Below are positions 1 to 54,213 of a stretch of DNA of 54,213 nucleotides, one piece after another (positions within the stretch are counted from its first letter, which is position 1; each line of letters starts with the position of its first letter). The notes under the pieces are model-generated. The model saw only the letters and a program-made list of their open reading frames with translations, was not told the DNA's origin and searched no databases. Source of the stretch: Methanomicrobia archaeon DTU008 (GTDB taxonomy: Archaea > Thermoplasmatota > Thermoplasmata > Methanomassiliicoccales > Methanomassiliicoccaceae); NCBI GenBank assembly GCA_001512965.1, contig LFRW01000023.1, positions 2,030-56,242 of the forward strand, given 5' to 3'. The position numbers were made by a program, and so were the translations under genes.

Positions 1-1
1 C

Positions 2-658
2 ATGACTAGGATGAGGATCGGCATCGTAGCATGTGACATATTGAAGAACGAGATCGAGGCATTGACCGCTGGCGACGAGGACATAGTCCATCGGGAATAT
101 CTCGAGTTCGCCCTTCACGTGTATCCTGAGGAGATGAGGCGGAAGGTGATCGAGGCCGTCGATCGTCTGGAGGGAAAGGTCGATGCCGTTTTCATCGGTT
201 ACGCGACCTGTCAATCCCTGGCCGCCCTGGACAAGGAGGTCAAGGTCCCATCGGTCATGCTGGAGGGCGATGACTGCATATGCGTGCTCATGGGCGCCCG
301 CAAGTATGCTGAGGCCAAGGCCGAATGCACCGGCACATGGTTCTCTTCCCCTGGCTGGGCCGAGCAAGGCATGGAGGCAGTGATAAAGGAACTGCACCTC
401 GACAGCATGATCGAGGAAGGCTATTCCCCCGAGTACTTCCTCGACATAATATTCGACGCCTACAAGAGATGCCTGTTCGTGGACACTGGCGTAGGCGACA
501 GGGAGGAGCTGCTGAAGAGATCGATAGATTTCGCACAACAGTTGAAGCTCCCTCATGGTTGTACCACAGGAACCCTGGAGAATCTGGAGAGCGCGATTCT
601 CCGCACCAAGCAGATAGCACGTGCGGTGGGAGGCGATGGGCACCAGAACGATTATTAA
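2..658 (+). CDS. DUF1638 family protein
   Basis: The protein has 218 residues and resembles the DUF1638 family, which is common in methanogens and often sits near corrinoid methyltransferase genes; its biochemical role is unknown. Visible family-like features are an N-terminal strand (RIGIVACDILKNEIEAL), a central stretch GYATCQSLAAL, and cysteines at VACD, ATCQS, DDCICV, AECTGTW, KRCLF and HGCTTG that could bind a metal or form a redox site. The ATG at 2 lies at the window edge and a second ATG sits at 11, so the true start could be either one or lie outside the window. It ends in TAA and the next gene starts 75 bases later. The family call is by recognition and any methyltransferase link is inference. 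Confidence 0.7.
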   Translation: MTRMRIGIVACDILKNEIEALTAGDEDIVHREYLEFALHVYPEEMRRKVIEAVDRLEGKVDAVFIGYATCQSLAALDKEVKVPSVMLEGDDCICVLMGARKYAEAKAECTGTWFSSPGWAEQGMEAVIKELHLDSMIEEGYSPEYFLDIIFDAYKRCLFVDTGVGDREELLKRSIDFAQQLKLPHGCTTGTLENLESAILRTKQIARAVGGDGHQNDY

Positions 659-733
659 TGGCAGGGGGATGAGGAAATAAAAATCAAATAGAGCGGCCAC
701 TGCCGCTTAGTCATATAACGTTGATGTGATCAG

Positions 734-2155
734 ATGTCTCAAGATTTTAGTTCACTAGGTATAGAAGAACCGATCCTGAGGGCGATAGAACGGATGGGAT
801 TCGAGGAACCGACCCCCGTGCAGGTGGAGACGATACCGCTGCTGCTGAAGGGGAGGGACGTCATCGCCCAGGCCCAGACCGGAACGGGCAAGACGGCAGC
901 TTTCGGAATACCGATCGTGCAGGCCATCGAACGGCAGGGCAAGGCTCCGTCCGCCCTCATCCTCTGCCCCACAAGGGAGCTAGCGGTTCAGGTCTCCGAA
1001 GAGATCAATAGATTGGCCATGTTCAAGGACCTCAACACCCTGGCCATCTACGGCGGGGCGTCCATCGAGAATCAGATAGAGGCGCTGAGGCGCGGCGTGG
1101 ACATAGTCGCTGGCACACCGGGACGTGTCATCGACCACATCCATAGGGGGACCATCGACCTCGCTTCGGTCCGATTCATGGTGCTCGATGAGGCGGACCG
1201 CATGCTGGACATGGGTTTCATCGAGGACATCGACTACATCCTGTCCAAGGTGCCGAAGAAGAGGCAGACGATGCTGTTCTCCGCAACCATCCTCCCGGAG
1301 ATCCGGAGCATGGGGGAGAGGCATATGCACCGCCCTGCGACGGTGTCGGTGAGCGAGGACGACCTCATCCTGCCGAACACCAAGCAGATGTACTTCGCCA
1401 TCGGTCGGAAGAACAAGATCTGGGCCCTGTGCCGGGTGCTGGACAAGGAGAAGCCAAAGGCCATTGTGTTCGCGCAGACCAAGCATATGGTGGACATCAT
1501 CGAACAGCGGCTCAGATCATATGGCTATCCGGCGGCGGCGATCCACGGCGACCTCACGCAGGCGCGCCGGGAGAAGGTCCTGTCGGACTTCCGCTCAGGA
1601 AAGACCAAGGTACTGATCGCCACCGATGTGGCCGCTCGAGGTCTGGACATAGAAGGCGTCACTCATGTCATCAACTACGACATACCGGACAGTCCGGAGA
1701 CGTACGTTCACCGCATCGGTCGCACGGGAAGGGCCGGCAAGGAAGGAAAGGCGATCACCTTCGTCAGCGCCGACGAGATGCACCTGTTGGAAGCGGTGGA
1801 GCGTTTCACCGACCAGAAGCTCAAGCAGATCGAGGTGCCATCTGCCAAAGGGCGCAGCACCGGACAGGTCCGGCAGGTGCTGGACTTCGACGAGATGGCG
1901 GACATCTTCGGCATGGTGCGTTTCCAGCTGTCGCTAGGGCGAAAGGTCGTCCCCAGCATAGTGGACATCTCCGACTTCATCGTCCGTACGGCCAGGGTGA
2001 ACGATATCACCGTGGGTCACATCGACATAGGGGATGACCACACCATAGTGGAGATACACAAGGATGTGGCCATGAAGGTCCTGAGGGCTCTTAGACAGTC
2101 GAAGTACCATGGAAGGAGCTTCGAGGTCAAGCCCTTGCCCAGGGCTCGAAAGTGA
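734..2155 (+). CDS. DEAD-box RNA helicase with DbpA-like C-terminal RNA-binding domain
   Basis: The 473-residue cytoplasmic ATP-dependent RNA helicase has all the hallmark motifs in order: Q motif (FEEPTPVQVETIP), motif I AQTGTGKT, PTREL, GTPGR, motif II VLDEADRM, motif III SAT, and the C-terminal helicase motifs VAARGLDIEGV and HRIGRTGR. The last ~80 residues (RQVLDFDEMADIF to the end) look like the small DbpA/CsdA-type RNA-binding fold, which suggests action on rRNA or structured mRNA. Archaeal homologues are often cold- or ribosome-assembly-associated; which applies here cannot be told. The gene stands alone and ends 3 bases from the convergent small gene at 2159. Confidence 0.93.
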   Translation: MSQDFSSLGIEEPILRAIERMGFEEPTPVQVETIPLLLKGRDVIAQAQTGTGKTAAFGIPIVQAIERQGKAPSALILCPTRELAVQVSEEINRLAMFKDLNTLAIYGGASIENQIEALRRGVDIVAGTPGRVIDHIHRGTIDLASVRFMVLDEADRMLDMGFIEDIDYILSKVPKKRQTMLFSATILPEIRSMGERHMHRPATVSVSEDDLILPNTKQMYFAIGRKNKIWALCRVLDKEKPKAIVFAQTKHMVDIIEQRLRSYGYPAAAIHGDLTQARREKVLSDFRSGKTKVLIATDVAARGLDIEGVTHVINYDIPDSPETYVHRIGRTGRAGKEGKAITFVSADEMHLLEAVERFTDQKLKQIEVPSAKGRSTGQVRQVLDFDEMADIFGMVRFQLSLGRKVVPSIVDISDFIVRTARVNDITVGHIDIGDDHTIVEIHKDVAMKVLRALRQSKYHGRSFEVKPLPRARK

Positions 2156-2158
2156 CGC

Positions 2159-2473
2159 TCAACGCCACTTGGAATAACGATCCAGAAGGGCGCAGGAGTC
2201 GTCAGCGGCGATCTTGTCGATGACGCCCTGCTTCTCAATGTCCCTTATGTAGTCCTTCGTCTCGCGGATGGAGACTCGGGATGCCTTTGCGACGATGTTT
2301 GCAACCACCGTGGGAATGGTGCTCTTGTCCATGGGAGATGCGTTCAGTATCTCCCGGAGGTCGTACTTGAAAGAACCAACACGGTGAATGTTCAACATAG
2401 CTGTTCGGGGGGTCTGGGTCCGCGGCTTTGAACTGCCCGGACCTCCCCTGCGTTTGAATGTTCTCTTTGCCAA
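2159..2473 (-). CDS. Small basic protein with winged-helix-like C-terminus, function unknown
   Basis: The protein has 104 residues. The first ~22 are strongly basic and probably disordered (AKRTFKRRGGPGSSKPR). The rest looks like a compact helical or winged-helix unit ending LLDRYSKWR, with a helix-turn-helix-like stretch around VSIRETKDYIRDIEKQGVI. Size and basicity recall small ribosome-associated proteins such as S25e, but I do not recognise a family. The start is TTG at 2473, supported by a TATA-like element on the minus strand near 2505-2520 (CTATTAATAATGG). The ATG at 2398 is an alternative that would remove the basic tail. It may bind RNA or DNA, but that rests only on composition. Confidence 0.6.
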   Translation of the reverse strand: MAKRTFKRRGGPGSSKPRTQTPRTAMLNIHRVGSFKYDLREILNASPMDKSTIPTVVANIVAKASRVSIRETKDYIRDIEKQGVIDKIAADDSCALLDRYSKWR

Positions 2474-2580
2474 TATTATAACTCCGATGTATGAACAAGG
2501 ATGCCATTATTAATAGGTTGGTACCGACGATGAGCGGTCGAGGGCGCTGGACGTCTCGATTCAACGGCCTCTTCCCTCTA

Positions 2581-3246
2581 TCATCCTCCTCTCGTCGGGT
2601 CCTGCTCTTGATACCATTCCAGGGCTTCGTACACGTCCTCTCCGCTGCCATCAGGCCATAGCCTGTCAAGGACATAGATGTCCGCGTAGACCGATTGTAT
2701 CGGGAGGAAGCCGCTCAGGCGGGATCGTCCTCCCCAACGGATGATGAGGTCTATCGGGGACACATCGTGAGAGCCGAGGGTGCCCGTCCCCATAAGCATC
2801 TCGACGTCCCACTTCCAGCTGTAGTTGATGAGAAGGTTGATCTTCGTCCCGCCGCTGCCGAACACCGTTCGCTCCGTGTATTTCAACAGTTCCTCTGGGA
2901 ACATGGGAGAGCGGCTGTCACCGACCGCCCTCAGCTCAGCGTTCATCCTCTCAAGCCGGCGAACCGCCTCCACGCAGGCCTTCTGGAACTCATGTCTCTG
3001 ATCGGAAGGGCGACGGACGTTCTCCTTGGTGAAGCCATATATGCTCACCTCTTCTACCCCCAGGCGTTCGATCTCCTCCAGCACTCGGAACGCCGCATCC
3101 ACCCCGGGCAGGTAGCCACCCCCTCTCGGCAGGGACCTCTGGTCGGCCCATCTCCGGTTCCCATCCGGTATTATGCCCAGATGCCTGGGCATGCGAACGT
3201 ACCTTGCAGGTCTCTCGGCGAAAGCCTTCTTCGACCTCACGGACAT
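2581..3246 (-). CDS. uppS: Isoprenyl (undecaprenyl-type) diphosphate synthase, cis-prenyltransferase
   Basis: This cis-prenyltransferase condenses isopentenyl diphosphate units into a long-chain polyprenyl diphosphate, the archaeal lipid carrier for glycosylation. Family signatures are the HLGIIPDGNRRWA block that binds the allylic substrate (usually HxxxIMDGNGRWA), SIYGFTKENVRRP (STENW-like region), and the C-terminal RWGGRSRLSGFLPIQS...YADIYVLDRLWPD block matching RTGGExRLSNFLxWQ...E-LYFTxxLWP. At 221 residues it is somewhat short for the family (~240-260). The gene is monocistronic and divergent from the DUF3096 gene. Confidence 0.9.
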   Translation of the reverse strand: MSVRSKKAFAERPARYVRMPRHLGIIPDGNRRWADQRSLPRGGGYLPGVDAAFRVLEEIERLGVEEVSIYGFTKENVRRPSDQRHEFQKACVEAVRRLERMNAELRAVGDSRSPMFPEELLKYTERTVFGSGGTKINLLINYSWKWDVEMLMGTGTLGSHDVSPIDLIIRWGGRSRLSGFLPIQSVYADIYVLDRLWPDGSGEDVYEALEWYQEQDPTRGG

Positions 3247-3341
3247 CTCTCGGAACCCAGGTTATATCTCGTTTTCCGGACCGCTCGTTGGCCGCTCAAT
3301 ACTTTCTTATATACAACGCTCCAAAGAAAACCGAGATAACC

Positions 3342-3551
3342 ATGTCGTTCGATCCGATACTGGCGCTGATCGCTATCATCTTCGGGATACTGGTGATAGT
3401 GTTCGAGGACCTGCTGAGCTGGATTGTGGGCATCTTCTTCATCCTGGTCGGCCTATGGCTGCTATGGGACTATTACACCAAGAGGAGCCAGCCCGCGCGT
3501 GGATCTCAGAAAGGTCAACAATCCATGCCGCCATCCGAGGAAAGAAGGTGA
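3342..3551 (+). CDS. DUF3096 family small membrane protein
   Basis: The protein has 69 residues. ATG 3342 starts MSFDPILALIAIIFG, followed by one long or two close hydrophobic segments (ALIAIIFGILVIVF and WIVGIFFILVGLWLLW) around the DLLSWIVG core typical of DUF3096, and then a polar tail ending KRSQPARGSQ...SEERR. The reading frame stays open upstream, but ATG 3342 gives the conserved family length and follows a TATA-like element TTCTTATATACAA (about 3304-3316), predicting a near-leaderless mRNA. Function is unknown; the protein is expected in the cytoplasmic membrane. Confidence 0.72.
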   Translation: MSFDPILALIAIIFGILVIVFEDLLSWIVGIFFILVGLWLLWDYYTKRSQPARGSQKGQQSMPPSEERR

Positions 3552-3576
3552 AAAAGGAAAAGGGTTGGTAAGGGGT

Positions 3577-4872
3577 TTAACGCCTGCGAGGCCAGGTTCT
3601 GACCTCTTTTCCTTCCCTCTTTTTCTTCCGGCCGGTGACCAGTATGTCCTTCTTGAACAGGATCACCGCCACGGCCATCATTGCGCTGGCGAAGATGGCC
3701 TCGTACACGATGCCGGCCACCACCAGGGTGTAGTCGCCGAACATGAGGTTGTTCATCGCCATCATGGGGTGCGTGAACGGTATGGCGAACAGACCTGCCT
3801 GCACCGCCCCCGGAAGGGTGGCAAAGTCCTTCATCATGAGGACGAACATGGGGATCATGGCCAGGAAGGTGATGGGCATGGTGAGCGACTGGGCTGACTT
3901 GTAGTCGCGGGCGAAGACGCCGATCACCAGGCACAGCCCGAGGCCGGCCACCACGGCCAGGAACAGCGAGAGGCCGACCAGGACAAAGTCGAGCGTCTCC
4001 AGCCCGATGCCGTAGTCGGAAAGGTTCAGTCCGGCCGAGCCCTGCAGGCTGTTCAGGTAGCTGCTCATTCCCAGCATGTATATGAAGGCCATCAGCAGGC
4101 CCACCACGGCCGCCCCGCCCAGCTTGCCTATGACTATATGGGAGCGCTTCACCGGCATGGTGAGCAGCGTCTCCAGGGTCTTGTTCTCCTTCTCCAGCCC
4201 CATGGAGGCGATGACCGTCGATCCCGACATGATGATGACCATCAGGACGATGAGAGGCACCACCATGTTCTGCGACGAGAGGGTGGCGGAGATGGAGCTG
4301 GGCGATATGCCCTCCAACGTCTGGCCCTTGAAGGTGGTGGTCTCGTTCTTGATCGTGGGGTTGAGCGCGGTGGTCACGTTGACGCTCGCCCTCATGTCCT
4401 CGTTCTCCAGGATGTACATCGACAACATCTTGTCGGTGACGCCCAGCAGTCCGTCCAGGGAGGCGGACGAAATGGTGTCCAGCATGCCCGTGCCCTTCAT
4501 GATCCAGTAGACCCGTATGGTGCCGGACCTATTGGACTGGATGTCATCCCCGAAGCCCTGGGGGATGACCAGCAAGGCCGTCCCTCCGGCCGAGGACACC
4601 GCTTTCAGTCCCTCATCTATGTTGGCTATGTCGGTGCTCTTGTAAACGACATCGGACTCGCTGTCCAATATCATGGCCGTGTAGTTCGCCAGTTCGCTGT
4701 CGTCCTGTTGTATGATGCCTATGATGGGAGGCTTGCTCGCCTCTCCGCCCACGTCGCCCATGATGCCCCCGAGCGAACCGAACAGGATGGCCAGGACAAC
4801 GATCGGAAGTACGGTGGCAGGGGTCAGCAGTTCGCGGACCTCCTTGCTGAAGATGTTGGACAAGGGCCTCAT
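3577..4872 (-). CDS. ABC-2 type transporter permease (NatB-like)
   Basis: This 431-residue permease partners the ATPase encoded just upstream (4-bp ATGA overlap at 4869-4872). It has one N-terminal membrane segment (VLPIVVLAILFGSLGG), a large extracytoplasmic domain of about 170 residues (PPIIGIIQQDDSELANYT...), and then five to six membrane helices (VVPLIVLMVIIMSGSTVIASM, VVGLLMAFIYMLG, LDFVLVGLSLFLAVVAGLGL and others). That is the layout of ABC-2 exporters of the NatB/YhgE type. The motif EKENKTLETLLTMPVKRSHIVIGK is the usual ABC-2 signature. The substrate (Na+, drug or lipid) cannot be read from the sequence. Confidence 0.88.
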   Translation of the reverse strand: MRPLSNIFSKEVRELLTPATVLPIVVLAILFGSLGGIMGDVGGEASKPPIIGIIQQDDSELANYTAMILDSESDVVYKSTDIANIDEGLKAVSSAGGTALLVIPQGFGDDIQSNRSGTIRVYWIMKGTGMLDTISSASLDGLLGVTDKMLSMYILENEDMRASVNVTTALNPTIKNETTTFKGQTLEGISPSSISATLSSQNMVVPLIVLMVIIMSGSTVIASMGLEKENKTLETLLTMPVKRSHIVIGKLGGAAVVGLLMAFIYMLGMSSYLNSLQGSAGLNLSDYGIGLETLDFVLVGLSLFLAVVAGLGLCLVIGVFARDYKSAQSLTMPITFLAMIPMFVLMMKDFATLPGAVQAGLFAIPFTHPMMAMNNLMFGDYTLVVAGIVYEAIFASAMMAVAVILFKKDILVTGRKKKREGKEVRTWPRRR

Positions 4873-5576
4873 GGCGACACCGCCTTGACGAACACTTCCT
4901 CGATGTTGTCAGCATCGTACTTGTCCTTCAGCTCGGCCGGGGACCCCATCTCCACGACCCTGCCGTCAGCGATGAGGGCCAGGCGATCGCAGATGAGCTC
5001 CACCTCCAGCATGTTGTGCGAGGACACTATGATGGTGGTGCCATCCTTGGTGGTGTCCCGCACCGTCCTGCGCACATGCTGGGCGCTAATGACGTCCAAC
5101 CCCGACGTCAGCTCGTCCAGGATGGCCAACCGCGGCTTGAACATGAGCGCGCGGCTCACCAGCAGACGTCGGGTCATCCCCTTGCTGTACGTTTCGACCT
5201 TGTCATCTATTCGATCGGCAAGGTTGGACAGCGATATGCCGTAGTCGACCATCTTCTCGACGTCCTCGCCATTGCAGAAGAATCGAGCGATGAACTCCAG
5301 ATATCGCCTTCCAGTCAGGTTCTTGTACGCTCCTGCCTCCTCGGGGAGGTAGGAGATGATCTTGCGGATCTCATCGGTCTCGGTGACGAGGTCCTTGCCG
5401 AAGATGGTGGCCGTACCCGACGTCACTTGAAGAAGCGTGGAGAGCATCCGCATGGTGGTGGTCTTCCCGGCGCCGTTCGGACCGATCAGGCCGAACACCT
5501 CGCCCTCCTCGACCGAGAAGGTCACACCCTTGACCGCCTGAAAGGTCCCGAACGATTTGGTTAGGTCCTTTACCAT
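4869..5576 (-). CDS. ABC transporter ATP-binding protein (NatA-like)
   Basis: The 235-residue ATPase energises the permease at 3577-4872. Walker A is GPNGAGKT, the Q-loop is LPEEAGAY, the ABC signature is degenerate (YSKGMTRRL for LSGGQ), Walker B is PRLAILDELTSGLD, and the switch histidine is in SSHNM. Glu replaces Pro in the usual LDEPT motif (LDELT). The ATG at 5576 is preferred because a minus-strand TATA element at 5631-5643 puts the transcript start near 5606, downstream of an in-frame TTG at 5621; a CTG four codons before the ATG is also possible. Ends in a 4-bp overlap with the permease gene, so the two are co-translated. Confidence 0.87.
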   Translation of the reverse strand: MVKDLTKSFGTFQAVKGVTFSVEEGEVFGLIGPNGAGKTTTMRMLSTLLQVTSGTATIFGKDLVTETDEIRKIISYLPEEAGAYKNLTGRRYLEFIARFFCNGEDVEKMVDYGISLSNLADRIDDKVETYSKGMTRRLLVSRALMFKPRLAILDELTSGLDVISAQHVRRTVRDTTKDGTTIIVSSHNMLEVELICDRLALIADGRVVEMGSPAELKDKYDADNIEEVFVKAVSP

Positions 5577-5630
5577 AACTGCTTTCAGTTGAACACCTGC
5601 CCCGTGATACTTGACGGCCAATCAATTGGA

Positions 5631-5643
5631 CATTATATGAAAG
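5631..5643 (-). promoter_or_regulatory. TATA element of the ABC exporter operon
   Basis: Minus-strand CTTTCATATAATG. About 27 bases downstream falls near 5606, which excludes the TTG at 5621 as start of the ATPase and favours the ATG at 5576. Confidence 0.5.
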
Positions 5644-5656
5644 AATCGATGGGAGC

Positions 5657-5666
5657 GCTTATATCG
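5657..5666 (+). promoter_or_regulatory. TATA element of the DUF3243 gene
   Basis: GCTTATATCG is centred about 27 bases before the ATG at 5689, so the mRNA is predicted to be leaderless. It lies back-to-back with the ABC operon promoter. Confidence 0.5.
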
Positions 5667-5688
5667 TACCGACTGGCTAGTTTCCATC

Positions 5689-5988
5689 ATGAGGGAAGAG
5701 GCGGCGCAGACCGGTACGCGGCAGGCAGAGGCCTGCCTGAGAGCCATGAACTTCGTCCAGAACTGGGATGAATGGAGAGGGTCGTTGAGCGAGATGGTCC
5801 AGGCGGCTCGGGACATCGACCCCTCCGAGGCGCACGTGGTCGAGGTGGTGGAGGACATGATCGACTTCCTCTCCGAACGAATGTGCCCTGGTTCCCCGGA
5901 GGAGCGCATGATGAGGGAGCTGTGGGATACCGCCGATGAGGGCGAGCGCAAGGTCCTTGCACGTATGATCTTGAGGCTGCTCGATTAA
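5689..5988 (+). CDS. DUF3243 family protein
   Basis: This 99-residue soluble, acidic helical protein matches the DUF3243 (YmfJ-like) pattern: NWDEWRGSLSEMV near residue 25, then IDFLSERMCPGSPEERMMRELWDTADEGERKVLARMILRLL at the C-terminus, where P-x-EERxxxELW and the closing helix are diagnostic. The family is best known from Bacillus, so an archaeal member may reflect transfer, but this is not testable here. Function is unknown. Its TAA overlaps the convergent 2TM gene by 4 bases. Confidence 0.68.
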   Translation: MREEAAQTGTRQAEACLRAMNFVQNWDEWRGSLSEMVQAARDIDPSEAHVVEVVEDMIDFLSERMCPGSPEERMMRELWDTADEGERKVLARMILRLLD

Positions 5989-6257
5989 GGCCTCTGCCTT
6001 CTCATCTTCTCATATTCCCTCTCGGCTATCCTGTTCTTGTAGCCATGCCCGAAGAGGGTGCCCGCCCCATGCATCACGAGGCCGAACCCCCAGAAGAATG
6101 TTATGAACGCCGGCCATGGGAATCCGCCTCCGGAGAAGTACCACAGAAGCCACAGTCCTGCGTTGACGACCACGAAGGCGGTCAGGTGCATATAGAATCC
6201 GATCTTCTCCTCAGCGATGCGATAGGCTCTCTCTCTAAGCGCCCGGTCATCGTCCAT
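5985..6257 (-). CDS. 2TM domain-containing membrane protein
   Basis: The protein has 90 residues. A charged N-terminal helix (RALRERAYRIAEEKIGF) leads into two membrane segments (HLTAFVVVNAGLWLLWYF and FPWPAFITFFWGFGLVMHGAGTLFGHG), followed by a basic tail (REYEKMRRQRP). This is the 2TM domain pattern, including the conserved HL..FVVVN and WGxGL.xH...FG motifs. In bacteria such domains are often fused to LytTR regulators or histidine kinases; alone its role is unknown. Its stop overlaps the convergent DUF3243 gene. Confidence 0.75.
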   Translation of the reverse strand: MDDDRALRERAYRIAEEKIGFYMHLTAFVVVNAGLWLLWYFSGGGFPWPAFITFFWGFGLVMHGAGTLFGHGYKNRIAEREYEKMRRQRP

Positions 6258-6347
6258 GAATATATATTATCATATTTTAGGAAATAATCCTTTGCATCGC
6301 CTGCCATCAGGCAAGAGATTAATATGCATGCTTGGAAATGAAGTACC

Positions 6348-6971
6348 ATGAACAATCCTCCTGACATACAGCATCCCATGCGCGACGAGGCGTTCGAGTC
6401 GGCCATAGACCTTGCGCAGCACATCCTTGAGAACGCCAATGCCTACCATGCATTGGCCTCTGAGGATTTCCCCGGCCGCGACAGAATGCGCTTCGCCGTC
6501 CTGCTGGTCATGCTGGAGGAGGCGGGCAAGCTGTACAACATGGTCCGGGAATGCGAGAAGGCCGCGAAGTCGGATTATCTAAGCGTCAGGGTCGAGAACT
6601 ACGACGACAACTGTCTCAACGGACGCAGGGCCCTCGCCCAGATACTGGAAGAGCTGCGCGTCATCGACAAGGCGGGCCAGGTCCTGGGCGGGAAGGAGGC
6701 GGGGCAGTTGCCCGGGCCTGACTTCCTCCGGGAGGACTTCTGCACGCTGAAGGAGAGACTGCTGTACATGCCCCTTGACCGCTCCGCAAGGGACCTCTCC
6801 TTCATCCCCTCCGGGGAGCTCATGGACCGCCTGGCGGGGGCGGTGGAACACAACGCCCTGGCGGCGGGTGAATACCTTCACGACCTCGGAAAGGCGCTGG
6901 GGCTATGGATCACGCTCGAGCTCAAGCCCAGGAAGGGGGAGGGCGGGCCCCACTCCATCCGCTACGTCTAG
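6348..6971 (+). CDS. AbiV/HEPN-like helical protein
   Basis: The protein has 207 residues and is mostly helical. The segment AYHALASEDFPGRDRMRFAVLLVMLEEAGKLYNM resembles the core of the AbiV family (HEPN superfamily), in which a helix with the pattern LxxLALEExGK is diagnostic. AbiV blocks phage translation in Lactococcus, but most archaeal relatives are uncharacterised. A second helical half (DFLREDFCTLKERLLYMPLD...LAGAVEHNALAAGEYL) follows. No R-x4-6-H ribonuclease motif is obvious, so RNase activity is doubtful. It ends in TAG, which overlaps the TAG of the convergent ATP-grasp gene in a CTAG tetramer. No other defence genes are adjacent. Confidence 0.55.
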   Translation: MNNPPDIQHPMRDEAFESAIDLAQHILENANAYHALASEDFPGRDRMRFAVLLVMLEEAGKLYNMVRECEKAAKSDYLSVRVENYDDNCLNGRRALAQILEELRVIDKAGQVLGGKEAGQLPGPDFLREDFCTLKERLLYMPLDRSARDLSFIPSGELMDRLAGAVEHNALAAGEYLHDLGKALGLWITLELKPRKGEGGPHSIRYV

Positions 6972-8215
6972 GCGGAGTCCGCCTTCACCTCAACGGCCGA
7001 GCGCCCGCGCCGCATGGCGGACCTGGAGCCCCTGTCCCTCAGCAGGTCCACGGCAACCCTGGCCGCCTCCACCCCCAGCCCGGTATGTGCCAGGAAGGGC
7101 ATCATGTCGTCCCGGGCCAGGTATGCATGGCAGTCGGCCCTCAACCATGAGCGCACGAGGTCTGGCCACCTCATGGCGCCCCGGTTCCGATACCACCAGA
7201 ACGATCTGGCGTCCTCGAAGGCGTCCATCCACCTTATGCCATCTTGCCAGTCCGACGCATCTCCCACGTCCCCTCCCGTGACATCATCGTACTGTATCAG
7301 GGGGAAGTTCACCCCGGCATAGGTGGCCTGGATGTTCTGCGCCCACAACCTGGGGTTCAGCTCTATCATCATATATCTCCCGGTCCGCTGGTCCATCTTC
7401 AGCTCGACCGAGCCTATCCCCCTGTAGCCGATCGCATCGAGGAAGTCCAGCCCGATCCTCTGCGCCGTCTCGTCGTGTATGCTCTCCATGGTCGTCCCCA
7501 CCCCGAACTCGACCGGATGCTGGCGGATCTTCCTCGTGAGGAACAGGGCGCGCCTCTTGCCGTCCAGGCCGTAATATGCGCACACCTTGACGTGATTGGT
7601 GTTGGGGCCGTCGATGACCGTCTGCACCAATGCGTCCAGTCCGGCGCGGAAGACCTCTTCGTACCGCTCCATCAGCTCCTTCGGCCCCTTGACCTTGAAC
7701 CCCTTGTTCCCGAACACCGGGTGCCACAGGTGGGAATAATATGGCTTGATGAACGCCGGGTAGATGAGGCGGTCGGCGGCATCTTCGACCTCGGACATGT
7801 CCGAGGGGAAGAACGTCAGTGGGAGGGGGGCGCCGACCCTCATCGCCTCCTCGTACTGCGCCCGCTTGTTCACCATCCCGTCGAGGATGCGCCTTGATGG
7901 GATGCAGAAGCGATATCTCTCCTCCAGCTGCTCGCGGAAGCGGGAGAGGAACAGGACGAAGGCGTCGGAGGTGGGGAACAGCACGTCCTTCTCCCTGCCG
8001 CTGCGGCGGGACATCAGCGCATGGAGAGCATCCTCGGGTCGAGCGACCGGGTCGGGGACGATCAACGGCCGTGCGTAGCGGGACCTCAGACCAGCGGCAT
8101 CCGGCTGATGGTCCACAGCCACCACCTCCACGCCCTCTCGGCCCAGGCTGCGGATGGCGCCAAGGCCGTTGGGCGTGCTCACTCCAAGGATGTACGCGCG
8201 TGCCTCACGCCTCAT
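6968..8215 (-). CDS. ATP-grasp carboxylate-amine ligase-like protein
   Basis: The 415-residue protein has an N-terminal Rossmann-like region (YILGVSTPNGLGAIRSLGREG...VVAVDHQPDAAG), an ATP-grasp core (YPAFIKPYYSHLWHPVF, the ATP-binding lysine region) and the C-terminal metal/ATP site GIGSVELKMDQRTGRYMMIELNPRLWAQN, where E-x-NPR is the Mg-binding motif. Such enzymes join a carboxylate to an amine through an acyl phosphate; D-aspartate ligase and carbamoyl-phosphate-synthase-like proteins are the nearest relatives I recognise. The substrate is unknown. It lies downstream of the two cobQ-type genes on the same strand but 275 bases away. A strong ribosome-binding site (GGAGGTGG) precedes the ATG. 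Confidence 0.78.
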   Translation of the reverse strand: MRREARAYILGVSTPNGLGAIRSLGREGVEVVAVDHQPDAAGLRSRYARPLIVPDPVARPEDALHALMSRRSGREKDVLFPTSDAFVLFLSRFREQLEERYRFCIPSRRILDGMVNKRAQYEEAMRVGAPLPLTFFPSDMSEVEDAADRLIYPAFIKPYYSHLWHPVFGNKGFKVKGPKELMERYEEVFRAGLDALVQTVIDGPNTNHVKVCAYYGLDGKRRALFLTRKIRQHPVEFGVGTTMESIHDETAQRIGLDFLDAIGYRGIGSVELKMDQRTGRYMMIELNPRLWAQNIQATYAGVNFPLIQYDDVTGGDVGDASDWQDGIRWMDAFEDARSFWWYRNRGAMRWPDLVRSWLRADCHAYLARDDMMPFLAHTGLGVEAARVAVDLLRDRGSRSAMRRGRSAVEVKADSA

Positions 8216-8490
8216 GATGCCACCTCCGCCCGGGATCCGCCGATCTCAATGGCGATGTCGGTGTGGGCACATCTGCCTTACACTGCATCGACCATACCAC
8301 GGAGCCCGACCCTTTTATTGGTTGGCCATCGGCGGCCCGCTGACGTCACCGTCCTGGCCCGATGTGGCGTTTGGTCGAGGATCGATGCTGGACATCATCG
8401 ACCTGCGGTCCTCGATGCGCACCGAACGTTATCCCCTCATGATGGGCCCACGCCCGTTCATCGATGACGGGGATTCCGCATGCAGTCGCT

Positions 8491-9336
8491 CTATCGGCCT
8501 TCCCTGGCGATACGCTCTATGAGGGAATAGTCGAGATGCTCCAGGGACGCCTCGTGCAATTGGTCCAGGGAGCGCATCCACGCCTGCTTCACGTCCGCCA
8601 TGTCATCCACCGCCCCGCGGTCCCTGCCCAGGTCGAGGGAGTCCTCGGCGGGCGTCCGCAGCCTGTATAGCGGCAGAACGCCGGCGCAAGGAACGCCGGT
8701 GAGCTCCTCCAGCTTCTCGATGCCCGCACCAAGTATGGAGGGATCGCCGCGGAATCGATTGATGATGAACGCCTTGACCCGACCGCGCCATTCGGGCGGC
8801 AGGAGCATGAACGCGCCGTACAGCCCTGCGAACACCCCTCCGCGGTCGATGTCCCCGACCAGCACGACGGGGGCGTCGGCGATGTCGGCCATGACCATGT
8901 TGGCGATGTCCCGGTCGAAGAGGTTTATCTCGGCGGCCCCCCCGGAGCCTTCCAGAACGACGATGTCGGAATCGCCGGCAACGGTCAGGTATGCCTTCTT
9001 GACCGCATCGAGCAGCGCCTCCCTTGGCATCGGCCGATCGGGCCCTACGTCCATCATGGGCCGTCCCTTCAGTACGACCTGCATCCTCCGTTCTCCATGG
9101 GGCTTCAGCAGCACGGGGTTCATGGACCAGTGGGGCTCCCTTCCGCAGGCCCATGCCTGGTAGGCCTGCGATATCCCGATCTCCTCGCCGGTCGAGGTCA
9201 CATATGAGTTGAGGGAGAGGTTCTGGGCCTTGAACGGCGACACCCTCAGCCCCTGCCGGGCGAAATGCCGGCACAGCATCGCCGCTATCGTGGTCTTCCC
9301 GGCTCCCGAGGTGACCCCCAGCACCATGATCTTCAT
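8491..9336 (-). CDS. CobQ-type N-terminal domain protein lacking the glutaminase domain
   Basis: The 281-residue protein carries the dethiobiotin-synthetase-like ATPase domain of cobyric acid synthase: P-loop GVTSGAGKT at residues 7-15, VSPFKAQNLSLNSYVT, MNPVLLKPHGERRMQVVLKG, VVLEGSGGAAEINLFDRDIANM and VLVGDIDRGGVFAGLYG. It ends at about residue 281 with no class I glutamine amidotransferase domain, whereas full CobQ has ~490-600 residues. It overlaps the end of the full cobQ gene by 4 bases, so it is translationally coupled to it. Inference: an amidase accepting ammonia or a partner glutaminase, or a diverged subunit acting on another corrinoid group. The stop is TAG. Confidence 0.8.
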   Translation of the reverse strand: MKIMVLGVTSGAGKTTIAAMLCRHFARQGLRVSPFKAQNLSLNSYVTSTGEEIGISQAYQAWACGREPHWSMNPVLLKPHGERRMQVVLKGRPMMDVGPDRPMPREALLDAVKKAYLTVAGDSDIVVLEGSGGAAEINLFDRDIANMVMADIADAPVVLVGDIDRGGVFAGLYGAFMLLPPEWRGRVKAFIINRFRGDPSILGAGIEKLEELTGVPCAGVLPLYRLRTPAEDSLDLGRDRGAVDDMADVKQAWMRSLDQLHEASLEHLDYSLIERIAREGR

Positions 9337-11141
9337 GCCCCTTCCTCCATGATCCGCATGAGCCTGTCGACGTCGATGTGTTCGCTCACGATCCTGGCGA
9401 CCTTGGCGATGCCTGCCTCCACCGCCGATTCATAGTCGATCTGCTCCGCGCTCTCCCTCCCCTTCCCTGCAAGGGAGAGGAACCTGCTCCGGAACGATGT
9501 CAGGTCGAACAGCCCATGGACATAGGTCCCCATCACCATCCCGTCCTCGGATACGCTGCCCTCGTCCCTCTCCCCTTCCTCTGAGCGGAGGACGAACAGG
9601 GGCTTCTCTTCCGTCTCCGTCGTCCCCATATGTATCTCGTATCCGCGTATCTCCCCTCCATCCAGCAGGCGCCCCTCGACCCGAACGGTCCTCTTCTCAT
9701 ACGCGTCGAACCTGCTCACCGAACGAAGGAGGCCCAATCCCTCATAGGAGCCTCCCTCATCGACCTCCACCCCGTTGGGGTCCTCTATCCTGGTCCCCAG
9801 CATCTGATATCCGCCGCAGATCCCCAGTATGGGCACCTCGCCCCGACGGTCCATGATGGCGCGGTCGAGCCTCTGCCTGCGAAGCCATTGAAGGTCGGCA
9901 ACGGTGCTCTTCGTTCCCGGGATGACCAAGGCGTCCACCGCGGCCACCTCGGACGGGCTGTCGATGAACGATACCGAGGCGCCTCCCCCTATCTCCAATG
10001 CATCGAAGTCGGTGAAGTTGGAGATGTGTGGAAGCCGGATCACCCCGACCTTGATGCCGCCGTTCCCCCGGCCTTCAAGTCCCTGGGAGTCCTCATCGGG
10101 AAGCGCATGCTCGATGTGGGGCACCACGCCCAGCACCGGGACGCCGGTGAGCCGCTCAAGCTCATCGATCCCCTTCTGAACGCTTTCGGCGCTTCCATGC
10201 ATGTTGTTGATGATCACGCCCTTGAAACGCGACCGTTGCTCGGGCGGCAACAGCATGAGGGTGCCATATGCATAGGCGAACGCCCCACCCCACTCGATGT
10301 TCACCACGAGTATGCATGGAGAGTCGGTGATCTCGGCGGTCAGCATGTTAGCCAGGTCGGCCTCCGCCAGATTGATCTCCGCCGGTGAGCCGGCGCCCTC
10401 GATGACGATGGCGTCGAAGCGGAGCTCCAGATGGTGGAACGCCTCCCTCACCACCCTAGCCCCCTCGCCGGTGGTGAATCCGCCGTAGTAGGTGCCAACG
10501 CTCATGTCCTTGTATGGGCGGCCAAGCACGACCACCTGGGAGATATCGTCCTTCTTCGGCTTGAGCAGCAGGGGGTTCATGCGAGCCTCCGGCTCGACGC
10601 GGCATGCCTGCGCCTGCAGCGCCTGGGCGCGGGATATCTCCTCCCCTCTTGGCGTGACCGTGGAGTTCAGCGACATGTTCTGCGATTTGAAGGGCGCGAC
10701 CCTCATCCCCTTATCCGCCAGGATGCGGCATATCGCAGCGACCATGAGGGTCTTGCCGGCCCCTGACGTCGCGCCCATCACCATCAGGCGCTCCGCCTTC
10801 ACCTTGAAGGAGCGTTCCAGCTCGTCCTTGATGGCCAGCAGCTCCTCGTGGCTGGGGCGGCCCCTGCCCGACAATCGCGCCTTGGCGGCGCGGCCAACAT
10901 CGGGCCGGTGGATCCACAGGCAGTCCTGGCATGACCACACCTGGCCGCCGCTGCGGGATTCGACGAACGTGCCCAGTCGGTCGTCTAGGCAGGGATAGAA
11001 CGGACAGAAGCACAGCGTGCAGTCCTGCCCTTCATGATGGCAGGGATAATAGTCGCAACTCTCGTTGCTGCCCGTGTTTCCGGACAGCCCCTCCTCCACC
11101 TTGTGCCAATAGTCCGCTCGTGCCTTATCGGAGTCAACCAT
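9333..11141 (-). CDS. cobQ: Cobyric acid synthase with N-terminal cysteine-rich domain
   Basis: The 602-residue CobQ/CbiP amidates the b, d, e and g side chains of adenosylcobyrinate diamide using glutamine and ATP. Residues 1-80 form an extra cysteine-rich module with eight Cys (29, 34, 41, 44, 46, 51, 71, 74), probably a metal site. The ATPase domain starts at the P-loop GATSGAGKT (123-131), with KSQNMSLNS and VIEGAGSPAEINL. The C-terminal GATase domain shows the nucleophile ILGICGGYQMLG and catalytic His in YVHGLFD. The promoter faces the fur-cbi operon across a 94-base region containing a palindromic operator, so metal-dependent control is likely. First gene of a two-gene unit with the truncated paralogue. 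Confidence 0.92.
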   Translation of the reverse strand: MVDSDKARADYWHKVEEGLSGNTGSNESCDYYPCHHEGQDCTLCFCPFYPCLDDRLGTFVESRSGGQVWSCQDCLWIHRPDVGRAAKARLSGRGRPSHEELLAIKDELERSFKVKAERLMVMGATSGAGKTLMVAAICRILADKGMRVAPFKSQNMSLNSTVTPRGEEISRAQALQAQACRVEPEARMNPLLLKPKKDDISQVVVLGRPYKDMSVGTYYGGFTTGEGARVVREAFHHLELRFDAIVIEGAGSPAEINLAEADLANMLTAEITDSPCILVVNIEWGGAFAYAYGTLMLLPPEQRSRFKGVIINNMHGSAESVQKGIDELERLTGVPVLGVVPHIEHALPDEDSQGLEGRGNGGIKVGVIRLPHISNFTDFDALEIGGGASVSFIDSPSEVAAVDALVIPGTKSTVADLQWLRRQRLDRAIMDRRGEVPILGICGGYQMLGTRIEDPNGVEVDEGGSYEGLGLLRSVSRFDAYEKRTVRVEGRLLDGGEIRGYEIHMGTTETEEKPLFVLRSEEGERDEGSVSEDGMVMGTYVHGLFDLTSFRSRFLSLAGKGRESAEQIDYESAVEAGIAKVARIVSEHIDVDRLMRIMEEGA

Positions 11142-11159
11142 CTGCCAGCACCCGGCCTA

Positions 11160-11176
11160 TTGGATGAATCATCCAA
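11160..11176. promoter_or_regulatory. 6-5-6 palindromic operator between cobQ and fur-cbiMNQO
   Basis: TTGGAT-GAATC-ATCCAA lies between the minus-strand TATA box (11178-11190) and the predicted start of the cobQ transcript (near 11158), the position expected of a repressor site. The same arm sequence and 5-base spacer recur twice at the peptide/radical SAM operon (34930-34948 and 35002-35020). Confidence 0.7.
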
Positions 11177-11177
11177 C

Positions 11178-11190
11178 CAGTATTTATAGG
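11178..11190 (-). promoter_or_regulatory. TATA element of cobQ
   Basis: Minus-strand CCTATAAATACTG predicts transcription from about 11158, leaving a leader of about 17 bases before the cobQ ATG. Confidence 0.5.
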
Positions 11191-11201
11191 GCCCATATGA
11201 T

Positions 11202-11211
11202 GGTATTATAT
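11202..11211 (+). promoter_or_regulatory. TATA element of the fur-cbi operon
   Basis: GGTATTATAT is centred about 27 bases before ATG 11236, giving a leaderless fur mRNA and deciding the start over upstream in-frame codons. Confidence 0.5.
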
Positions 11212-11235
11212 CTTTCAGTAACGATTACTATTATC

Positions 11236-11619
11236 ATGGTGGAACGGAAGCGATGGTCCAAGCAGTCGCGGACCATCCTTGACATCATCTACAACAACGA
11301 GGAGGGTCTTACGGCGAGCGAGATATACGACATCGCCAGGGAGACACATCCCAACATCTCCCTTGGAACCGTCTATCGGAACCTCAGGGACCTTCAGGAT
11401 GTTGGATTGATAAGGGAGACGACATCTGGGGGGGTGAGCGTCTACTTCAAGCATCCGTTCCACAGCGCCTATCTCGAATGCGACGTGTGCCATAGCGTCA
11501 TTCCGGTGGATTTCATGCTCAATATCGGCGACATAATCCGCAGCACGGGCCACGACGTCAAGAGATGGGACCTGAAACTGATAGGAACTTGCAAGGAGTG
11601 TTTGCAGAAATGCACATAA
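11236..11619 (+). CDS. Fur-family metal-responsive transcriptional regulator
   Basis: The 127-residue cytoplasmic repressor has an N-terminal winged helix ([36 protein letters not shown], including the family hallmark SLGTVYRNL) and a C-terminal metal/dimerisation domain ([21 protein letters not shown]), with a second cysteine pair CKECLQKC at the end that likely completes a structural Zn site. ATG 11236 is chosen because of the TATA box at 11202-11211. The gene overlaps cbiM by 10 bases, so regulator and cobalt transporter are one operon. Most likely it senses Co or Ni and binds the palindrome at 11160-11176. Metal and target are inference. Confidence 0.88.
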
Positions 11620-12305
11620 TGGAAGGCTTCCTACCTGTGGAATGGGCGGTCTTTTGGTCCATATTGTCGGTCCCCGTCGTGGTCTGGGGTTTCTTCAAGA
11701 TCCGAAAGCTGTTCGCGGAAAGTCCCGAGATGAAGATGAGCGTGGCCCTTGCCGGCGCGTTCATATTCGTCCTGTCATCGCTGAAGCTGCCGTCGGTCAC
11801 CGGGTCCTCGTCCCACCCGACGGGGACGGGGGCCTCGACGATCCTACATGGGGTGGCGATTACGTCCGTCCTCTGCACCATCGTCCTGGTGTTCCAGGCC
11901 CTGCTTCTGGCGCACGGCGGGATCACCACCCTGGGAGCGAACATCTTCTCCATGGGCATCGCCGGACCGTTCGTCGGCTGGCTGGCTTACAGGGGCATGA
12001 TGAGGGCCAAGCTCGGCCTGGTCCCGACGGTCTTCGCGACAGCCTTCCTGGCCAACTTCTCCGCCTACATCGTCACGGCCCTGCAGCTCGCCCTTGCGTT
12101 CCCCACGGCCGGGAGCGTCATGACCTCGTTCATCACGTTCTTCGGCATCTTCGCCGTCACCCAGATACCTTTGGCGGTGGTCGAGGGTGTACTGTTCATC
12201 ATGTTCTTCGATTACCTTGCGAGGACACGGCCGGACCTGCTCAAGGGAAAGCTGAACCTCAGGCCCAAGGACTCGAACGCCCCGGTGAAGGCGGTGGAGG
12301 CATGA
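11610..12305 (+). CDS. cbiM: Cobalt ECF transporter S component CbiM
   Basis: The 231-residue substrate-binding membrane protein of the CbiMNQO Co2+ importer begins MHIMEGFLP, the invariant N-terminus whose His2 coordinates the metal; this fixes the start at 11610, inside the end of fur. Further motifs are [19 protein letters not shown] (the conserved His-containing loop), [23 protein letters not shown] and [11 protein letters not shown]. About six to seven membrane helices are visible. It overlaps cbiN by 4 bases. CbiM also serves Ni uptake in NikM relatives, but the neighbouring cbiN and cobQ favour cobalt. Confidence 0.95.
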
Positions 12306-12616
12306 GAATGTCACCGAAAGGCTGGTATGTGGTAGGCTTCAGCGTGATCATGGCGATATGCATGGCCGCGTTCATCGCATCTCCCAGCGCCGAGTTCGGC
12401 GGGTCGGACGGCCAGGGTGAGGAGGAGATAGCCAACATCGATCCCGGGTATGAGCCCTGGTTCGAGAGCCCATGGAGCCCGCCCGGCGAGACCGAGAGCC
12501 TTCTCTTCGCCCTTCAGGCCGCCATCGGCGCGGTGATCATAGGATACTTCATCGGAAACGAGCGCGGCAAGAAGGCCGCCAGGAAGAAGATGGAGGAGGC
12601 GAACGATCCCCGTTGA
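12302..12616 (+). CDS. cbiN: Cobalt transport protein CbiN
   Basis: The 104-residue auxiliary subunit assists metal insertion into CbiM. It has two membrane helices ([19 protein letters not shown] and [19 protein letters not shown]) joined by an acidic extracytoplasmic loop ([35 protein letters not shown]), with a basic cytoplasmic tail [12 protein letters not shown]. The loop motif [31 protein letters not shown] is typical of CbiN. Its ATG overlaps the cbiM stop (ATGA). The presence of CbiN rather than NikN or NikL supports a cobalt system. Confidence 0.93.
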
Positions 12617-12656
12617 AGCGCCATGGACGTCGCCGATGGGTCATGGGGGATGAGAT

Positions 12657-13454
12657 ATGAACACGATGGATGAGATCGCATACAGTTCACCGTTCAGGGA
12701 CTGGTCTCCTCTGGGCAAGCTCGCCCTTACCCTCTCCCTGCTGGTCTCCTCGCTGATCGCATCGTCCATCCTGATCCCCCTGATAGTGTTCCTCGTCGGC
12801 TTCGCCCTATTCTTCCACTCCACTCGACTGCGGCTGCCCAGGGTGATCGCCTTCGCGTTGCTCAATGCGTTGTTGATCTTCATCGTCAGCGCGCTGGTCA
12901 TCGCACTCGTGACCGCAGGCCAGCCTCTTTGGGCCGTGGACCTATGGGTCGTCACCCTGCATTTCTCGCAGGAAGGTGTCCAACTGGCGACCCTGGTCTT
13001 CTTCAGGGCGGTCGCCGGAGTGATGGTCATGCTGTTCTTCGCCGCCTCCACCCCGCTGCCCCAGCTCGCCAACGCACTTCGCCAGGTGAAGGTTCCCAAG
13101 GAGATCGTGGAACTGACGGTGCTGGTGTACCGCTATTCCTTCCTGCTGCTGGAACAGCTCAGCACGATGTACGTGGCCGCGGACTGCCGGCTGGGGTTCC
13201 GGGGATACCGGAACAAGTACCGGACCACATCCAAGCTCGCGGTCAACGTGTTCACCCGCTCGATGGACATGGCCGAGCGGTCCCAGGTGGCGCTGAACGC
13301 CCGCGGCTTCCGGGGAGTGTTCCACTCTTATCGGTCACCGGTAAGGCTGTCCATTAAATGGATCGTTCTCTCCGCGGCGGTGTTCTTCTCCCTATATGCG
13401 ATCAACCAGCTGGTCGTAGAACCCGGCCATGTGCTGGGAATGTTCAAGATGTGA
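12657..13454 (+). CDS. cbiQ: Energy-coupling T component CbiQ
   Basis: The 265-residue membrane scaffold of the ECF cobalt importer couples ATP hydrolysis by CbiO to CbiM. It has several membrane helices in the N-terminal half and the coupling-helix region near residues 180-225, with the characteristic alanine/arginine-rich motifs (AERSQVALNARGFRG; MYVAADCRLGFRGYR) that dock onto the ATPase. A ribosome-binding site GGGGGATGAG precedes ATG 12657. It follows cbiN by 40 bases and precedes cbiO by 5. Confidence 0.93.
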   Translation: MNTMDEIAYSSPFRDWSPLGKLALTLSLLVSSLIASSILIPLIVFLVGFALFFHSTRLRLPRVIAFALLNALLIFIVSALVIALVTAGQPLWAVDLWVVTLHFSQEGVQLATLVFFRAVAGVMVMLFFAASTPLPQLANALRQVKVPKEIVELTVLVYRYSFLLLEQLSTMYVAADCRLGFRGYRNKYRTTSKLAVNVFTRSMDMAERSQVALNARGFRGVFHSYRSPVRLSIKWIVLSAAVFFSLYAINQLVVEPGHVLGMFKM

Positions 13455-13459
13455 CGATA

Positions 13460-14572
13460 ATGGAAGACTCGATACTATCCACCACTGGACTCTGCTATTC
13501 ATACCAGAGCGGACCGTTCGCCCTCAGGGACGTCACCCTGGAGATCTCCCGGGGAAGGAAGATAGCGTTCCTAGGCCCGAACGGCGCGGGGAAAAGCACC
13601 CTGTTCCTGCATTTCAATGGCATCCTGCGACCAAAGGCCGGAGAGGTACGCTATGATGGCGCACCCCTGAAGTACGACCAGGGATCGCTCGCCGCGCTTC
13701 GGCAGGACGTGGCGATCGTGCTGCAGAACCCGGACGACCAGATATTCTCCAGCACGGTCGAGGAGGACGTTGCCTTCGGTCCGATGAACCTGGACCTGCC
13801 CCGCGAGGAGGTCGAAGAGCGCGTCGCAGAGGCCCTCGCCCTCACCGGCATGAGCGAGCTGAGGGAGCGCCCCACCCAGCAGCTGTCGTTCGGGCAGCGG
13901 AAGCGGGTGGCCATCGCCGGCGCACTGGCAATGAGGCCCAAGGTGCTCGTCATGGACGAGCCCACGGCCGGACTGGACGGTCACATGGTGGGCGAGATCA
14001 TGGAGCTCACCGACAAGCTGAACGGGCAGGGCATGACCATTGTGATCTCGACCCACGACGTTGACATGGCGTATTCCTGGGCCGACAGCGTGCATGTCCT
14101 CAACCGCGGCCGCCTGGTCTTCTCAGGCACCCCTGAAGGCTTCTTCAACTGCCCCCGGGAGGTCAACGCGGTGAAGCTGGTCCAGCCGACGATGTACGAG
14201 GTGAACCGCCTGGTCATGGCCTCCCTGAACCTCCCTGAGCATCCACACCCCAAGACCTCGAGCGAACTTCTGGCCAAGATGAGCCGGTGCAGCCCGGGAC
14301 GGCTGTTCGTACAGCAGAACGGAAGCCGGTCAGAAGGGGTTCCCAAGCACGCGACCGCCGGCATATATGGCCCGATGCACCGCGCCGCCGCGGCGACCGG
14401 GGAGCTGAACGTCGAATACTCGTACAATGGGCTGGAGGGCTGCCTGGGCGAGGTGATGCTGGGACGGGACGCCCTGCTGGTGCTCGATCCAGGGCTGAAG
14501 GGCCAGGTGATGAAAAGGCTCGACCGTCTGGCCAAGGTCTTCGGTCGGCAGATAGAGGTCCTATGGGTATGA
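13460..14572 (+). CDS. cbiO: Cobalt importer ATPase CbiO with C-terminal extension
   Basis: The 370-residue ATPase has Walker A GPNGAGKST, Q-loop LQNPDDQIFSSTVEEDVAFGP (the DDQ motif typical of ECF ATPases), signature LSFGQRKRVAIAG, Walker B VLVMDEPTAGLD and switch His in STHDVDMA. The start ATG 13460 lies 5 bases after the cbiQ stop. CbiO proteins usually have about 275-285 residues; this one continues for ~90 more (about 280-370) with HATAGIYGPMHRAAAATGELNVEYSYNGLEGCLGEVMLGRDALLVLDPG, a separate small domain of unknown role that could be regulatory. It overlaps the convergent cheR gene by 12 bases. Confidence 0.93.
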   Translation: MEDSILSTTGLCYSYQSGPFALRDVTLEISRGRKIAFLGPNGAGKSTLFLHFNGILRPKAGEVRYDGAPLKYDQGSLAALRQDVAIVLQNPDDQIFSSTVEEDVAFGPMNLDLPREEVEERVAEALALTGMSELRERPTQQLSFGQRKRVAIAGALAMRPKVLVMDEPTAGLDGHMVGEIMELTDKLNGQGMTIVISTHDVDMAYSWADSVHVLNRGRLVFSGTPEGFFNCPREVNAVKLVQPTMYEVNRLVMASLNLPEHPHPKTSSELLAKMSRCSPGRLFVQQNGSRSEGVPKHATAGIYGPMHRAAAATGELNVEYSYNGLEGCLGEVMLGRDALLVLDPGLKGQVMKRLDRLAKVFGRQIEVLWV

Positions 14573-15316
14573 GGCGTCCGCCTTCTGATATATCCGCTCC
14601 CTGGGGCGGACAGGCCTGAACAGGTGGACCGCCTCCCCTACCAACGTCTCCGTGTTGCCCATGACCAGATATCCGCCTGGCCGCAGGGAGCTATGGAACT
14701 TCATGTACAGCCTCTCCTGCATCTCCCTGGTGAAATATATGACCACGTTGCGGCACAGGATCATGTCGAAATGGGAGCCGGCCGTCGAAGTGAAGAGGTC
14801 TATGTTCCTGAACCGCACCATGTCCATGATCTCGGGCGACACCTGATACTTCCCATCTACCAGGGTGAAGTGCCTCGCAAGGTACGTAGGGTTCACGTTG
14901 ACGACCTGCCGAGGAACATACACACCTCGCCGGGCGCTCTCCAGCACCTCCTCGTCGATGTCGGATGCCACTATCGACACGGAGAACTTGTCGAACTCCT
15001 CCCCCAGCAGCTCCCTCATCAGTATGGCCATGGAGTACGGCTCCTGCCCGCTGGAGCATCCCGCGCTCCATATGCGGATGGAGGTCTCTCCCCTCTTGAC
15101 CTTGCGATAGATGAGGAGGGGCAGCACCTCATCCTCAAGCGCCCTGAACACGGCCTCGTCCCTGAAGAACTGCGTCACGTTGATGGTCAGGTCCCTCAGC
15201 AGCTGACGCCAGCTCCGGCCCTCATATCCCGCGTTCTTGAGGTGCCGGAAGAGGAAACGCCCGATCCGGCAGGGGATGCCCTGGTTCGGAGCATGCTGCC
15301 CCGTACATGGGACCAC
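14561..15316 (-). CDS. cheR: CheR-type protein-glutamate methyltransferase, N-terminally shortened
   Basis: The 251-residue SAM-dependent methyltransferase would methylate glutamates of chemoreceptors. The catalytic domain is complete: LTINVTQFFRD, the SAM-binding IWSAGCSSGQEPYSMA, VASDIDEEVLESARRGVY, FDMILCRNVVIYF and GGYLVMGNTETL. The N-terminal helical domain is reduced to ~40 residues (normally ~70-80), and the only in-frame start seen is a GTG at 15316 without a ribosome-binding site, overlapping the 5' end of the divergent helicase by 24 bases. This points to 5' truncation. No receptor, CheA, CheB or CheY gene is in the window. The stop is TAG. Confidence 0.8.
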   Translation of the reverse strand: MVPCTGQHAPNQGIPCRIGRFLFRHLKNAGYEGRSWRQLLRDLTINVTQFFRDEAVFRALEDEVLPLLIYRKVKRGETSIRIWSAGCSSGQEPYSMAILMRELLGEEFDKFSVSIVASDIDEEVLESARRGVYVPRQVVNVNPTYLARHFTLVDGKYQVSPEIMDMVRFRNIDLFTSTAGSHFDMILCRNVVIYFTREMQERLYMKFHSSLRPGGYLVMGNTETLVGEAVHLFRPVRPRERIYQKADASYP

Positions 15317-16885
15317 TTCTTCGCACGATTCGACTCCTTGAGGGAGATACAGCGGCTGGCCGCGCCGGTCGTCCTAAGGGGCGACAATGCCATGATCATC
15401 GCTCCGACCGCATCGGGCAAGACGGAGGCGATCTTCGCTCCGCTGGCCGAGCGATTGATGGCGGAAGGGTGGCCTGGCCTGTCCGTATTGTACATCAGTC
15501 CGACCAAGGCCCTGGCGGAGGACATCGCCCAACGTCTCATTGGCATGGTCGACGGACTTGGCATCAGGGTCGCCCAGCGCAACGGCGACACCAAGACTCT
15601 GGATGAGAGGGACCCGCAGAACATCCTTGTCACCACGCCGGAATCGCTCGATTCGCTCATGAGCTGGAGGCCGGAGTGCCTCCGCGGCCTGAGGGCCATG
15701 GTCCTCGATGAGCTTCACATGCTGGACGGCAACTATCGAGGAGATCAGCTTCGAATCCTTCTTCGCCGCCTTGCCAGGGCGACATCGGCCTCGCCGGCCA
15801 TCTATGCGACCACCGCCATCGTCTCCGACCCCGAGGGCATGGCCGCTCGGTACATGACCGACGGGGTGCTCGTGCGCTCCGGTGGTGGACGAGGCATCGA
15901 ATATCGAATCGTACCGACGATAGAGCATGCCGCCAGGCATTTCAGGGAGATGGGCGCTCGCAAGGCCCTACTTTTCTGCAACACGCCTCAGGAGGCGGAG
16001 GAGCTGGCCCGAAGCGAGCTCAAGCGGTATTTCCCTCGATCGATCGTCAAGGTGCACCACGGCAAGCTTGACGCTAGCATGCGGTCGGACGCCGAGAACG
16101 CCCTGCGTAACGGGAAGGACGTCATATGCGCCTGCACCTCGACCCTGGAAGTGGGGGTGGACATCGGCGACATAGACCTCGTGATCCTTGTCCGCAGACC
16201 TCGTTCGGTCGCCTCGCTCTCGCAACGCATCGGTCGCGGCAACAGGAGGGAGGACAGGATCAAGGTGATCGCGGTGGCCTCGACCGCAGGGGAGGCGCTG
16301 TACTACGAGAAGGTCTTCAACGCGGTGTCCCGGTCGGAGTACGACACCGCCCGTTACGAGTTCGATCGTTCCGTGGCGGTGCAGCAGATACTGTCATCGC
16401 TCGCCGGAGGGAGAAGATGCCCTGACGACAACATCTTCTCCATGTTCGACGGGCTTCTCCCGGAAAGCGATGTGCAGCAGATCCTTTCACATCTGGCCGA
16501 GAACGGATGGATAGAGCTTGACGAGAACGACTGGGTAGCCACCGACAGGGTCGGCGAGCTAGGTCCGAGGGTGTTCAGCAACATCCCTGGCCATGACAGC
16601 ATCCAGGTGGTGGACATGGCCACCGGCTCCACGGTCGGAAGGATAGGGCTCCCGGTCGACAACATCTTCATACTTGCCGGACAGGCGTGGCTGGTGCGCG
16701 AGCGGGACAAGGGCAGGGTGCTGGTCACCGCCGTGGACGAAGGGACGGAGGTCGCCAACTTCTCATCCTACGACCGCTACGGTGCGTTCTTCGACATGCT
16801 GCCATATGCCCTTAGGTTAAGAATGAGGCAGGGTAGGGAGTCGCAAGAGGGGGACGGACCGGCCCGGGAAAGGATCGAGCTCTAG
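15293..16885 (+). CDS. Lhr-like DEAD/DEAH superfamily 2 helicase
   Basis: The 530-residue helicase has motif I APTASGKTEA, PTKALAEDIAQRL, TTPESLDSL, motif II VLDELH (DELH box), motif III YATTAIV, CTSTLEVGVDIGDIDLVI and the arginine-finger motif QRIGRGNRR. This set is typical of Lhr-family DNA/RNA helicases. After the two RecA domains (to ~residue 340) a winged-helix-like region and a C-terminal beta-rich domain follow, shorter than in full Lhr core proteins. ATG 15293 is the likely start; the upstream open frame is antisense to cheR and not coding. It is probably a DNA-repair or RNA-processing enzyme. The stop is TAG. Confidence 0.87.
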   Translation: MLPRTWDHFFARFDSLREIQRLAAPVVLRGDNAMIIAPTASGKTEAIFAPLAERLMAEGWPGLSVLYISPTKALAEDIAQRLIGMVDGLGIRVAQRNGDTKTLDERDPQNILVTTPESLDSLMSWRPECLRGLRAMVLDELHMLDGNYRGDQLRILLRRLARATSASPAIYATTAIVSDPEGMAARYMTDGVLVRSGGGRGIEYRIVPTIEHAARHFREMGARKALLFCNTPQEAEELARSELKRYFPRSIVKVHHGKLDASMRSDAENALRNGKDVICACTSTLEVGVDIGDIDLVILVRRPRSVASLSQRIGRGNRREDRIKVIAVASTAGEALYYEKVFNAVSRSEYDTARYEFDRSVAVQQILSSLAGGRRCPDDNIFSMFDGLLPESDVQQILSHLAENGWIELDENDWVATDRVGELGPRVFSNIPGHDSIQVVDMATGSTVGRIGLPVDNIFILAGQAWLVRERDKGRVLVTAVDEGTEVANFSSYDRYGAFFDMLPYALRLRMRQGRESQEGDGPARERIEL

Positions 16886-16888
16886 CTC

Positions 16889-17362
16889 TCACTTGCCCCA
16901 CAGTCCAGAACGGAACCGCTCCAGTTGCCAATCCAGCCACTCCTTCCCACCAGGCGTCTCCTCGATGGTGCGAACGATGTCACTGCGGCGCTTCTCCACC
17001 AGCCAGCGCTTGACATTGGAAGACGTCACCATGCCCTTCACATGAGGGAACTTCCTCGTCCAGTACCGCGCCTGCTTGAGGTCCATCACGCCTTCCCTTG
17101 ATGCATTGTCCACCCACAGCTGGAACAGGTCCACATTTTCCTGGATGGCCTTGCGGAGGTTGGAGCATCCAGCTCCCGAATATCGGTCAAGATATCCGCA
17201 CACTATCCTTGACACGACCGACTCGCTCATTCCGGACAGCAGGCCCGTGTCACCACCGCCCCGCGCCCGGCGCGAAATCAACGACCATTCGTCAATGTAT
17301 CGAGATGTCGCACATAATCCTTCGGCATCAGATATCGAAAGGGATAACAACCTCGGCTCCAC
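16889..17362 (-). CDS. Hypothetical protein
   Basis: The protein has 157 residues from a GTG at 17362, or 113 from the ATG at 17230. It is soluble, rich in charged helices, and tryptophan-rich near the end (KEWLDWQLERFRSGLWGK). I do not recognise a family; a short segment ARYWTRKFPHVKGMVTSSNVKRWLVEKRR could be a DNA- or RNA-binding helical unit. A minus-strand TATA element GCATAAATAGG at 17400-17410 predicts a start near 17378 and favours the GTG. It ends 3 bases from the helicase stop, convergent. Confidence 0.5.
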   Translation of the reverse strand: MEPRLLSLSISDAEGLCATSRYIDEWSLISRRARGGGDTGLLSGMSESVVSRIVCGYLDRYSGAGCSNLRKAIQENVDLFQLWVDNASREGVMDLKQARYWTRKFPHVKGMVTSSNVKRWLVEKRRSDIVRTIEETPGGKEWLDWQLERFRSGLWGK

Positions 17363-17399
17363 ACCCGTCGACCCCGCGCCGCCGCCTCTCGGATGGTTA

Positions 17400-17410
17400 C
17401 CTATTTATGC
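17400..17410 (-). promoter_or_regulatory. TATA element of the hypothetical gene at 16889
   Basis: GCATAAATAGG on the minus strand. The plus-strand reading CCTATTTATGC might also serve the rightward gene at 17506, with a leader of about 70 bases. Confidence 0.4.
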
Positions 17411-17505
17411 CCCCCTTCATTAGTTGGCATGCTTCTTGTCTGGATGTCCAAGGACGCATCATGGAATTCTCATGGGCATCCATCGAAACGCTATGAAGGG
17501 ATGAG

Positions 17506-18174
17506 ATGAGAAAGAGGTTAGTGGTACCGGGAGAGATCACGCTGATAACGGGCATATTGTTGATATCGTTCGCCATCACCCTGATGGTCAAGGCCGATCT
17601 TGGCGTATCGACCATATCCTCCCTCCCCTACGTTCTCAGCGTCGCCTTCGACCAGATATCGTTCGGCGTATGGAATCCCGTCTTCCAGCTGTGCCTGCTG
17701 TTCCTGCTCGTATGCCTCACCAGGCGGTTCAAGAGCGGATATGTCATCGCATTGCTCCTCTCACTGCTGTTCGGCTCCGTGATCGACATGTTCGCATGGC
17801 TGCTGTCCGACCTTCCCACCTCGATGGAGCACAGGATACTGTATGCGGTCGTCAGCTACGTGGCGATGTGCTTCGCCATATCCTTGATGGTCAACTCCAA
17901 GGTCCCACTGTTGATCATCGACATGTTCATCAACGACCTCTCCCAGTTCTACCACGTCACCTTCAGGAGACTGAAGACGATATTCGACGTCGCCTGCCTA
18001 ACACTGTCCGTTACTTTCTCGTTCGTTTTCGTTGGAGAACTGGTAGGCGTGGGGATCGCGACGATCGTGATGGCGTTCATAACAGGCGCTGGCGTCCATG
18101 CGGCCACCAGGTTCCTCCGCAGGGTGATCGAGATACGTCCATGGAGCAAGACGCTTGCCAACATGGCAAGATGA
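17506..18174 (+). CDS. YczE/YitT-like integral membrane protein (DUF6198-like)
   Basis: The 222-residue protein has five to six membrane helices: ITLITGILLISFAITLMVKADLGVSTISSLPYVLS (with the characteristic KADLGVSTISSLP motif), VFQLCLLFLLVCLTRRF, YVIALLLSLLFGSVIDMF, YAVVSYVAMCFAISLMVNSKVPLLIIDMF and a C-terminal pair. The first and fourth helices share the pattern of a short loop with a small-residue motif, suggesting an internal duplication as in YczE proteins. Transport or signalling roles are unproven. A ribosome-binding site GGGATGAG immediately precedes the ATG. Confidence 0.75.
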   Translation: MRKRLVVPGEITLITGILLISFAITLMVKADLGVSTISSLPYVLSVAFDQISFGVWNPVFQLCLLFLLVCLTRRFKSGYVIALLLSLLFGSVIDMFAWLLSDLPTSMEHRILYAVVSYVAMCFAISLMVNSKVPLLIIDMFINDLSQFYHVTFRRLKTIFDVACLTLSVTFSFVFVGELVGVGIATIVMAFITGAGVHAATRFLRRVIEIRPWSKTLANMAR

Positions 18175-18281
18175 ACCGCCGTTCCTGCTCCGGTCGAGTG
18201 ATAGATAGAAGGGTGGGGACGCCGTTAATGGTATGGACCGCAGGATGCCGTTCCATGCGGACGTATATCAGAGGCGAACAG

Positions 18282-19139
18282 ATGATCGAGACATCCTACA
18301 GGAGGATCCTGATACCGACGGACGGCAGCGAGAACACGCGGGCGGCGGTCGCATACGCCCTTGACCTTGCCCGGCAGACCGATGCGAAGGTGACGGCGAT
18401 CAGCGTCAACGACATCAGCAACTATGCCGCCATCCCAGGGGAGCCTGACGCCGAATCACCTCTTTATCAGGCATCTCAAGCGGCGATAGGCGATGCGATC
18501 GAGATGGGAGCCGCCAAGGGGGTGCGCGTCGAGGGAATGATCGTCAGCGGCATACCGAAGAGGGACATCGTCGAAGCTTCCAAGGACCATGACCTCGTGG
18601 TCATGGGCACAACCGGACGCACCGGTCTGCCACATCTGCTGCTCGGCAGCGTGGCCGAGAGGGTCGTTCGAAAGGCATACTGCCCCGTCATCGTCGTTCG
18701 TACGGGCGTCACGTCATCGTTCAAGTGCGACAGGATCTTGATAGCGACCGATGGCAGCGAGAACTCCGCTCCGGCGGTAAGGGAGGGCCTGAACCTCGCC
18801 AGGGCGTTCGGCGCCCAGGTCACCGCCCTGAGCGTGAGCGACGATACTGGACTGCCTGCCGCTGGCAGAGGGTCCGCGGAGGGGCGCGTGCTGGCATCGG
18901 AGGCCGTGGCCGAAGTGGAGAACGAAGGTCGGAAGCTCGGGATAGAGGTCACCCCGAGCGTCCCCACCGGTTCCCCGGACGACGCCATCGTCGATGCGTC
19001 CACCGAGCACGACCTGCTGGTCATGGGCACCCATGGACGGTCCGGCCTGGCCCACCTCCGCATGGGTAGCGTTGCCGAGAGGGTCATCCGGTTCGCGCGA
19101 TGCCCGGTCATGGTGGTGAAGGGCCATCATGACCGGTGA
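18282..19139 (+). CDS. Tandem universal stress protein (two UspA domains)
   Basis: The 285-residue cytoplasmic protein is built of two UspA domains (about 4-143 and 147-283). Each starts RILIPTDGSEN or RILIATDGSEN and ends with the ATP-binding signature G-2x-G-9x-G(S/T): GTTGRTGLPHLLLGS and GTHGRSGLAHLRMGS, followed by VAERVVRKAYCPVIVV or VAERVIRFARCPVMVV. Both nucleotide sites look intact, so ATP binding is likely. ATG 18282 follows GAGGCGAACAG; an in-frame ATG at 18255 would add nine residues. It stands alone between a membrane protein and the convergent peptidase. Confidence 0.87.
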   Translation: MIETSYRRILIPTDGSENTRAAVAYALDLARQTDAKVTAISVNDISNYAAIPGEPDAESPLYQASQAAIGDAIEMGAAKGVRVEGMIVSGIPKRDIVEASKDHDLVVMGTTGRTGLPHLLLGSVAERVVRKAYCPVIVVRTGVTSSFKCDRILIATDGSENSAPAVREGLNLARAFGAQVTALSVSDDTGLPAAGRGSAEGRVLASEAVAEVENEGRKLGIEVTPSVPTGSPDDAIVDASTEHDLLVMGTHGRSGLAHLRMGSVAERVIRFARCPVMVVKGHHDR

Positions 19140-19156
19140 TCGGTCCGGAGACGACC

Positions 19157-20641
19157 TCAGAAGTGGCGATAGATCATATCGCTCACCCTGGCGAGATCGG
19201 TGCCAAGCGCCATGATGTCGTCGTAGTCATCCACAGGCACGTTGTTCACGAACAGCGCGAATATCAGCCGTTTGCCGGACGCGGGATCGATGTATCTGGC
19301 CAGGGCCTTGGTCTGGGCCATCCCAGTGTCGCCGAGGATGTCATAGCCTACCTTGCTCCCGGTCTTCGCATAGACGTTGCCTATGGCGGGTCCCTCGCCG
19401 ATCGCATGGGCAAGGCTGCCGTCCACGCCCAGGACCGGCAGGGAGTCGAAGAACACCTGGAACTCCTCCCTGTCCATCATCGCCATCAGCAGTTGCACTG
19501 CCGCCCTGGGAGTGAAGAGGTTCTCGAGGGGGCCGCCCATGCCGTCGATCAGGCACAACGCGTCCAGGTCGATCCCCAGCTGCTCCAGCATCTCCCTCTC
19601 AACCATCAGGCCGTCATATGGCGTCCTCTCCCCTCGAGATGCCGCCATCAGCGAGAGATAGGTCTCGGCGTGAAGGTTGTGGGAGACCTTGTTGGTCAAC
19701 TTGACCTCCTCGGAGAGCGGGGCCGACGTTATGCTGGCAACCTCGATCATGCCATCGTAGTCGGACGGTATCAGTTCTCGCGGGTTGCTTTCCAAGGTAG
19801 AGAGCACTTCGATCCCATGTCTTTCCATGGATTCTATCATCAGGGCCCGGGCGAAGTCCGCTGGCTCCATGACCGTATGGGTAAGGTTCATCTTGCCGCT
19901 GCCGAGCTTGATGTTCCCGCTGACGGTGACCTCCCTCCCGGAGGCGGTGATCGAGATGTCCGTCGGATCGTCATTGGTCACGACCTCGTTCTTGATGGTG
20001 TAGAATTCGGTATACGGGCGTATCTCGATCGTCCCCAGCTCGCCTGCGGCACCTGGCGTGATCATGATGTCCAGCAAGTTATCATTGATGACGATGGGAG
20101 AGACGACGAACGCCTCCAGGTCCACGGTCTCGAACAAGGTGTCATCGATCACCACGTCCTCGACGGACCTCACGCCCTCTTCATACATCTGCTGCACCAG
20201 GGAATCGATGCCGGCCAGGGGGTCTTCGGAGACGAGGATGCATCCACCCTGGACGAACGCATAGCTATGGTCCTCGTCGGTGTAGTTGATCCTGTCGTCT
20301 CCCATGTCGCGCCCTCCCATTTTGGGGTCGCCGGACGCCTTCAGGAACACAGGGCCGTTCACGACGCCGCCCTCATCGATCGATCCTACATATGCAGGGG
20401 TGATGAAGCGATGGTCCGGCCCCATCTCCATCAGGATGGCCGCCGTGGTGAAAAGCTTGGTCGTGGAGCCAGGTATGAACATCTCGTCAGAACGGATATC
20501 GATCAAGGTGCTCTTGCTCTGCGGATCGAAGACCATCAGGCCCCAGGATGAGTGCGCGTACCGGTCCTTCGAGGTCAGTTCGTCGAACTCCGCATGAACT
20601 CCTTGGAGGGGTCGGCCGTCCCCCCGCTCATCGCGATCCAT
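19157..20641 (-). CDS. S13-family D-Ala-D-Ala carboxypeptidase/PBP4-like, signal peptide out of frame
   Basis: The open frame encodes 494 residues with the serine-peptidase triad of the PBP4/DacB family: SxxK (S59-TTK62), SxN (S320-HN) and KTG (K426-TGS). A large insertion lies between SxxK and SxN, as in class C PBPs. Methanogens lack murein, so the substrate is unclear (other peptides or beta-lactam-like amides). The ORF itself has no signal peptide, but the DNA immediately upstream encodes a good one in another frame from a GTG at 20721. One extra base in the six-G run (20620-20625) would join them. This is either a real frameshift or a sequence error. Confidence 0.82.
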   Translation of the reverse strand: MDRDERGDGRPLQGVHAEFDELTSKDRYAHSSWGLMVFDPQSKSTLIDIRSDEMFIPGSTTKLFTTAAILMEMGPDHRFITPAYVGSIDEGGVVNGPVFLKASGDPKMGGRDMGDDRINYTDEDHSYAFVQGGCILVSEDPLAGIDSLVQQMYEEGVRSVEDVVIDDTLFETVDLEAFVVSPIVINDNLLDIMITPGAAGELGTIEIRPYTEFYTIKNEVVTNDDPTDISITASGREVTVSGNIKLGSGKMNLTHTVMEPADFARALMIESMERHGIEVLSTLESNPRELIPSDYDGMIEVASITSAPLSEEVKLTNKVSHNLHAETYLSLMAASRGERTPYDGLMVEREMLEQLGIDLDALCLIDGMGGPLENLFTPRAAVQLLMAMMDREEFQVFFDSLPVLGVDGSLAHAIGEGPAIGNVYAKTGSKVGYDILGDTGMAQTKALARYIDPASGKRLIFALFVNNVPVDDYDDIMALGTDLARVSDMIYRHF

Positions 20642-20721
20642 AATCCCGAGGCGATCAGTAGTACCGCCACCATGATCACCAAGACATAAACAAACGGTCC
20701 TCTTGTCCCGTCGCCCCGCAC
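20622..20721 (-). other. Out-of-frame signal peptide/anchor of the S13 peptidase
   Basis: From GTG 20721 this frame reads VRGDGTRGPFVYVLVIMVAV and then LLIASGLWIAMSGG, a positively charged start followed by a 20-residue hydrophobic core. It hits a stop about 13 codons after the G run. An A/T-rich element at 20749-20771 could act as its TATA box and make the mRNA nearly leaderless. It belongs to the peptidase gene if a base is missing from the homopolymer. Confidence 0.6.
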
Positions 20722-20799
20722 GTTAATGCCTTGTTAACGAATTCCAGAACAATAAAATTTTCAATATGGCATCATATCCATATCATGCCGGCCGTATGA

Positions 20800-22485
20800 T
20801 CACCTGGCTCCATACGCAGGGCCGGACTCCCTTATGAACACCCTGGCCAGCGACGTCAGCGCCTCTCCCATGTGCTCGCTTCTCTCGATGATGACGCTAT
20901 GGTCGTAGCGGAAATGAGCGGCGCCTATGCGGAGGAATCGCCGGCACTGCTCGCCGATGCCTATATAGAAGACCTTGGCCCCTCGGCGCCTGGCGATGGC
21001 TATCTGCGCGGCTATCCTCTCCAGGTAGTAATCGTGGCCGTCGCTAACGACGACGATCGCCTGCCGCCGGTTCGCACCGGCCTTCTTCTTGCTGGCCAGC
21101 AGCCCGTTGGCCACCTGTAGGGCCTGGGCGATGCTGGTCCCTCCCCCGGCGGTCAGGTCCGCAAGGGCGGAGCCCTCCACGCCCTGCTCCCACGGCTTGA
21201 CCATGGTGGAGGTCTCATCATAGGCGGTTATGGCGGTCTCGATCCCGGCCAGCTCCAGGGCGCGCACGAGGGTGGCAGTCGAACCCACCGCATGTCTCAA
21301 CCGCTCGCCGTCCATGGACGCGGAACGGTCCAGACATATCACCATGTCATACTCGCTCCGGTCCTTGCGGTAGTTGTAGTAGAGGTGCCGGGCATCGGAG
21401 CTCCCCGCCTTCAGCTGAACGAGCTCGTCCATGTCCATCGCGTAGCCCTCGTCCTTCAGCACCTCATCGTACGATCGCATCGAGCCGCGTATGCGTCTCA
21501 GGATGTCAGCGGTGCGCCTCATAACCTTCTGATCGATCAGGCCCGCGCTCTTACCCGTGCCGGACATGAGCGGGAGGTCCGGGTCAAGGGCGATGCCCAG
21601 CGACAACATCTCCTTCGATATCTCCGCCAGCGCAGATGCCACCTCGTCCAGCATGAACTCCGTCGTCTCCTCGCAGGCCTCCGCGCCCTCCTCGCTCGCC
21701 CTATGTTCCCGGGACCCCTCGCAGGAGGTTGCCCCCATCGACTCCCCGAAGCGCTGGGGGTCAAGCGCGACGACCGAACATCGGTCAGCCCTCACCATGT
21801 CATAGATCTCCCGGCAGGCGGCGGCGACCGACCCCTCCTCCATCGGCGACCGGCCGATACGCCGTATGAGCTCGGCGGTCCTCTGGACGACCTCCTCCCC
21901 GGCGGCGCATGATGTCAGACCCATGTTCAGCTTTAGCGCCGATAGGAGAACGCTTCTCGCCTTGGTCAGTACGGCATCCTCTCCCTGTCGGATCGATGCA
22001 TGAGGCGAAGCGCTCATCAGCAGCAAGCGGTCGACGAGCTGGAACCGCATGCCGAGCGCCGGTATCGAACGGGACAACAGGCTCTCCGCCCGCTGGTCCT
22101 CGAGAACATCGAATATCAGCCGCTCCGCCTCGGTCTCTGGCAAGGGGTCTAGGGGCGGATACAGGATGCGGCCGCATTCAAGGTACAGGGACATGCGTTC
22201 CACGAGGAAGCGGAACGCGGACGGGTCGTCGATCCCCCTGATGACGGGCAGTTCTGGAGGTGGGACCTCGCCCTTATGATCATGACCCTCGTCTTGCGGC
22301 ATGGAGGAGGACGAGCCGCCCATTATGCCGGCAAGGACTCCCATGGCCATCCCCCGCTCGGGCAGCACGATGACGTTCGTCTTCCCGCTGGCATCCCTGG
22401 AGGTCTCGCTGCCTGTTATGGAGACGAAGCACGGCGCTCCAACAAGGATGCTGGCCAGACGAGAATAGTATTCCGAGCGGTCCAT
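20800..22485 (-). CDS. VWA-domain protein, partner of the MoxR ATPase (CobT/NorD-like)
   Basis: The protein has 561 residues. The C-terminal ~190 form a von Willebrand A domain with MIDAS motif VICLDRSASMDG, the second element AGGGTSIAQAL and VVVSDGHDYYLE. The N-terminal part is helical and acidic (EEGAEACEETTEF), as in CobT, NorD and similar partners of AAA+ ATPases. With the upstream MoxR-type ATPase (4-base gap) it likely forms a remodelling machine that inserts a metal or activates a target enzyme; the target is not encoded nearby, and no CobN chelatase subunit is in the window. Confidence 0.82.
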   Translation of the reverse strand: MDRSEYYSRLASILVGAPCFVSITGSETSRDASGKTNVIVLPERGMAMGVLAGIMGGSSSSMPQDEGHDHKGEVPPPELPVIRGIDDPSAFRFLVERMSLYLECGRILYPPLDPLPETEAERLIFDVLEDQRAESLLSRSIPALGMRFQLVDRLLLMSASPHASIRQGEDAVLTKARSVLLSALKLNMGLTSCAAGEEVVQRTAELIRRIGRSPMEEGSVAAACREIYDMVRADRCSVVALDPQRFGESMGATSCEGSREHRASEEGAEACEETTEFMLDEVASALAEISKEMLSLGIALDPDLPLMSGTGKSAGLIDQKVMRRTADILRRIRGSMRSYDEVLKDEGYAMDMDELVQLKAGSSDARHLYYNYRKDRSEYDMVICLDRSASMDGERLRHAVGSTATLVRALELAGIETAITAYDETSTMVKPWEQGVEGSALADLTAGGGTSIAQALQVANGLLASKKKAGANRRQAIVVVSDGHDYYLERIAAQIAIARRRGAKVFYIGIGEQCRRFLRIGAAHFRYDHSVIIERSEHMGEALTSLARVFIRESGPAYGAR

Positions 22486-22489
22486 CGGG

Positions 22490-23341
22490 TTACCTTGCCA
22501 GTTTTCTCATGAAGTCGTAGATCATGGTCTTGACCGCGGCCCTCTCCACTTCCTCCAGCTTCGACGTGAACGCTATGTCCAGCGCCCTGTCCAGTCCGAA
22601 CAGCGGTGCCAGCTTGGTCACGTTGTCCATGGTGCGGTGGCCGAAGTTCTGCGATATCTGGCCTTCCTTGCATGCGCTGCGGATGCTGTCCACCAGCTTC
22701 AGGAAGCCGGCCTCATCGTCTGGAGGAAGGGAGAGCCGCCGGAGCATATGGGCGTCGATCTCGGGATCGAACTCCACTTCCACGACCGCCATCCTGTCCA
22801 TCAGGGCCTGGTTCAGAGGCTTCGTGGCGAAATATCTCGATGGGTTCATCGTGGCGAACAGCCGGAAGTCCGGATGCGCGTCGATGATCTCGCTGTTGTT
22901 GGCGACCGAGATCCTCCCCTCGTCGATGAGGCCGTGAAGTGAGAACAATATGTCGGCCTCCAGCGCGTTGATCTCATCCAGGACGAGCCAGTAACCATCC
23001 CTTATGGCTTGGGTGATCATGCCGTCCTGCCAACGGAAATGGCCGTCCTCGGTCGGGGACATTCGTCCGAGCAGGGAGGATGTTCGCAGGTCTCCCGAGC
23101 AGTTGATCCGTATGACAGGGCGGCGAAGGCTGGACGCCAGGCAGAATATCGCCTGGTTCTTGCCACTTCCCGCCTCACCGATGAGCAGGACTGGCAGGCG
23201 GCTCTGCTGGATGAGGTCGATGGTCCGTATGAGCTCCTTGAACGATCGGGTGTATGCGATGTCATCCTTGATCCTCGGTATGGATCTCTCCATCACGCTC
23301 GACATGGTCGTGCGGGCGCATCCAGCTTCAGCATCGGTCAT
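22490..23341 (-). CDS. MoxR/CobS-type AAA+ ATPase
   Basis: The 283-residue AAA+ ATPase has Walker A GEAGSGKN at 55-62 (Asn in place of the usual Thr/Ser), Walker B WLVLDEIN at 118-125, sensor 1 LFATMNPSRYFATKPLNQALMDRM and the arginine-finger region following it, typical of MoxR, NorQ and CobS ATPases that act with VWA partners. The Asn at the P-loop end replaces a Mg ligand and may slow hydrolysis. A ribosome-binding site GGAGCGAGG lies upstream of ATG 23341. Two-gene operon with the VWA gene. Confidence 0.87.
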   Translation of the reverse strand: MTDAEAGCARTTMSSVMERSIPRIKDDIAYTRSFKELIRTIDLIQQSRLPVLLIGEAGSGKNQAIFCLASSLRRPVIRINCSGDLRTSSLLGRMSPTEDGHFRWQDGMITQAIRDGYWLVLDEINALEADILFSLHGLIDEGRISVANNSEIIDAHPDFRLFATMNPSRYFATKPLNQALMDRMAVVEVEFDPEIDAHMLRRLSLPPDDEAGFLKLVDSIRSACKEGQISQNFGHRTMDNVTKLAPLFGLDRALDIAFTSKLEEVERAAVKTMIYDFMRKLAR

Positions 23342-23501
23342 GCGGGATACCTCGCTCCTTTCAAACGGAAGCCGGATATTCTAATGTTTCCCCGTTCACA
23401 GAAAGAATGAACGGACGATCGAAGTCGCCCCCTATCGTTCACCTTCAAATCCTTCGGCGTGGCCCACAACTATGATATGGGCAATGGACCTATGAGGACG
23501 C

Positions 23502-23657
23502 ATGTCCGAACAGAACGCCGCCACAGAGCGCACCTGCCCCAATTGCGAGTACTTCTATCTCCACGGCAAGACCGAGTGGGAGGACCATCCCAAGTGCACG
23601 GACTGCTCCCACCGCGGCGGCATGGTGGACAACTGGAAGGAGCGACAGCCCAACTAG
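23502..23657 (+). CDS. 51-residue zinc-ribbon protein
   Basis: The small soluble protein starts MSEQNAATERTCPNCEYFYL and has two CxxC knuckles (CPNC near residue 12, CTDC near 33), each followed by an aromatic or histidine-rich turn (YFYLHGK; SHRGG). This is a classic four-Cys zinc ribbon. The ATG lies about 27 bases after a TATGATATGG element (23471-23480), predicting a leaderless mRNA. It ends in TAG, with a second in-frame TAG two codons on. Function is unknown; such ribbons occur in transcription and RNA-binding accessory proteins. Confidence 0.65.
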   Translation: MSEQNAATERTCPNCEYFYLHGKTEWEDHPKCTDCSHRGGMVDNWKERQPN

Positions 23658-23927
23658 GCCTAGGCCCCTGTCGATCGTCATCCGACGGTATCTGCCGAAC
23701 TGGCGATCCTGATATCAGCGATCGGCTGGAGCGACGGCCGATCCGAGGTGAGCGGAACGGGATCTCCTTCCGTGCCCCTTGGTTCGACCTGAGCATCCAG
23801 TCATGTTTCGCGTCTCCCACATCATCCTGTGCGCGTTCACCTCACCCTTCCCCGGGGCCCCAATGGAACGCACTTCAGATGTTGCGAGACGGAAAAATGT
23901 GTTAATGCATTGATACGTTGAACAATC

Positions 23928-24827
23928 ATGGAGAAGAAACGGATCGCGGCCTTTGCCATTTTCGTCGGGATCGTGGTCTTTCTTCTGAAGGTATCAGCGT
24001 TCCTCCTGTCCAATTCCGTCGCGTTGTTCTCCGACGCCATGGAGTCCATCATCAACATCGTCGCATCGCTGATGATGTTCTATGCGCTGATGGTCGCGAG
24101 CCGGCCGGAGGATGTCGAGCATAGATACGGCCATCAGAAGGCGGAGAACATATCCGCGCTGATAGAGGGCGTGCTCATCATCATCGCGGCCGTCCTGATA
24201 ATCGAGGCCGCGATATCCCGCATCTTCGACCCCGTCCCCTTCGACGACATAGACCTTGGCCTGCTCGTCTCCCTTGGCGCCACATCCATCAATGGAGCCC
24301 TTGCGTTCCTCATGTTGCGGGAGGCGAGGAGAAGCCGCTCCATCGCGCTCGAGGGCGATGCCAGGCATCTCCTCTCCGATGTCATCTCGTCCGTCGGTGT
24401 CGTGATCGGCCTGTTCATCGCCAACCTGACCAACATATTCGTCCTGGACCCCATCATGGCCCTGGTCGTCGCATTGTTGCTCATCAGGATGGGGGTTGGC
24501 GTCCTGCGCAGGACGTTCCACGACCTCATGGACTCTTCCTGTGTGGAGGAGGAGTGCAAGATAATCGACATCCTTGAGCGGAACAGCGGCTACATCGAAT
24601 ATCATGACCTCAAGACCCGCCGGTCAGGGAACAAGGTCTTCATGGAGGTCCACATGTGTCTGGATGGGAAACTGACCGTTTCCGAGGGGAACAGGATGAT
24701 CGTGGCGATAGAGGATGAGCTGCGCTCCACCATCCCCGGGATAGTGCCGAACATCCGGATAGAGGACGAGACGCAGTGCCGGAGGCTCAGGGAGGAGGAG
24801 AGCGACGGGAAGGACATATCCGTCTGA
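23928..24827 (+). CDS. Cation diffusion facilitator (CDF) family metal exporter
   Basis: The 299-residue exporter has six membrane helices in the first ~200 residues. Metal-site motifs are NSVALFSDAMESIIN in helix II and DARHLLSDVISS in helix V, the D-x3-D/E-type pair that binds Zn, Fe, Mn or Co; HRYGHQKAENISALIEG is the family motif after helix III. A cytoplasmic ferredoxin-like domain follows (IEYHDLKTRRSGNKVFMEVHMCLDGKLTVSEGN). The C-terminus is acidic. Metal specificity cannot be read; the second-site pattern D...E rather than H...D argues against a pure ZnT-like Zn exporter. Confidence 0.9.
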   Translation: MEKKRIAAFAIFVGIVVFLLKVSAFLLSNSVALFSDAMESIINIVASLMMFYALMVASRPEDVEHRYGHQKAENISALIEGVLIIIAAVLIIEAAISRIFDPVPFDDIDLGLLVSLGATSINGALAFLMLREARRSRSIALEGDARHLLSDVISSVGVVIGLFIANLTNIFVLDPIMALVVALLLIRMGVGVLRRTFHDLMDSSCVEEECKIIDILERNSGYIEYHDLKTRRSGNKVFMEVHMCLDGKLTVSEGNRMIVAIEDELRSTIPGIVPNIRIEDETQCRRLREEESDGKDISV

Positions 24828-24999
24828 CCCTTCACCATCGCATATCGGGGATCGAACATGACTCTTGACCGCCCATGGTCGTCATCGTCCTTCACTGACC
24901 ACATGCCTCGATAGCTTCGAACTAGGGAGACGGCAACATGAATGCCAGAAAGCGCTGTTGATATGGATGACCATCTTGGAGAAAAGAGGAGTATGAGAG

Positions 25000-25072
25000 T
25001 GCGGGCGCCGGGATTCGAACCCGAGTTCTAACCTTGGCAAGGTTAAGTGATAACCAGCTACACCACGCCCGC
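25000..25072 (-). tRNA. tRNA-Gly (GCC)
   Basis: The minus strand folds as a cloverleaf: acceptor GCGGGCG/CGCCCGC, D-arm GTG/CAC, anticodon stem TAACC/GGTTA with loop TTGCCAA (anticodon GCC), T-arm TCGGG-TTCGAAT-CCCGG, discriminator A. No intron, and no CCA is encoded. Confidence 0.95.
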
Positions 25073-25098
25073 TTGGTGTTCCAGTGAATAAACTTCTT

Positions 25099-25110
25099 CC
25101 ATATAAAGGT
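25099..25110 (-). promoter_or_regulatory. TATA element of tRNA-Gly
   Basis: ACCTTTATATGG on the minus strand lies about 30 bases before the tRNA 5' end, as expected for archaeal stable RNA promoters. Confidence 0.6.
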
Positions 25111-25163
25111 TGTCGATACTGGCCAACCTCCATTCTTGCAATGGAAGAAGCTTGGAAGAGGTT

Positions 25164-27782
25164 TCAGGGACTTACGGCGATCAGGATGTCCCTGACCTGC
25201 AAGGTGTCGACCGCCTTTCCCTCCAGGGTGAGCTTCCTCTGCACCTCGACATAGCGCTTGTCCAGTGTGACGCTGCTGCCATCGCCAAGGGTCAAGGTCA
25301 GCTCCCCCTTCTCCACGGCAGGTCCCGCCTGTGCGGGGTCCAGGGAGGCAAGGAGGTCCATGATCTCCTTCCCCTTCTGCTTGAACGTCGGGCCGATCGC
25401 CGACTTGATAGGCTTCAGCGCGACAACCTCATCCTCGAGGTCGGCCTCCACCACCATCTTCAGGCTCTTCGCCCTGGAGGTCTCCACGATGTCGGACTCG
25501 TAGCCCTTCAGCTCCATGGCCGACGGACCTATGAGCTCGATCAGCTCGATCTCCCGGTTCAACGGGAATCCCTTCTCGGCCTTCCAGGCGCGTATGGAGC
25601 TGATGACCTCCTTGATGAGGTCACCCTTCTTCTCGTCCTCTTCAGAGATGAGGACCTCCTCGGGCCACGAGGAGACATGGATGCTGCGCGCGCCGTCAAG
25701 GTTCAGGAAGTTCTCCTGGTAGATGTCCTCGGTCACATGGGGCATCAGCGGGGCGAGCATCTTGGCTATGCCGAGCGTGACGGTGTAGAGCGTGAAGCGG
25801 ACACCGTCGTCGCCTTCCCTGGTGCGATGCTTGACCATCTCCAGGTAGTGGTCCGCGTATTCATGCCAGGCGAAGTCCTCGATCTCCCTCATGGCACGGT
25901 CGAACTGGTATGCCTCATAGTAGGCGGTGGCGTTCCTCACCACGCGGGAGAACTTGCTCAGGATCCACCGGTCCATGGGCTGGATGCCCTTCATCTCCGG
26001 CTTCTCCTTGACCACCATGCCCGTGAACTTGCCTATGTTCCACAGCTTGTTGCACAGCCGCTTGCCATGGATCACGTCCTTCTCCCGGAAGGCGTTGTCC
26101 TCCCCGAGCGCGCATGTGCATGCGTAATAACGCATCGCGTCAGCACCATACTCCTCGAGGATGGGCAGCGGGTCTATGACGTTGCCGATGGAGGAATGCA
26201 TCGGGGTGCCGTCCGGAGCCATGATGAACCCGTGGATCATGATGTGGTCCCATGGCCGCTCTCCGGTCATGAGGTAGCAGCGCAGCAGGGAGTAGAACGC
26301 CCAGGTCCTGATGATGTCATGGCTCTGGGGCCTCATCGACATCGGGTATAGGCGCTTGAACTTCTCGTCGTCCCGCTCCCAGAACGTGTTGTACAGCGCG
26401 CTGATGCTGGAATCCATCCAGGTGTCGAACACGTCGGTGCAGCCTACCAGCCTTCCGCCGCAGTCCGGACACTCGTCCACCGGTGGCCTGTCCACGGTGG
26501 GATCGACATAGCATTGCGACTCTTCCGCCGGGACGACCTTCCCGCACTCCTCGCATTCCCACACCGGGATGGGGGTGGCGAAGTATCTCTGCCTGGATAT
26601 GACCCAGTCCCACTGGAGCGAATTGACCCAGTCCTGCAGGCGCACCTTCATGAAACCGGGGTGCCACTCCACCTCGTCCGCGAGCTTGAGGATCTGGTCC
26701 TTGTAATCCATGGTCTTGAGGAACCACTGCGGCATCTGCAGGTATTCGATGGGATGGTGGCAGCGCCAGCATCTTCCGACGTTCTGCTTCGTGTCCTCTT
26801 GCCTTACCAGAAGCCCGGACGCCTTCAGGTCCTCGATTATCGCCTGCTTGCCCTCCTTGACGGTCATCCCTTCGTATTTCCCCGTCAGCGAGGTGAGGCG
26901 GCCCTGTTCGTCGATGGCCCGGTCCATCGGCAGGTTGTACTTCATGACCCATTCCAGGTCGGTCTTGTCGCCGATGGTGCAGATCATCACCACGCCCGTT
27001 CCGTACGACGGGTCGACCTTGTCGTCGGCGATGACCTTGATCGCCTTGCCGTAGATGGGCGTTATCAGCTCCTTCCCGACAAGGTCGGCCTTGCTCTCGT
27101 CCTCCGGCGAGACGGCGACCAACTGGCAGGCGGACAGCAGCTCTGGCCTCGTGGTCGCGATGAGGACGTCCTCGTCGGTCCCCTTGATCTTGAACTTGAT
27201 GTAGTTCAGCTTGGTGATGTTGTCCGAATACTCCACCTCCGCATCCGCCAGCGCGGTGGTGCAGGACGGGCACCAGTTCACCGGGAATGTGCCCTTGTAT
27301 ACGATGCCTTTCTCGAGAAGTCGCAGGAACGTGATCTGGGTGATGCGCCTGTAGTACGGAGCATCGGTCTGATAGTAGATGGTCGGGTCCATCGATTCGC
27401 CGAGCATCTCGAACTGCTTGGTCATCTCATCGATGAAGGAGTTGGCGAACTCCGAGCAGAGCCTGACATACTCCTGGCGGGGAGTGTTCAGCTTGGTTAT
27501 CCCATGCTTCTTCTCCACCTTTATCTCGGTCGGCGTTCCGTTGACGTCGAAGCAAAGCGGGAAGAACACGTTGTGCCCGCGCATGCGCTTGTAGCGGGCC
27601 GCGAAGTCGATGAGCGAATACCCCGTCGCGTGCCCCAGATGCAGGGAGCCCGAGGTGTAGCGGGGAGGGTTGTCGATGCTGAATACCGGCTTGGGAGAGC
27701 ACGGATCGAACTTGTATATCTCCCATTCCTTCCACTTCTGCTGCCACTTCTTCTCTGACTCTACTGCTTCATACTGTGACAT
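25164..27782 (-). CDS. valS: Valyl-tRNA synthetase
   Basis: The 872-residue class Ia synthetase charges tRNA-Val. HIGH is present as HLGH (SGSLHLGHATGYSLIDFAARY), the VNGTPTE block and the editing-domain motif ATTRPELL mark it as ValRS, Zn-binding pairs occur at CPSC, CWRCHH and CEECGK...CPDCGG, and the anticodon-binding domain begins near MDRWILSKFSR. The KMSKS loop is unusual: TPMHSSIGNVIDP, with both lysines replaced. The C-terminal ~100 residues form the coiled-coil/tRNA arm. It stands alone downstream of a CBS gene. Confidence 0.93.
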   Translation of the reverse strand: MSQYEAVESEKKWQQKWKEWEIYKFDPCSPKPVFSIDNPPRYTSGSLHLGHATGYSLIDFAARYKRMRGHNVFFPLCFDVNGTPTEIKVEKKHGITKLNTPRQEYVRLCSEFANSFIDEMTKQFEMLGESMDPTIYYQTDAPYYRRITQITFLRLLEKGIVYKGTFPVNWCPSCTTALADAEVEYSDNITKLNYIKFKIKGTDEDVLIATTRPELLSACQLVAVSPEDESKADLVGKELITPIYGKAIKVIADDKVDPSYGTGVVMICTIGDKTDLEWVMKYNLPMDRAIDEQGRLTSLTGKYEGMTVKEGKQAIIEDLKASGLLVRQEDTKQNVGRCWRCHHPIEYLQMPQWFLKTMDYKDQILKLADEVEWHPGFMKVRLQDWVNSLQWDWVISRQRYFATPIPVWECEECGKVVPAEESQCYVDPTVDRPPVDECPDCGGRLVGCTDVFDTWMDSSISALYNTFWERDDEKFKRLYPMSMRPQSHDIIRTWAFYSLLRCYLMTGERPWDHIMIHGFIMAPDGTPMHSSIGNVIDPLPILEEYGADAMRYYACTCALGEDNAFREKDVIHGKRLCNKLWNIGKFTGMVVKEKPEMKGIQPMDRWILSKFSRVVRNATAYYEAYQFDRAMREIEDFAWHEYADHYLEMVKHRTREGDDGVRFTLYTVTLGIAKMLAPLMPHVTEDIYQENFLNLDGARSIHVSSWPEEVLISEEDEKKGDLIKEVISSIRAWKAEKGFPLNREIELIELIGPSAMELKGYESDIVETSRAKSLKMVVEADLEDEVVALKPIKSAIGPTFKQKGKEIMDLLASLDPAQAGPAVEKGELTLTLGDGSSVTLDKRYVEVQRKLTLEGKAVDTLQVRDILIAVSP

Positions 27783-27969
27783 GGCCAGAGATGGGAATGG
27801 GCAAAAGGGTTAAAAGGGTTTGTAGAGGAAGCGGAGCCGCTCCATCCAGCAGGTCGCCGCCCGAGAGGCTGAAGGCCCCACCTCCTCACTGGTGCTTCCC
27901 GACGATACGCTGTGCGCCTGGGTCCAAGCGCAACAGGTGTTGCCGGCCGCTTCCCTTGGAACGGCGGGC

Positions 27970-29169
27970 TCACCTGTGCCCGATGTTCCTGCTGCGGCGC
28001 CGGTGCTCCAGCTTCTCCTCCTTCCTCTCGATCACACGCCTCTCGAAGATCGCCATGAGGTCGGCCGTCGCCTGTATGAGGTCCCACTGCGATGAGTTGG
28101 AGTTCATCACGCCGTCGATGGTCACGAGCCTCCCGTTCAGGCTGTACTTGGTCCTGAGGCCTTCCTGCTTGTACTTGCCAACATGTAGGCTGAACATCAG
28201 GGGAGGTATGATGCGGGCGATCTTCTGCATCGACTGTGTTATGATCCTCTCCATCTGCTCGCTCTCGAAGCGGTCCTCGTTCTCCAGCCCGGTGATCTGC
28301 ATGTACATCATGTCCCGTCGGCGGAAGGATGCCACCAGCTCCACCAGGTCGAACGTCGTGACCACGCCGAGCAGCTCCCTATCGTCCACGACGGGAAGCG
28401 TGGAGATCCTCCGGTCGAGCATGATCCCGGCGGCCTCGCCCACCGTGGTCCCCGGCGGGATGGTCACCGGCTCCTCTATCATGACCGACTCCACCAGCAC
28501 GTCGGCGGGATAGCTGTTCCCGACCACCTCGCCGATGGTCTGCCTCCTCTTCTCCCGCCAGTTGTAGTTGGCGATGTCCTTTATCCCCACGATGCCCATG
28601 ATGCGGCCCGGGTCGTCCACCACGGGCATTATCCGGATGTCCAGGTTCCTCATGGTCGTAACGGCGTCCACCACCCGGTCCTTCCCTCCGACGGTGCGGG
28701 CGTCCGTCGTCATTATGGATTCCACGGGCACGTCCTGCACGTCCTGAACGTTCTTCACCACCGAGAGGATGTGGCTCCTCGACACCACCCCGGCGATGCG
28801 ACCATCTTCCACGATGGGCAGCTGCCGGTACCCTTCTCGAAGGAGGATCTCGGCCACCTCGGTGATCGCCGCGTCCGGCGGCACGTTGGGCGGGGAGACC
28901 ATTATCGTGCTCGCCTTGGCCTCGGTCGACAGGTTCTTTCGCCTCAGCATCGTGCCGTAGCTGACCAGCCCTTCGATCCTCTTTCCGTCCTTGCTCACGG
29001 GGATCTCATGAAGGTCCAGCTCCGTCATGCGGGCGAGAACGTCGCCCAGTCGGTCATCCGGCCTGACGGTGACGAACTCTTCGTCCATCACATCTGACAG
29101 ACGAATGCTCTCTATCTTCGCCCTGAGCATCTCCTTCTTGTTCATTCCTACGAGTTCCTCTGCAGTCAT
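27970..29169 (-). CDS. Four-CBS-domain protein with C-terminal hibernation-factor-like domain (paralogue 1)
   Basis: The 399-residue protein has four CBS domains (about 24-80, 86-141, 150-205, 226-283), which usually bind adenosine nucleotides and sense energy charge. The ~110-residue C-terminus (QSMQKIARIIPPLMFSLHVGKYKQEG, then SLNGRLVTIDG...QWDLIQATADLMAIFERRVIERKEE) resembles the S30AE/HPF fold of ribosome-hibernation factors. A plausible role is nucleotide-controlled binding to ribosomes. A strong ribosome-binding site (GGAGGGG) precedes the ATG. It is a close paralogue of the next gene. CBS part certain, C-terminal assignment tentative. Confidence 0.8.
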   Translation of the reverse strand: MTAEELVGMNKKEMLRAKIESIRLSDVMDEEFVTVRPDDRLGDVLARMTELDLHEIPVSKDGKRIEGLVSYGTMLRRKNLSTEAKASTIMVSPPNVPPDAAITEVAEILLREGYRQLPIVEDGRIAGVVSRSHILSVVKNVQDVQDVPVESIMTTDARTVGGKDRVVDAVTTMRNLDIRIMPVVDDPGRIMGIVGIKDIANYNWREKRRQTIGEVVGNSYPADVLVESVMIEEPVTIPPGTTVGEAAGIMLDRRISTLPVVDDRELLGVVTTFDLVELVASFRRRDMMYMQITGLENEDRFESEQMERIITQSMQKIARIIPPLMFSLHVGKYKQEGLRTKYSLNGRLVTIDGVMNSNSSQWDLIQATADLMAIFERRVIERKEEKLEHRRRSRNIGHR

Positions 29170-29336
29170 GTCCCCTCCAACGAAAAATAGTTCACCGGCC
29201 CGGTAGAGGGCCAGCGCTGGCGTTCATATGTCGGAGCACCACCTTCAACAGCGGTGCCCAGGGTATATATCTCATTGGGAGCGCGCATGAAGATGTTGGG
29301 TGGAGCGGACTCTCCGCTCGCACCCGGGCGCTGGCC

Positions 29337-30530
29337 CTAGATGTTGTTCCTGTTCTTCTTGCGGTGGGCCAGCCTCTCCTCCTTCTTCTCGATCACACGC
29401 CTCTCGAACCTCTGCATCAGCGAGTTCGTCGCCTTGATGAGGTCCCAGTCAACCGCGCTGGCGACCCAGATGCGGCCTTCGGTGATCAGCCTGCCGTTGA
29501 GCGAGTACTTCAGGCTTCCTCCGTTGGCGTGGTACTTGGTCACGTGCAGCGTGAACAGCATGGGCCTGGAGATCTTGGCGATCTTGTGCAGCGACTGCGT
29601 GATCGTGTTGTCAATCTCGTCCATGGCGAACCGGTCCTCATGGTCGAGACCGGTGATCTGGGTGTACACCATGTCCCTCTGGCGGAACGAGGCCAGCAGC
29701 TCGATGATGTCATACTTGGTCAGTATGCCCACCAGGTCGCCGTCGTCCACCACGGGGAGCGTCGAGATGTTGTTCTTGAGCATCTCGTCCACCGCCTCCC
29801 CCAGCGTAGCGGTCGAGCGAATGGTGAACACCGAGTTGAGGGCGATCGAGGAGACCTTGATCTCCACCGGGCTGTTGCCCCCCGTGACCTCCCCCACGGT
29901 CTCGCGCCTCTTCTCCCGCCAGTTGTAGTTGGCGACCTGCTTGATGCCGATGATGCCGGTCAGTTGACCTCGGTCGTTCACCACGGGCAGCGTCCGGATG
30001 GTGAGGTTCTTCATGCTGAGCACGGCGGCGTCCACAGGATCATCGGTGCCGATGGTCTGAACGTCCTCGGTCATGATGTCATAGACCTTCAGCTCCTCCA
30101 GCTCCTTGATGTTCTTGACGATGCCTATGAGGTCCGTCCTGGAGACCATCCCCTGGATGACCTGTCCGCTGACCACCGGTATCTGCCTGAAGCCGGAGGT
30201 GAGGAACGCCTCGGCCACCTCCGTTATGGGAGTGTCCGGCGTTATCTCCTGTGGCATGATCGATATGGAGCCCGCCTTCGATGAGGTGGACAGATTGCGG
30301 CGCTTGAGCAGGGTGCCGTAACTGACGACGCCCATCAGCCGCTTCCCGTCTTGGCTCACGGGGATCTCGTGAAGATCGAGATTGCCCATCTTCTTCAATA
30401 CGTCGGTGAGATGCTCGTCCGGACCGACATATTGGAAGTCCTTGGACATGATGTCCCTCAGGTTCACAGCCTCGATCTGAGAGCATATCTGCTCTCTCTT
30501 CTGTATCCCAGTTAGCTCGTTCGGGGTCAT
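29337..30530 (-). CDS. Four-CBS-domain protein with C-terminal hibernation-factor-like domain (paralogue 2)
   Basis: This 397-residue protein is colinear with the protein at 27970: four CBS domains (e.g. DLHEIPVSQDGKRLMGVVSYGTLL and ISTLPVVDDGDLVGILTKYDIIELL) and the same C-terminal module (QSLHKIAKISRPMLFTLHVTKYHANGGSLKYSLNGRLITEGRIW). ATG 30528-30530 is chosen because GGAGGAG lies directly before it; the frame is open upstream but reads non-coding residues. The gene ends in TAG. The two copies lie in tandem with a 167-base spacer, so one arose by duplication. Confidence 0.8.
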   Translation of the reverse strand: MTPNELTGIQKREQICSQIEAVNLRDIMSKDFQYVGPDEHLTDVLKKMGNLDLHEIPVSQDGKRLMGVVSYGTLLKRRNLSTSSKAGSISIMPQEITPDTPITEVAEAFLTSGFRQIPVVSGQVIQGMVSRTDLIGIVKNIKELEELKVYDIMTEDVQTIGTDDPVDAAVLSMKNLTIRTLPVVNDRGQLTGIIGIKQVANYNWREKRRETVGEVTGGNSPVEIKVSSIALNSVFTIRSTATLGEAVDEMLKNNISTLPVVDDGDLVGILTKYDIIELLASFRQRDMVYTQITGLDHEDRFAMDEIDNTITQSLHKIAKISRPMLFTLHVTKYHANGGSLKYSLNGRLITEGRIWVASAVDWDLIKATNSLMQRFERRVIEKKEERLAHRKKNRNNI

Positions 30531-30691
30531 TTTTCTCCTCCACGAAGCGTTTGGAAAGAGTTCGACCTTCTCACCGTTCCCTGACCCATGTATCGTACTA
30601 GTAGATATTGAATGTTGGTGATGCAATCTTCTTTTTCTGAAAACAATGAAAGATATAATGCGAAAAACATTGAGTGGGGGCCGAAGCCCGC

Positions 30692-32389
30692 TCATTCATT
30701 TATTACGAATTCCGAGAGATCGGCTCCGCACAGGGCGGTTTGCACGACCTTGAGAACGTCGTGGAAGCGGACCCTGACCTGGGACGTGCTGTCCCTCTCG
30801 CGGAGGGTCACCGTCCCATCCTCCTTGGTGCGATAGTCGACCGTTATGCACCACGGGGTGCCAATCTCGTCCATCCGAGCGTATCTCCTCCCGATGGAGC
30901 CCGACTCGTCATAATAGGTCTCGATGCCGCCGAACCGCAGTTCCTGGTCGATCTCGGCCGCCAGGTCGTCCAACCCATCACGGGCCATGAGTGGGAACAC
31001 ACCGACCTTTATGGGCGCGACCGCCGACGGCAGGCGAAGCACCGTCTGGTCCTCACGCTGCGTGTAAGAATGTTCCAGCACGGAGTAGATGATCCTGTCC
31101 AGGCCGTGCGACGGCTCGATGACATGCGGCACCCGCCTGACGCCCGAGACCTTCTCCTTCACCTTGACGACATCGAAGCAGTCGCTCGATATCGTGAAGC
31201 GCTCGCCGTCCACCTCGACCGTGATGGAGCCGTCGACGACGTTCTCCGGGTCCGCCTCTTCCATGGCCTTTCCGATCTTGCCGGCCTTGCCCTTGTACAT
31301 CGGCCCCAGCTTGTCATACTGCGGCTTGATCTTGTCCCTCTCGATCTCTTGCGGCTCATCGAAGCGCTTGAACGATGACATCTCCACGCCCGAGAAGGTG
31401 GCATGCCGGGACAGGTCCCAGCAACCGCGGTCGGCGATTCCGACGATCTCCGTCCAGCCGTAGCTGAGAAGGCATTCCGCGTCCCAGCAGTCCATGGCGT
31501 AGTGCGCCATCTCGTCCTTCTCATGCTGACGGAACCGGAGCTTCTCCCCGTCTATCCCGACGGCCTTCAGGAACTCCTGGGTGAACCACATGAAATACGC
31601 GAGGACCTGATTGCAGATCACACCCTTCTCGACGGCATCGCCGACGGTGACCTCCATCTCCTGGCCATCGTTGGTCAACAGGCGGATCGCATCGCCGGCC
31701 ACATCGCCGAAGCGAGGCCAGGTCTTGTCCTCGGGGTCGACGAACAGCTCGCATTCCATCATGTTGAACTCCCTCAGCCGGATCATGCCCTGGCGGGGAG
31801 AGATCTCATTGCGATATCCGCGCCCCACCTGTATGACCCCGAGGGGCAGCTTCTCACGGTTGTAGCGGTATAGATTGGGGAAGTTGACGAATATGCCTTG
31901 AGCCGTCTCGGGACGCATGTAGCCCACCCGGCCAGAGCCTGGGCCTATGGTGGTCTTGAACATGAGGTTGAACTCTTCCACGTTGGACAGCTCGCCTCCG
32001 CACGCAGGGCATACCACGTTGTTCTTGCGAATGAGCTCTTCGATCTCCCGCTCGCTCAGGGCCCCCGCGTTGGGATGCAGGTCACTGACGATATGGTCCG
32101 CGCGGTACGGTTCCTCGCAGGCCTTGCACTTGACCATCTTGTCGGCGAACTCGTCAACGTGGCCCGAGGCCTTGAAGACCATCTCCGGCCCTATCGTCTC
32201 TGAATCTATCTCGATGAAGCCTTCGCCGAGGGTGTACAACCGCCGCCAGATCTCTATGATGTTGTTCTTGAGGGCGGTTCCCAGGGGGCCATAGTCGTAC
32301 ATGCCGGCTACGCCGCCGTAGATCTCGTACGATGGATAGAGGAATCCTCTGCGCTTGCAGAGTGAGAGAATGTCCTGTGCGTCTGCCAT
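30692..32389 (-). CDS. glyS: Glycyl-tRNA synthetase (archaeal/eukaryal type)
   Basis: The 565-residue class II homodimeric GlyRS charges tRNA-Gly. Motifs visible: the N-terminal KRRGFLYPSYEIYGGVAGMYDYGPLG, Zn ribbon CKACEEPYRADH...CPACGGEL, motif 2 GRGYRNEISPRQGMIRLREFNMMECELFVDP and motif 3 EPSHGLDRIIYSVLEHSYT, then the anticodon-binding domain (KVGVFPLMARDGL...DESGSIGRRYARMDEIGTPWCITVD). It follows the CBS gene at 32413 with 23 bases between, as last gene of the amidohydrolase-uspA-CBS-glyS unit. Confidence 0.96.
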   Translation of the reverse strand: MADAQDILSLCKRRGFLYPSYEIYGGVAGMYDYGPLGTALKNNIIEIWRRLYTLGEGFIEIDSETIGPEMVFKASGHVDEFADKMVKCKACEEPYRADHIVSDLHPNAGALSEREIEELIRKNNVVCPACGGELSNVEEFNLMFKTTIGPGSGRVGYMRPETAQGIFVNFPNLYRYNREKLPLGVIQVGRGYRNEISPRQGMIRLREFNMMECELFVDPEDKTWPRFGDVAGDAIRLLTNDGQEMEVTVGDAVEKGVICNQVLAYFMWFTQEFLKAVGIDGEKLRFRQHEKDEMAHYAMDCWDAECLLSYGWTEIVGIADRGCWDLSRHATFSGVEMSSFKRFDEPQEIERDKIKPQYDKLGPMYKGKAGKIGKAMEEADPENVVDGSITVEVDGERFTISSDCFDVVKVKEKVSGVRRVPHVIEPSHGLDRIIYSVLEHSYTQREDQTVLRLPSAVAPIKVGVFPLMARDGLDDLAAEIDQELRFGGIETYYDESGSIGRRYARMDEIGTPWCITVDYRTKEDGTVTLRERDSTSQVRVRFHDVLKVVQTALCGADLSEFVINE

Positions 32390-32412
32390 GAGCGTACCTT
32401 CTTGATCTTGGC

Positions 32413-33264
32413 TCAGTCAACCAATGTGGAGATGACGTCCAGATCGTACAGCATTGCCGCCAATCGATCCCTCGAATCGACAACGGGCAATTGGCCGAAG
32501 TCGTTTCTCCGCATGGTCCTGGCTGCCTCCGATACGCTGGTCCGCTTAAAAACAGTTGTGGGAGACTCCGTCATTATCCGACTGACCGGCACCAGGGGAA
32601 CATCTATCTTGGAGACCTGATACCACATCCTGAGGATGTTGCGGTAGTTCTCCCAGCTCCAGTTGTCATCCTCCCCTCCCAGGCCCATGTCCTGCTCGGC
32701 GACGCTCTCGTGGATGTGGAACTTGTTGAAGACATCGCGGTCGGTGATGATGCCCGTAAGCTGTCCCGATCCGTCGAGCACCGGGAGGGCGCTGACCTTG
32801 GATACTCGGAAGGTGACCAGCGCCACCACGAGAGGGGTTTCCGAATAGATGGGGACGCATGGCGACAGGGTCAGGTTCTCCACTGGTACGTCCGAGGCAC
32901 GCTTCTCCACCTCATACAGGAGGTCCGTGGGGGTGATGATCCCCACGAGCTTCCCGTCCTCGATCACCGGCAGGTGGGTCGCCTTGGTCGTCGTCATGGT
33001 CCGCGCCGCGTCCTCCACGGTCGCATCGGGCGAGATGACCATGGGGTCCTTCTGCATTATCAGGACCAGTTGCTCCTCCTCCGGACTGTTGAGGACGTCC
33101 CACCTGGTCACCATCCCGGCCAGGATGTTCCCTTCCCTCCTGACGAGGGGAATGCCGGTGAGGTTGTGCTTCACCATCAGCTTGAGAACGTCAGTGCGAG
33201 TGCCCGGTATCGGGGCGGTGATAGGATTATGTGTCATCACGTCTCGGACCGTGGTCATCATCAT
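32413..33264 (-). CDS. Four-CBS-domain protein
   Basis: The 283-residue protein consists of four CBS repeats (MTTVRDVMTHNPITAPIPGT; MQKDPMVISPDATVEDAART; LSPCVPIYSETPLVVALVTF; VSRIMTESPTTVFKRTSVS) with no further catalytic domain. It lacks the hibernation-like tail of the two neighbours downstream and is less similar to them. Its ATG overlaps the UspA stop by 4 bases. It probably binds AMP, ATP or S-adenosylmethionine and works with UspA as a stress or energy sensor. The partner is not known. Confidence 0.85.
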   Translation of the reverse strand: MMMTTVRDVMTHNPITAPIPGTRTDVLKLMVKHNLTGIPLVRREGNILAGMVTRWDVLNSPEEEQLVLIMQKDPMVISPDATVEDAARTMTTTKATHLPVIEDGKLVGIITPTDLLYEVEKRASDVPVENLTLSPCVPIYSETPLVVALVTFRVSKVSALPVLDGSGQLTGIITDRDVFNKFHIHESVAEQDMGLGGEDDNWSWENYRNILRMWYQVSKIDVPLVPVSRIMTESPTTVFKRTSVSEAARTMRRNDFGQLPVVDSRDRLAAMLYDLDVISTLVD

Positions 33265-33704
33265 TCCTCCTTAGGACAGGACCTGACGACCAGCACCGGG
33301 CAGGGAGCGAATCTGACCACCCTCTCGGCCACGCTGCCGAGGAGGATCTTGGAGATGCCGGTGCGACCGATCGTGCCCATCACGACCAGGTCGTGGTCCT
33401 TGGCCACGTCCACTATCTTCTTCACAGGCGAGCCTTCTTGCAGCATGGCGGTGACCTTGACCCCTATCTTGGCCCCTTCCTCGACCACGTAATCGACGGC
33501 ATCCTGCCCTTCCTTCTCAAGGAGTGAATATATGGACACCACCGTGGAATCCATCGGGAAGTTCACGAACGAGGTCTGGTCGACCACGTACAGCGCGGTA
33601 ACCTCCGCGTTCATCAGCTTCGCGATCTCTAGGCCCTGGGCTATGGCCTTCTTGGTATATTCGCTTCCGTCAGTCGGTATGAGGATCTTCTTGAACTGGT
33701 TCAT
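33261..33704 (-). CDS. Universal stress protein (UspA family)
   Basis: The 147-residue single UspA domain starts at ATG 33704 (MNQFKKILIPTDGSEYT), preceded by GGAGAGG; an upstream in-frame start would add 10 unrelated residues. The ATP-binding signature is GTIGRTGISKILLGSVAERVVRFAPCPVLVV. It overlaps both neighbours (ATGA at 33701-33704 and 33261-33264), so amidohydrolase, UspA and CBS proteins are translationally coupled. Confidence 0.88.
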   Translation of the reverse strand: MNQFKKILIPTDGSEYTKKAIAQGLEIAKLMNAEVTALYVVDQTSFVNFPMDSTVVSIYSLLEKEGQDAVDYVVEEGAKIGVKVTAMLQEGSPVKKIVDVAKDHDLVVMGTIGRTGISKILLGSVAERVVRFAPCPVLVVRSCPKEE

Positions 33705-34765
33705 TGAGGCCCTCTCCTTTTTCCCCCTACACACACCAGCAATGGATCGAATCCGGCCGTGCGCAGGACCACATCGGTTACAGGGTCGCCACCGTGTTCC
33801 CGGACCACCATAAAGTCACATGGTGTACCTGGGTCAAACTCTATTAGTGGACGTTCATTTATAATTTTTCGTCCATTGCACGCAGCCATGCTCAACACGC
33901 AGTCTAACCGGCTCATGCCCTGGGAACGCAGCAATCTGCCTGCGAATTCCATCTCTACGAACATGTCAGGGAAGGATATCATGGCGTTGTCCGTTCCCAG
34001 CGCGACGACCACTCCAGCCTCAATCATGCGGCGGAGGGGCGTGGTCAGGCCGAAGAACATGTTGGAGCGGGGGCATACGACTATGGGGATGCCTTCCTGG
34101 GCGCAGACCTCCAGGTCTCCGTCGGTCGCCTGGCACATGTGCACCAGGTAGGACGGCTTCAGGTCGAGCACCTTGTCGAGGTCCTCCCTGACCCTTTCGG
34201 AGCAATGCAGGGCGAACACCTTCCCCCTGGAATGGACCAGGCGGGACAGCTCTCGCAATTCCTCATAATCCCAATCGGATATGGCCGACGGACCAATGCC
34301 ATCGGCCACCTTCAACAGTTCCAGGACCTCGTCGCGGTCGAAGCGAGGCCTTCGCGTCTTCCCCATTATGAAAGGTCTGGCCCCCTGGGCCGACTGGAGC
34401 AGCATGGAGCCTTCAGCGCTGCCCTCCCTGAAATCGGCGAACGCCGACACGCCCTTGCGCAACATGCATTCCGATATGTACGAGACCGCCCTGCGCTGCC
34501 TCTCCATGGGGGTCGCCTTCAGCACCCGGTACTTGAGGCCGTCGGGCGGCGCCACCACCTCGACGAGGGACATTCCGAGGTCCACGGGCACGACATAGTC
34601 GACGATGTGGGAATGTGCGTTGATGAAGGTGGGAAGTATCGTCCCCTCCGCGACGTTCTGCTTGGCGCGGCCCTTGCCCACCTCGACTATCATCCCGTCC
34701 TCGAAGCCTATATGGCCCTCCCAGAACCCCTCAGGAGACCATATGTGGCCAGACACGTACTCCAC
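33701..34765 (-). CDS. Amidohydrolase-family metalloenzyme (deaminase-like)
   Basis: The 354-residue TIM-barrel hydrolase has metal and catalytic motifs NAHSHIVDYVV (HxH), FALHCSERV (HxxE), LVHMCQAT and LGTDNAMISFPD (the catalytic Asp). The set resembles the cytosine deaminase, guanine deaminase and SAH/MTA deaminase branch of the amidohydrolase superfamily. Substrate is unknown; in methanogens such enzymes act in purine or methylthioadenosine salvage. First gene of the unit continuing to glyS; the minus-strand TTTGATATAGTC near 34780-34791 is its likely TATA element. Confidence 0.8.
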   Translation of the reverse strand: MEYVSGHIWSPEGFWEGHIGFEDGMIVEVGKGRAKQNVAEGTILPTFINAHSHIVDYVVPVDLGMSLVEVVAPPDGLKYRVLKATPMERQRRAVSYISECMLRKGVSAFADFREGSAEGSMLLQSAQGARPFIMGKTRRPRFDRDEVLELLKVADGIGPSAISDWDYEELRELSRLVHSRGKVFALHCSERVREDLDKVLDLKPSYLVHMCQATDGDLEVCAQEGIPIVVCPRSNMFFGLTTPLRRMIEAGVVVALGTDNAMISFPDMFVEMEFAGRLLRSQGMSRLDCVLSMAACNGRKIINERPLIEFDPGTPCDFMVVREHGGDPVTDVVLRTAGFDPLLVCVGGKRRGPQ

Positions 34766-34929
34766 GTGCCGATTAACGGTTGATGACTATATCAAACAGA
34801 TGTAGCTACGCTTTCTTGGTCGGCGATGCTCAATGTCCGGTCGAGGGCGGATACGCTGCCCGGTGACGCTCGACCGACCGGAGCTGCCCCTCCGGGCCTG
34901 GTGATGCGGATGTACAACCTCATCGACAT

Positions 34930-34948
34930 GTTGGATGTTATATCCAAC
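34930..34948. promoter_or_regulatory. Palindromic operator 1 of the peptide/radical SAM operon
   Basis: GTTGGAT-GTTAT-ATCCAAC is a perfect 7-bp-arm palindrome with a 5-base centre, about 20 bases upstream of the TATA element at 34969. It has the same arms and spacing as the site at 11160-11176. Confidence 0.75.
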
Positions 34949-34968
34949 TCTGTTTGGCATACCGTTAT

Positions 34969-34980
34969 CTTATTATATGG
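34969..34980 (+). promoter_or_regulatory. TATA element of the peptide/radical SAM operon
   Basis: CTTATTATATGG predicts transcription from about 35003, right inside operator 2. Confidence 0.6.
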
Positions 34981-35001
34981 AAAAACGGCGATCCTGTGAT
35001 A

Positions 35002-35020
35002 GTTGGATTATACATCCAAC
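35002..35020. promoter_or_regulatory. Palindromic operator 2 of the peptide/radical SAM operon
   Basis: GTTGGAT-TATAC-ATCCAAC overlaps the predicted transcription start and ends just before the ribosome-binding site AGGAGGG (35023-35029). Binding here should block transcription. Confidence 0.75.
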
Positions 35021-35035
35021 TTAGGAGGGAAAGAA

Positions 35036-35131
35036 ATGAGCGTGGTAATGTGTAGGATGGAGTGCAGAGTGGACGGCAACGGCCTCTCCCACTACATCAT
35101 CTACGACGGAGCGGGCGAGCTGCCCTTCTAA
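35036..35131 (+). CDS. cbpA: 31-residue precursor peptide of a radical-SAM-modified peptide (CbpA-like)
   Basis: A small gene with a strong ribosome-binding site AGGAGGG seven bases before its ATG encodes MSVVMCRMECRVDGNG, then a C-terminal part LSHYIIYDGAGELPF. It has only two Cys (6 and 10) near the N-terminus, a central VDGNGLSHYIIYDG and an ELPF end; no signal peptide. It is followed after 36 bases by a radical SAM/SPASM enzyme, the standard layout of ribosomally made, post-translationally modified peptides. From memory, methanogens have an annotated CbpA/CbpB pair of this kind with unknown product; I assign the name on size, Cys pattern and context. Confidence 0.68.
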   Translation: MSVVMCRMECRVDGNGLSHYIIYDGAGELPF

Positions 35132-35167
35132 ACCCCTTCCCCAAACCCATTTTCCAAGGTGAAAGAA

Positions 35168-36583
35168 ATGATCTCTGAGCAATCACTACCTAGCGAAAGC
35201 GCCATTCGACCGTTGGGACTGAACTCCGGTACGGGGCCGCACCTGCAGCTCATCGACGTGGGAGAATGGTACGCCCTGCTCGATCCCGACATGATGTTCT
35301 GGGCCCTCGTATCCAAGGATCGCGATCTGACCCGCGCCCTGAACGAAGAGATCCTCCCCAGATATGCGGAACATGCCGAGGACATGAGGAGGGAGCTCCA
35401 TGAGTTCCGCGCCTCTGAACGCTTCTCGGCCGTGTACTTCAATCCCACCGGGCTATGCAATGCCTCTTGCCGTTACTGCTACCTGCCGGACGGCCTCCGG
35501 AGAGAGGGGAGGAACATGAGCTACGATGAGATCTCCAAGGCGTTGGACAATCTCCACGCGTTCTTCGAGAGCTATCCTGGCTCGGTCATGCGCAATCGGG
35601 ATGGCAGGAAGCCGGTGATAGTGTTCCACGGCAGCGAACCGCTGCTCGTGAAGGATGCCATAAAGCAGGCGGTCCTCGACCATTCCGACCGTTTCGTGTT
35701 CGGCGTGCAGACCAACGCCTGGCATCTGGACGACGATACGGCCGACTTCTTCATGGACCACAAGGTGTCGGTAGGCATCTCCCTTGACTCTCCGAAGAAG
35801 GAGATACATGACTCGATCCGCCCGCTGCGGGGAGGCGAGGGGAGCATGTACGACAGGGCGGTGCACGCCATAGAGCATCTTGACGGCTACAAGGCCATGA
35901 GCGTCATCTGCACGATCAGCTCGATGAACGTCCACACTCTACCGGACATGATCGATTTCCTTGCCGATAGGAAGGTGCCCTCGGTGCTGATGAACCCGGT
36001 GAGGGGGACTCAGGAGGTGGCCCGGGCGCTCCGTCCGGAGGACGAGGCGCTCATCCCCAACTTCATGGCCGCGGTGGAACGAGCGGTCCAGCGAACCAAG
36101 GAGGGGCAGCGTATCACCATCGCCGACTTCTCCAACCTGGTGCTGGGCATAGTTGCGCCGATGGGTCGGAGGCTGATGTGCGACATCACCCCCTGCGGAG
36201 GGGGTCGATGCTTCATCTCCGTCTCCTCGGACGGGTCCATATACCCGTGCAGCGAGTTCCTCGGCCTGAAGGAATGGAGGTCGGAGAGCGTCTTCACGCC
36301 CGGAGGGGTGGAGAGGGCCGTCAGGTCGCCTCAGCTCGCGACGGTGCGCAACAGGTGGGCCGAGAGCATCCCTGTCTGTTCATCCTGTGCCCTGCGCAAC
36401 ATATGCGGCGCGCCCTGCCCTGGAGAGGTCTTCGCGGAGAAGGGCAGCATAATGAACAAGAGCCCCTACTGCAACTTCTATGAGGCCGTAATCCGTCATG
36501 CATTCCAGCTGATCGGACGGGGGGAGCTGCCGAACCTGGTGCGCGTCGACGGATACGATTTCCGATACAACGTCTTCCAATGA
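35168..36583 (+). CDS. cbpB: Peptide-modifying radical SAM/SPASM enzyme (CbpB-like)
   Basis: The 471-residue enzyme has a radical SAM core with CNASCRYC at C97, C101, C104 for the SAM-cleaving [4Fe-4S] cluster and an HGSEP motif (residues 154-158). The C-terminal SPASM-like domain has Cys at 338, 343, 348, 361, 404, 407, 413, 417 and 435, enough for two auxiliary clusters. An N-terminal ~85-residue region (LQLIDVGEWYALLDPDMMFWALV) could be the peptide-recognition element. The ATG at 35168 follows GGTGAAAGAA; the GTG at 35159 is an alternative. Likely modifies the 31-residue peptide (thioether, epimerisation or C-C bond). It has the two operators upstream of its operon. Confidence 0.85.
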   Translation: MISEQSLPSESAIRPLGLNSGTGPHLQLIDVGEWYALLDPDMMFWALVSKDRDLTRALNEEILPRYAEHAEDMRRELHEFRASERFSAVYFNPTGLCNASCRYCYLPDGLRREGRNMSYDEISKALDNLHAFFESYPGSVMRNRDGRKPVIVFHGSEPLLVKDAIKQAVLDHSDRFVFGVQTNAWHLDDDTADFFMDHKVSVGISLDSPKKEIHDSIRPLRGGEGSMYDRAVHAIEHLDGYKAMSVICTISSMNVHTLPDMIDFLADRKVPSVLMNPVRGTQEVARALRPEDEALIPNFMAAVERAVQRTKEGQRITIADFSNLVLGIVAPMGRRLMCDITPCGGGRCFISVSSDGSIYPCSEFLGLKEWRSESVFTPGGVERAVRSPQLATVRNRWAESIPVCSSCALRNICGAPCPGEVFAEKGSIMNKSPYCNFYEAVIRHAFQLIGRGELPNLVRVDGYDFRYNVFQ

Positions 36584-36626
36584 CCAAACCCCTTCATTTC
36601 CCCCTTTTCATTGATTCGTGGAAGCC

Positions 36627-36636
36627 TTTTTATAGG
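36627..36636 (+). promoter_or_regulatory. TATA element of the ferredoxin gene
   Basis: TTTTTATAGG predicts a start near 36659, leaving a short leader with GAGGTG before the ATG. Confidence 0.55.
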
Positions 36637-36675
36637 CCGATTTTATTGTCCGCCTAACCCAAACGAGGTGTCATA

Positions 36676-36843
36676 ATGGCCGTTAAGATCAAGGCAGAGG
36701 ATTGTGTTGGATGTGGAGCTTGCGAAGATGTCTGCCCCCAGGAAGCCATCAAGGTCAACGACGTTGCCGAGGTGGACGCTGAGAAGTGCGTAGACTGCGG
36801 GGCTTGCATCGACGAGTGCCCCAACAGCGCTATCGTCGAGTAA
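36676..36843 (+). CDS. 2[4Fe-4S] ferredoxin
   Basis: The 55-residue small electron carrier starts MAVKIKAEDCVGCGACEDVC and has two CxxCxxCxxxCP clusters (CVGCGACEDVCP and CVDCGACIDECP), each ligating one [4Fe-4S] centre. It is a soluble low-potential donor, plausible for the downstream flavoprotein or for methanogenesis enzymes. Ribosome-binding site GAGGTG lies 6 bases before ATG. It is the first gene after the radical SAM operon but has its own promoter. Confidence 0.95.
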   Translation: MAVKIKAEDCVGCGACEDVCPQEAIKVNDVAEVDAEKCVDCGACIDECPNSAIVE

Positions 36844-36858
36844 GCTTGCAACAAGCTT
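36842..36858 (+). terminator. Hairpin at the end of the ferredoxin gene
   Basis: AAGCTTG-CAA-CAAGCTT is a perfect 7-bp stem with a 3-base loop overlapping the stop codon and running into TT. It is a possible terminator or mRNA-stabilising hairpin. Confidence 0.45.
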
Positions 36859-36977
36859 TTAACCAACGGAGCAACAGCTCCCCCTTATCTCTTCATATTT
36901 CTATCTCCTCACCATCCATTTCATCATTCTATCCGACTGACGAGGATACTAATAGGCTGTGCCGCCTAGTTTCATGA

Positions 36978-37721
36978 GTGAACCCTGGGGAACTGTCGTT
37001 TCTCTTCCTGGTACTCATCGCTTCATTCATCCCCTCTCTTGCTGCACTTCTATGGCTCTGGTCCATGTCGCGAGGGAGGAAGGAGAGATGGGAAGACCTT
37101 TTCCTCACGTTCGCATTCGGCTCGGTCGTCGCCGCGATCGCCGCACTGATCATAGAACTGATCGCTTCCACCGTCCTGCTCGACCCGCTAGTTAGAGAAT
37201 ATGAACTGCTGGCTCTAGATCCTTCAGTTCCATCCTATGTCATGGTCATCATCATAGCCCCGCTCGTGGAGGAATACGTCAAGGCGCTGGGCGTAAAACG
37301 CCATGCCCGGCACATGTGGCGGCCGCGCAACGGATTGATCTTCGGGGCCGCCGTCGGCCTGGGGTTTGCGGCCACGGAGAACTTCCTCTACGAAGGCACC
37401 GCATACCTGGAGCAGGGACTGGAAGCCTTAGCCGCATTGGCGGTGATGAGGAGCTTCTCATCGACCTTGATGCATGCCTCGGCATCCTCCATCGCGGGTT
37501 ATGGGATCGCCAGGAGCAAGACGTACGGCGGACCGTGGTGGCATTATCTTGCCGCAGCTGTCCTCATGCATGCCGCCTTCAACCTGTTCGCCTCCTTCGG
37601 GGAACTGTTCAGTGACACCTACGGCGAGGTGGCGGGCAGCATCGGGCTCATGTTCTCCATCATGCTGGTCTTGGTAGTCCTTCTGTTCATCCGATCCAGG
37701 CTGCGCGGCTATCATGCATGA
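36978..37721 (+). CDS. PrsW-family intramembrane metalloprotease
   Basis: The 247-residue membrane protein of about 6-8 helices carries the PrsW (CAAX-like) motifs: APLVEEYVKALG with the catalytic Glu pair, GAAVGLGFAATENFLY and RSFSSTLMHASASSIAGYG, then HAAFNLFA. In Bacillus PrsW cleaves an anti-sigma factor; archaeal targets are unknown. The GTG at 36978 is used because TACTAATAGG lies about 27 bases upstream. It converges with the DUF998 gene, overlapping by 10 bases. Confidence 0.85.
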   Translation: MNPGELSFLFLVLIASFIPSLAALLWLWSMSRGRKERWEDLFLTFAFGSVVAAIAALIIELIASTVLLDPLVREYELLALDPSVPSYVMVIIIAPLVEEYVKALGVKRHARHMWRPRNGLIFGAAVGLGFAATENFLYEGTAYLEQGLEALAALAVMRSFSSTLMHASASSIAGYGIARSKTYGGPWWHYLAAAVLMHAAFNLFASFGELFSDTYGEVAGSIGLMFSIMLVLVVLLFIRSRLRGYHA

Positions 37722-38335
37722 TGCTCTCGACCTTCACGCCGGGCATCATTCCCTTGAGGACCCATCAGATAACCGCCCAGGCCGAGCAACCAGACCATGA
37801 CCGGGAACACTATCATCCGCTCGGTCCCTCCATATCCGATAGGTCCGAACAGGAGTTCCATGCCCGCATAGGCCATTCCCATGATGATGAGGAACACGAG
37901 ACCGTTCGCTCCCAGGACGACCGACAGCGCTTTCAACGGGCCGCGCAGGATCGCATGTGAGGCGATCGCCAGGACATTGGATGACAGGAATGCCATTACG
38001 GCGAATATGGTATGCATTTCCGGCGTGTTCACCGTGAACACGCCAACTCCGAAGGTGCCCACGCCAGAGAGGATGAAGAGCGCCGTGATGACGTTCCGGC
38101 CATGGTGGCGGTGGAAGAGCAAGCCTCCCGCGACGACCAGCATGCCGGTGAGCATGACGACCCCGTTGAACAGCGTCGCCGATCCAGGCATTATCCCGAG
38201 ATCGCTGATGGTGTCATCGTTCATGCTGTAGCCAGGTGCCATCGTCTCTGCCAGCATGGTTCCGATGAGAAACGTCGCACCTGATATGAGAAACAGTAGA
38301 CCAATGAAAGATCTATCTTGAAAGTCTAGCCTCAC
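37712..38335 (-). CDS. DUF998 family membrane protein
   Basis: The 207-residue protein has six membrane helices and the DUF998 hallmarks: an N-terminal helix FIGLLFLISGATFLIGTMLAE, then APGYSMNDDTISDLGIMPGSATLFNGVVMLTGML and VGVFTVNTPEMHTIFAVMAFLSSNV. Function is unknown. The GTG at 38335 fits a minus-strand TATA box (TTTATATG at 38355-38362) that would make the mRNA leaderless. Confidence 0.82.
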   Translation of the reverse strand: MRLDFQDRSFIGLLFLISGATFLIGTMLAETMAPGYSMNDDTISDLGIMPGSATLFNGVVMLTGMLVVAGGLLFHRHHGRNVITALFILSGVGTFGVGVFTVNTPEMHTIFAVMAFLSSNVLAIASHAILRGPLKALSVVLGANGLVFLIIMGMAYAGMELLFGPIGYGGTERMIVFPVMVWLLGLGGYLMGPQGNDARREGREHHA

Positions 38336-38354
38336 AAAGATGTATATGAAATAT

Positions 38355-38362
38355 CATATAAA
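38355..38362 (-). promoter_or_regulatory. TATA element of the DUF998 gene
   Basis: TTTATATG on the minus strand, about 25 bases before the GTG at 38335. Confidence 0.45.
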
Positions 38363-38377
38363 AAGAAGCGTCAGGCC

Positions 38378-39313
38378 TCACTTGGCCCAGTACGGCTCCT
38401 TGATGTACTTGTAGGCTGAGTTCGAGGCGATGGCCGCCTCTCCGCAGGCCACCACGATCTGCTTGTACTTGCCCTTGTAGGCCACCACATCGCCGCAGGC
38501 GAACACTCCCCGACGGGATGTGCACATGTCGGTGTCCACCTTGATGAGCCCTTCCTCGAGCTCCACTCCCCAGCCCTCCATGTCCAGGGCCTCGCTGGCG
38601 GTCCCGATGTTGATGACGATGGCATCGATGGGGCGTTCCTCCACTTTGCCGTTGATGTCGAGGACGACGCTGGTGACATGGTCCGTACCCTTTATCTCGA
38701 CCACCTGGGAGGACAGTATCTGTTCGATGTTGGAGTCGGACACCTTCTCCACGATGGCCTCATCTGCCCGGTAGGTGTTCCTGCGGTGCACAAGGCAGGT
38801 CTCCGCCTGATCGCATACGAGGAGCGCCATCTCCAATGCGGAGTTTCCACCTCCCACGAACATGACCTTCTTGTCCTTGAGGGTCTCGCGGTCGGGGAGC
38901 TTGTAGTATACTCCACGGCCTTCGAACTCCTTCTCTCCGGGGCACCCTATCCGCTTCGGTTTGAACAGGCCCATGCCGGTGGCGATGATGACGGCCTTCG
39001 TCTCATATGACGCCTTGTCGGTCACCACCATAAGATGGCCCGACTTGTCCTGGATCTCTATCGCCCTTTCTCCCTCGTGCAACTCGCAGCCCATCGACCT
39101 GGCATGATTCACCAGATGATTGGCGAGCTGGCCCGCATCGGTCATGACATATCCTGGATAATTATCGATGCCCTTCTCTGGGTAGAGACTCGCAAGCTGC
39201 CCCCCAGCTCCCATCGCATCGATTATGAGGGTATTTAGCTTTCGAGTGCTCGCGTAGACGCCGGCAGTTAGACCAGCCGGACCTGCGCCGATGATTACCA
39301 GATCATATATCAT
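38378..39313 (-). CDS. Thioredoxin-reductase-like flavoprotein without the redox CxxC
   Basis: The 311-residue FAD/NAD(P)H oxidoreductase has FAD-binding VIIGAGPAGLTAGVYASTRKL, GGQLASLYPEKGIDNYPG, NAD(P)-binding MFVGGGNSALEMALLV and FAD-tail RRGVFACGDVVAYKGKYKQIVVACGEAAIAS. In true thioredoxin reductase an active-site CxxC follows GV.Y; here the sequence is GVYYKLPDRETL, so the dithiol is absent. That matches ferredoxin-NADP reductase-type proteins, with the ferredoxin at 36676 a possible partner. ATG 39313 fits the TATA element CTTAAAAAG at 39337-39345; a GTG at 39337 would lie inside it. Confidence 0.85.
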   Translation of the reverse strand: MIYDLVIIGAGPAGLTAGVYASTRKLNTLIIDAMGAGGQLASLYPEKGIDNYPGYVMTDAGQLANHLVNHARSMGCELHEGERAIEIQDKSGHLMVVTDKASYETKAVIIATGMGLFKPKRIGCPGEKEFEGRGVYYKLPDRETLKDKKVMFVGGGNSALEMALLVCDQAETCLVHRRNTYRADEAIVEKVSDSNIEQILSSQVVEIKGTDHVTSVVLDINGKVEERPIDAIVINIGTASEALDMEGWGVELEEGLIKVDTDMCTSRRGVFACGDVVAYKGKYKQIVVACGEAAIASNSAYKYIKEPYWAK

Positions 39314-39336
39314 GCGGTAGGGCTTATCATGCTTCA

Positions 39337-39345
39337 CTTTTTAAG
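39337..39345 (-). promoter_or_regulatory. TATA element of the flavoprotein gene
   Basis: CTTAAAAAG on the minus strand sets the start near 39314, so the ATG at 39313 is leaderless. Confidence 0.45.
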
Positions 39346-39397
39346 AGTTATCGAACCAGGGCATCCGATGACATTTCTCACAATGGATGGTCGGGGT

Positions 39398-39422
39398 GTT
39401 TTCGTATTCAGAAAACGAAAAC
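39398..39422. repeat. Inverted repeat upstream of thpR
   Basis: GTTTTCG, an 11-base spacer, then CGAAAAC. It may be an operator or hairpin in the leader of the thpR gene. Confidence 0.4.
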
Positions 39423-39474
39423 TGAAGAGGACGATAGCTTGATGACCTCGGTCATGCCATTTCGAGGCGATAAG

Positions 39475-40029
39475 ATGACCGTTCGTGCCTTCATTTCCGT
39501 CGATCTTGACAGGAACGAGAACATCGTGGAGTTCGCCTCGGCGCTGAAGAGGGCAGAGCCCACCCTCAAGGTCGTCGACCCGGGGCAGATACACATCACC
39601 TTGAAGTTCCTGGGGGAGACCGACGAGAAGAAGGTCCCTGCCATAGGCGATGTGCTGCGCGAGGCGGCCAGAGGGATACCGCCGTTCACCATATCCTTCA
39701 AGGGGGCGGGCGCCTTCCCTTCCATGAACAGGATCCGCGTGATATGGGTGGGCGTGAACGACGTTCTGCCCCTTGCTACCATCGCGGGGAGGCTCGACGA
39801 GAGGCTTGCCGATCTTGGCATAACCCGGGAGGCCCGTCCATTCGCCCCGCATATCACCATCGCCAGGGCGAGATCGGACGCGCCCCATCCAGCCCTCAGA
39901 CAGATCATCCACGACCGCAAGGATATGGAGTTCGGCGTGCAGGAGATCAAGACGATCCGGCTCAAGCGAAGCATCCTAACGAGATGCGGCCCCGAGTATC
40001 ATACACTGGAAGAGGTCACGCTATCTTGA
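39475..40029 (+). CDS. thpR: RNA 2',3'-cyclic phosphodiesterase
   Basis: The 184-residue 2H-superfamily enzyme hydrolyses RNA 2',3'-cyclic phosphates to 2'-phosphates and was first seen as a ligase of tRNA halves. The two catalytic HxTx motifs are HITLKFLGE (near residue 40) and HITIARA (near 130). ATG 39475 (MTVRAFISVDL) follows GAGGCGATAAG; earlier in-frame ATGs add an unrelated tail. It may act in tRNA splicing, relevant to the intron-bearing tRNA-Cys in this window, but that is only suggestive. Confidence 0.92.
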   Translation: MTVRAFISVDLDRNENIVEFASALKRAEPTLKVVDPGQIHITLKFLGETDEKKVPAIGDVLREAARGIPPFTISFKGAGAFPSMNRIRVIWVGVNDVLPLATIAGRLDERLADLGITREARPFAPHITIARARSDAPHPALRQIIHDRKDMEFGVQEIKTIRLKRSILTRCGPEYHTLEEVTLS

Positions 40030-40141
40030 GCGGGGTCGATGGCCGCCTCCTCCTTCGATCGAGCGGGGCTCCTCCCCGAACCTTTCATGAACGATGCCTT
40101 GGCCTTTCGACCCTCTCCATGAGCAGCACCTCGGGTTCGGC

Positions 40142-41350
40142 TCATCCCGAGAAGACCGCAGCAAGCTCCCTCACGGCCTCAACGAACCTTCTGGCCTCGT
40201 CCTCGGTGTTGTACAGGTAGAACGATGCCCGTGCGCAACCGTCGATCTTGCGCGTGATGAAGTAAGGATGCACGCAATGCATGCCCGAGCGGATGAGCAC
40301 CTTTGCCATATCGTCGATGATCATGGCGATGTCATGCGAGCTCATCCTCTGCAGGTTGAACGAGAAGATCCCGCTTCTCAGGGAAGGATCGACTGGAGGC
40401 AATATCGATATGCCAGGCAGGTCCTTCAGACCGCTGGTGACGATGTCGTTCAATCGACGTTCATGCTCTTGGATCGCATCCATCCCCACCCCTGTGAGGT
40501 AGTCCACGGCCGCTCCTGTCCCGATGATGCCTGAGTAGTTCATCAGGCCGGATTCGAACCTCTCCGGCGGTGGGAGGAACTCAGCCCTGTCGTATGTCGT
40601 CAGGCCGACGCCTCCTCCTCCCCCGATCAGGGGCTCCATCCTTTCAAGGACCTCCATCTTCGCGTATAGCACGCCCATTCCGGAGGGACCGAGCATCTTG
40701 TGGGCGGAGAAGGCGAAGATGTCGACGTCCAGGTCCTTCACGTCGATCCTCTGGTGCGGGGTCGACTGCGCCCCATCGAAGCACACCAGGGCTCCCCGGT
40801 CATGCGCCTCCTCGACGATCTCCTTCGCGGGGACGCTCGTTCCCGTTATGTTGTTCGTATGGACCATCGAGACCAGCGCCGTTCCATCCAGGGCATGACG
40901 GAATCGGTCCATGTCGAAGATGCCCGACGGCGGGGTCTCCAGGATCCGATGCCTTACATCTTGATACTTGGCGAGCTGGAGCCATGGCACATGGTTGCTG
41001 TTATGCTCCATGTCGGTGGTAAGGACCTGGTCCCCATCCTTCAGCAGCCGCCCCTTGGCTACCATGTTGAGCGCCTCGGTGCAGCCCCGTGTGAATATGA
41101 TGCAATCGGGGTCATCGCATCCGATGAACCGGGCGACCTTCTCCCTTGCCTCCTCGAGCTTGATGGACACGCGGGTGGCCAGGCGGTGGACAGAGCGGCC
41201 GCCGCAGGCCGGATACAGTTCATAGTACTCGTTCATGGCATCGATGACCTGACGCGGCCTGAAGGTCTGACAGGCATTGTCCAGATAGATGACGTCTCCA
41301 TCCTCCGACGAGAATATCGGAAAATCATTTCGTATCATTGCTACGTCCAT
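40142..41350 (-). CDS. SufS/CsdA-type cysteine desulfurase (class V aminotransferase)
   Basis: The 402-residue PLP enzyme releases sulfane sulfur from cysteine. Motifs: VIYLDNACQTFRP, FTRGCTEALNMV, DMEHNSNHVPWLQL, PLP-binding lysine in FSAHKMLGPSGMGVLY and the catalytic Cys in RSGMHCVHPY. The last groups it with SufS (group II) rather than NifS. ATG 41350 (MDVAMIRNDFPIF) matches the TATA element at 41374-41386; longer starts add residues unlike the family. It is divergent from nifS, so both desulfurases share one intergenic region. Confidence 0.88.
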   Translation of the reverse strand: MDVAMIRNDFPIFSSEDGDVIYLDNACQTFRPRQVIDAMNEYYELYPACGGRSVHRLATRVSIKLEEAREKVARFIGCDDPDCIIFTRGCTEALNMVAKGRLLKDGDQVLTTDMEHNSNHVPWLQLAKYQDVRHRILETPPSGIFDMDRFRHALDGTALVSMVHTNNITGTSVPAKEIVEEAHDRGALVCFDGAQSTPHQRIDVKDLDVDIFAFSAHKMLGPSGMGVLYAKMEVLERMEPLIGGGGGVGLTTYDRAEFLPPPERFESGLMNYSGIIGTGAAVDYLTGVGMDAIQEHERRLNDIVTSGLKDLPGISILPPVDPSLRSGIFSFNLQRMSSHDIAMIIDDMAKVLIRSGMHCVHPYFITRKIDGCARASFYLYNTEDEARRFVEAVRELAAVFSG

Positions 41351-41373
41351 CGGAACGGCTTGCATTTTCCGTG

Positions 41374-41386
41374 CTAGTATATTACC
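41374..41386 (-). promoter_or_regulatory. TATA element of the SufS-type gene
   Basis: GGTAATATACTAG on the minus strand sets the start near 41353, just before the ATG at 41350. Confidence 0.45.
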
Positions 41387-41522
41387 ATTGTCAGGGAACA
41401 GCATAATATATGATGTGAAACCCTTTTGACGCGTTGGCCACCGACGGTGATGGTACCACGATTTCACAATCGTAAATAAAGATAAATCCCGTCAATCCAA
41501 TATCTTAGGCAGGAGACGTTAG

Positions 41523-42713
41523 ATGGATCGCGTTTATTTCGACAACAGCGCCACCACCCGGGTAGACGACCGCGTGCTGGACGCGATGCGCCCGTATTTT
41601 CTCGAGAAGTATGGAAATGCATCTTCATTGCATTCCTTCGGTCACGAGGCCTATGATGCGATGGAGGCGGCGAGGGAACAGGTCGCGAAAGCGGTGAACG
41701 CTGCCCCCAGGGACATCATCTTCACATCGGGCGGCACGGAATCGGACAACCTTGCACTGCAGGGGGCCGCATTCGCCAATGCGTCCAAGGGCAAGCACAT
41801 CATCACGTCTTCTGTGGAGCATCATGCGGTCCTGCACACATGCCAGTTCCTGGAGGCACAAGGCTTCAAGGTCACCTATCTTCCCGTGGACAGCGAAGGG
41901 TTCGTCTCAGAGGAGGACCTCAAGAACGCCCTGACGCCCGAGACGACGCTGGTCTCCATAATGATGGCCAACAACGAGATAGGGACGATACAGCGCATCA
42001 AGGACCTGGCGGAGATAGCCAAGGACAAGGGAGCGCTGTTCATGACCGATGCGGTGCAGGCCTTGACCAAGATACCTGTCGACGTGGAGAGGTTGAACGT
42101 GGACCTGCTGACGATGTCGGCCCACAAGTTCCACGGGCCAAAGGGCGTGGGGGCCCTGTATGTCCGAAAGGGTGTGAAGCTCCGCCCCATCATCTACGGT
42201 GGCGGCCACGAGCGCGGCCTGCGCTCCTCAACCGAGAACATCCCCGGAATAGTGGGGATGGGGAAGGCGGCCGAGCTGGGCATCGCGGAGATGGATGAGA
42301 GCGTCGAGCGGATGGAGAGGATACGCGACCATCTGATCGACGGCACGCTCTCCGCCGTGCCGAGGTCCTACCTGAACGGCCCCAGGGGAGATGGCAGGCT
42401 ATGCAACAATGCCAACTTCCGATTCGATTACATCGAGGGGGAGGGCATGGTGCTGTTGCTCGACATGCAAGGCATCGCCGCGTCCACCGGCTCCGCATGC
42501 TCCACCAAGAGCCTGGAGCCCTCTCATGTGCTACGTTCGCTGGGCCTGAGGCACGAACAGTGCCATGGGTCCCTCAGACTGAGCCTGAGCAAGTTCAACA
42601 CCATGGAGGAAGCGGATCGCTTCTTGGAGGCCATACCGCCGATAATCGAGAGACTTAGGAAGATGTCCCCGCTGGGGGAAGGAGTGTCATACGATGTGCC
42701 CGCAGTACAGTAA
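41523..42713 (+). CDS. nifS: NifS/IscS-type cysteine desulfurase
   Basis: The 396-residue PLP enzyme supplies sulfur for Fe-S cluster assembly on IscU. Motifs: VYFDNSATTRVD, FTSGGTESDNLAL, SSVEHHAVLHTC, PLP-binding lysine in MSAHKFHGPKGVGALY and the catalytic Cys in AASTGSACSTKSLEPSHVL (group I loop). A ribosome-binding site GGAG (GCAGGAGACG) precedes ATG 41523. Its end overlaps the iscU start by 20 bases, so desulfurase and scaffold are coupled. Confidence 0.95.
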   Translation: MDRVYFDNSATTRVDDRVLDAMRPYFLEKYGNASSLHSFGHEAYDAMEAAREQVAKAVNAAPRDIIFTSGGTESDNLALQGAAFANASKGKHIITSSVEHHAVLHTCQFLEAQGFKVTYLPVDSEGFVSEEDLKNALTPETTLVSIMMANNEIGTIQRIKDLAEIAKDKGALFMTDAVQALTKIPVDVERLNVDLLTMSAHKFHGPKGVGALYVRKGVKLRPIIYGGGHERGLRSSTENIPGIVGMGKAAELGIAEMDESVERMERIRDHLIDGTLSAVPRSYLNGPRGDGRLCNNANFRFDYIEGEGMVLLLDMQGIAASTGSACSTKSLEPSHVLRSLGLRHEQCHGSLRLSLSKFNTMEEADRFLEAIPPIIERLRKMSPLGEGVSYDVPAVQ

Positions 42714-44310
42714 GGAAGTGATGGACCACTTCACCAACCCCCGCAACGTGGGGGAGATGGAGAACCCCGATGGAATAGGCCAGGTGGGGAACCCGACCTG
42801 CCTGGTTGGCGGAAGCATGGTGCAGCTCAACAATCACTATCAGGTGATCGAGGACGTCGAAGAGAACGAAAGGGTACTGACCCATGAAGGCGTGTTCTCT
42901 AACATAGTCCGCAGGTCGGTACGTCAGTACGATGGGCCTGTCCTAACCTTCAAGAACCGGCTAGGCTCAAACACTCTGACTCCAGATCACCTGGTTTACG
43001 CTATCAAGCGCCCTCCAACCCAGAAGTATCGATCAACCAGGAACATGAAAACATTAAGGCCCGACTGGTACCATGCCGAAGAGCTGGAACGGGGGGACAT
43101 CGTCCTATATCCAGTGATGAAGGAAATCCGAGATCAGGACATGGTCGAATTGAACATCACAAATGGAAAGTTCGATCATCGCAGTCATGATTTGCCAGAG
43201 AAGGTGCCGCTTGATGCTGATTTCCTACGACTTGCGGGTTTCTATTTGTCAGAAGGAAACTCGGTGACAAAGGTGACCAAGGCACACGTATGCTTCACGT
43301 TCCATGAAGATGAGGTGGATTATCAGAACGATGTGATACGGATCGTTAAAGACCTTTTTGGATTGAAAGCATCAATAAAAACATCATCGAAACAGAAATC
43401 TTGCCATATATCTGTCGATAGTGCAAACCTGGCTAGGTTCTTTGAAGCCACGTTTGGGACCGGAGCCGAGAATAAACACATCCCTGACTTCATCATGTTC
43501 TTGCCGCCGGAGAAGCAGGTCCATCTCATTAGGGCCCTATGGCAGGGAGATGGATATGTCAACCTAGCCAGAAAAGGCCCCCGCGCCTGTTTCACCACCA
43601 TATCGACACAGCTTGCAGGACAGGTAAAAAACCTGCTCCTAAGGCAAGGTATCATTCCATCTATCTATCTGGATAATGGGTATGAGTCAAATGGTACGGT
43701 CCATAAGGATTCTTACCGGGTTCATGTGGGCGATGTTCTCTCGCTGAGGAAGCTATGCAATATATTAGGGATCGATTGCTCGCTAATTCCACAGCATCAG
43801 CGTTCCTGGATAGCTGATGGTTTCTTACATACGCCTTTGACCGGTATCACCACGCAGCACTTCAATGGAACGGTTTACAACTTCGAGGTTGCCGATCAGC
43901 ACTCATATACCACCGACTCGCTACTGGTGCACAACTGCGGGGATCTACTCTGGATATACATCAAGGTCGAGAACGATGTGATGACCGACGTGAAGTTCAA
44001 GACCTTCGGCTGCGGGGCGGCCATCGCCACCAGTAGCATGGTGACCGAACTGGCCAAGGGCAAGACGCTCGACGAGGGCCTGAAGATCACGCGCAGGGAC
44101 ATCGCGGAAAAACTGGGAGGGCTGCCGCCGCAGAAGATGCACTGCTCGAACCTGGCCGCCGATGCTCTGCACGAGGCCATACATGACTATCTAAGGAAGC
44201 AGGGGCGCGAGCCGCCGCTGCCGCCCGATGCCAAGCGGCCGCATGAGGAAGAGGCATGCGAGACCCACTTCCAGGAACCCATCCAGATCGAGAAGGAGGA
44301 GCCGAAGTAA
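42694..44310 (+). CDS. iscU: IscU/NifU iron-sulfur scaffold interrupted by an intein
   Basis: The 538-residue primary product contains a 379-residue intein. Extein N (residues 1-35: YSKEVMDHFTNPRNVGEMEN...GQVGNPT) and extein C (from CGDLLWIYIKVENDVMTDVKF) join to a ~159-residue scaffold. Its three Fe-S ligand cysteines are the C of CGD, FKTFGCGAAIATSSM and KMHCSNLAADALHEAI. The intein sits directly before the first ligand Cys, so no cluster can assemble before splicing. The C-terminal tail PPLPPDAKRPHEEEACETHFQEP is an added acidic extension. Overlaps nifS by 20 bases. Confidence 0.93.
   Translation: MCPQYSKEVMDHFTNPRNVGEMENPDGIGQVGNPTCLVGGSMVQLNNHYQVIEDVEENERVLTHEGVFSNIVRRSVRQYDGPVLTFKNRLGSNTLTPDHLVYAIKRPPTQKYRSTRNMKTLRPDWYHAEELERGDIVLYPVMKEIRDQDMVELNITNGKFDHRSHDLPEKVPLDADFLRLAGFYLSEGNSVTKVTKAHVCFTFHEDEVDYQNDVIRIVKDLFGLKASIKTSSKQKSCHISVDSANLARFFEATFGTGAENKHIPDFIMFLPPEKQVHLIRALWQGDGYVNLARKGPRACFTTISTQLAGQVKNLLLRQGIIPSIYLDNGYESNGTVHKDSYRVHVGDVLSLRKLCNILGIDCSLIPQHQRSWIADGFLHTPLTGITTQHFNGTVYNFEVADQHSYTTDSLLVHNCGDLLWIYIKVENDVMTDVKFKTFGCGAAIATSSMVTELAKGKTLDEGLKITRRDIAEKLGGLPPQKMHCSNLAADALHEAIHDYLRKQGREPPLPPDAKRPHEEEACETHFQEPIQIEKEEPK
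42799..43935 (+). mobile_element. Intein with LAGLIDADG homing endonuclease in iscU
   Basis: The 379-residue element runs from Cys1 (CLVGGSMVQLN) to Asn379 (SLLVHN), followed by Cys as the +1 extein residue. Block B is NTLTPDHLVYA (TxxH, residues 58-68), blocks F and G are TVYNFEVADQHSYT (358-371) and LLVHN. Two DOD endonuclease motifs are LAGFYLSEG (145-153) and LIRALWQGDG (243-252), both with acidic residues, so the endonuclease may be active. Its codons are visibly richer in A and T than the flanking extein, consistent with recent horizontal arrival. Confidence 0.93.
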
Positions 44311-44321
44311 ACCCTTTCAAG

Positions 44322-44353
44322 ATCTTATTTCAACAAAATTTTTCCTTTTTTGA
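44322..44353 (+). terminator. T-rich tract after iscU
   Basis: The region after the iscU stop contains TTATTT, then AAAATTTTTCCTTTTTTGA, runs of T typical of archaeal transcription termination. Confidence 0.4.
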
Positions 44354-44375
44354 TGCCAGACCTATGAGCATGTCC

Positions 44376-44391
44376 CATTTGGATCCAAATG
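44376..44391. repeat. 16-bp perfect palindrome between iscU and pyrD
   Basis: CATTTGGATCCAAATG is self-complementary and flanked by the inverted hexamers ATGAGC (44364-44369) and GCTCAT (44394-44399). The arms contain TTGGAT/ATCCAA but without the 5-base spacer of the cobalt-locus operator. It may be a cruciform or a different operator. Confidence 0.45.
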
Positions 44392-44515
44392 CCGCTCATG
44401 ATTAGGCCGAATGGTCGGTCTGGGCCATGATGAACGTACTGAACGATATGCAGCCTTTCACTTTCCTTTTAAGCGATGTGCATGATCCGGACCTCTTACG
44501 GTCAGAACGGCCTAA

Positions 44516-44525
44516 TGCTTATCAT
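44516..44525 (+). promoter_or_regulatory. TATA element of pyrDK
   Basis: TGCTTATCAT is about 27 bases before ATG 44549, so a leaderless mRNA is predicted. Confidence 0.4.
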
Positions 44526-44548
44526 CCAGTTTTGTAATTGGCCATCCG

Positions 44549-45457
44549 ATGACCTCCCTCCATGTGTCCATAGCAGGGCTCGACCTTAGCAACCCGACAA
44601 TGCTCGCGTCGGGCGTGATGGACGAGACAGGCGCATCGATGCGACGTGTGGCCGAGCTTGGTGCAGGGGCGGTGGTCACCAAGTCCATCGGGCGCGAGGC
44701 CCGGGATGGGTATCCCAACCCCACCCTGGTGGTGCTGGATCATGGTTACATCAACGCGATGGGCCTGCCAGGGCCGGGCATCGACGCGTTCGAGGAGGAG
44801 ATGGCCGAGGCCGTGAAGGGACCGGCGCCCGTGATCGGCAGCCTGTTCGCCGCCACGCCGGACGATTTCGCATTCCTCGCCGAACGGATGCAGCGGTACG
44901 GGGCGGCGGCGGTGGAGCTCAACATGTCGTGCCCCCATGCCAAGGGATATGGCATGGAGATAGGCGTGGATCCGGACATGGTGCGCGATATCGTCAGGGA
45001 GGTCAAGAAGGCGGTCACCATCCCGGTGCTGTCAAAGCTCACGCCCAACACCCATCGCCTTATCGATGTCGGCAGGGCGGTCCAGGAGGGCGGCGGCGAC
45101 GCCATCGTCGCAGTGAACACGGTCAAGGCGATGGCCATCTCCGTGGATGCCAGGCGTCCCGTGCTTTACAACCGCACCGGGGGGCTGTCCGGCCCCGCCA
45201 TCAAGGGCATAGGACTGAGATGCGTGTATGAGCTGTACGAGGAGGTGGACATCCCCATCGTGGGCGTCGGGGGCATCGAGAGCACCCGGGACGCGCTCGA
45301 ATACATGATGGCCGGGGCCGTCGCCGTTCAGATCGGCAGCGGGGTGGGCCGGAGGGGGCTTGGCGTCTTCCGCGAGGTCACCCACGGAATGGTCGATTAC
45401 CTGGAGAAGAACGGCATGACCAGCATATCCGAGATAGTAGGTGTGGCCCATGAATGA
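44549..45457 (+). CDS. pyrD: Dihydroorotate dehydrogenase catalytic subunit (class 1B)
   Basis: The 302-residue FMN enzyme oxidises dihydroorotate to orotate in pyrimidine synthesis. Motifs: SNPTMLASGVMDETG, VVTKSIGREARDGYPNP, the catalytic NMSCPHAKGYGMEIG (Cys as base, diagnostic of class 1B), VLSKLTPN, AVNTVKAM and phosphate-binding VGVGGIEST and QIGSGVG. The class 1B enzyme passes electrons through PyrK to NAD+, and pyrK follows with an 8-base overlap. ATG 44549 is leaderless (TATA at 44516). Confidence 0.94.
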   Translation: MTSLHVSIAGLDLSNPTMLASGVMDETGASMRRVAELGAGAVVTKSIGREARDGYPNPTLVVLDHGYINAMGLPGPGIDAFEEEMAEAVKGPAPVIGSLFAATPDDFAFLAERMQRYGAAAVELNMSCPHAKGYGMEIGVDPDMVRDIVREVKKAVTIPVLSKLTPNTHRLIDVGRAVQEGGGDAIVAVNTVKAMAISVDARRPVLYNRTGGLSGPAIKGIGLRCVYELYEEVDIPIVGVGGIESTRDALEYMMAGAVAVQIGSGVGRRGLGVFREVTHGMVDYLEKNGMTSISEIVGVAHE

Positions 45458-46217
45458 CCTGGTGCGCGTCGAGGAAGTGGTGCGAGAGGGGAGAGGGATC
45501 ACGACCCTCCGGTTCAGGCACCCGGGAGGTGTCCCGGGACAGTTCGTCATGGTATGGGTCCCCGGTGTCGATGAAGTGCCCATGTCTTTGTCCTACCAGG
45601 GTGAGCTGGCCGGCATCACGGTGAAGAACGTGGGGGAGGCCACCGCCGCACTGTCGGCGCTTCGGCCGGGCGACCGCATCGGCGTCCGAGGCCCTTACGG
45701 AAAGGGATGGGGGATCCCCAAGGGGAGGATCCTGTGCGTCGGCGGCGGCGTGGGCATGGCCCCGCTCATGCCGGTGCTGGACGCCATCGACGACCCGTCA
45801 TCCGTGGATGTCGCCATCGGTGCGAGGGACGGCGGGGAGGTGATCTTCCTGGAGAGGGCCAGGTCCCGATCGTCGGACGTGCGCGTCTCCACCGACGACG
45901 GCAGCCTGGGCTTCCATGGCACGGTGGTGGCGCTGGCAGCCAGCATGATGAAGGAGAAGAGGTACGACATGGTGCTTGGCTGCGGTCCGGAGATAATGCT
46001 TCGATATCTGCTGCCTGCATGCAAGGAGGCAGGCGTACGCTGCCAGGTCTCCCTCGAGCGATTGATGAAATGCGGCTCTGGCCTGTGCGGCTCCTGTGTG
46101 ATCGACGGCTTCCGCGTATGCGTCGAAGGCCCAGTGTTCTACGATGTCCAGGTCGAGGGCATGAAGGAGTTCGGGCGGTGCCGGCGCACCGCTTCCGGCG
46201 GCATCACCAGGGCCTAG
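45450..46217 (+). CDS. pyrK: Dihydroorotate dehydrogenase electron-transfer subunit
   Basis: The 255-residue FAD/[2Fe-2S] protein carries electrons from PyrD to NAD+. It has an N-terminal beta-barrel (PGQFVMVWVPGVDEVPMSLSYQ, FAD site), GVRGPYGKGW, NAD-binding LCVGGGVGMAPLMPVLDAI and the [2Fe-2S] ligands KCGSGLCGSCVIDGFRVCVEGPVF. ATG 45450 is used (MNDLVRVEEVV) because it overlaps the pyrD stop; an upstream in-frame codon gives only three extra residues. Its TAG overlaps the TAG of the convergent aksA gene. Confidence 0.92.
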   Translation: MNDLVRVEEVVREGRGITTLRFRHPGGVPGQFVMVWVPGVDEVPMSLSYQGELAGITVKNVGEATAALSALRPGDRIGVRGPYGKGWGIPKGRILCVGGGVGMAPLMPVLDAIDDPSSVDVAIGARDGGEVIFLERARSRSSDVRVSTDDGSLGFHGTVVALAASMMKEKRYDMVLGCGPEIMLRYLLPACKEAGVRCQVSLERLMKCGSGLCGSCVIDGFRVCVEGPVFYDVQVEGMKEFGRCRRTASGGITRA

Positions 46218-47374
46218 GCGTCCATGACCTCGTGGACTATGCGGGCGAACTGATCGTCGCTCACTCGACCGATGCGTTCCCCCAGTTCCTTCACCCGGCG
46301 GCATATCTCGGTGGCCTGCTCATCGGTGGCATCGACGTTCATGTCCACCAGACGCTTCTTGACATAGTTCACGCCGGTCTTCTTGCCCATGATGATGTGC
46401 CTCTCGTTACCGACCGCCTGGGGCGGGAGCGATTCATAGGTCATGGGACAGTTCAGGATCGCCGCCACATGTATCCCTGATTCATGGGCGAACACGTTGG
46501 TGCCGACGAGCGGCTGGTTCCTCGGCTTGTGGAGGCCAGAGAACTCGCAGACGGTATCGGACAAGGCCTTCATCTTGGTGCAGTCGATGCCGATGTCGCT
46601 GTTGTAGAGGTACTTCATCCCCACCGCGAACTGTTCCAGCGGAACGTTGCCCGCCCTCTCGCCAATGCCGTTGACCGTGGTCGTGACCGCCGTCGCCCCG
46701 GCCTTCACTCCGGCGAACGCGTTCGCCAAGGCGAGCCCGTAGTCGTTGTGGAGGTGCAGCGCTATCGGGACCTTGACCTCCTGCCTGGCCCTGGAGACGA
46801 GCATCGAGATCGCCTCCGGAGTTGCGCAGCCCAGAGTATCGGTCACACCTACCCTCACCGCCCCGCCGGCCTCGGCGGTCCGGTAGACCTGCATGAGGAA
46901 CTCAAGGTCGGTGCGGGTCGTGTCCTCGGCGCTGACCGCGGCCTTCACGCCCCTGGCGCGGCAATGGTCCAGCGAGTCGGTGATCATCGACAGCACATCC
47001 TCGCGGCTCTTCTTCATCTTGTACCGCAGATGGATGTCGGAAGTGCCTACGAAAAGCAGGACGAGGTCGACACCGGCGTCCACTGCGGCGTCGATGTCCC
47101 CCTTGGTCACCCTGGACAATCCTAGGATGTCGGCCTTCAGGCCAAGGTCGGCTATCGCCCTGATGGTCCTGACCTCGTTCTCCGACACCGCAGGGAACCC
47201 GGCCTCTATCTGATGGACCCCCGCATCGTCCAGCAACTGCGCGATCTTCAGTTTCTGTTCGGGTGTGAACGCGACCCCGGGCGTTTGTTCTCCATCGCGC
47301 AGGGTGGAGTCGTAGACGATGACGCCGCTCCTCTGCAGGCGGGGATTGTATGGACTCAGGGCGATCTGTTCCAT
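46214..47374 (-). CDS. aksA: Homocitrate synthase AksA-like
   Basis: The 386-residue DRE-TIM metallolyase condenses 2-oxoglutarate with acetyl-CoA. In methanogens AksA starts the chain elongation to 7-mercaptoheptanoyl groups of coenzyme B. Motifs: VIVYDSTLRDGEQTPGV (metal-binding DSTLRDGEQ), VGVTDTLGCATPEA, ALHLHNDYGLALANA (HxH) and NGIGERAGNVPLEQ. The relatives isopropylmalate and citramalate synthase are longer with an allosteric domain; this one ends after ~386 residues, favouring AksA. ATG 47374 agrees with a leaderless TATA element at 47395-47404. Confidence 0.82.
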   Translation of the reverse strand: MEQIALSPYNPRLQRSGVIVYDSTLRDGEQTPGVAFTPEQKLKIAQLLDDAGVHQIEAGFPAVSENEVRTIRAIADLGLKADILGLSRVTKGDIDAAVDAGVDLVLLFVGTSDIHLRYKMKKSREDVLSMITDSLDHCRARGVKAAVSAEDTTRTDLEFLMQVYRTAEAGGAVRVGVTDTLGCATPEAISMLVSRARQEVKVPIALHLHNDYGLALANAFAGVKAGATAVTTTVNGIGERAGNVPLEQFAVGMKYLYNSDIGIDCTKMKALSDTVCEFSGLHKPRNQPLVGTNVFAHESGIHVAAILNCPMTYESLPPQAVGNERHIIMGKKTGVNYVKKRLVDMNVDATDEQATEICRRVKELGERIGRVSDDQFARIVHEVMDA

Positions 47375-47394
47375 GCACCGATGAACGAGGTTCA

Positions 47395-47404
47395 CCTAAT
47401 AACG
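47395..47404 (-). promoter_or_regulatory. TATA element of aksA
   Basis: CGTTATTAGG on the minus strand is about 27 bases before ATG 47374 and covers the upstream in-frame GTG at 47395. Confidence 0.45.
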
Positions 47405-47491
47405 ATTTCCGACGCTTCTTCGCATGGACGCGGTCAGGTCAGGTTGATAAACGAGAACGGTGTTGCCGTTCGTCTGGGAGCGCGATCGTAC

Positions 47492-47686
47492 ATGGTCAAG
47501 GAGGGCGAGAGATGGTGGGAGCGCCGCGAACTTGAGATCCAATTGTTCATCCTGGCCATCGGACTCGTCCTGTTCGCTCTCGGGATCATACTGCCGAACC
47601 TGATTATGGCAGGCGCCGGGTCCCTCGTTACCGTTTTCGCCATCACATATGTCGCATATGCCTACGTTCGACGCTTCTGGCGATGA
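47492..47686 (+). CDS. Small two-helix membrane protein
   Basis: This 64-residue protein begins MVKEGERWWERRELEIQ, then two membrane segments (LFILAIGLVLFALGIILPNL and AGAGSLVTVFAITYVAYAYV) and ends RRFWR. No family was recognised. The start could lie a few codons away, since the frame is open upstream. It is divergent from aksA and convergent with the next gene, sharing 25 bases with it. Confidence 0.5.
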   Translation: MVKEGERWWERRELEIQLFILAIGLVLFALGIILPNLIMAGAGSLVTVFAITYVAYAYVRRFWR

Positions 47687-48228
47687 CGCGGCACGGCCCG
47701 GAAGGGCGGCCATCCCGTCGCCCTCTCCAGCCTGAAGAAGGCGGCCGTGATGAGAAGCATCAGGGCGGCGATCGATATAGGAACGGCGACGTATTCCGGC
47801 ACGCCCCCTGGCCGTATCCCCCAGTCGGATATGCTCACCGACGTCTCGAAACGTGTTTCCTGCTGGCCATATGGCATCTCGAACACCACTGCGAGGAAGG
47901 CATGGTAGGTGCCCGCTTCCGTCTGCGGCATCCGTATGGCCGGGCCGGTGAAGACCCTCTCACCCCCCGCCGGGATGACCTCGCGCCCCTCGAAGATGGG
48001 GTATGATGTCGGCGCCCAGCCAGGCCAGTCGATGGTGACGCTCACCCTTGTGACGACCATGTCCTCGCTACCCTGGTTGCGGACCGTTGCCGTGAAGGCC
48101 TCCATGAAGTTCGTATGGACCTCACGTGTGTCCAGCTCCGCCGATGGCAGCGGCTGTGCCATCGAGGAACCGACCGATAGGATGAGGATCAGGGAGACGA
48201 TGACCGTGATGAGCGCGCCCTTCATCAT
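47662..48228 (-). CDS. Secreted, C-terminally membrane-anchored protein of unknown function
   Basis: The 188-residue protein has a cleavable signal peptide (MMKGALITVIVSLILILSVG, likely cut after SSMAQ), an extracytoplasmic beta-rich domain of ~110 residues (AFTATVRNQGSEDMVVTRVSVTIDWPGWAPTSYPI, like NEW3/CARDB-type immunoglobulin folds) and a C-terminal membrane helix (VAVPISIAALMLLITAAFF) followed by a basic tail. This is the layout of archaeal cell-surface proteins. The TATA box at 48251-48262 puts the start near 48229. The stop is TAG. Confidence 0.65.
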   Translation of the reverse strand: MMKGALITVIVSLILILSVGSSMAQPLPSAELDTREVHTNFMEAFTATVRNQGSEDMVVTRVSVTIDWPGWAPTSYPIFEGREVIPAGGERVFTGPAIRMPQTEAGTYHAFLAVVFEMPYGQQETRFETSVSISDWGIRPGGVPEYVAVPISIAALMLLITAAFFRLERATGWPPFRAVPRHRQKRRT

Positions 48229-48250
48229 TCGACCATATTGCACCGACCTG

Positions 48251-48262
48251 ATGATATAATCG
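48251..48262 (-). promoter_or_regulatory. TATA element of the secreted-protein gene
   Basis: CGATTATATCAT on the minus strand, about 27 bases before the tandem ATG codons at 48228. Confidence 0.45.
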
Positions 48263-48422
48263 AAGGCATCGCTCCATCATTGCGATTGATACAAGCTCGA
48301 TGGGACCGGTGAACATCTAGAATGAGCGGGTAGAGAGGACGCATATTGAACAATGAACCCGAGCATCATGGGCCGACCTCGAGGATGACCTGTCCTGGCA
48401 TCCTAGGGGTCAGCGAGGGAAG

Positions 48423-48896
48423 TTGACTTCTATTCGTTCGGGCTTACATGCCGACGTGAAGCGGGTCGCCCGTTCCCAGGATAATCCCAACTTCATCAAG
48501 ATGTACCATGGCAATCTTGAGATCAACGTGCCCAGGCGCATGTTCCGGGGCAGGACCACGGAGCTGGTGCCGGAGGAGGTGGAGAGGTTCCGCCGCACCC
48601 TCAGCGCCAGATATCCATGGCTGTCCCGCTACGCCCTCGACGAGATCGTCAAGGGGGCACAGGAGGCGATGGCCGATTACAATGAACGGACCAAGAACCC
48701 CGTTCAGAGGGCCCGCGAGTTCATGGCCAGGGGGCAGACCCGGATCGCGCTGCAACTGGTCGAGGATCGCCTGATCGAGGATCCCGAGGACGAGGACGCG
48801 TGGTATCTGGCCGCCGAGCTTCTGATGAAGATGGGGAGGGGAGAGGAAGGCTTCTGCGCCATGGCCAGGGCAAGGGAGCTAAGCCGTCGTCGATAA
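48423..48896 (+). CDS. TPR-like hypothetical protein
   Basis: The 157-residue protein starts with a TTG preceded by GAGGGAAG. The N-terminal half is basic and unassigned (DVKRVARSQDNPNFIKMYHGNLEINVPRRMF). The C-terminal ~60 residues (PVQRAREFMARGQTRIALQLVEDRLIEDPEDEDAWYLAAELLMKMGRGEEGF) match tetratricopeptide-repeat spacing, so protein-protein contacts are likely. A GTG at 48456 is an alternative start. It converges with the next gene by 18 bases. Confidence 0.6.
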   Translation: MTSIRSGLHADVKRVARSQDNPNFIKMYHGNLEINVPRRMFRGRTTELVPEEVERFRRTLSARYPWLSRYALDEIVKGAQEAMADYNERTKNPVQRAREFMARGQTRIALQLVEDRLIEDPEDEDAWYLAAELLMKMGRGEEGFCAMARARELSRRR

Positions 48897-49727
48897 CAGG
48901 GCGTTGATGGCGTCCGCCACCTCTTCCACCGTGGCTCCCCACGGCACCACCGCCAGGTCCCCCTTGAGCTGATACCCTTCCCTGACGCGGCAGCATTTCA
49001 CGAGGCGCTTGCGCCCGTCGCGCGGTGCAAGCTCCTGAGGGCACATCTCGACCCTGGTGATGTCCCTGCGGTATAGGGTGCGAAAGATGCGGCCGGATAG
49101 GTCGCAGCCCACCAGGGTGGTCTCCTCATCGACATCGGGGACCTGGTCGAGATAGTATATCCTTCTGTCAGAGGTCAGCCCGGAAGCTTCGCAGGGGAAG
49201 ACGATCGCCGGCGTGGCGATCCCGGATGCAAGTTCGTTGAGATCGACCTCGGTGTACCTGGGCACGACTGGATGATGGACGAGTCCGGCGTCGAGCGCCC
49301 TCTCCACCAGGACGGATAGTTTAGACGGACTTGGAGGCACCACGTCAAGGACCTCCAGGCGGACTATCTCATCGGGCCTGACGAATGACACATGGCCGAA
49401 CAGCCCCTCCACCACCACGGTCCGGCCGGGGTGTCGCTCGGCGACCCTGGCCATGCTGGATGGATTTATCACATCGATTGAAGGGTCGACGACGATATCG
49501 ATATCCTCAGGCAATGCGACGATCCTGTGATCGATGATGGGGCGGAACAGCTCCATGCCTTCCGCCTTGCTTATCGCGACCACCGCGGCCTCATCCCCAT
49601 TCCGCAGCACATAGTGGTCGCATCTGGTGTATGCCTTCTTCCCCTGGATCTCGCGATCGATGTTCTCCGCTGTCAGTTCGAAGTCGACCCATTTCACCGC
49701 CACGTCCTTGCAATGCCCGGGAAGCAT
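48879..49727 (-). CDS. Conserved archaeal protein of unknown function
   Basis: The 282-residue soluble protein has cysteines mainly in CDHYVLRNGDEAAVV, VFPCEASGL, VGCDLSG, VEMCPQELA and KCCRVREGYQLKG, perhaps a metal site. Blocks of alternating beta and alpha elements (GRTVVVEGLFGHVSFVRPDEIVRLEVLDVVPPSPSKL) suggest an alpha/beta fold. I do not recognise the family with certainty. ATG 49727 matches a leaderless TATA element at 49749-49760. The stop is TAG. Confidence 0.55.
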   Translation of the reverse strand: MLPGHCKDVAVKWVDFELTAENIDREIQGKKAYTRCDHYVLRNGDEAAVVAISKAEGMELFRPIIDHRIVALPEDIDIVVDPSIDVINPSSMARVAERHPGRTVVVEGLFGHVSFVRPDEIVRLEVLDVVPPSPSKLSVLVERALDAGLVHHPVVPRYTEVDLNELASGIATPAIVFPCEASGLTSDRRIYYLDQVPDVDEETTLVGCDLSGRIFRTLYRRDITRVEMCPQELAPRDGRKRLVKCCRVREGYQLKGDLAVVPWGATVEEVADAINALLSTTA

Positions 49728-49748
49728 GTTCCAGCCAATGAACCGCCT

Positions 49749-49760
49749 CTCTTAAATGTT
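49749..49760 (-). promoter_or_regulatory. TATA element of the unknown gene at 48879
   Basis: AACATTTAAGAG on the minus strand, about 27 bases before ATG 49727. Confidence 0.45.
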
Positions 49761-49807
49761 CTTAATGTTCGGAATTATTTTGATGTGGAATTTTGATAGA
49801 AGATAAG

Positions 49808-49817
49808 CTTATTTAGA
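49808..49817 (+). promoter_or_regulatory. TATA element of tRNA-Cys
   Basis: CTTATTTAGA lies about 27 bases before the tRNA 5' end at 49840. Confidence 0.5.
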
Positions 49818-49839
49818 CCTAGCTGAATTAACGGTCGAC

Positions 49840-49940
49840 GCCGGGATGACAGAGCGGCCATGTGGCGGACTGCAGCCCCTGGGGCTTCGGTCCGAGGCAG
49901 ATATCCGTACACCCGAGTTCAAATCTCGGTCCCGGCCCCA
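49840..49940 (+). tRNA. tRNA-Cys (GCA) with a 27-base intron
   Basis: The cloverleaf has acceptor GCCGGGA/TCCCGGC, a 3-bp D-stem ACA/TGT, anticodon stem GCGGA/TCCGT and T-arm CCGAG-TTCAAAT-CTCGG. The stem halves are separated by 34 bases; removing a 27-base intron after position 37 (49876-49902) leaves loop CTGCAGA with anticodon GCA. Exon CTGC pairs with intron GCAG as the 4-bp centre of a bulge-helix-bulge, with AGC and ATA as bulges. CCA is encoded. The discriminator is C, unusual for tRNA-Cys (normally U), which leaves some doubt about identity. Confidence 0.8.
49876..49902 (+). other. Intron of tRNA-Cys
   Basis: 27 bases at the canonical 37/38 site, including the internal hairpin GGGC-TTCG-GTCC. 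It would be removed by the archaeal splicing endonuclease. Confidence 0.75.
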
Positions 49941-50152
49941 CTTTTCCTTACCACGTCCTTACCGTCCCTTGTCCTGCCTCGGTCGCCTCTCGTGATCCCG
50001 CCCCCGACCGGACCGTCCATCGGAATGCGCTCATCATCAAGCACGTCGGACCTACAGGTTCGATGGGGCCTTGACGGCCATCGACGGCCGCCGACCCTTT
50101 TCCCTGAGAAATGATAATAGGTCCCTGATGTGTTCCCTTGTTCGGTGAGGCA

Positions 50153-51070
50153 ATGCTGTACCAGAACATCCTGGAAGCTGTCGGCCATACGCCGATGGTG
50201 AGGTTGAACAGGATCGTCGGCGAGCGAAGCGCCAAGGTCTATGCCAAGCTGGAATCGTTCAACCCCATGCACTCGGTGAAGGACCGCGTCGCGCTATCTA
50301 TGATCGAGGCCGCGGAGAGGGACGGCAAGCTCCGCCCCGGAATGTTCGTCGTGGAGCCCACATCAGGCAACACTGGCATCGGCCTCGCCATGGTCTGTGC
50401 GGCCAAGGGCTATCGTCTGGTCATAACCATGCCAGAGACCATGAGCGTGGAGCGCCGGCGCCTCATGGCAGCATTCGGCGCGGAGGTGGTCCTCACGCCC
50501 GGGAAGGACGGCATGAAGGGAGCGATATCCAGGGCGGAGGAGATACTGCGGTCCGATTCCGACGCGTTCATGCCTCAACAGTTCCAGAACCCGGCCAATC
50601 CGGAGGCCCATCACCGAACCACCGCCGAGGAGATACTTGCGGACCTGCCTGACCTTGACGCCTTCGTATCGGCCGTTGGTACAGGCGGGACGATAACCGG
50701 GGTGGGAAGGGCGATCAAGGAGAGGAACTGCGACGTCGAACTTGTGGCGGTGGAGCCGTCCGCATCCCCCGTGCTCTCAGGCGGGAAGCCGGGGCCGCAT
50801 AGGATCCAGGGGATAGGCGCCGGCTTCGTCCCGGACACATGCGACCTCTCGCTGATTGACCATATCCTTCAGGTTGATGACATGGAGGCCATCAGGCACG
50901 CCAGGGAGCTTGCCCGGAAGGAGGGCATCCTATGCGGAATATCTTCCGGAGCGGCCCTGTGCGGCGCCCTGAACGTCGCCAAGGAGCTTGGCCCGGAGGC
51001 CAAGGTGGTGGTCCTCCTGGCGGACACTGGAGAAAGATATCTAAGCACAGATCTATTCTCGATGGACTGA
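50153..51070 (+). CDS. cysK: Cysteine synthase (O-acetylserine sulfhydrylase)
   Basis: The 305-residue PLP enzyme makes cysteine from O-acetylserine and sulfide. Motifs: GHTPMVRLNR, the PLP lysine in LESFNPMHSVKDRVALSMIE, substrate-binding EPTSGNTGIGLAMV, MPQQFQNPANPEAHHRTTAEEI, PLP-phosphate GTGGTITGVGRAIKE and GISSGAALCGAL. ATG 50153 follows GGTGAGGC. It starts 212 bases after tRNA-Cys; cysE follows after one base. This bacterial-type route is the alternative to Sep-tRNA-Cys synthesis in methanogens. Confidence 0.94.
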   Translation: MLYQNILEAVGHTPMVRLNRIVGERSAKVYAKLESFNPMHSVKDRVALSMIEAAERDGKLRPGMFVVEPTSGNTGIGLAMVCAAKGYRLVITMPETMSVERRRLMAAFGAEVVLTPGKDGMKGAISRAEEILRSDSDAFMPQQFQNPANPEAHHRTTAEEILADLPDLDAFVSAVGTGGTITGVGRAIKERNCDVELVAVEPSASPVLSGGKPGPHRIQGIGAGFVPDTCDLSLIDHILQVDDMEAIRHARELARKEGILCGISSGAALCGALNVAKELGPEAKVVVLLADTGERYLSTDLFSMD

Positions 51071-51071
51071 C

Positions 51072-51722
51072 ATGAGCTGGAAGGAAGACGTCTACACGGT
51101 GCTGGAGAGGGATCCCGCCCCGAAATCGTTCTCCGAAGCCCTGATGTTCAGCCAGGGCCTCCACGCGCTCCTCCTCCATCGCGTCTCTCACCGACTGTAC
51201 CTCAAGGGCCAGTACAAGCTGGCCCGCCTGATCAACTACTGGTCCCGCGTGCTGACCGGCGCGGACATACATCCCGGGGCGACCTTCGGCAAGGGGGTGT
51301 TCATCGATCATGCGACAGGGGTGGTGATCGGCGAGACCGCCATCATCGGGAACAACGTCAGCATCTTCCAGGGCGTCACCCTAGGTGGGGTCTCCACGGC
51401 CAAGGGGAAACGGCATCCGACGATCAAGGACAACGTGATAATCGGAGCTCACGCAACCGTACTGGGCGACATCACGATAGGGGAGAACGTGAAGATCGGC
51501 GCCGGCTCTGTCGTGGTCAAGGACGTACCGCCGAACGTCACCGTGGTTGGCATACCCGGAAAGGTCGTTCAGAAGAACAAGTGTGAACGGGACCGCCTAC
51601 AGAGGGTGAGGCAAGAGAACCTACCCGACCCTCTTTGGGAGACCCTCACCGACATCTGCTCCGCGATAGATTCCCTGGAGAAGAGGATAGACTCCCTCGA
51701 GGATAGCCTGAAGAAACCATAA
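51072..51722 (+). CDS. cysE: Serine O-acetyltransferase
   Basis: The 216-residue enzyme acetylates serine from acetyl-CoA, providing the substrate of CysK. A short helical N-terminus is followed by left-handed beta-helix hexapeptide repeats (ADIHPGATFGKGVFIDHATGVVIGETAIIGNNV...VIIGAHATVLGDITIGENVKIGAGSVVVKDVPPNVTVVGIPGKVV), including the catalytic His of FIDHATGVVIGE. A C-terminal coiled coil (SAIDSLEKRIDSLEDSLKK) may help oligomerise or bind CysK. It starts 2 bases after the cysK stop. Confidence 0.94.
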   Translation: MSWKEDVYTVLERDPAPKSFSEALMFSQGLHALLLHRVSHRLYLKGQYKLARLINYWSRVLTGADIHPGATFGKGVFIDHATGVVIGETAIIGNNVSIFQGVTLGGVSTAKGKRHPTIKDNVIIGAHATVLGDITIGENVKIGAGSVVVKDVPPNVTVVGIPGKVVQKNKCERDRLQRVRQENLPDPLWETLTDICSAIDSLEKRIDSLEDSLKKP

Positions 51723-51765
51723 CTACTACTGGGGATATTACAGCCCAGAGATTCCGAGGGATAAG

Positions 51766-53169
51766 GTGACGCTGCGAATATACAACACGTTGTCGAAGAA
51801 GGAAGAGGAGTTCGTGCCGCTCGATGACCGCAAGGTCCGGATGTACGTGTGCGGCGTCACGGTGTACGATGACATGCACATGGGGCACGCCCGCTCGGCC
51901 ATAGTGTTCGACATGATCGCACGATACCTCCGCTACCGCGGTTACTATGTCAAGCATGTCACCAACTTCACCGACGTGGATGACAAGATCATCAACAGGG
52001 CGGCCGAGAAGGGCATGGACCCTCTCGAACTGTCATCGATGTACATCCAACGCTACTTCGAGGACATCGACCGGCTGGGCGTCCGCCGGGCGGATGAATA
52101 TCCCAAGGCTTCGGAGAGCATAGGCGACATCATCGACATGATCCAGAAGATCATCGACAATGGCTATGGATACGTCAGCGAGGATGGCAGCGTATATTTC
52201 TCCGTGGAGAAGGTGGAGGATTACGGACGCCTCACGGGACAGCGCCTGGAGGACATGCAGGCGGGCGCCCGGGTGGAGGTCAACGAGGCCAAGCGCCATC
52301 CCTATGACTTCGCCCTGTGGAAGGCGGCCAAGCCAGGGGAGATATCGTGGGACTCCCCATGGGGAAAGGGCCGGCCGGGATGGCACATAGAGTGCTCGGC
52401 CATGTGCACACGGCATCTGGGCGAGACGATCGACATCCATGGCGGGGGGAACGACCTGATCTTCCCGCATCACGAGAACGAGATCCTGCAATCCGAGGCG
52501 GCCAACGGGAAACCTCTCTCCTGCTATTGGGTGCATCATGGCATGCTGCAGGTGCAGGGAGCCAAGATGGCCAAGTCCGCCGGCAACTTCTTCACCGTAC
52601 GGGAGGTGTTGAAAAGCTACAGCAGGGAGGAGATCCGGTTCTACTTCCTCTCCGCACATTACCGCGGTCCCCAGGTGTTCTCTCCCGAGGCCCTTGATGA
52701 GGCCGCCGCCAGCCTTCGCAGGCTGCACAACACATATTCGGAACTGCAGGCCGCCAGGGAATCGGCGAAGGGAGACTATGACGCCTCCACGGAAGTGGAC
52801 GCGTTCCGCGATGAGTTCATCGCATCGATGGACGACGATCTCAATTCAAGGGCTGCCATCTCGGCGCTCTTCGAACTGGTCCGCGACGTGAACAGGCTCC
52901 TCTCCGAGGGCAGGCTCAGCAAGCAAGGGGCTGAAAACGTCATCGGCGTCATGGAGGAGGTGGACCAGGTGTTCGGAATACTGCCTGCTCCGGTCACGGA
53001 GGCCGAGGACCGGTCCGGGGAGCTTGTGGAGCTGCTGATAGATGTCCGGAACGAGCTCCGGAAGCGCAAGCTGTACGACCTTGCGGACAGGATAAGGGAC
53101 GGCCTTAAGACGAGCGGGATCGAATTGCAGGACACCTCGGAGGGAGTGAGGTGGAAGAGGGTCAGCTGA
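51766..53169 (+). CDS. cysS: Cysteinyl-tRNA synthetase
   Basis: The 467-residue class Ia synthetase charges tRNA-Cys. The N-terminal [21 protein letters not shown] holds the Zn-ligand Cys and HIGH (HMGH), [10 protein letters not shown] supplies further Zn ligands, [15 protein letters not shown] is diagnostic, and KMSKS is present as [14 protein letters not shown]. The GTG at 51766 follows CCGAGGGATAAG. The synthetase closes a block of tRNA-Cys, cysK, cysE and cysS, so synthesis and charging of cysteine are co-located. Its end overlaps the radical SAM gene by 19 bases. Confidence 0.95.
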
Positions 53170-54185
53170 CAGCCTTGAAGAAGGCCAAGCTTCTGACGGG
53201 CGGAGCGGTGAAGGTGCCCGCGGACTTCAGGCCCCCGTTCCCCCTCTCCCGCTCCACTGCAGGCCCCGGCGCCGGTTCCGCCAGCATGGTGTTCTGTTTC
53301 GGCGGCACGAGGGTCAAGAAGGCGATCTCCTACGATGCGGGAGACTTCGAGCTCGTGAGGGACGGAGAACGCTACTCCATAGTCCATGAGGGAGAGGTGC
53401 TGGTGAGCGACGTTGAGTTCCAGCCGACCCTCCATCACGCCCCGGAGCAGGCCTTCTTCAACCTGTCCACCGAATGCATATACGCCTGCAAGTTCTGCAC
53501 CTCGCCCCGCCTCGACAAGAGGATAACCAAGTCGCTGGATGCGGACCGGATCGTCGAGATGGTGCAGAAGGCGAATGAAAGGGGTGGCCTGAAGGGGGTG
53601 GCCCTGACATCCGCCGTGGTCTCGTCACCTCAGGAAACGGTCGAACGCATGATCGAGGTCGTGAGGCGCATCAGGGAGGCGTTCCCCAGCATGTCGATAG
53701 GCGTGGAGCCTTACGTGGATCGGCTGGACCAGATCGATGCGTTGAAGGAGGCTGGCGCAGACGAGATCAAGTTGAACATCGAGACATATGACAGGGACAT
53801 CTTCGTAAAGGTGTGCGGGGACCTGGACCTTGACTGGATCCTCAGGTCGATAGCCTATGCGGTGAGCGTGTTCGGCAGAGGAAGGGTCACCTCCAACATC
53901 ATCTTCGGCATGGGGGAGAGCGACGAGAACCTGTTGGAAGGGGTGGCCGAATTGGCCAGGATGGGATGCATAGCCACTCTGCGACCTCTTAGATTGAACG
54001 ACATGAACCGCCAGGCGATGGAGGAGGCCCTCGGCCACCTGACGCCTGTCCAGCCAGAGAGGCTGCTGCACCTCGCCAGGGAGCACAAGAGGATCCTTCA
54101 GGAGCACGGGCTGGACACCCACACGGTAAGGACCATGTGTCCAGAATGCCGCTGCTGCGACATAGCCCCGTTCCGGGACATCTGA
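53151..54185 (+). CDS. Radical SAM protein of unknown function
   Basis: The 344-residue protein has the SAM-cleaving cluster motif CIYACKFC (CxxxCxxC) near residue 110, followed by a TIM-barrel core with VALTSAVVSSPQETVERMIEVVRRI, VEPYVDRLDQIDALKEAGADEIKLNIETYD and FGMGESDENLLEGV, the pattern of biotin-synthase/MiaB-like enzymes. The C-terminus adds a cysteine group, MCPECRCCDIAPF, perhaps for a second cluster or Zn. The GTG at 53151 lies within the cysS end, downstream of GGAGG, so the two are coupled. A modification of cysteine metabolites or a cofactor is conceivable but unproven. Confidence 0.8.
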   Translation: MEEGQLTALKKAKLLTGGAVKVPADFRPPFPLSRSTAGPGAGSASMVFCFGGTRVKKAISYDAGDFELVRDGERYSIVHEGEVLVSDVEFQPTLHHAPEQAFFNLSTECIYACKFCTSPRLDKRITKSLDADRIVEMVQKANERGGLKGVALTSAVVSSPQETVERMIEVVRRIREAFPSMSIGVEPYVDRLDQIDALKEAGADEIKLNIETYDRDIFVKVCGDLDLDWILRSIAYAVSVFGRGRVTSNIIFGMGESDENLLEGVAELARMGCIATLRPLRLNDMNRQAMEEALGHLTPVQPERLLHLAREHKRILQEHGLDTHTVRTMCPECRCCDIAPFRDI

Positions 54186-54213
54186 TTTTTAGGAGAACCA
54201 AATCTATTTTATA

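Follow-up and report, generated by a model that had tools for sequence, protein, structure and literature searches.

The closest described relatives of the locus studied here are the CbpA peptide and CbpB enzyme families, represented by the NCBIfam models TIGR04164 (cobo_pep) and TIGR04163 (rSAM_cobopep), respectively. The names of these models state no product or function, they do not cover operators or membership in a regulon, and no paper naming either model was found in our literature search. The curators' short names suggest that a link to cobalt had been seen earlier, so that we count as new only the operator, the corrinoid regulon that spans the order, the geometry of the promoter and the refinement of the CbpA core. 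The preliminary description of this locus had taken regulation as the new element, which holds for the operator but not entirely for the cobalt link.

A CBL-box for a hypothetical archaeal B12 regulator was reportedly described by Rodionov et al. in 2003; as far as its description goes, it would resemble the operator presented below in being a palindromic DNA site before archaeal corrinoid genes and not a riboswitch. A literature search for an archaeal corrinoid regulon returned nothing on the motif TTGGAT-N5-ATCCAA, and in a 2024 survey of Methanomassiliicoccales that discusses B12 and cobalt transport genes the word 'regulator' does not occur (PMC10804542). Among characterized enzymes, the radical SAM and SPASM layout of CbpB is common to CteB, the SCIFF maturase (PDB 5WGG, 5WHY), and to the PapB-type ranthipeptide maturases, whose substrates contain a CX3D motif discussed in PMC9413430.

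The cbpAB gene pair and its relatives

The window, i.e. the whole analysed stretch of 54,213 nucleotides from Methanomicrobia archaeon DTU008 (contig LFRW01000023.1), was initially described as containing a 31-codon gene 36 nt 5' of a radical SAM/SPASM gene. Both genes were confirmed at that place, including cysteines at positions 6 and 10 of the peptide, its C-terminal ELPF, and the 36-nt gap between the cbpA stop and the cbpB start:

35036..35131, plus strand: cbpA, 31-residue precursor peptide (MSVVMCRMECRVDGNGLSHYIIYDGAGELPF), with a TIGR04164 cobo_pep match and coding-type substitutions
35168..36583, plus strand: cbpB, radical SAM/SPASM peptide-modifying enzyme of 471 aa, with TIGR04163 and PF04055 matches and a predicted fold near CteB

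In the 22-codon core of cbpA, pairwise codon differences among nine Methanomassiliicoccales copies comprised 289 synonymous and 93 non-synonymous changes in frame, versus 19:347 and 16:348 in the shifted frames. Since the differences are mostly synonymous in frame and not in the shifted frames, cbpA appears to be under coding selection, and by this measure the peptide gene is really coding. In the profile search, CbpB scored 489.5 bits against TIGR04163, far above the curated cut-off of 375. TIGR04164 was the sole family match of CbpA (24.3 bits, E 1.5e-5), but the score was below the cut-off of 35, as it was for all 10 peptides tested from two phyla (17.8-29.4). The suggested CbpA/CbpB identity is thus supported, and judging from the profiles the window peptide is best called CbpA-like, the partner of a true CbpB.

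Our genome-by-genome survey covered 147 Methanomassiliicoccales genomes, 23 genomes of the Hydrothermarchaeota phylum and a set of control genomes. CbpB was present in nine of the former and in 11 of the latter, where it is 41-46% identical to the window CbpB and is preceded in each case by a gene for a short peptide. The arrangement typical of a RiPP, a short precursor gene adjoining a gene for a modifying enzyme, was therefore found in all of these genomes of both groups. A scan of named genomes with narrow patterns returned six loci, and none of the control genomes, including Methanocaldococcus jannaschii and Methanosarcina acetivorans, contained CbpB above the cut-off. The profile search across methanogens proposed in the preliminary description thus recovered the pair in Methanomassiliicoccales but not in the controls, and because it is also rare in the order, cbpAB is not a general feature of methanogens. 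The CbpB tree shows a clean separation of the Methanomassiliicoccales and Hydrothermarchaeota-phylum lineages.

CbpA is almost invariant within Methanomassiliicoccales and is not diversifying. The Hydrothermarchaeota-phylum pairs are divergent, and the core common to both is R-x-[ED]-C-x3-[GA]-[NA]-G-L-[ST]-H-Y, with N replacing the acidic residue in one genome (G367). Both cysteines emphasized in the initial description are present in the window peptide, but only the second, Cys10, is universal in the two phyla, which weakens the idea of a metal site formed by Cys6 and Cys10; we rejected that idea.

CbpB contains the CX3CX2C motif (C97-x3-C101-x2-C104) and eight further cysteines (C338, C343, C361, C404, C407, C413, C417 and C435) that are invariant in 20 sequences and would fit two auxiliary clusters, the combination expected of a radical SAM/SPASM maturase. 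Its Pfam matches are PF04055 and, below the cut-off, SPASM. The structure was predicted with a mean pLDDT of 74.9, the auxiliary-cluster regions being of low confidence, and its best PDB match is CteB (5WHY/5WGG, E 1.3e-16), which is also the best sequence match with a solved structure (3.9e-24) but is only 17-19% identical to CbpB in the fold alignment. PapB is the next NCBIfam match after the CbpB family itself. CbpA differs from the substrates of CteB and PapB-type enzymes in having one invariant cysteine instead of a multi-Cys core. The CX3D/E spacing of ranthipeptide precursors (PapA/PapB type) is not conserved in CbpA either: counting from Cys10, position +3 holds D, K, A, S or T and position +4 holds G or A, with an acid conserved at neither spacing. 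From the family and the fold, it seems probable that CbpB, with SAM and Fe-S clusters, modifies CbpA at or around the invariant Cys10 and G-L-[ST]-H-Y. Because CbpB is related to CteB, which forms thioethers in its SCIFF substrate, the modification may perhaps be a thioether bond.

Operators and the corrinoid regulon

Two perfect GTTGGAT-N5-ATCCAAC palindromes had been noticed before the peptide gene, and both were verified; together with the AT-rich box between them, they define the following presumed promoter:

34930..34948, no strand: distal operator GTTGGATGTTATATCCAAC, exact GTTGGAT-N5-ATCCAAC, 72 bp upstream of the proximal operator
34965..34981, plus strand: presumed TATA box/promoter TTATCTTATTATATGG, read from the sequence, between the operators
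35002..35020, no strand: proximal operator GTTGGATTATACATCCAAC, exact GTTGGAT-N5-ATCCAAC, at about the expected transcription start

Comparison of the upstream regions, another of the proposed checks, revealed that all nine Methanomassiliicoccales genomes that carry cbpAB have a TTGGAT-N5-ATCCAA site starting 33-40 nt upstream of the cbpA ATG. At the distal position, about 72 bp upstream, an exact site is found in G405, and most relatives have a decayed one with a few bases changed; the relatives likewise have AT-rich boxes between the two positions. A spacing of 71-72 bp also occurs at three other operator-bearing promoters (L091, L149 and L150). In G367 (L020), cbpAB has other neighbours than in the family of the window and the operator is retained, which indicates that it belongs to cbpA itself.

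The core palindrome TTGGAT-N5-ATCCAA was counted against the expectation of a first-order Markov model. The window contains three core sites (0.0034 expected) and the 1.76-Mb genome seven (0.11 expected), with none for the reversed control pattern; across the order, the core is present in 128 of the 147 genomes and the reversed control in two. The possibility that the palindromes are chance or structural repeats with no regulatory meaning is virtually nil and already refuted by these statistics, by the order-wide occurrence and by the consistent position in promoters.

The third site of the window lies at the junction of cobQ and the fur-cbiMNQO genes. It had been described as matching the cbpA operators, which is true for the 12-base core but not for one outer base:

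9333..11141, minus strand: cobQ, cobyric acid synthase, regulon member (NF001989, 556 bits, cut-off 273)
11159..11177, no strand: operator between the divergent cobQ and fur-like/cbiMNQO genes ATTGGATGAATCATCCAAC, exact 12-base core, one outer mismatch (ATTGGAT...)
11233..11619, plus strand: gene for a Fur-family regulator, regulon member (PerR/Fur-like matches below their cut-offs)
11565..12305, plus strand: cbiM, cobalt ECF transporter, regulon member (TIGR00123, 284.5 bits, cut-off 184)
12657..13454, plus strand: cbiQ, cobalt ECF transporter, regulon member (TIGR02454, 127 bits, cut-off 112)

Besides the two sites before cbpA and the one at this junction, the genome has sites before cobT, before a gene for a BtuF-like protein accompanied by BtuCD-like and CbiE/CbiD-like genes, before a threonine-dehydrogenase-like/trpD-like pair, and between mvk and GGR. 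In a sample of 16 genomes, the ORFs adjoining sites included 17 corrinoid-type binding proteins (Peripla_BP_2), eight CobT and five CobQ, as well as CobA, CbiX/CfbA, CobN, CbiT, CobB, CbiM and a B12-binding protein. Several sites had no recognized target and some were located near unrelated genes, e.g. aconitase (L187). As judged from these neighbours, the palindrome marks an order-wide corrinoid regulon in Methanomassiliicoccales. The cobalt regulon of the preliminary description therefore stands with respect to the operator common to cobalt and corrinoid genes, but its scope is wider: it extends to corrinoid genes in general and across the order, and cbiMNQO is one of its targets. The cbpA promoter contains this same palindrome, and the predicted control of cbpAB by the corrinoid-regulon operator is well supported by the sequence comparisons. 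For the annotated CbpA/CbpB pair, an operator common with cobalt uptake and corrinoid synthesis would provide a physiological context and suggest a condition of induction that can be tested. Across the order, the palindrome outlines a candidate corrinoid regulon in methanogens that rely on corrinoid methyltransferases for their energy metabolism, and it points to additional unassigned genes.

A threonine-dehydrogenase-like gene repeatedly follows the operator (L010:201-2351, L082, L091, L149, L160 and L171; in L010, a trpD-like gene comes next), and the two are candidates for the synthesis of part of the nucleotide loop of corrinoids. In several genomes the operator is followed by genes for beta-propeller proteins of the Pfam PQQ_2 type that begin with a signal-like stretch (L079:2370-4031, L161:1121-3007) and are possible surface corrinoid binders. 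In four genomes of the genus of the window, the region where mvk and GGR converge contains an operator preceded by a TATA-like box (G000:C19:14092 [L008:6093], L078:3986, L089:4030 and L093:3976). The sequence 3' of it folds far better than shuffled sequences in L008 (z -3.5) and L078 (z -3.9); the long stem is not seen in L093, and L089 is masked there. This downstream sequence is possibly a corrinoid-controlled small RNA.

The protein acting at the operator

The two palindromes bracket the cbpA promoter and, because the proximal one lies at the presumed transcription start, a protein bound to it would block transcription; the direction of control is deduced from the same position. Fur-type proteins are common metal sensors with 19-bp palindromic targets, and the Fur-like protein encoded beside cbiMNQO, whose gene adjoins the site in several genomes (L083, L084 and L153), might be the sensor that binds these palindromes. 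A Fur regulon, however, would be expected to have the Fur-like protein wherever the site occurs, whereas it was found in 43 of the 147 genomes versus 128 for the motif. It was not detected in G405, G292, G188, G196, G160 and G253, near-complete genomes with 6-11 sites each, and G405 carries cbpAB. Because its distribution does not track the operator, the adjacent Fur-like protein is probably not the binder, and we regard this assignment as improbable.

Two other types of candidate were rejected. A Zn-ribbon/HTH-like protein encoded beside sites in G119 and G180, considered as the general regulator, was not found in the genus of the window, and a CarH-like regulator combining HTH and B12-binding parts was not seen among the six shorter of the 10 B12-binding matches in the window's genome, which read as methyltransferase corrinoid proteins without HTH. 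Two family f2 genomes encode zinc-ribbon proteins that have an HTH-like C-terminus and start beside operators (L165:3100-3621 and L181:2592-2984); these are possibly autoregulated local regulators.

The possible role of the peptide

We give about an even chance to the explanation that cbpAB is a radical-SAM RiPP operon of the Methanomassiliicoccales corrinoid (B12/cobalt) regulon, made under shortage, and that its product probably helps to acquire or handle cobalt or corrinoid. Its DNA switch is common with cobalt uptake and B12 genes, and for this reason shortage of cobalt or B12 is the probable condition under which the peptide is used. A putative repressor would bind when corrinoid or cobalt is sufficient and leave when it is short, and its release would switch on cbpAB together with the corrinoid importers, the cobalt transporter and the corrinoid synthesis genes. 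The modified CbpA could then conceivably serve the cell as a small ligand or carrier in acquiring, holding or delivering cobalt or corrinoid. The product is evidently optional, since CbpB is absent from 138 of the 147 genomes of the order, most of which have the motif.

The more specific proposal that CbpA is a dedicated cobalt/corrinoid ligand, i.e. a corrinoid-controlled RiPP metallophore or cofactor chaperone made when B12 or cobalt is scarce, is tentative. Methanobactin, a copper-regulated RiPP, is likewise a ribosomal peptide that undergoes modification and is made when a metal is short; its enzymes, metal and precursor are different, so that the comparison concerns the way of working and not homology. 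In favour of a role in cobalt or corrinoid handling, the neighbour of cbpAB in a genome of another phylum, Hydrothermarchaeota-phylum G455 (L073), is a NicO-type nickel/cobalt transporter gene. Against it, no cobalt gene was seen near cbpAB in the other loci of that phylum, and most of them have no corrinoid gene nearby either. The invariant residues suited to a metal site are only a single Cys, a single His and a single Tyr, which makes it thin, and the exporter, peptidase and leader-like extension that a secreted metallophore would need were not seen near the genes. An operator shared with the second phylum was also rejected: the cbpA promoter of G456, G458 and G460 carries a different palindrome, TTGATT-N4-AATCAA, which occurs once in each of these genomes, at that promoter, without a visible regulon.

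The NicO-type gene may also be read as a sign that CbpAB acts on nickel, or is linked with the tetrapyrrole branch common to F430 and corrinoid, and is not specific to cobalt or corrinoid. This we consider rather doubtful, because the identifiable targets in the window's genome are corrinoid genes and this genome has no NicO gene. A nickel role keeps some probability since in other families part of the regulon touches F430/nickel genes, with a CfbA-type chelatase and CfbC-like proteins encoded beside operators (L151 and L176), but the CfbC calls were below their cut-offs.

Radical SAM enzymes act on peptides in the synthesis of PQQ and mycofactocin, and the CbpAB product could similarly be a peptide-derived cofactor or redox group serving corrinoid enzymes, e.g. 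during the reactivation of corrinoid methyltransferases, with a greater need for it under corrinoid scarcity. The very strong conservation of the short core is as expected for a cofactor precursor, an intracellular product would agree with the lack of an exporter, and in the window's genome (G000) and in G405 the gene after cbpB encodes a small 4Fe-4S ferredoxin. The ferredoxin gene, however, has its own upstream region and does not adjoin cbpB in L020, no peptidase or oxidase genes for trimming share the operon, and the closest named families of CbpB are cross-linking maturases; we thus consider a cofactor unlikely.

Many radical-SAM RiPPs are antimicrobial or signalling. That general knowledge and the patchy occurrence of cbpAB in the order would suit a secreted signal or a weapon against corrinoid competitors, released when corrinoid is short, but we assign it only a slim chance, as the near-invariance of CbpA argues against it and neither an exporter nor an immunity gene, signal peptide or leader was found. 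Acquisition or handling of cobalt or corrinoid within the corrinoid regulon remains our preferred explanation.

Elsewhere in the window (42694-44310, plus strand), an IscU-like Fe-S scaffold protein is apparently split by an insert that is several hundred residues long and intein-like.
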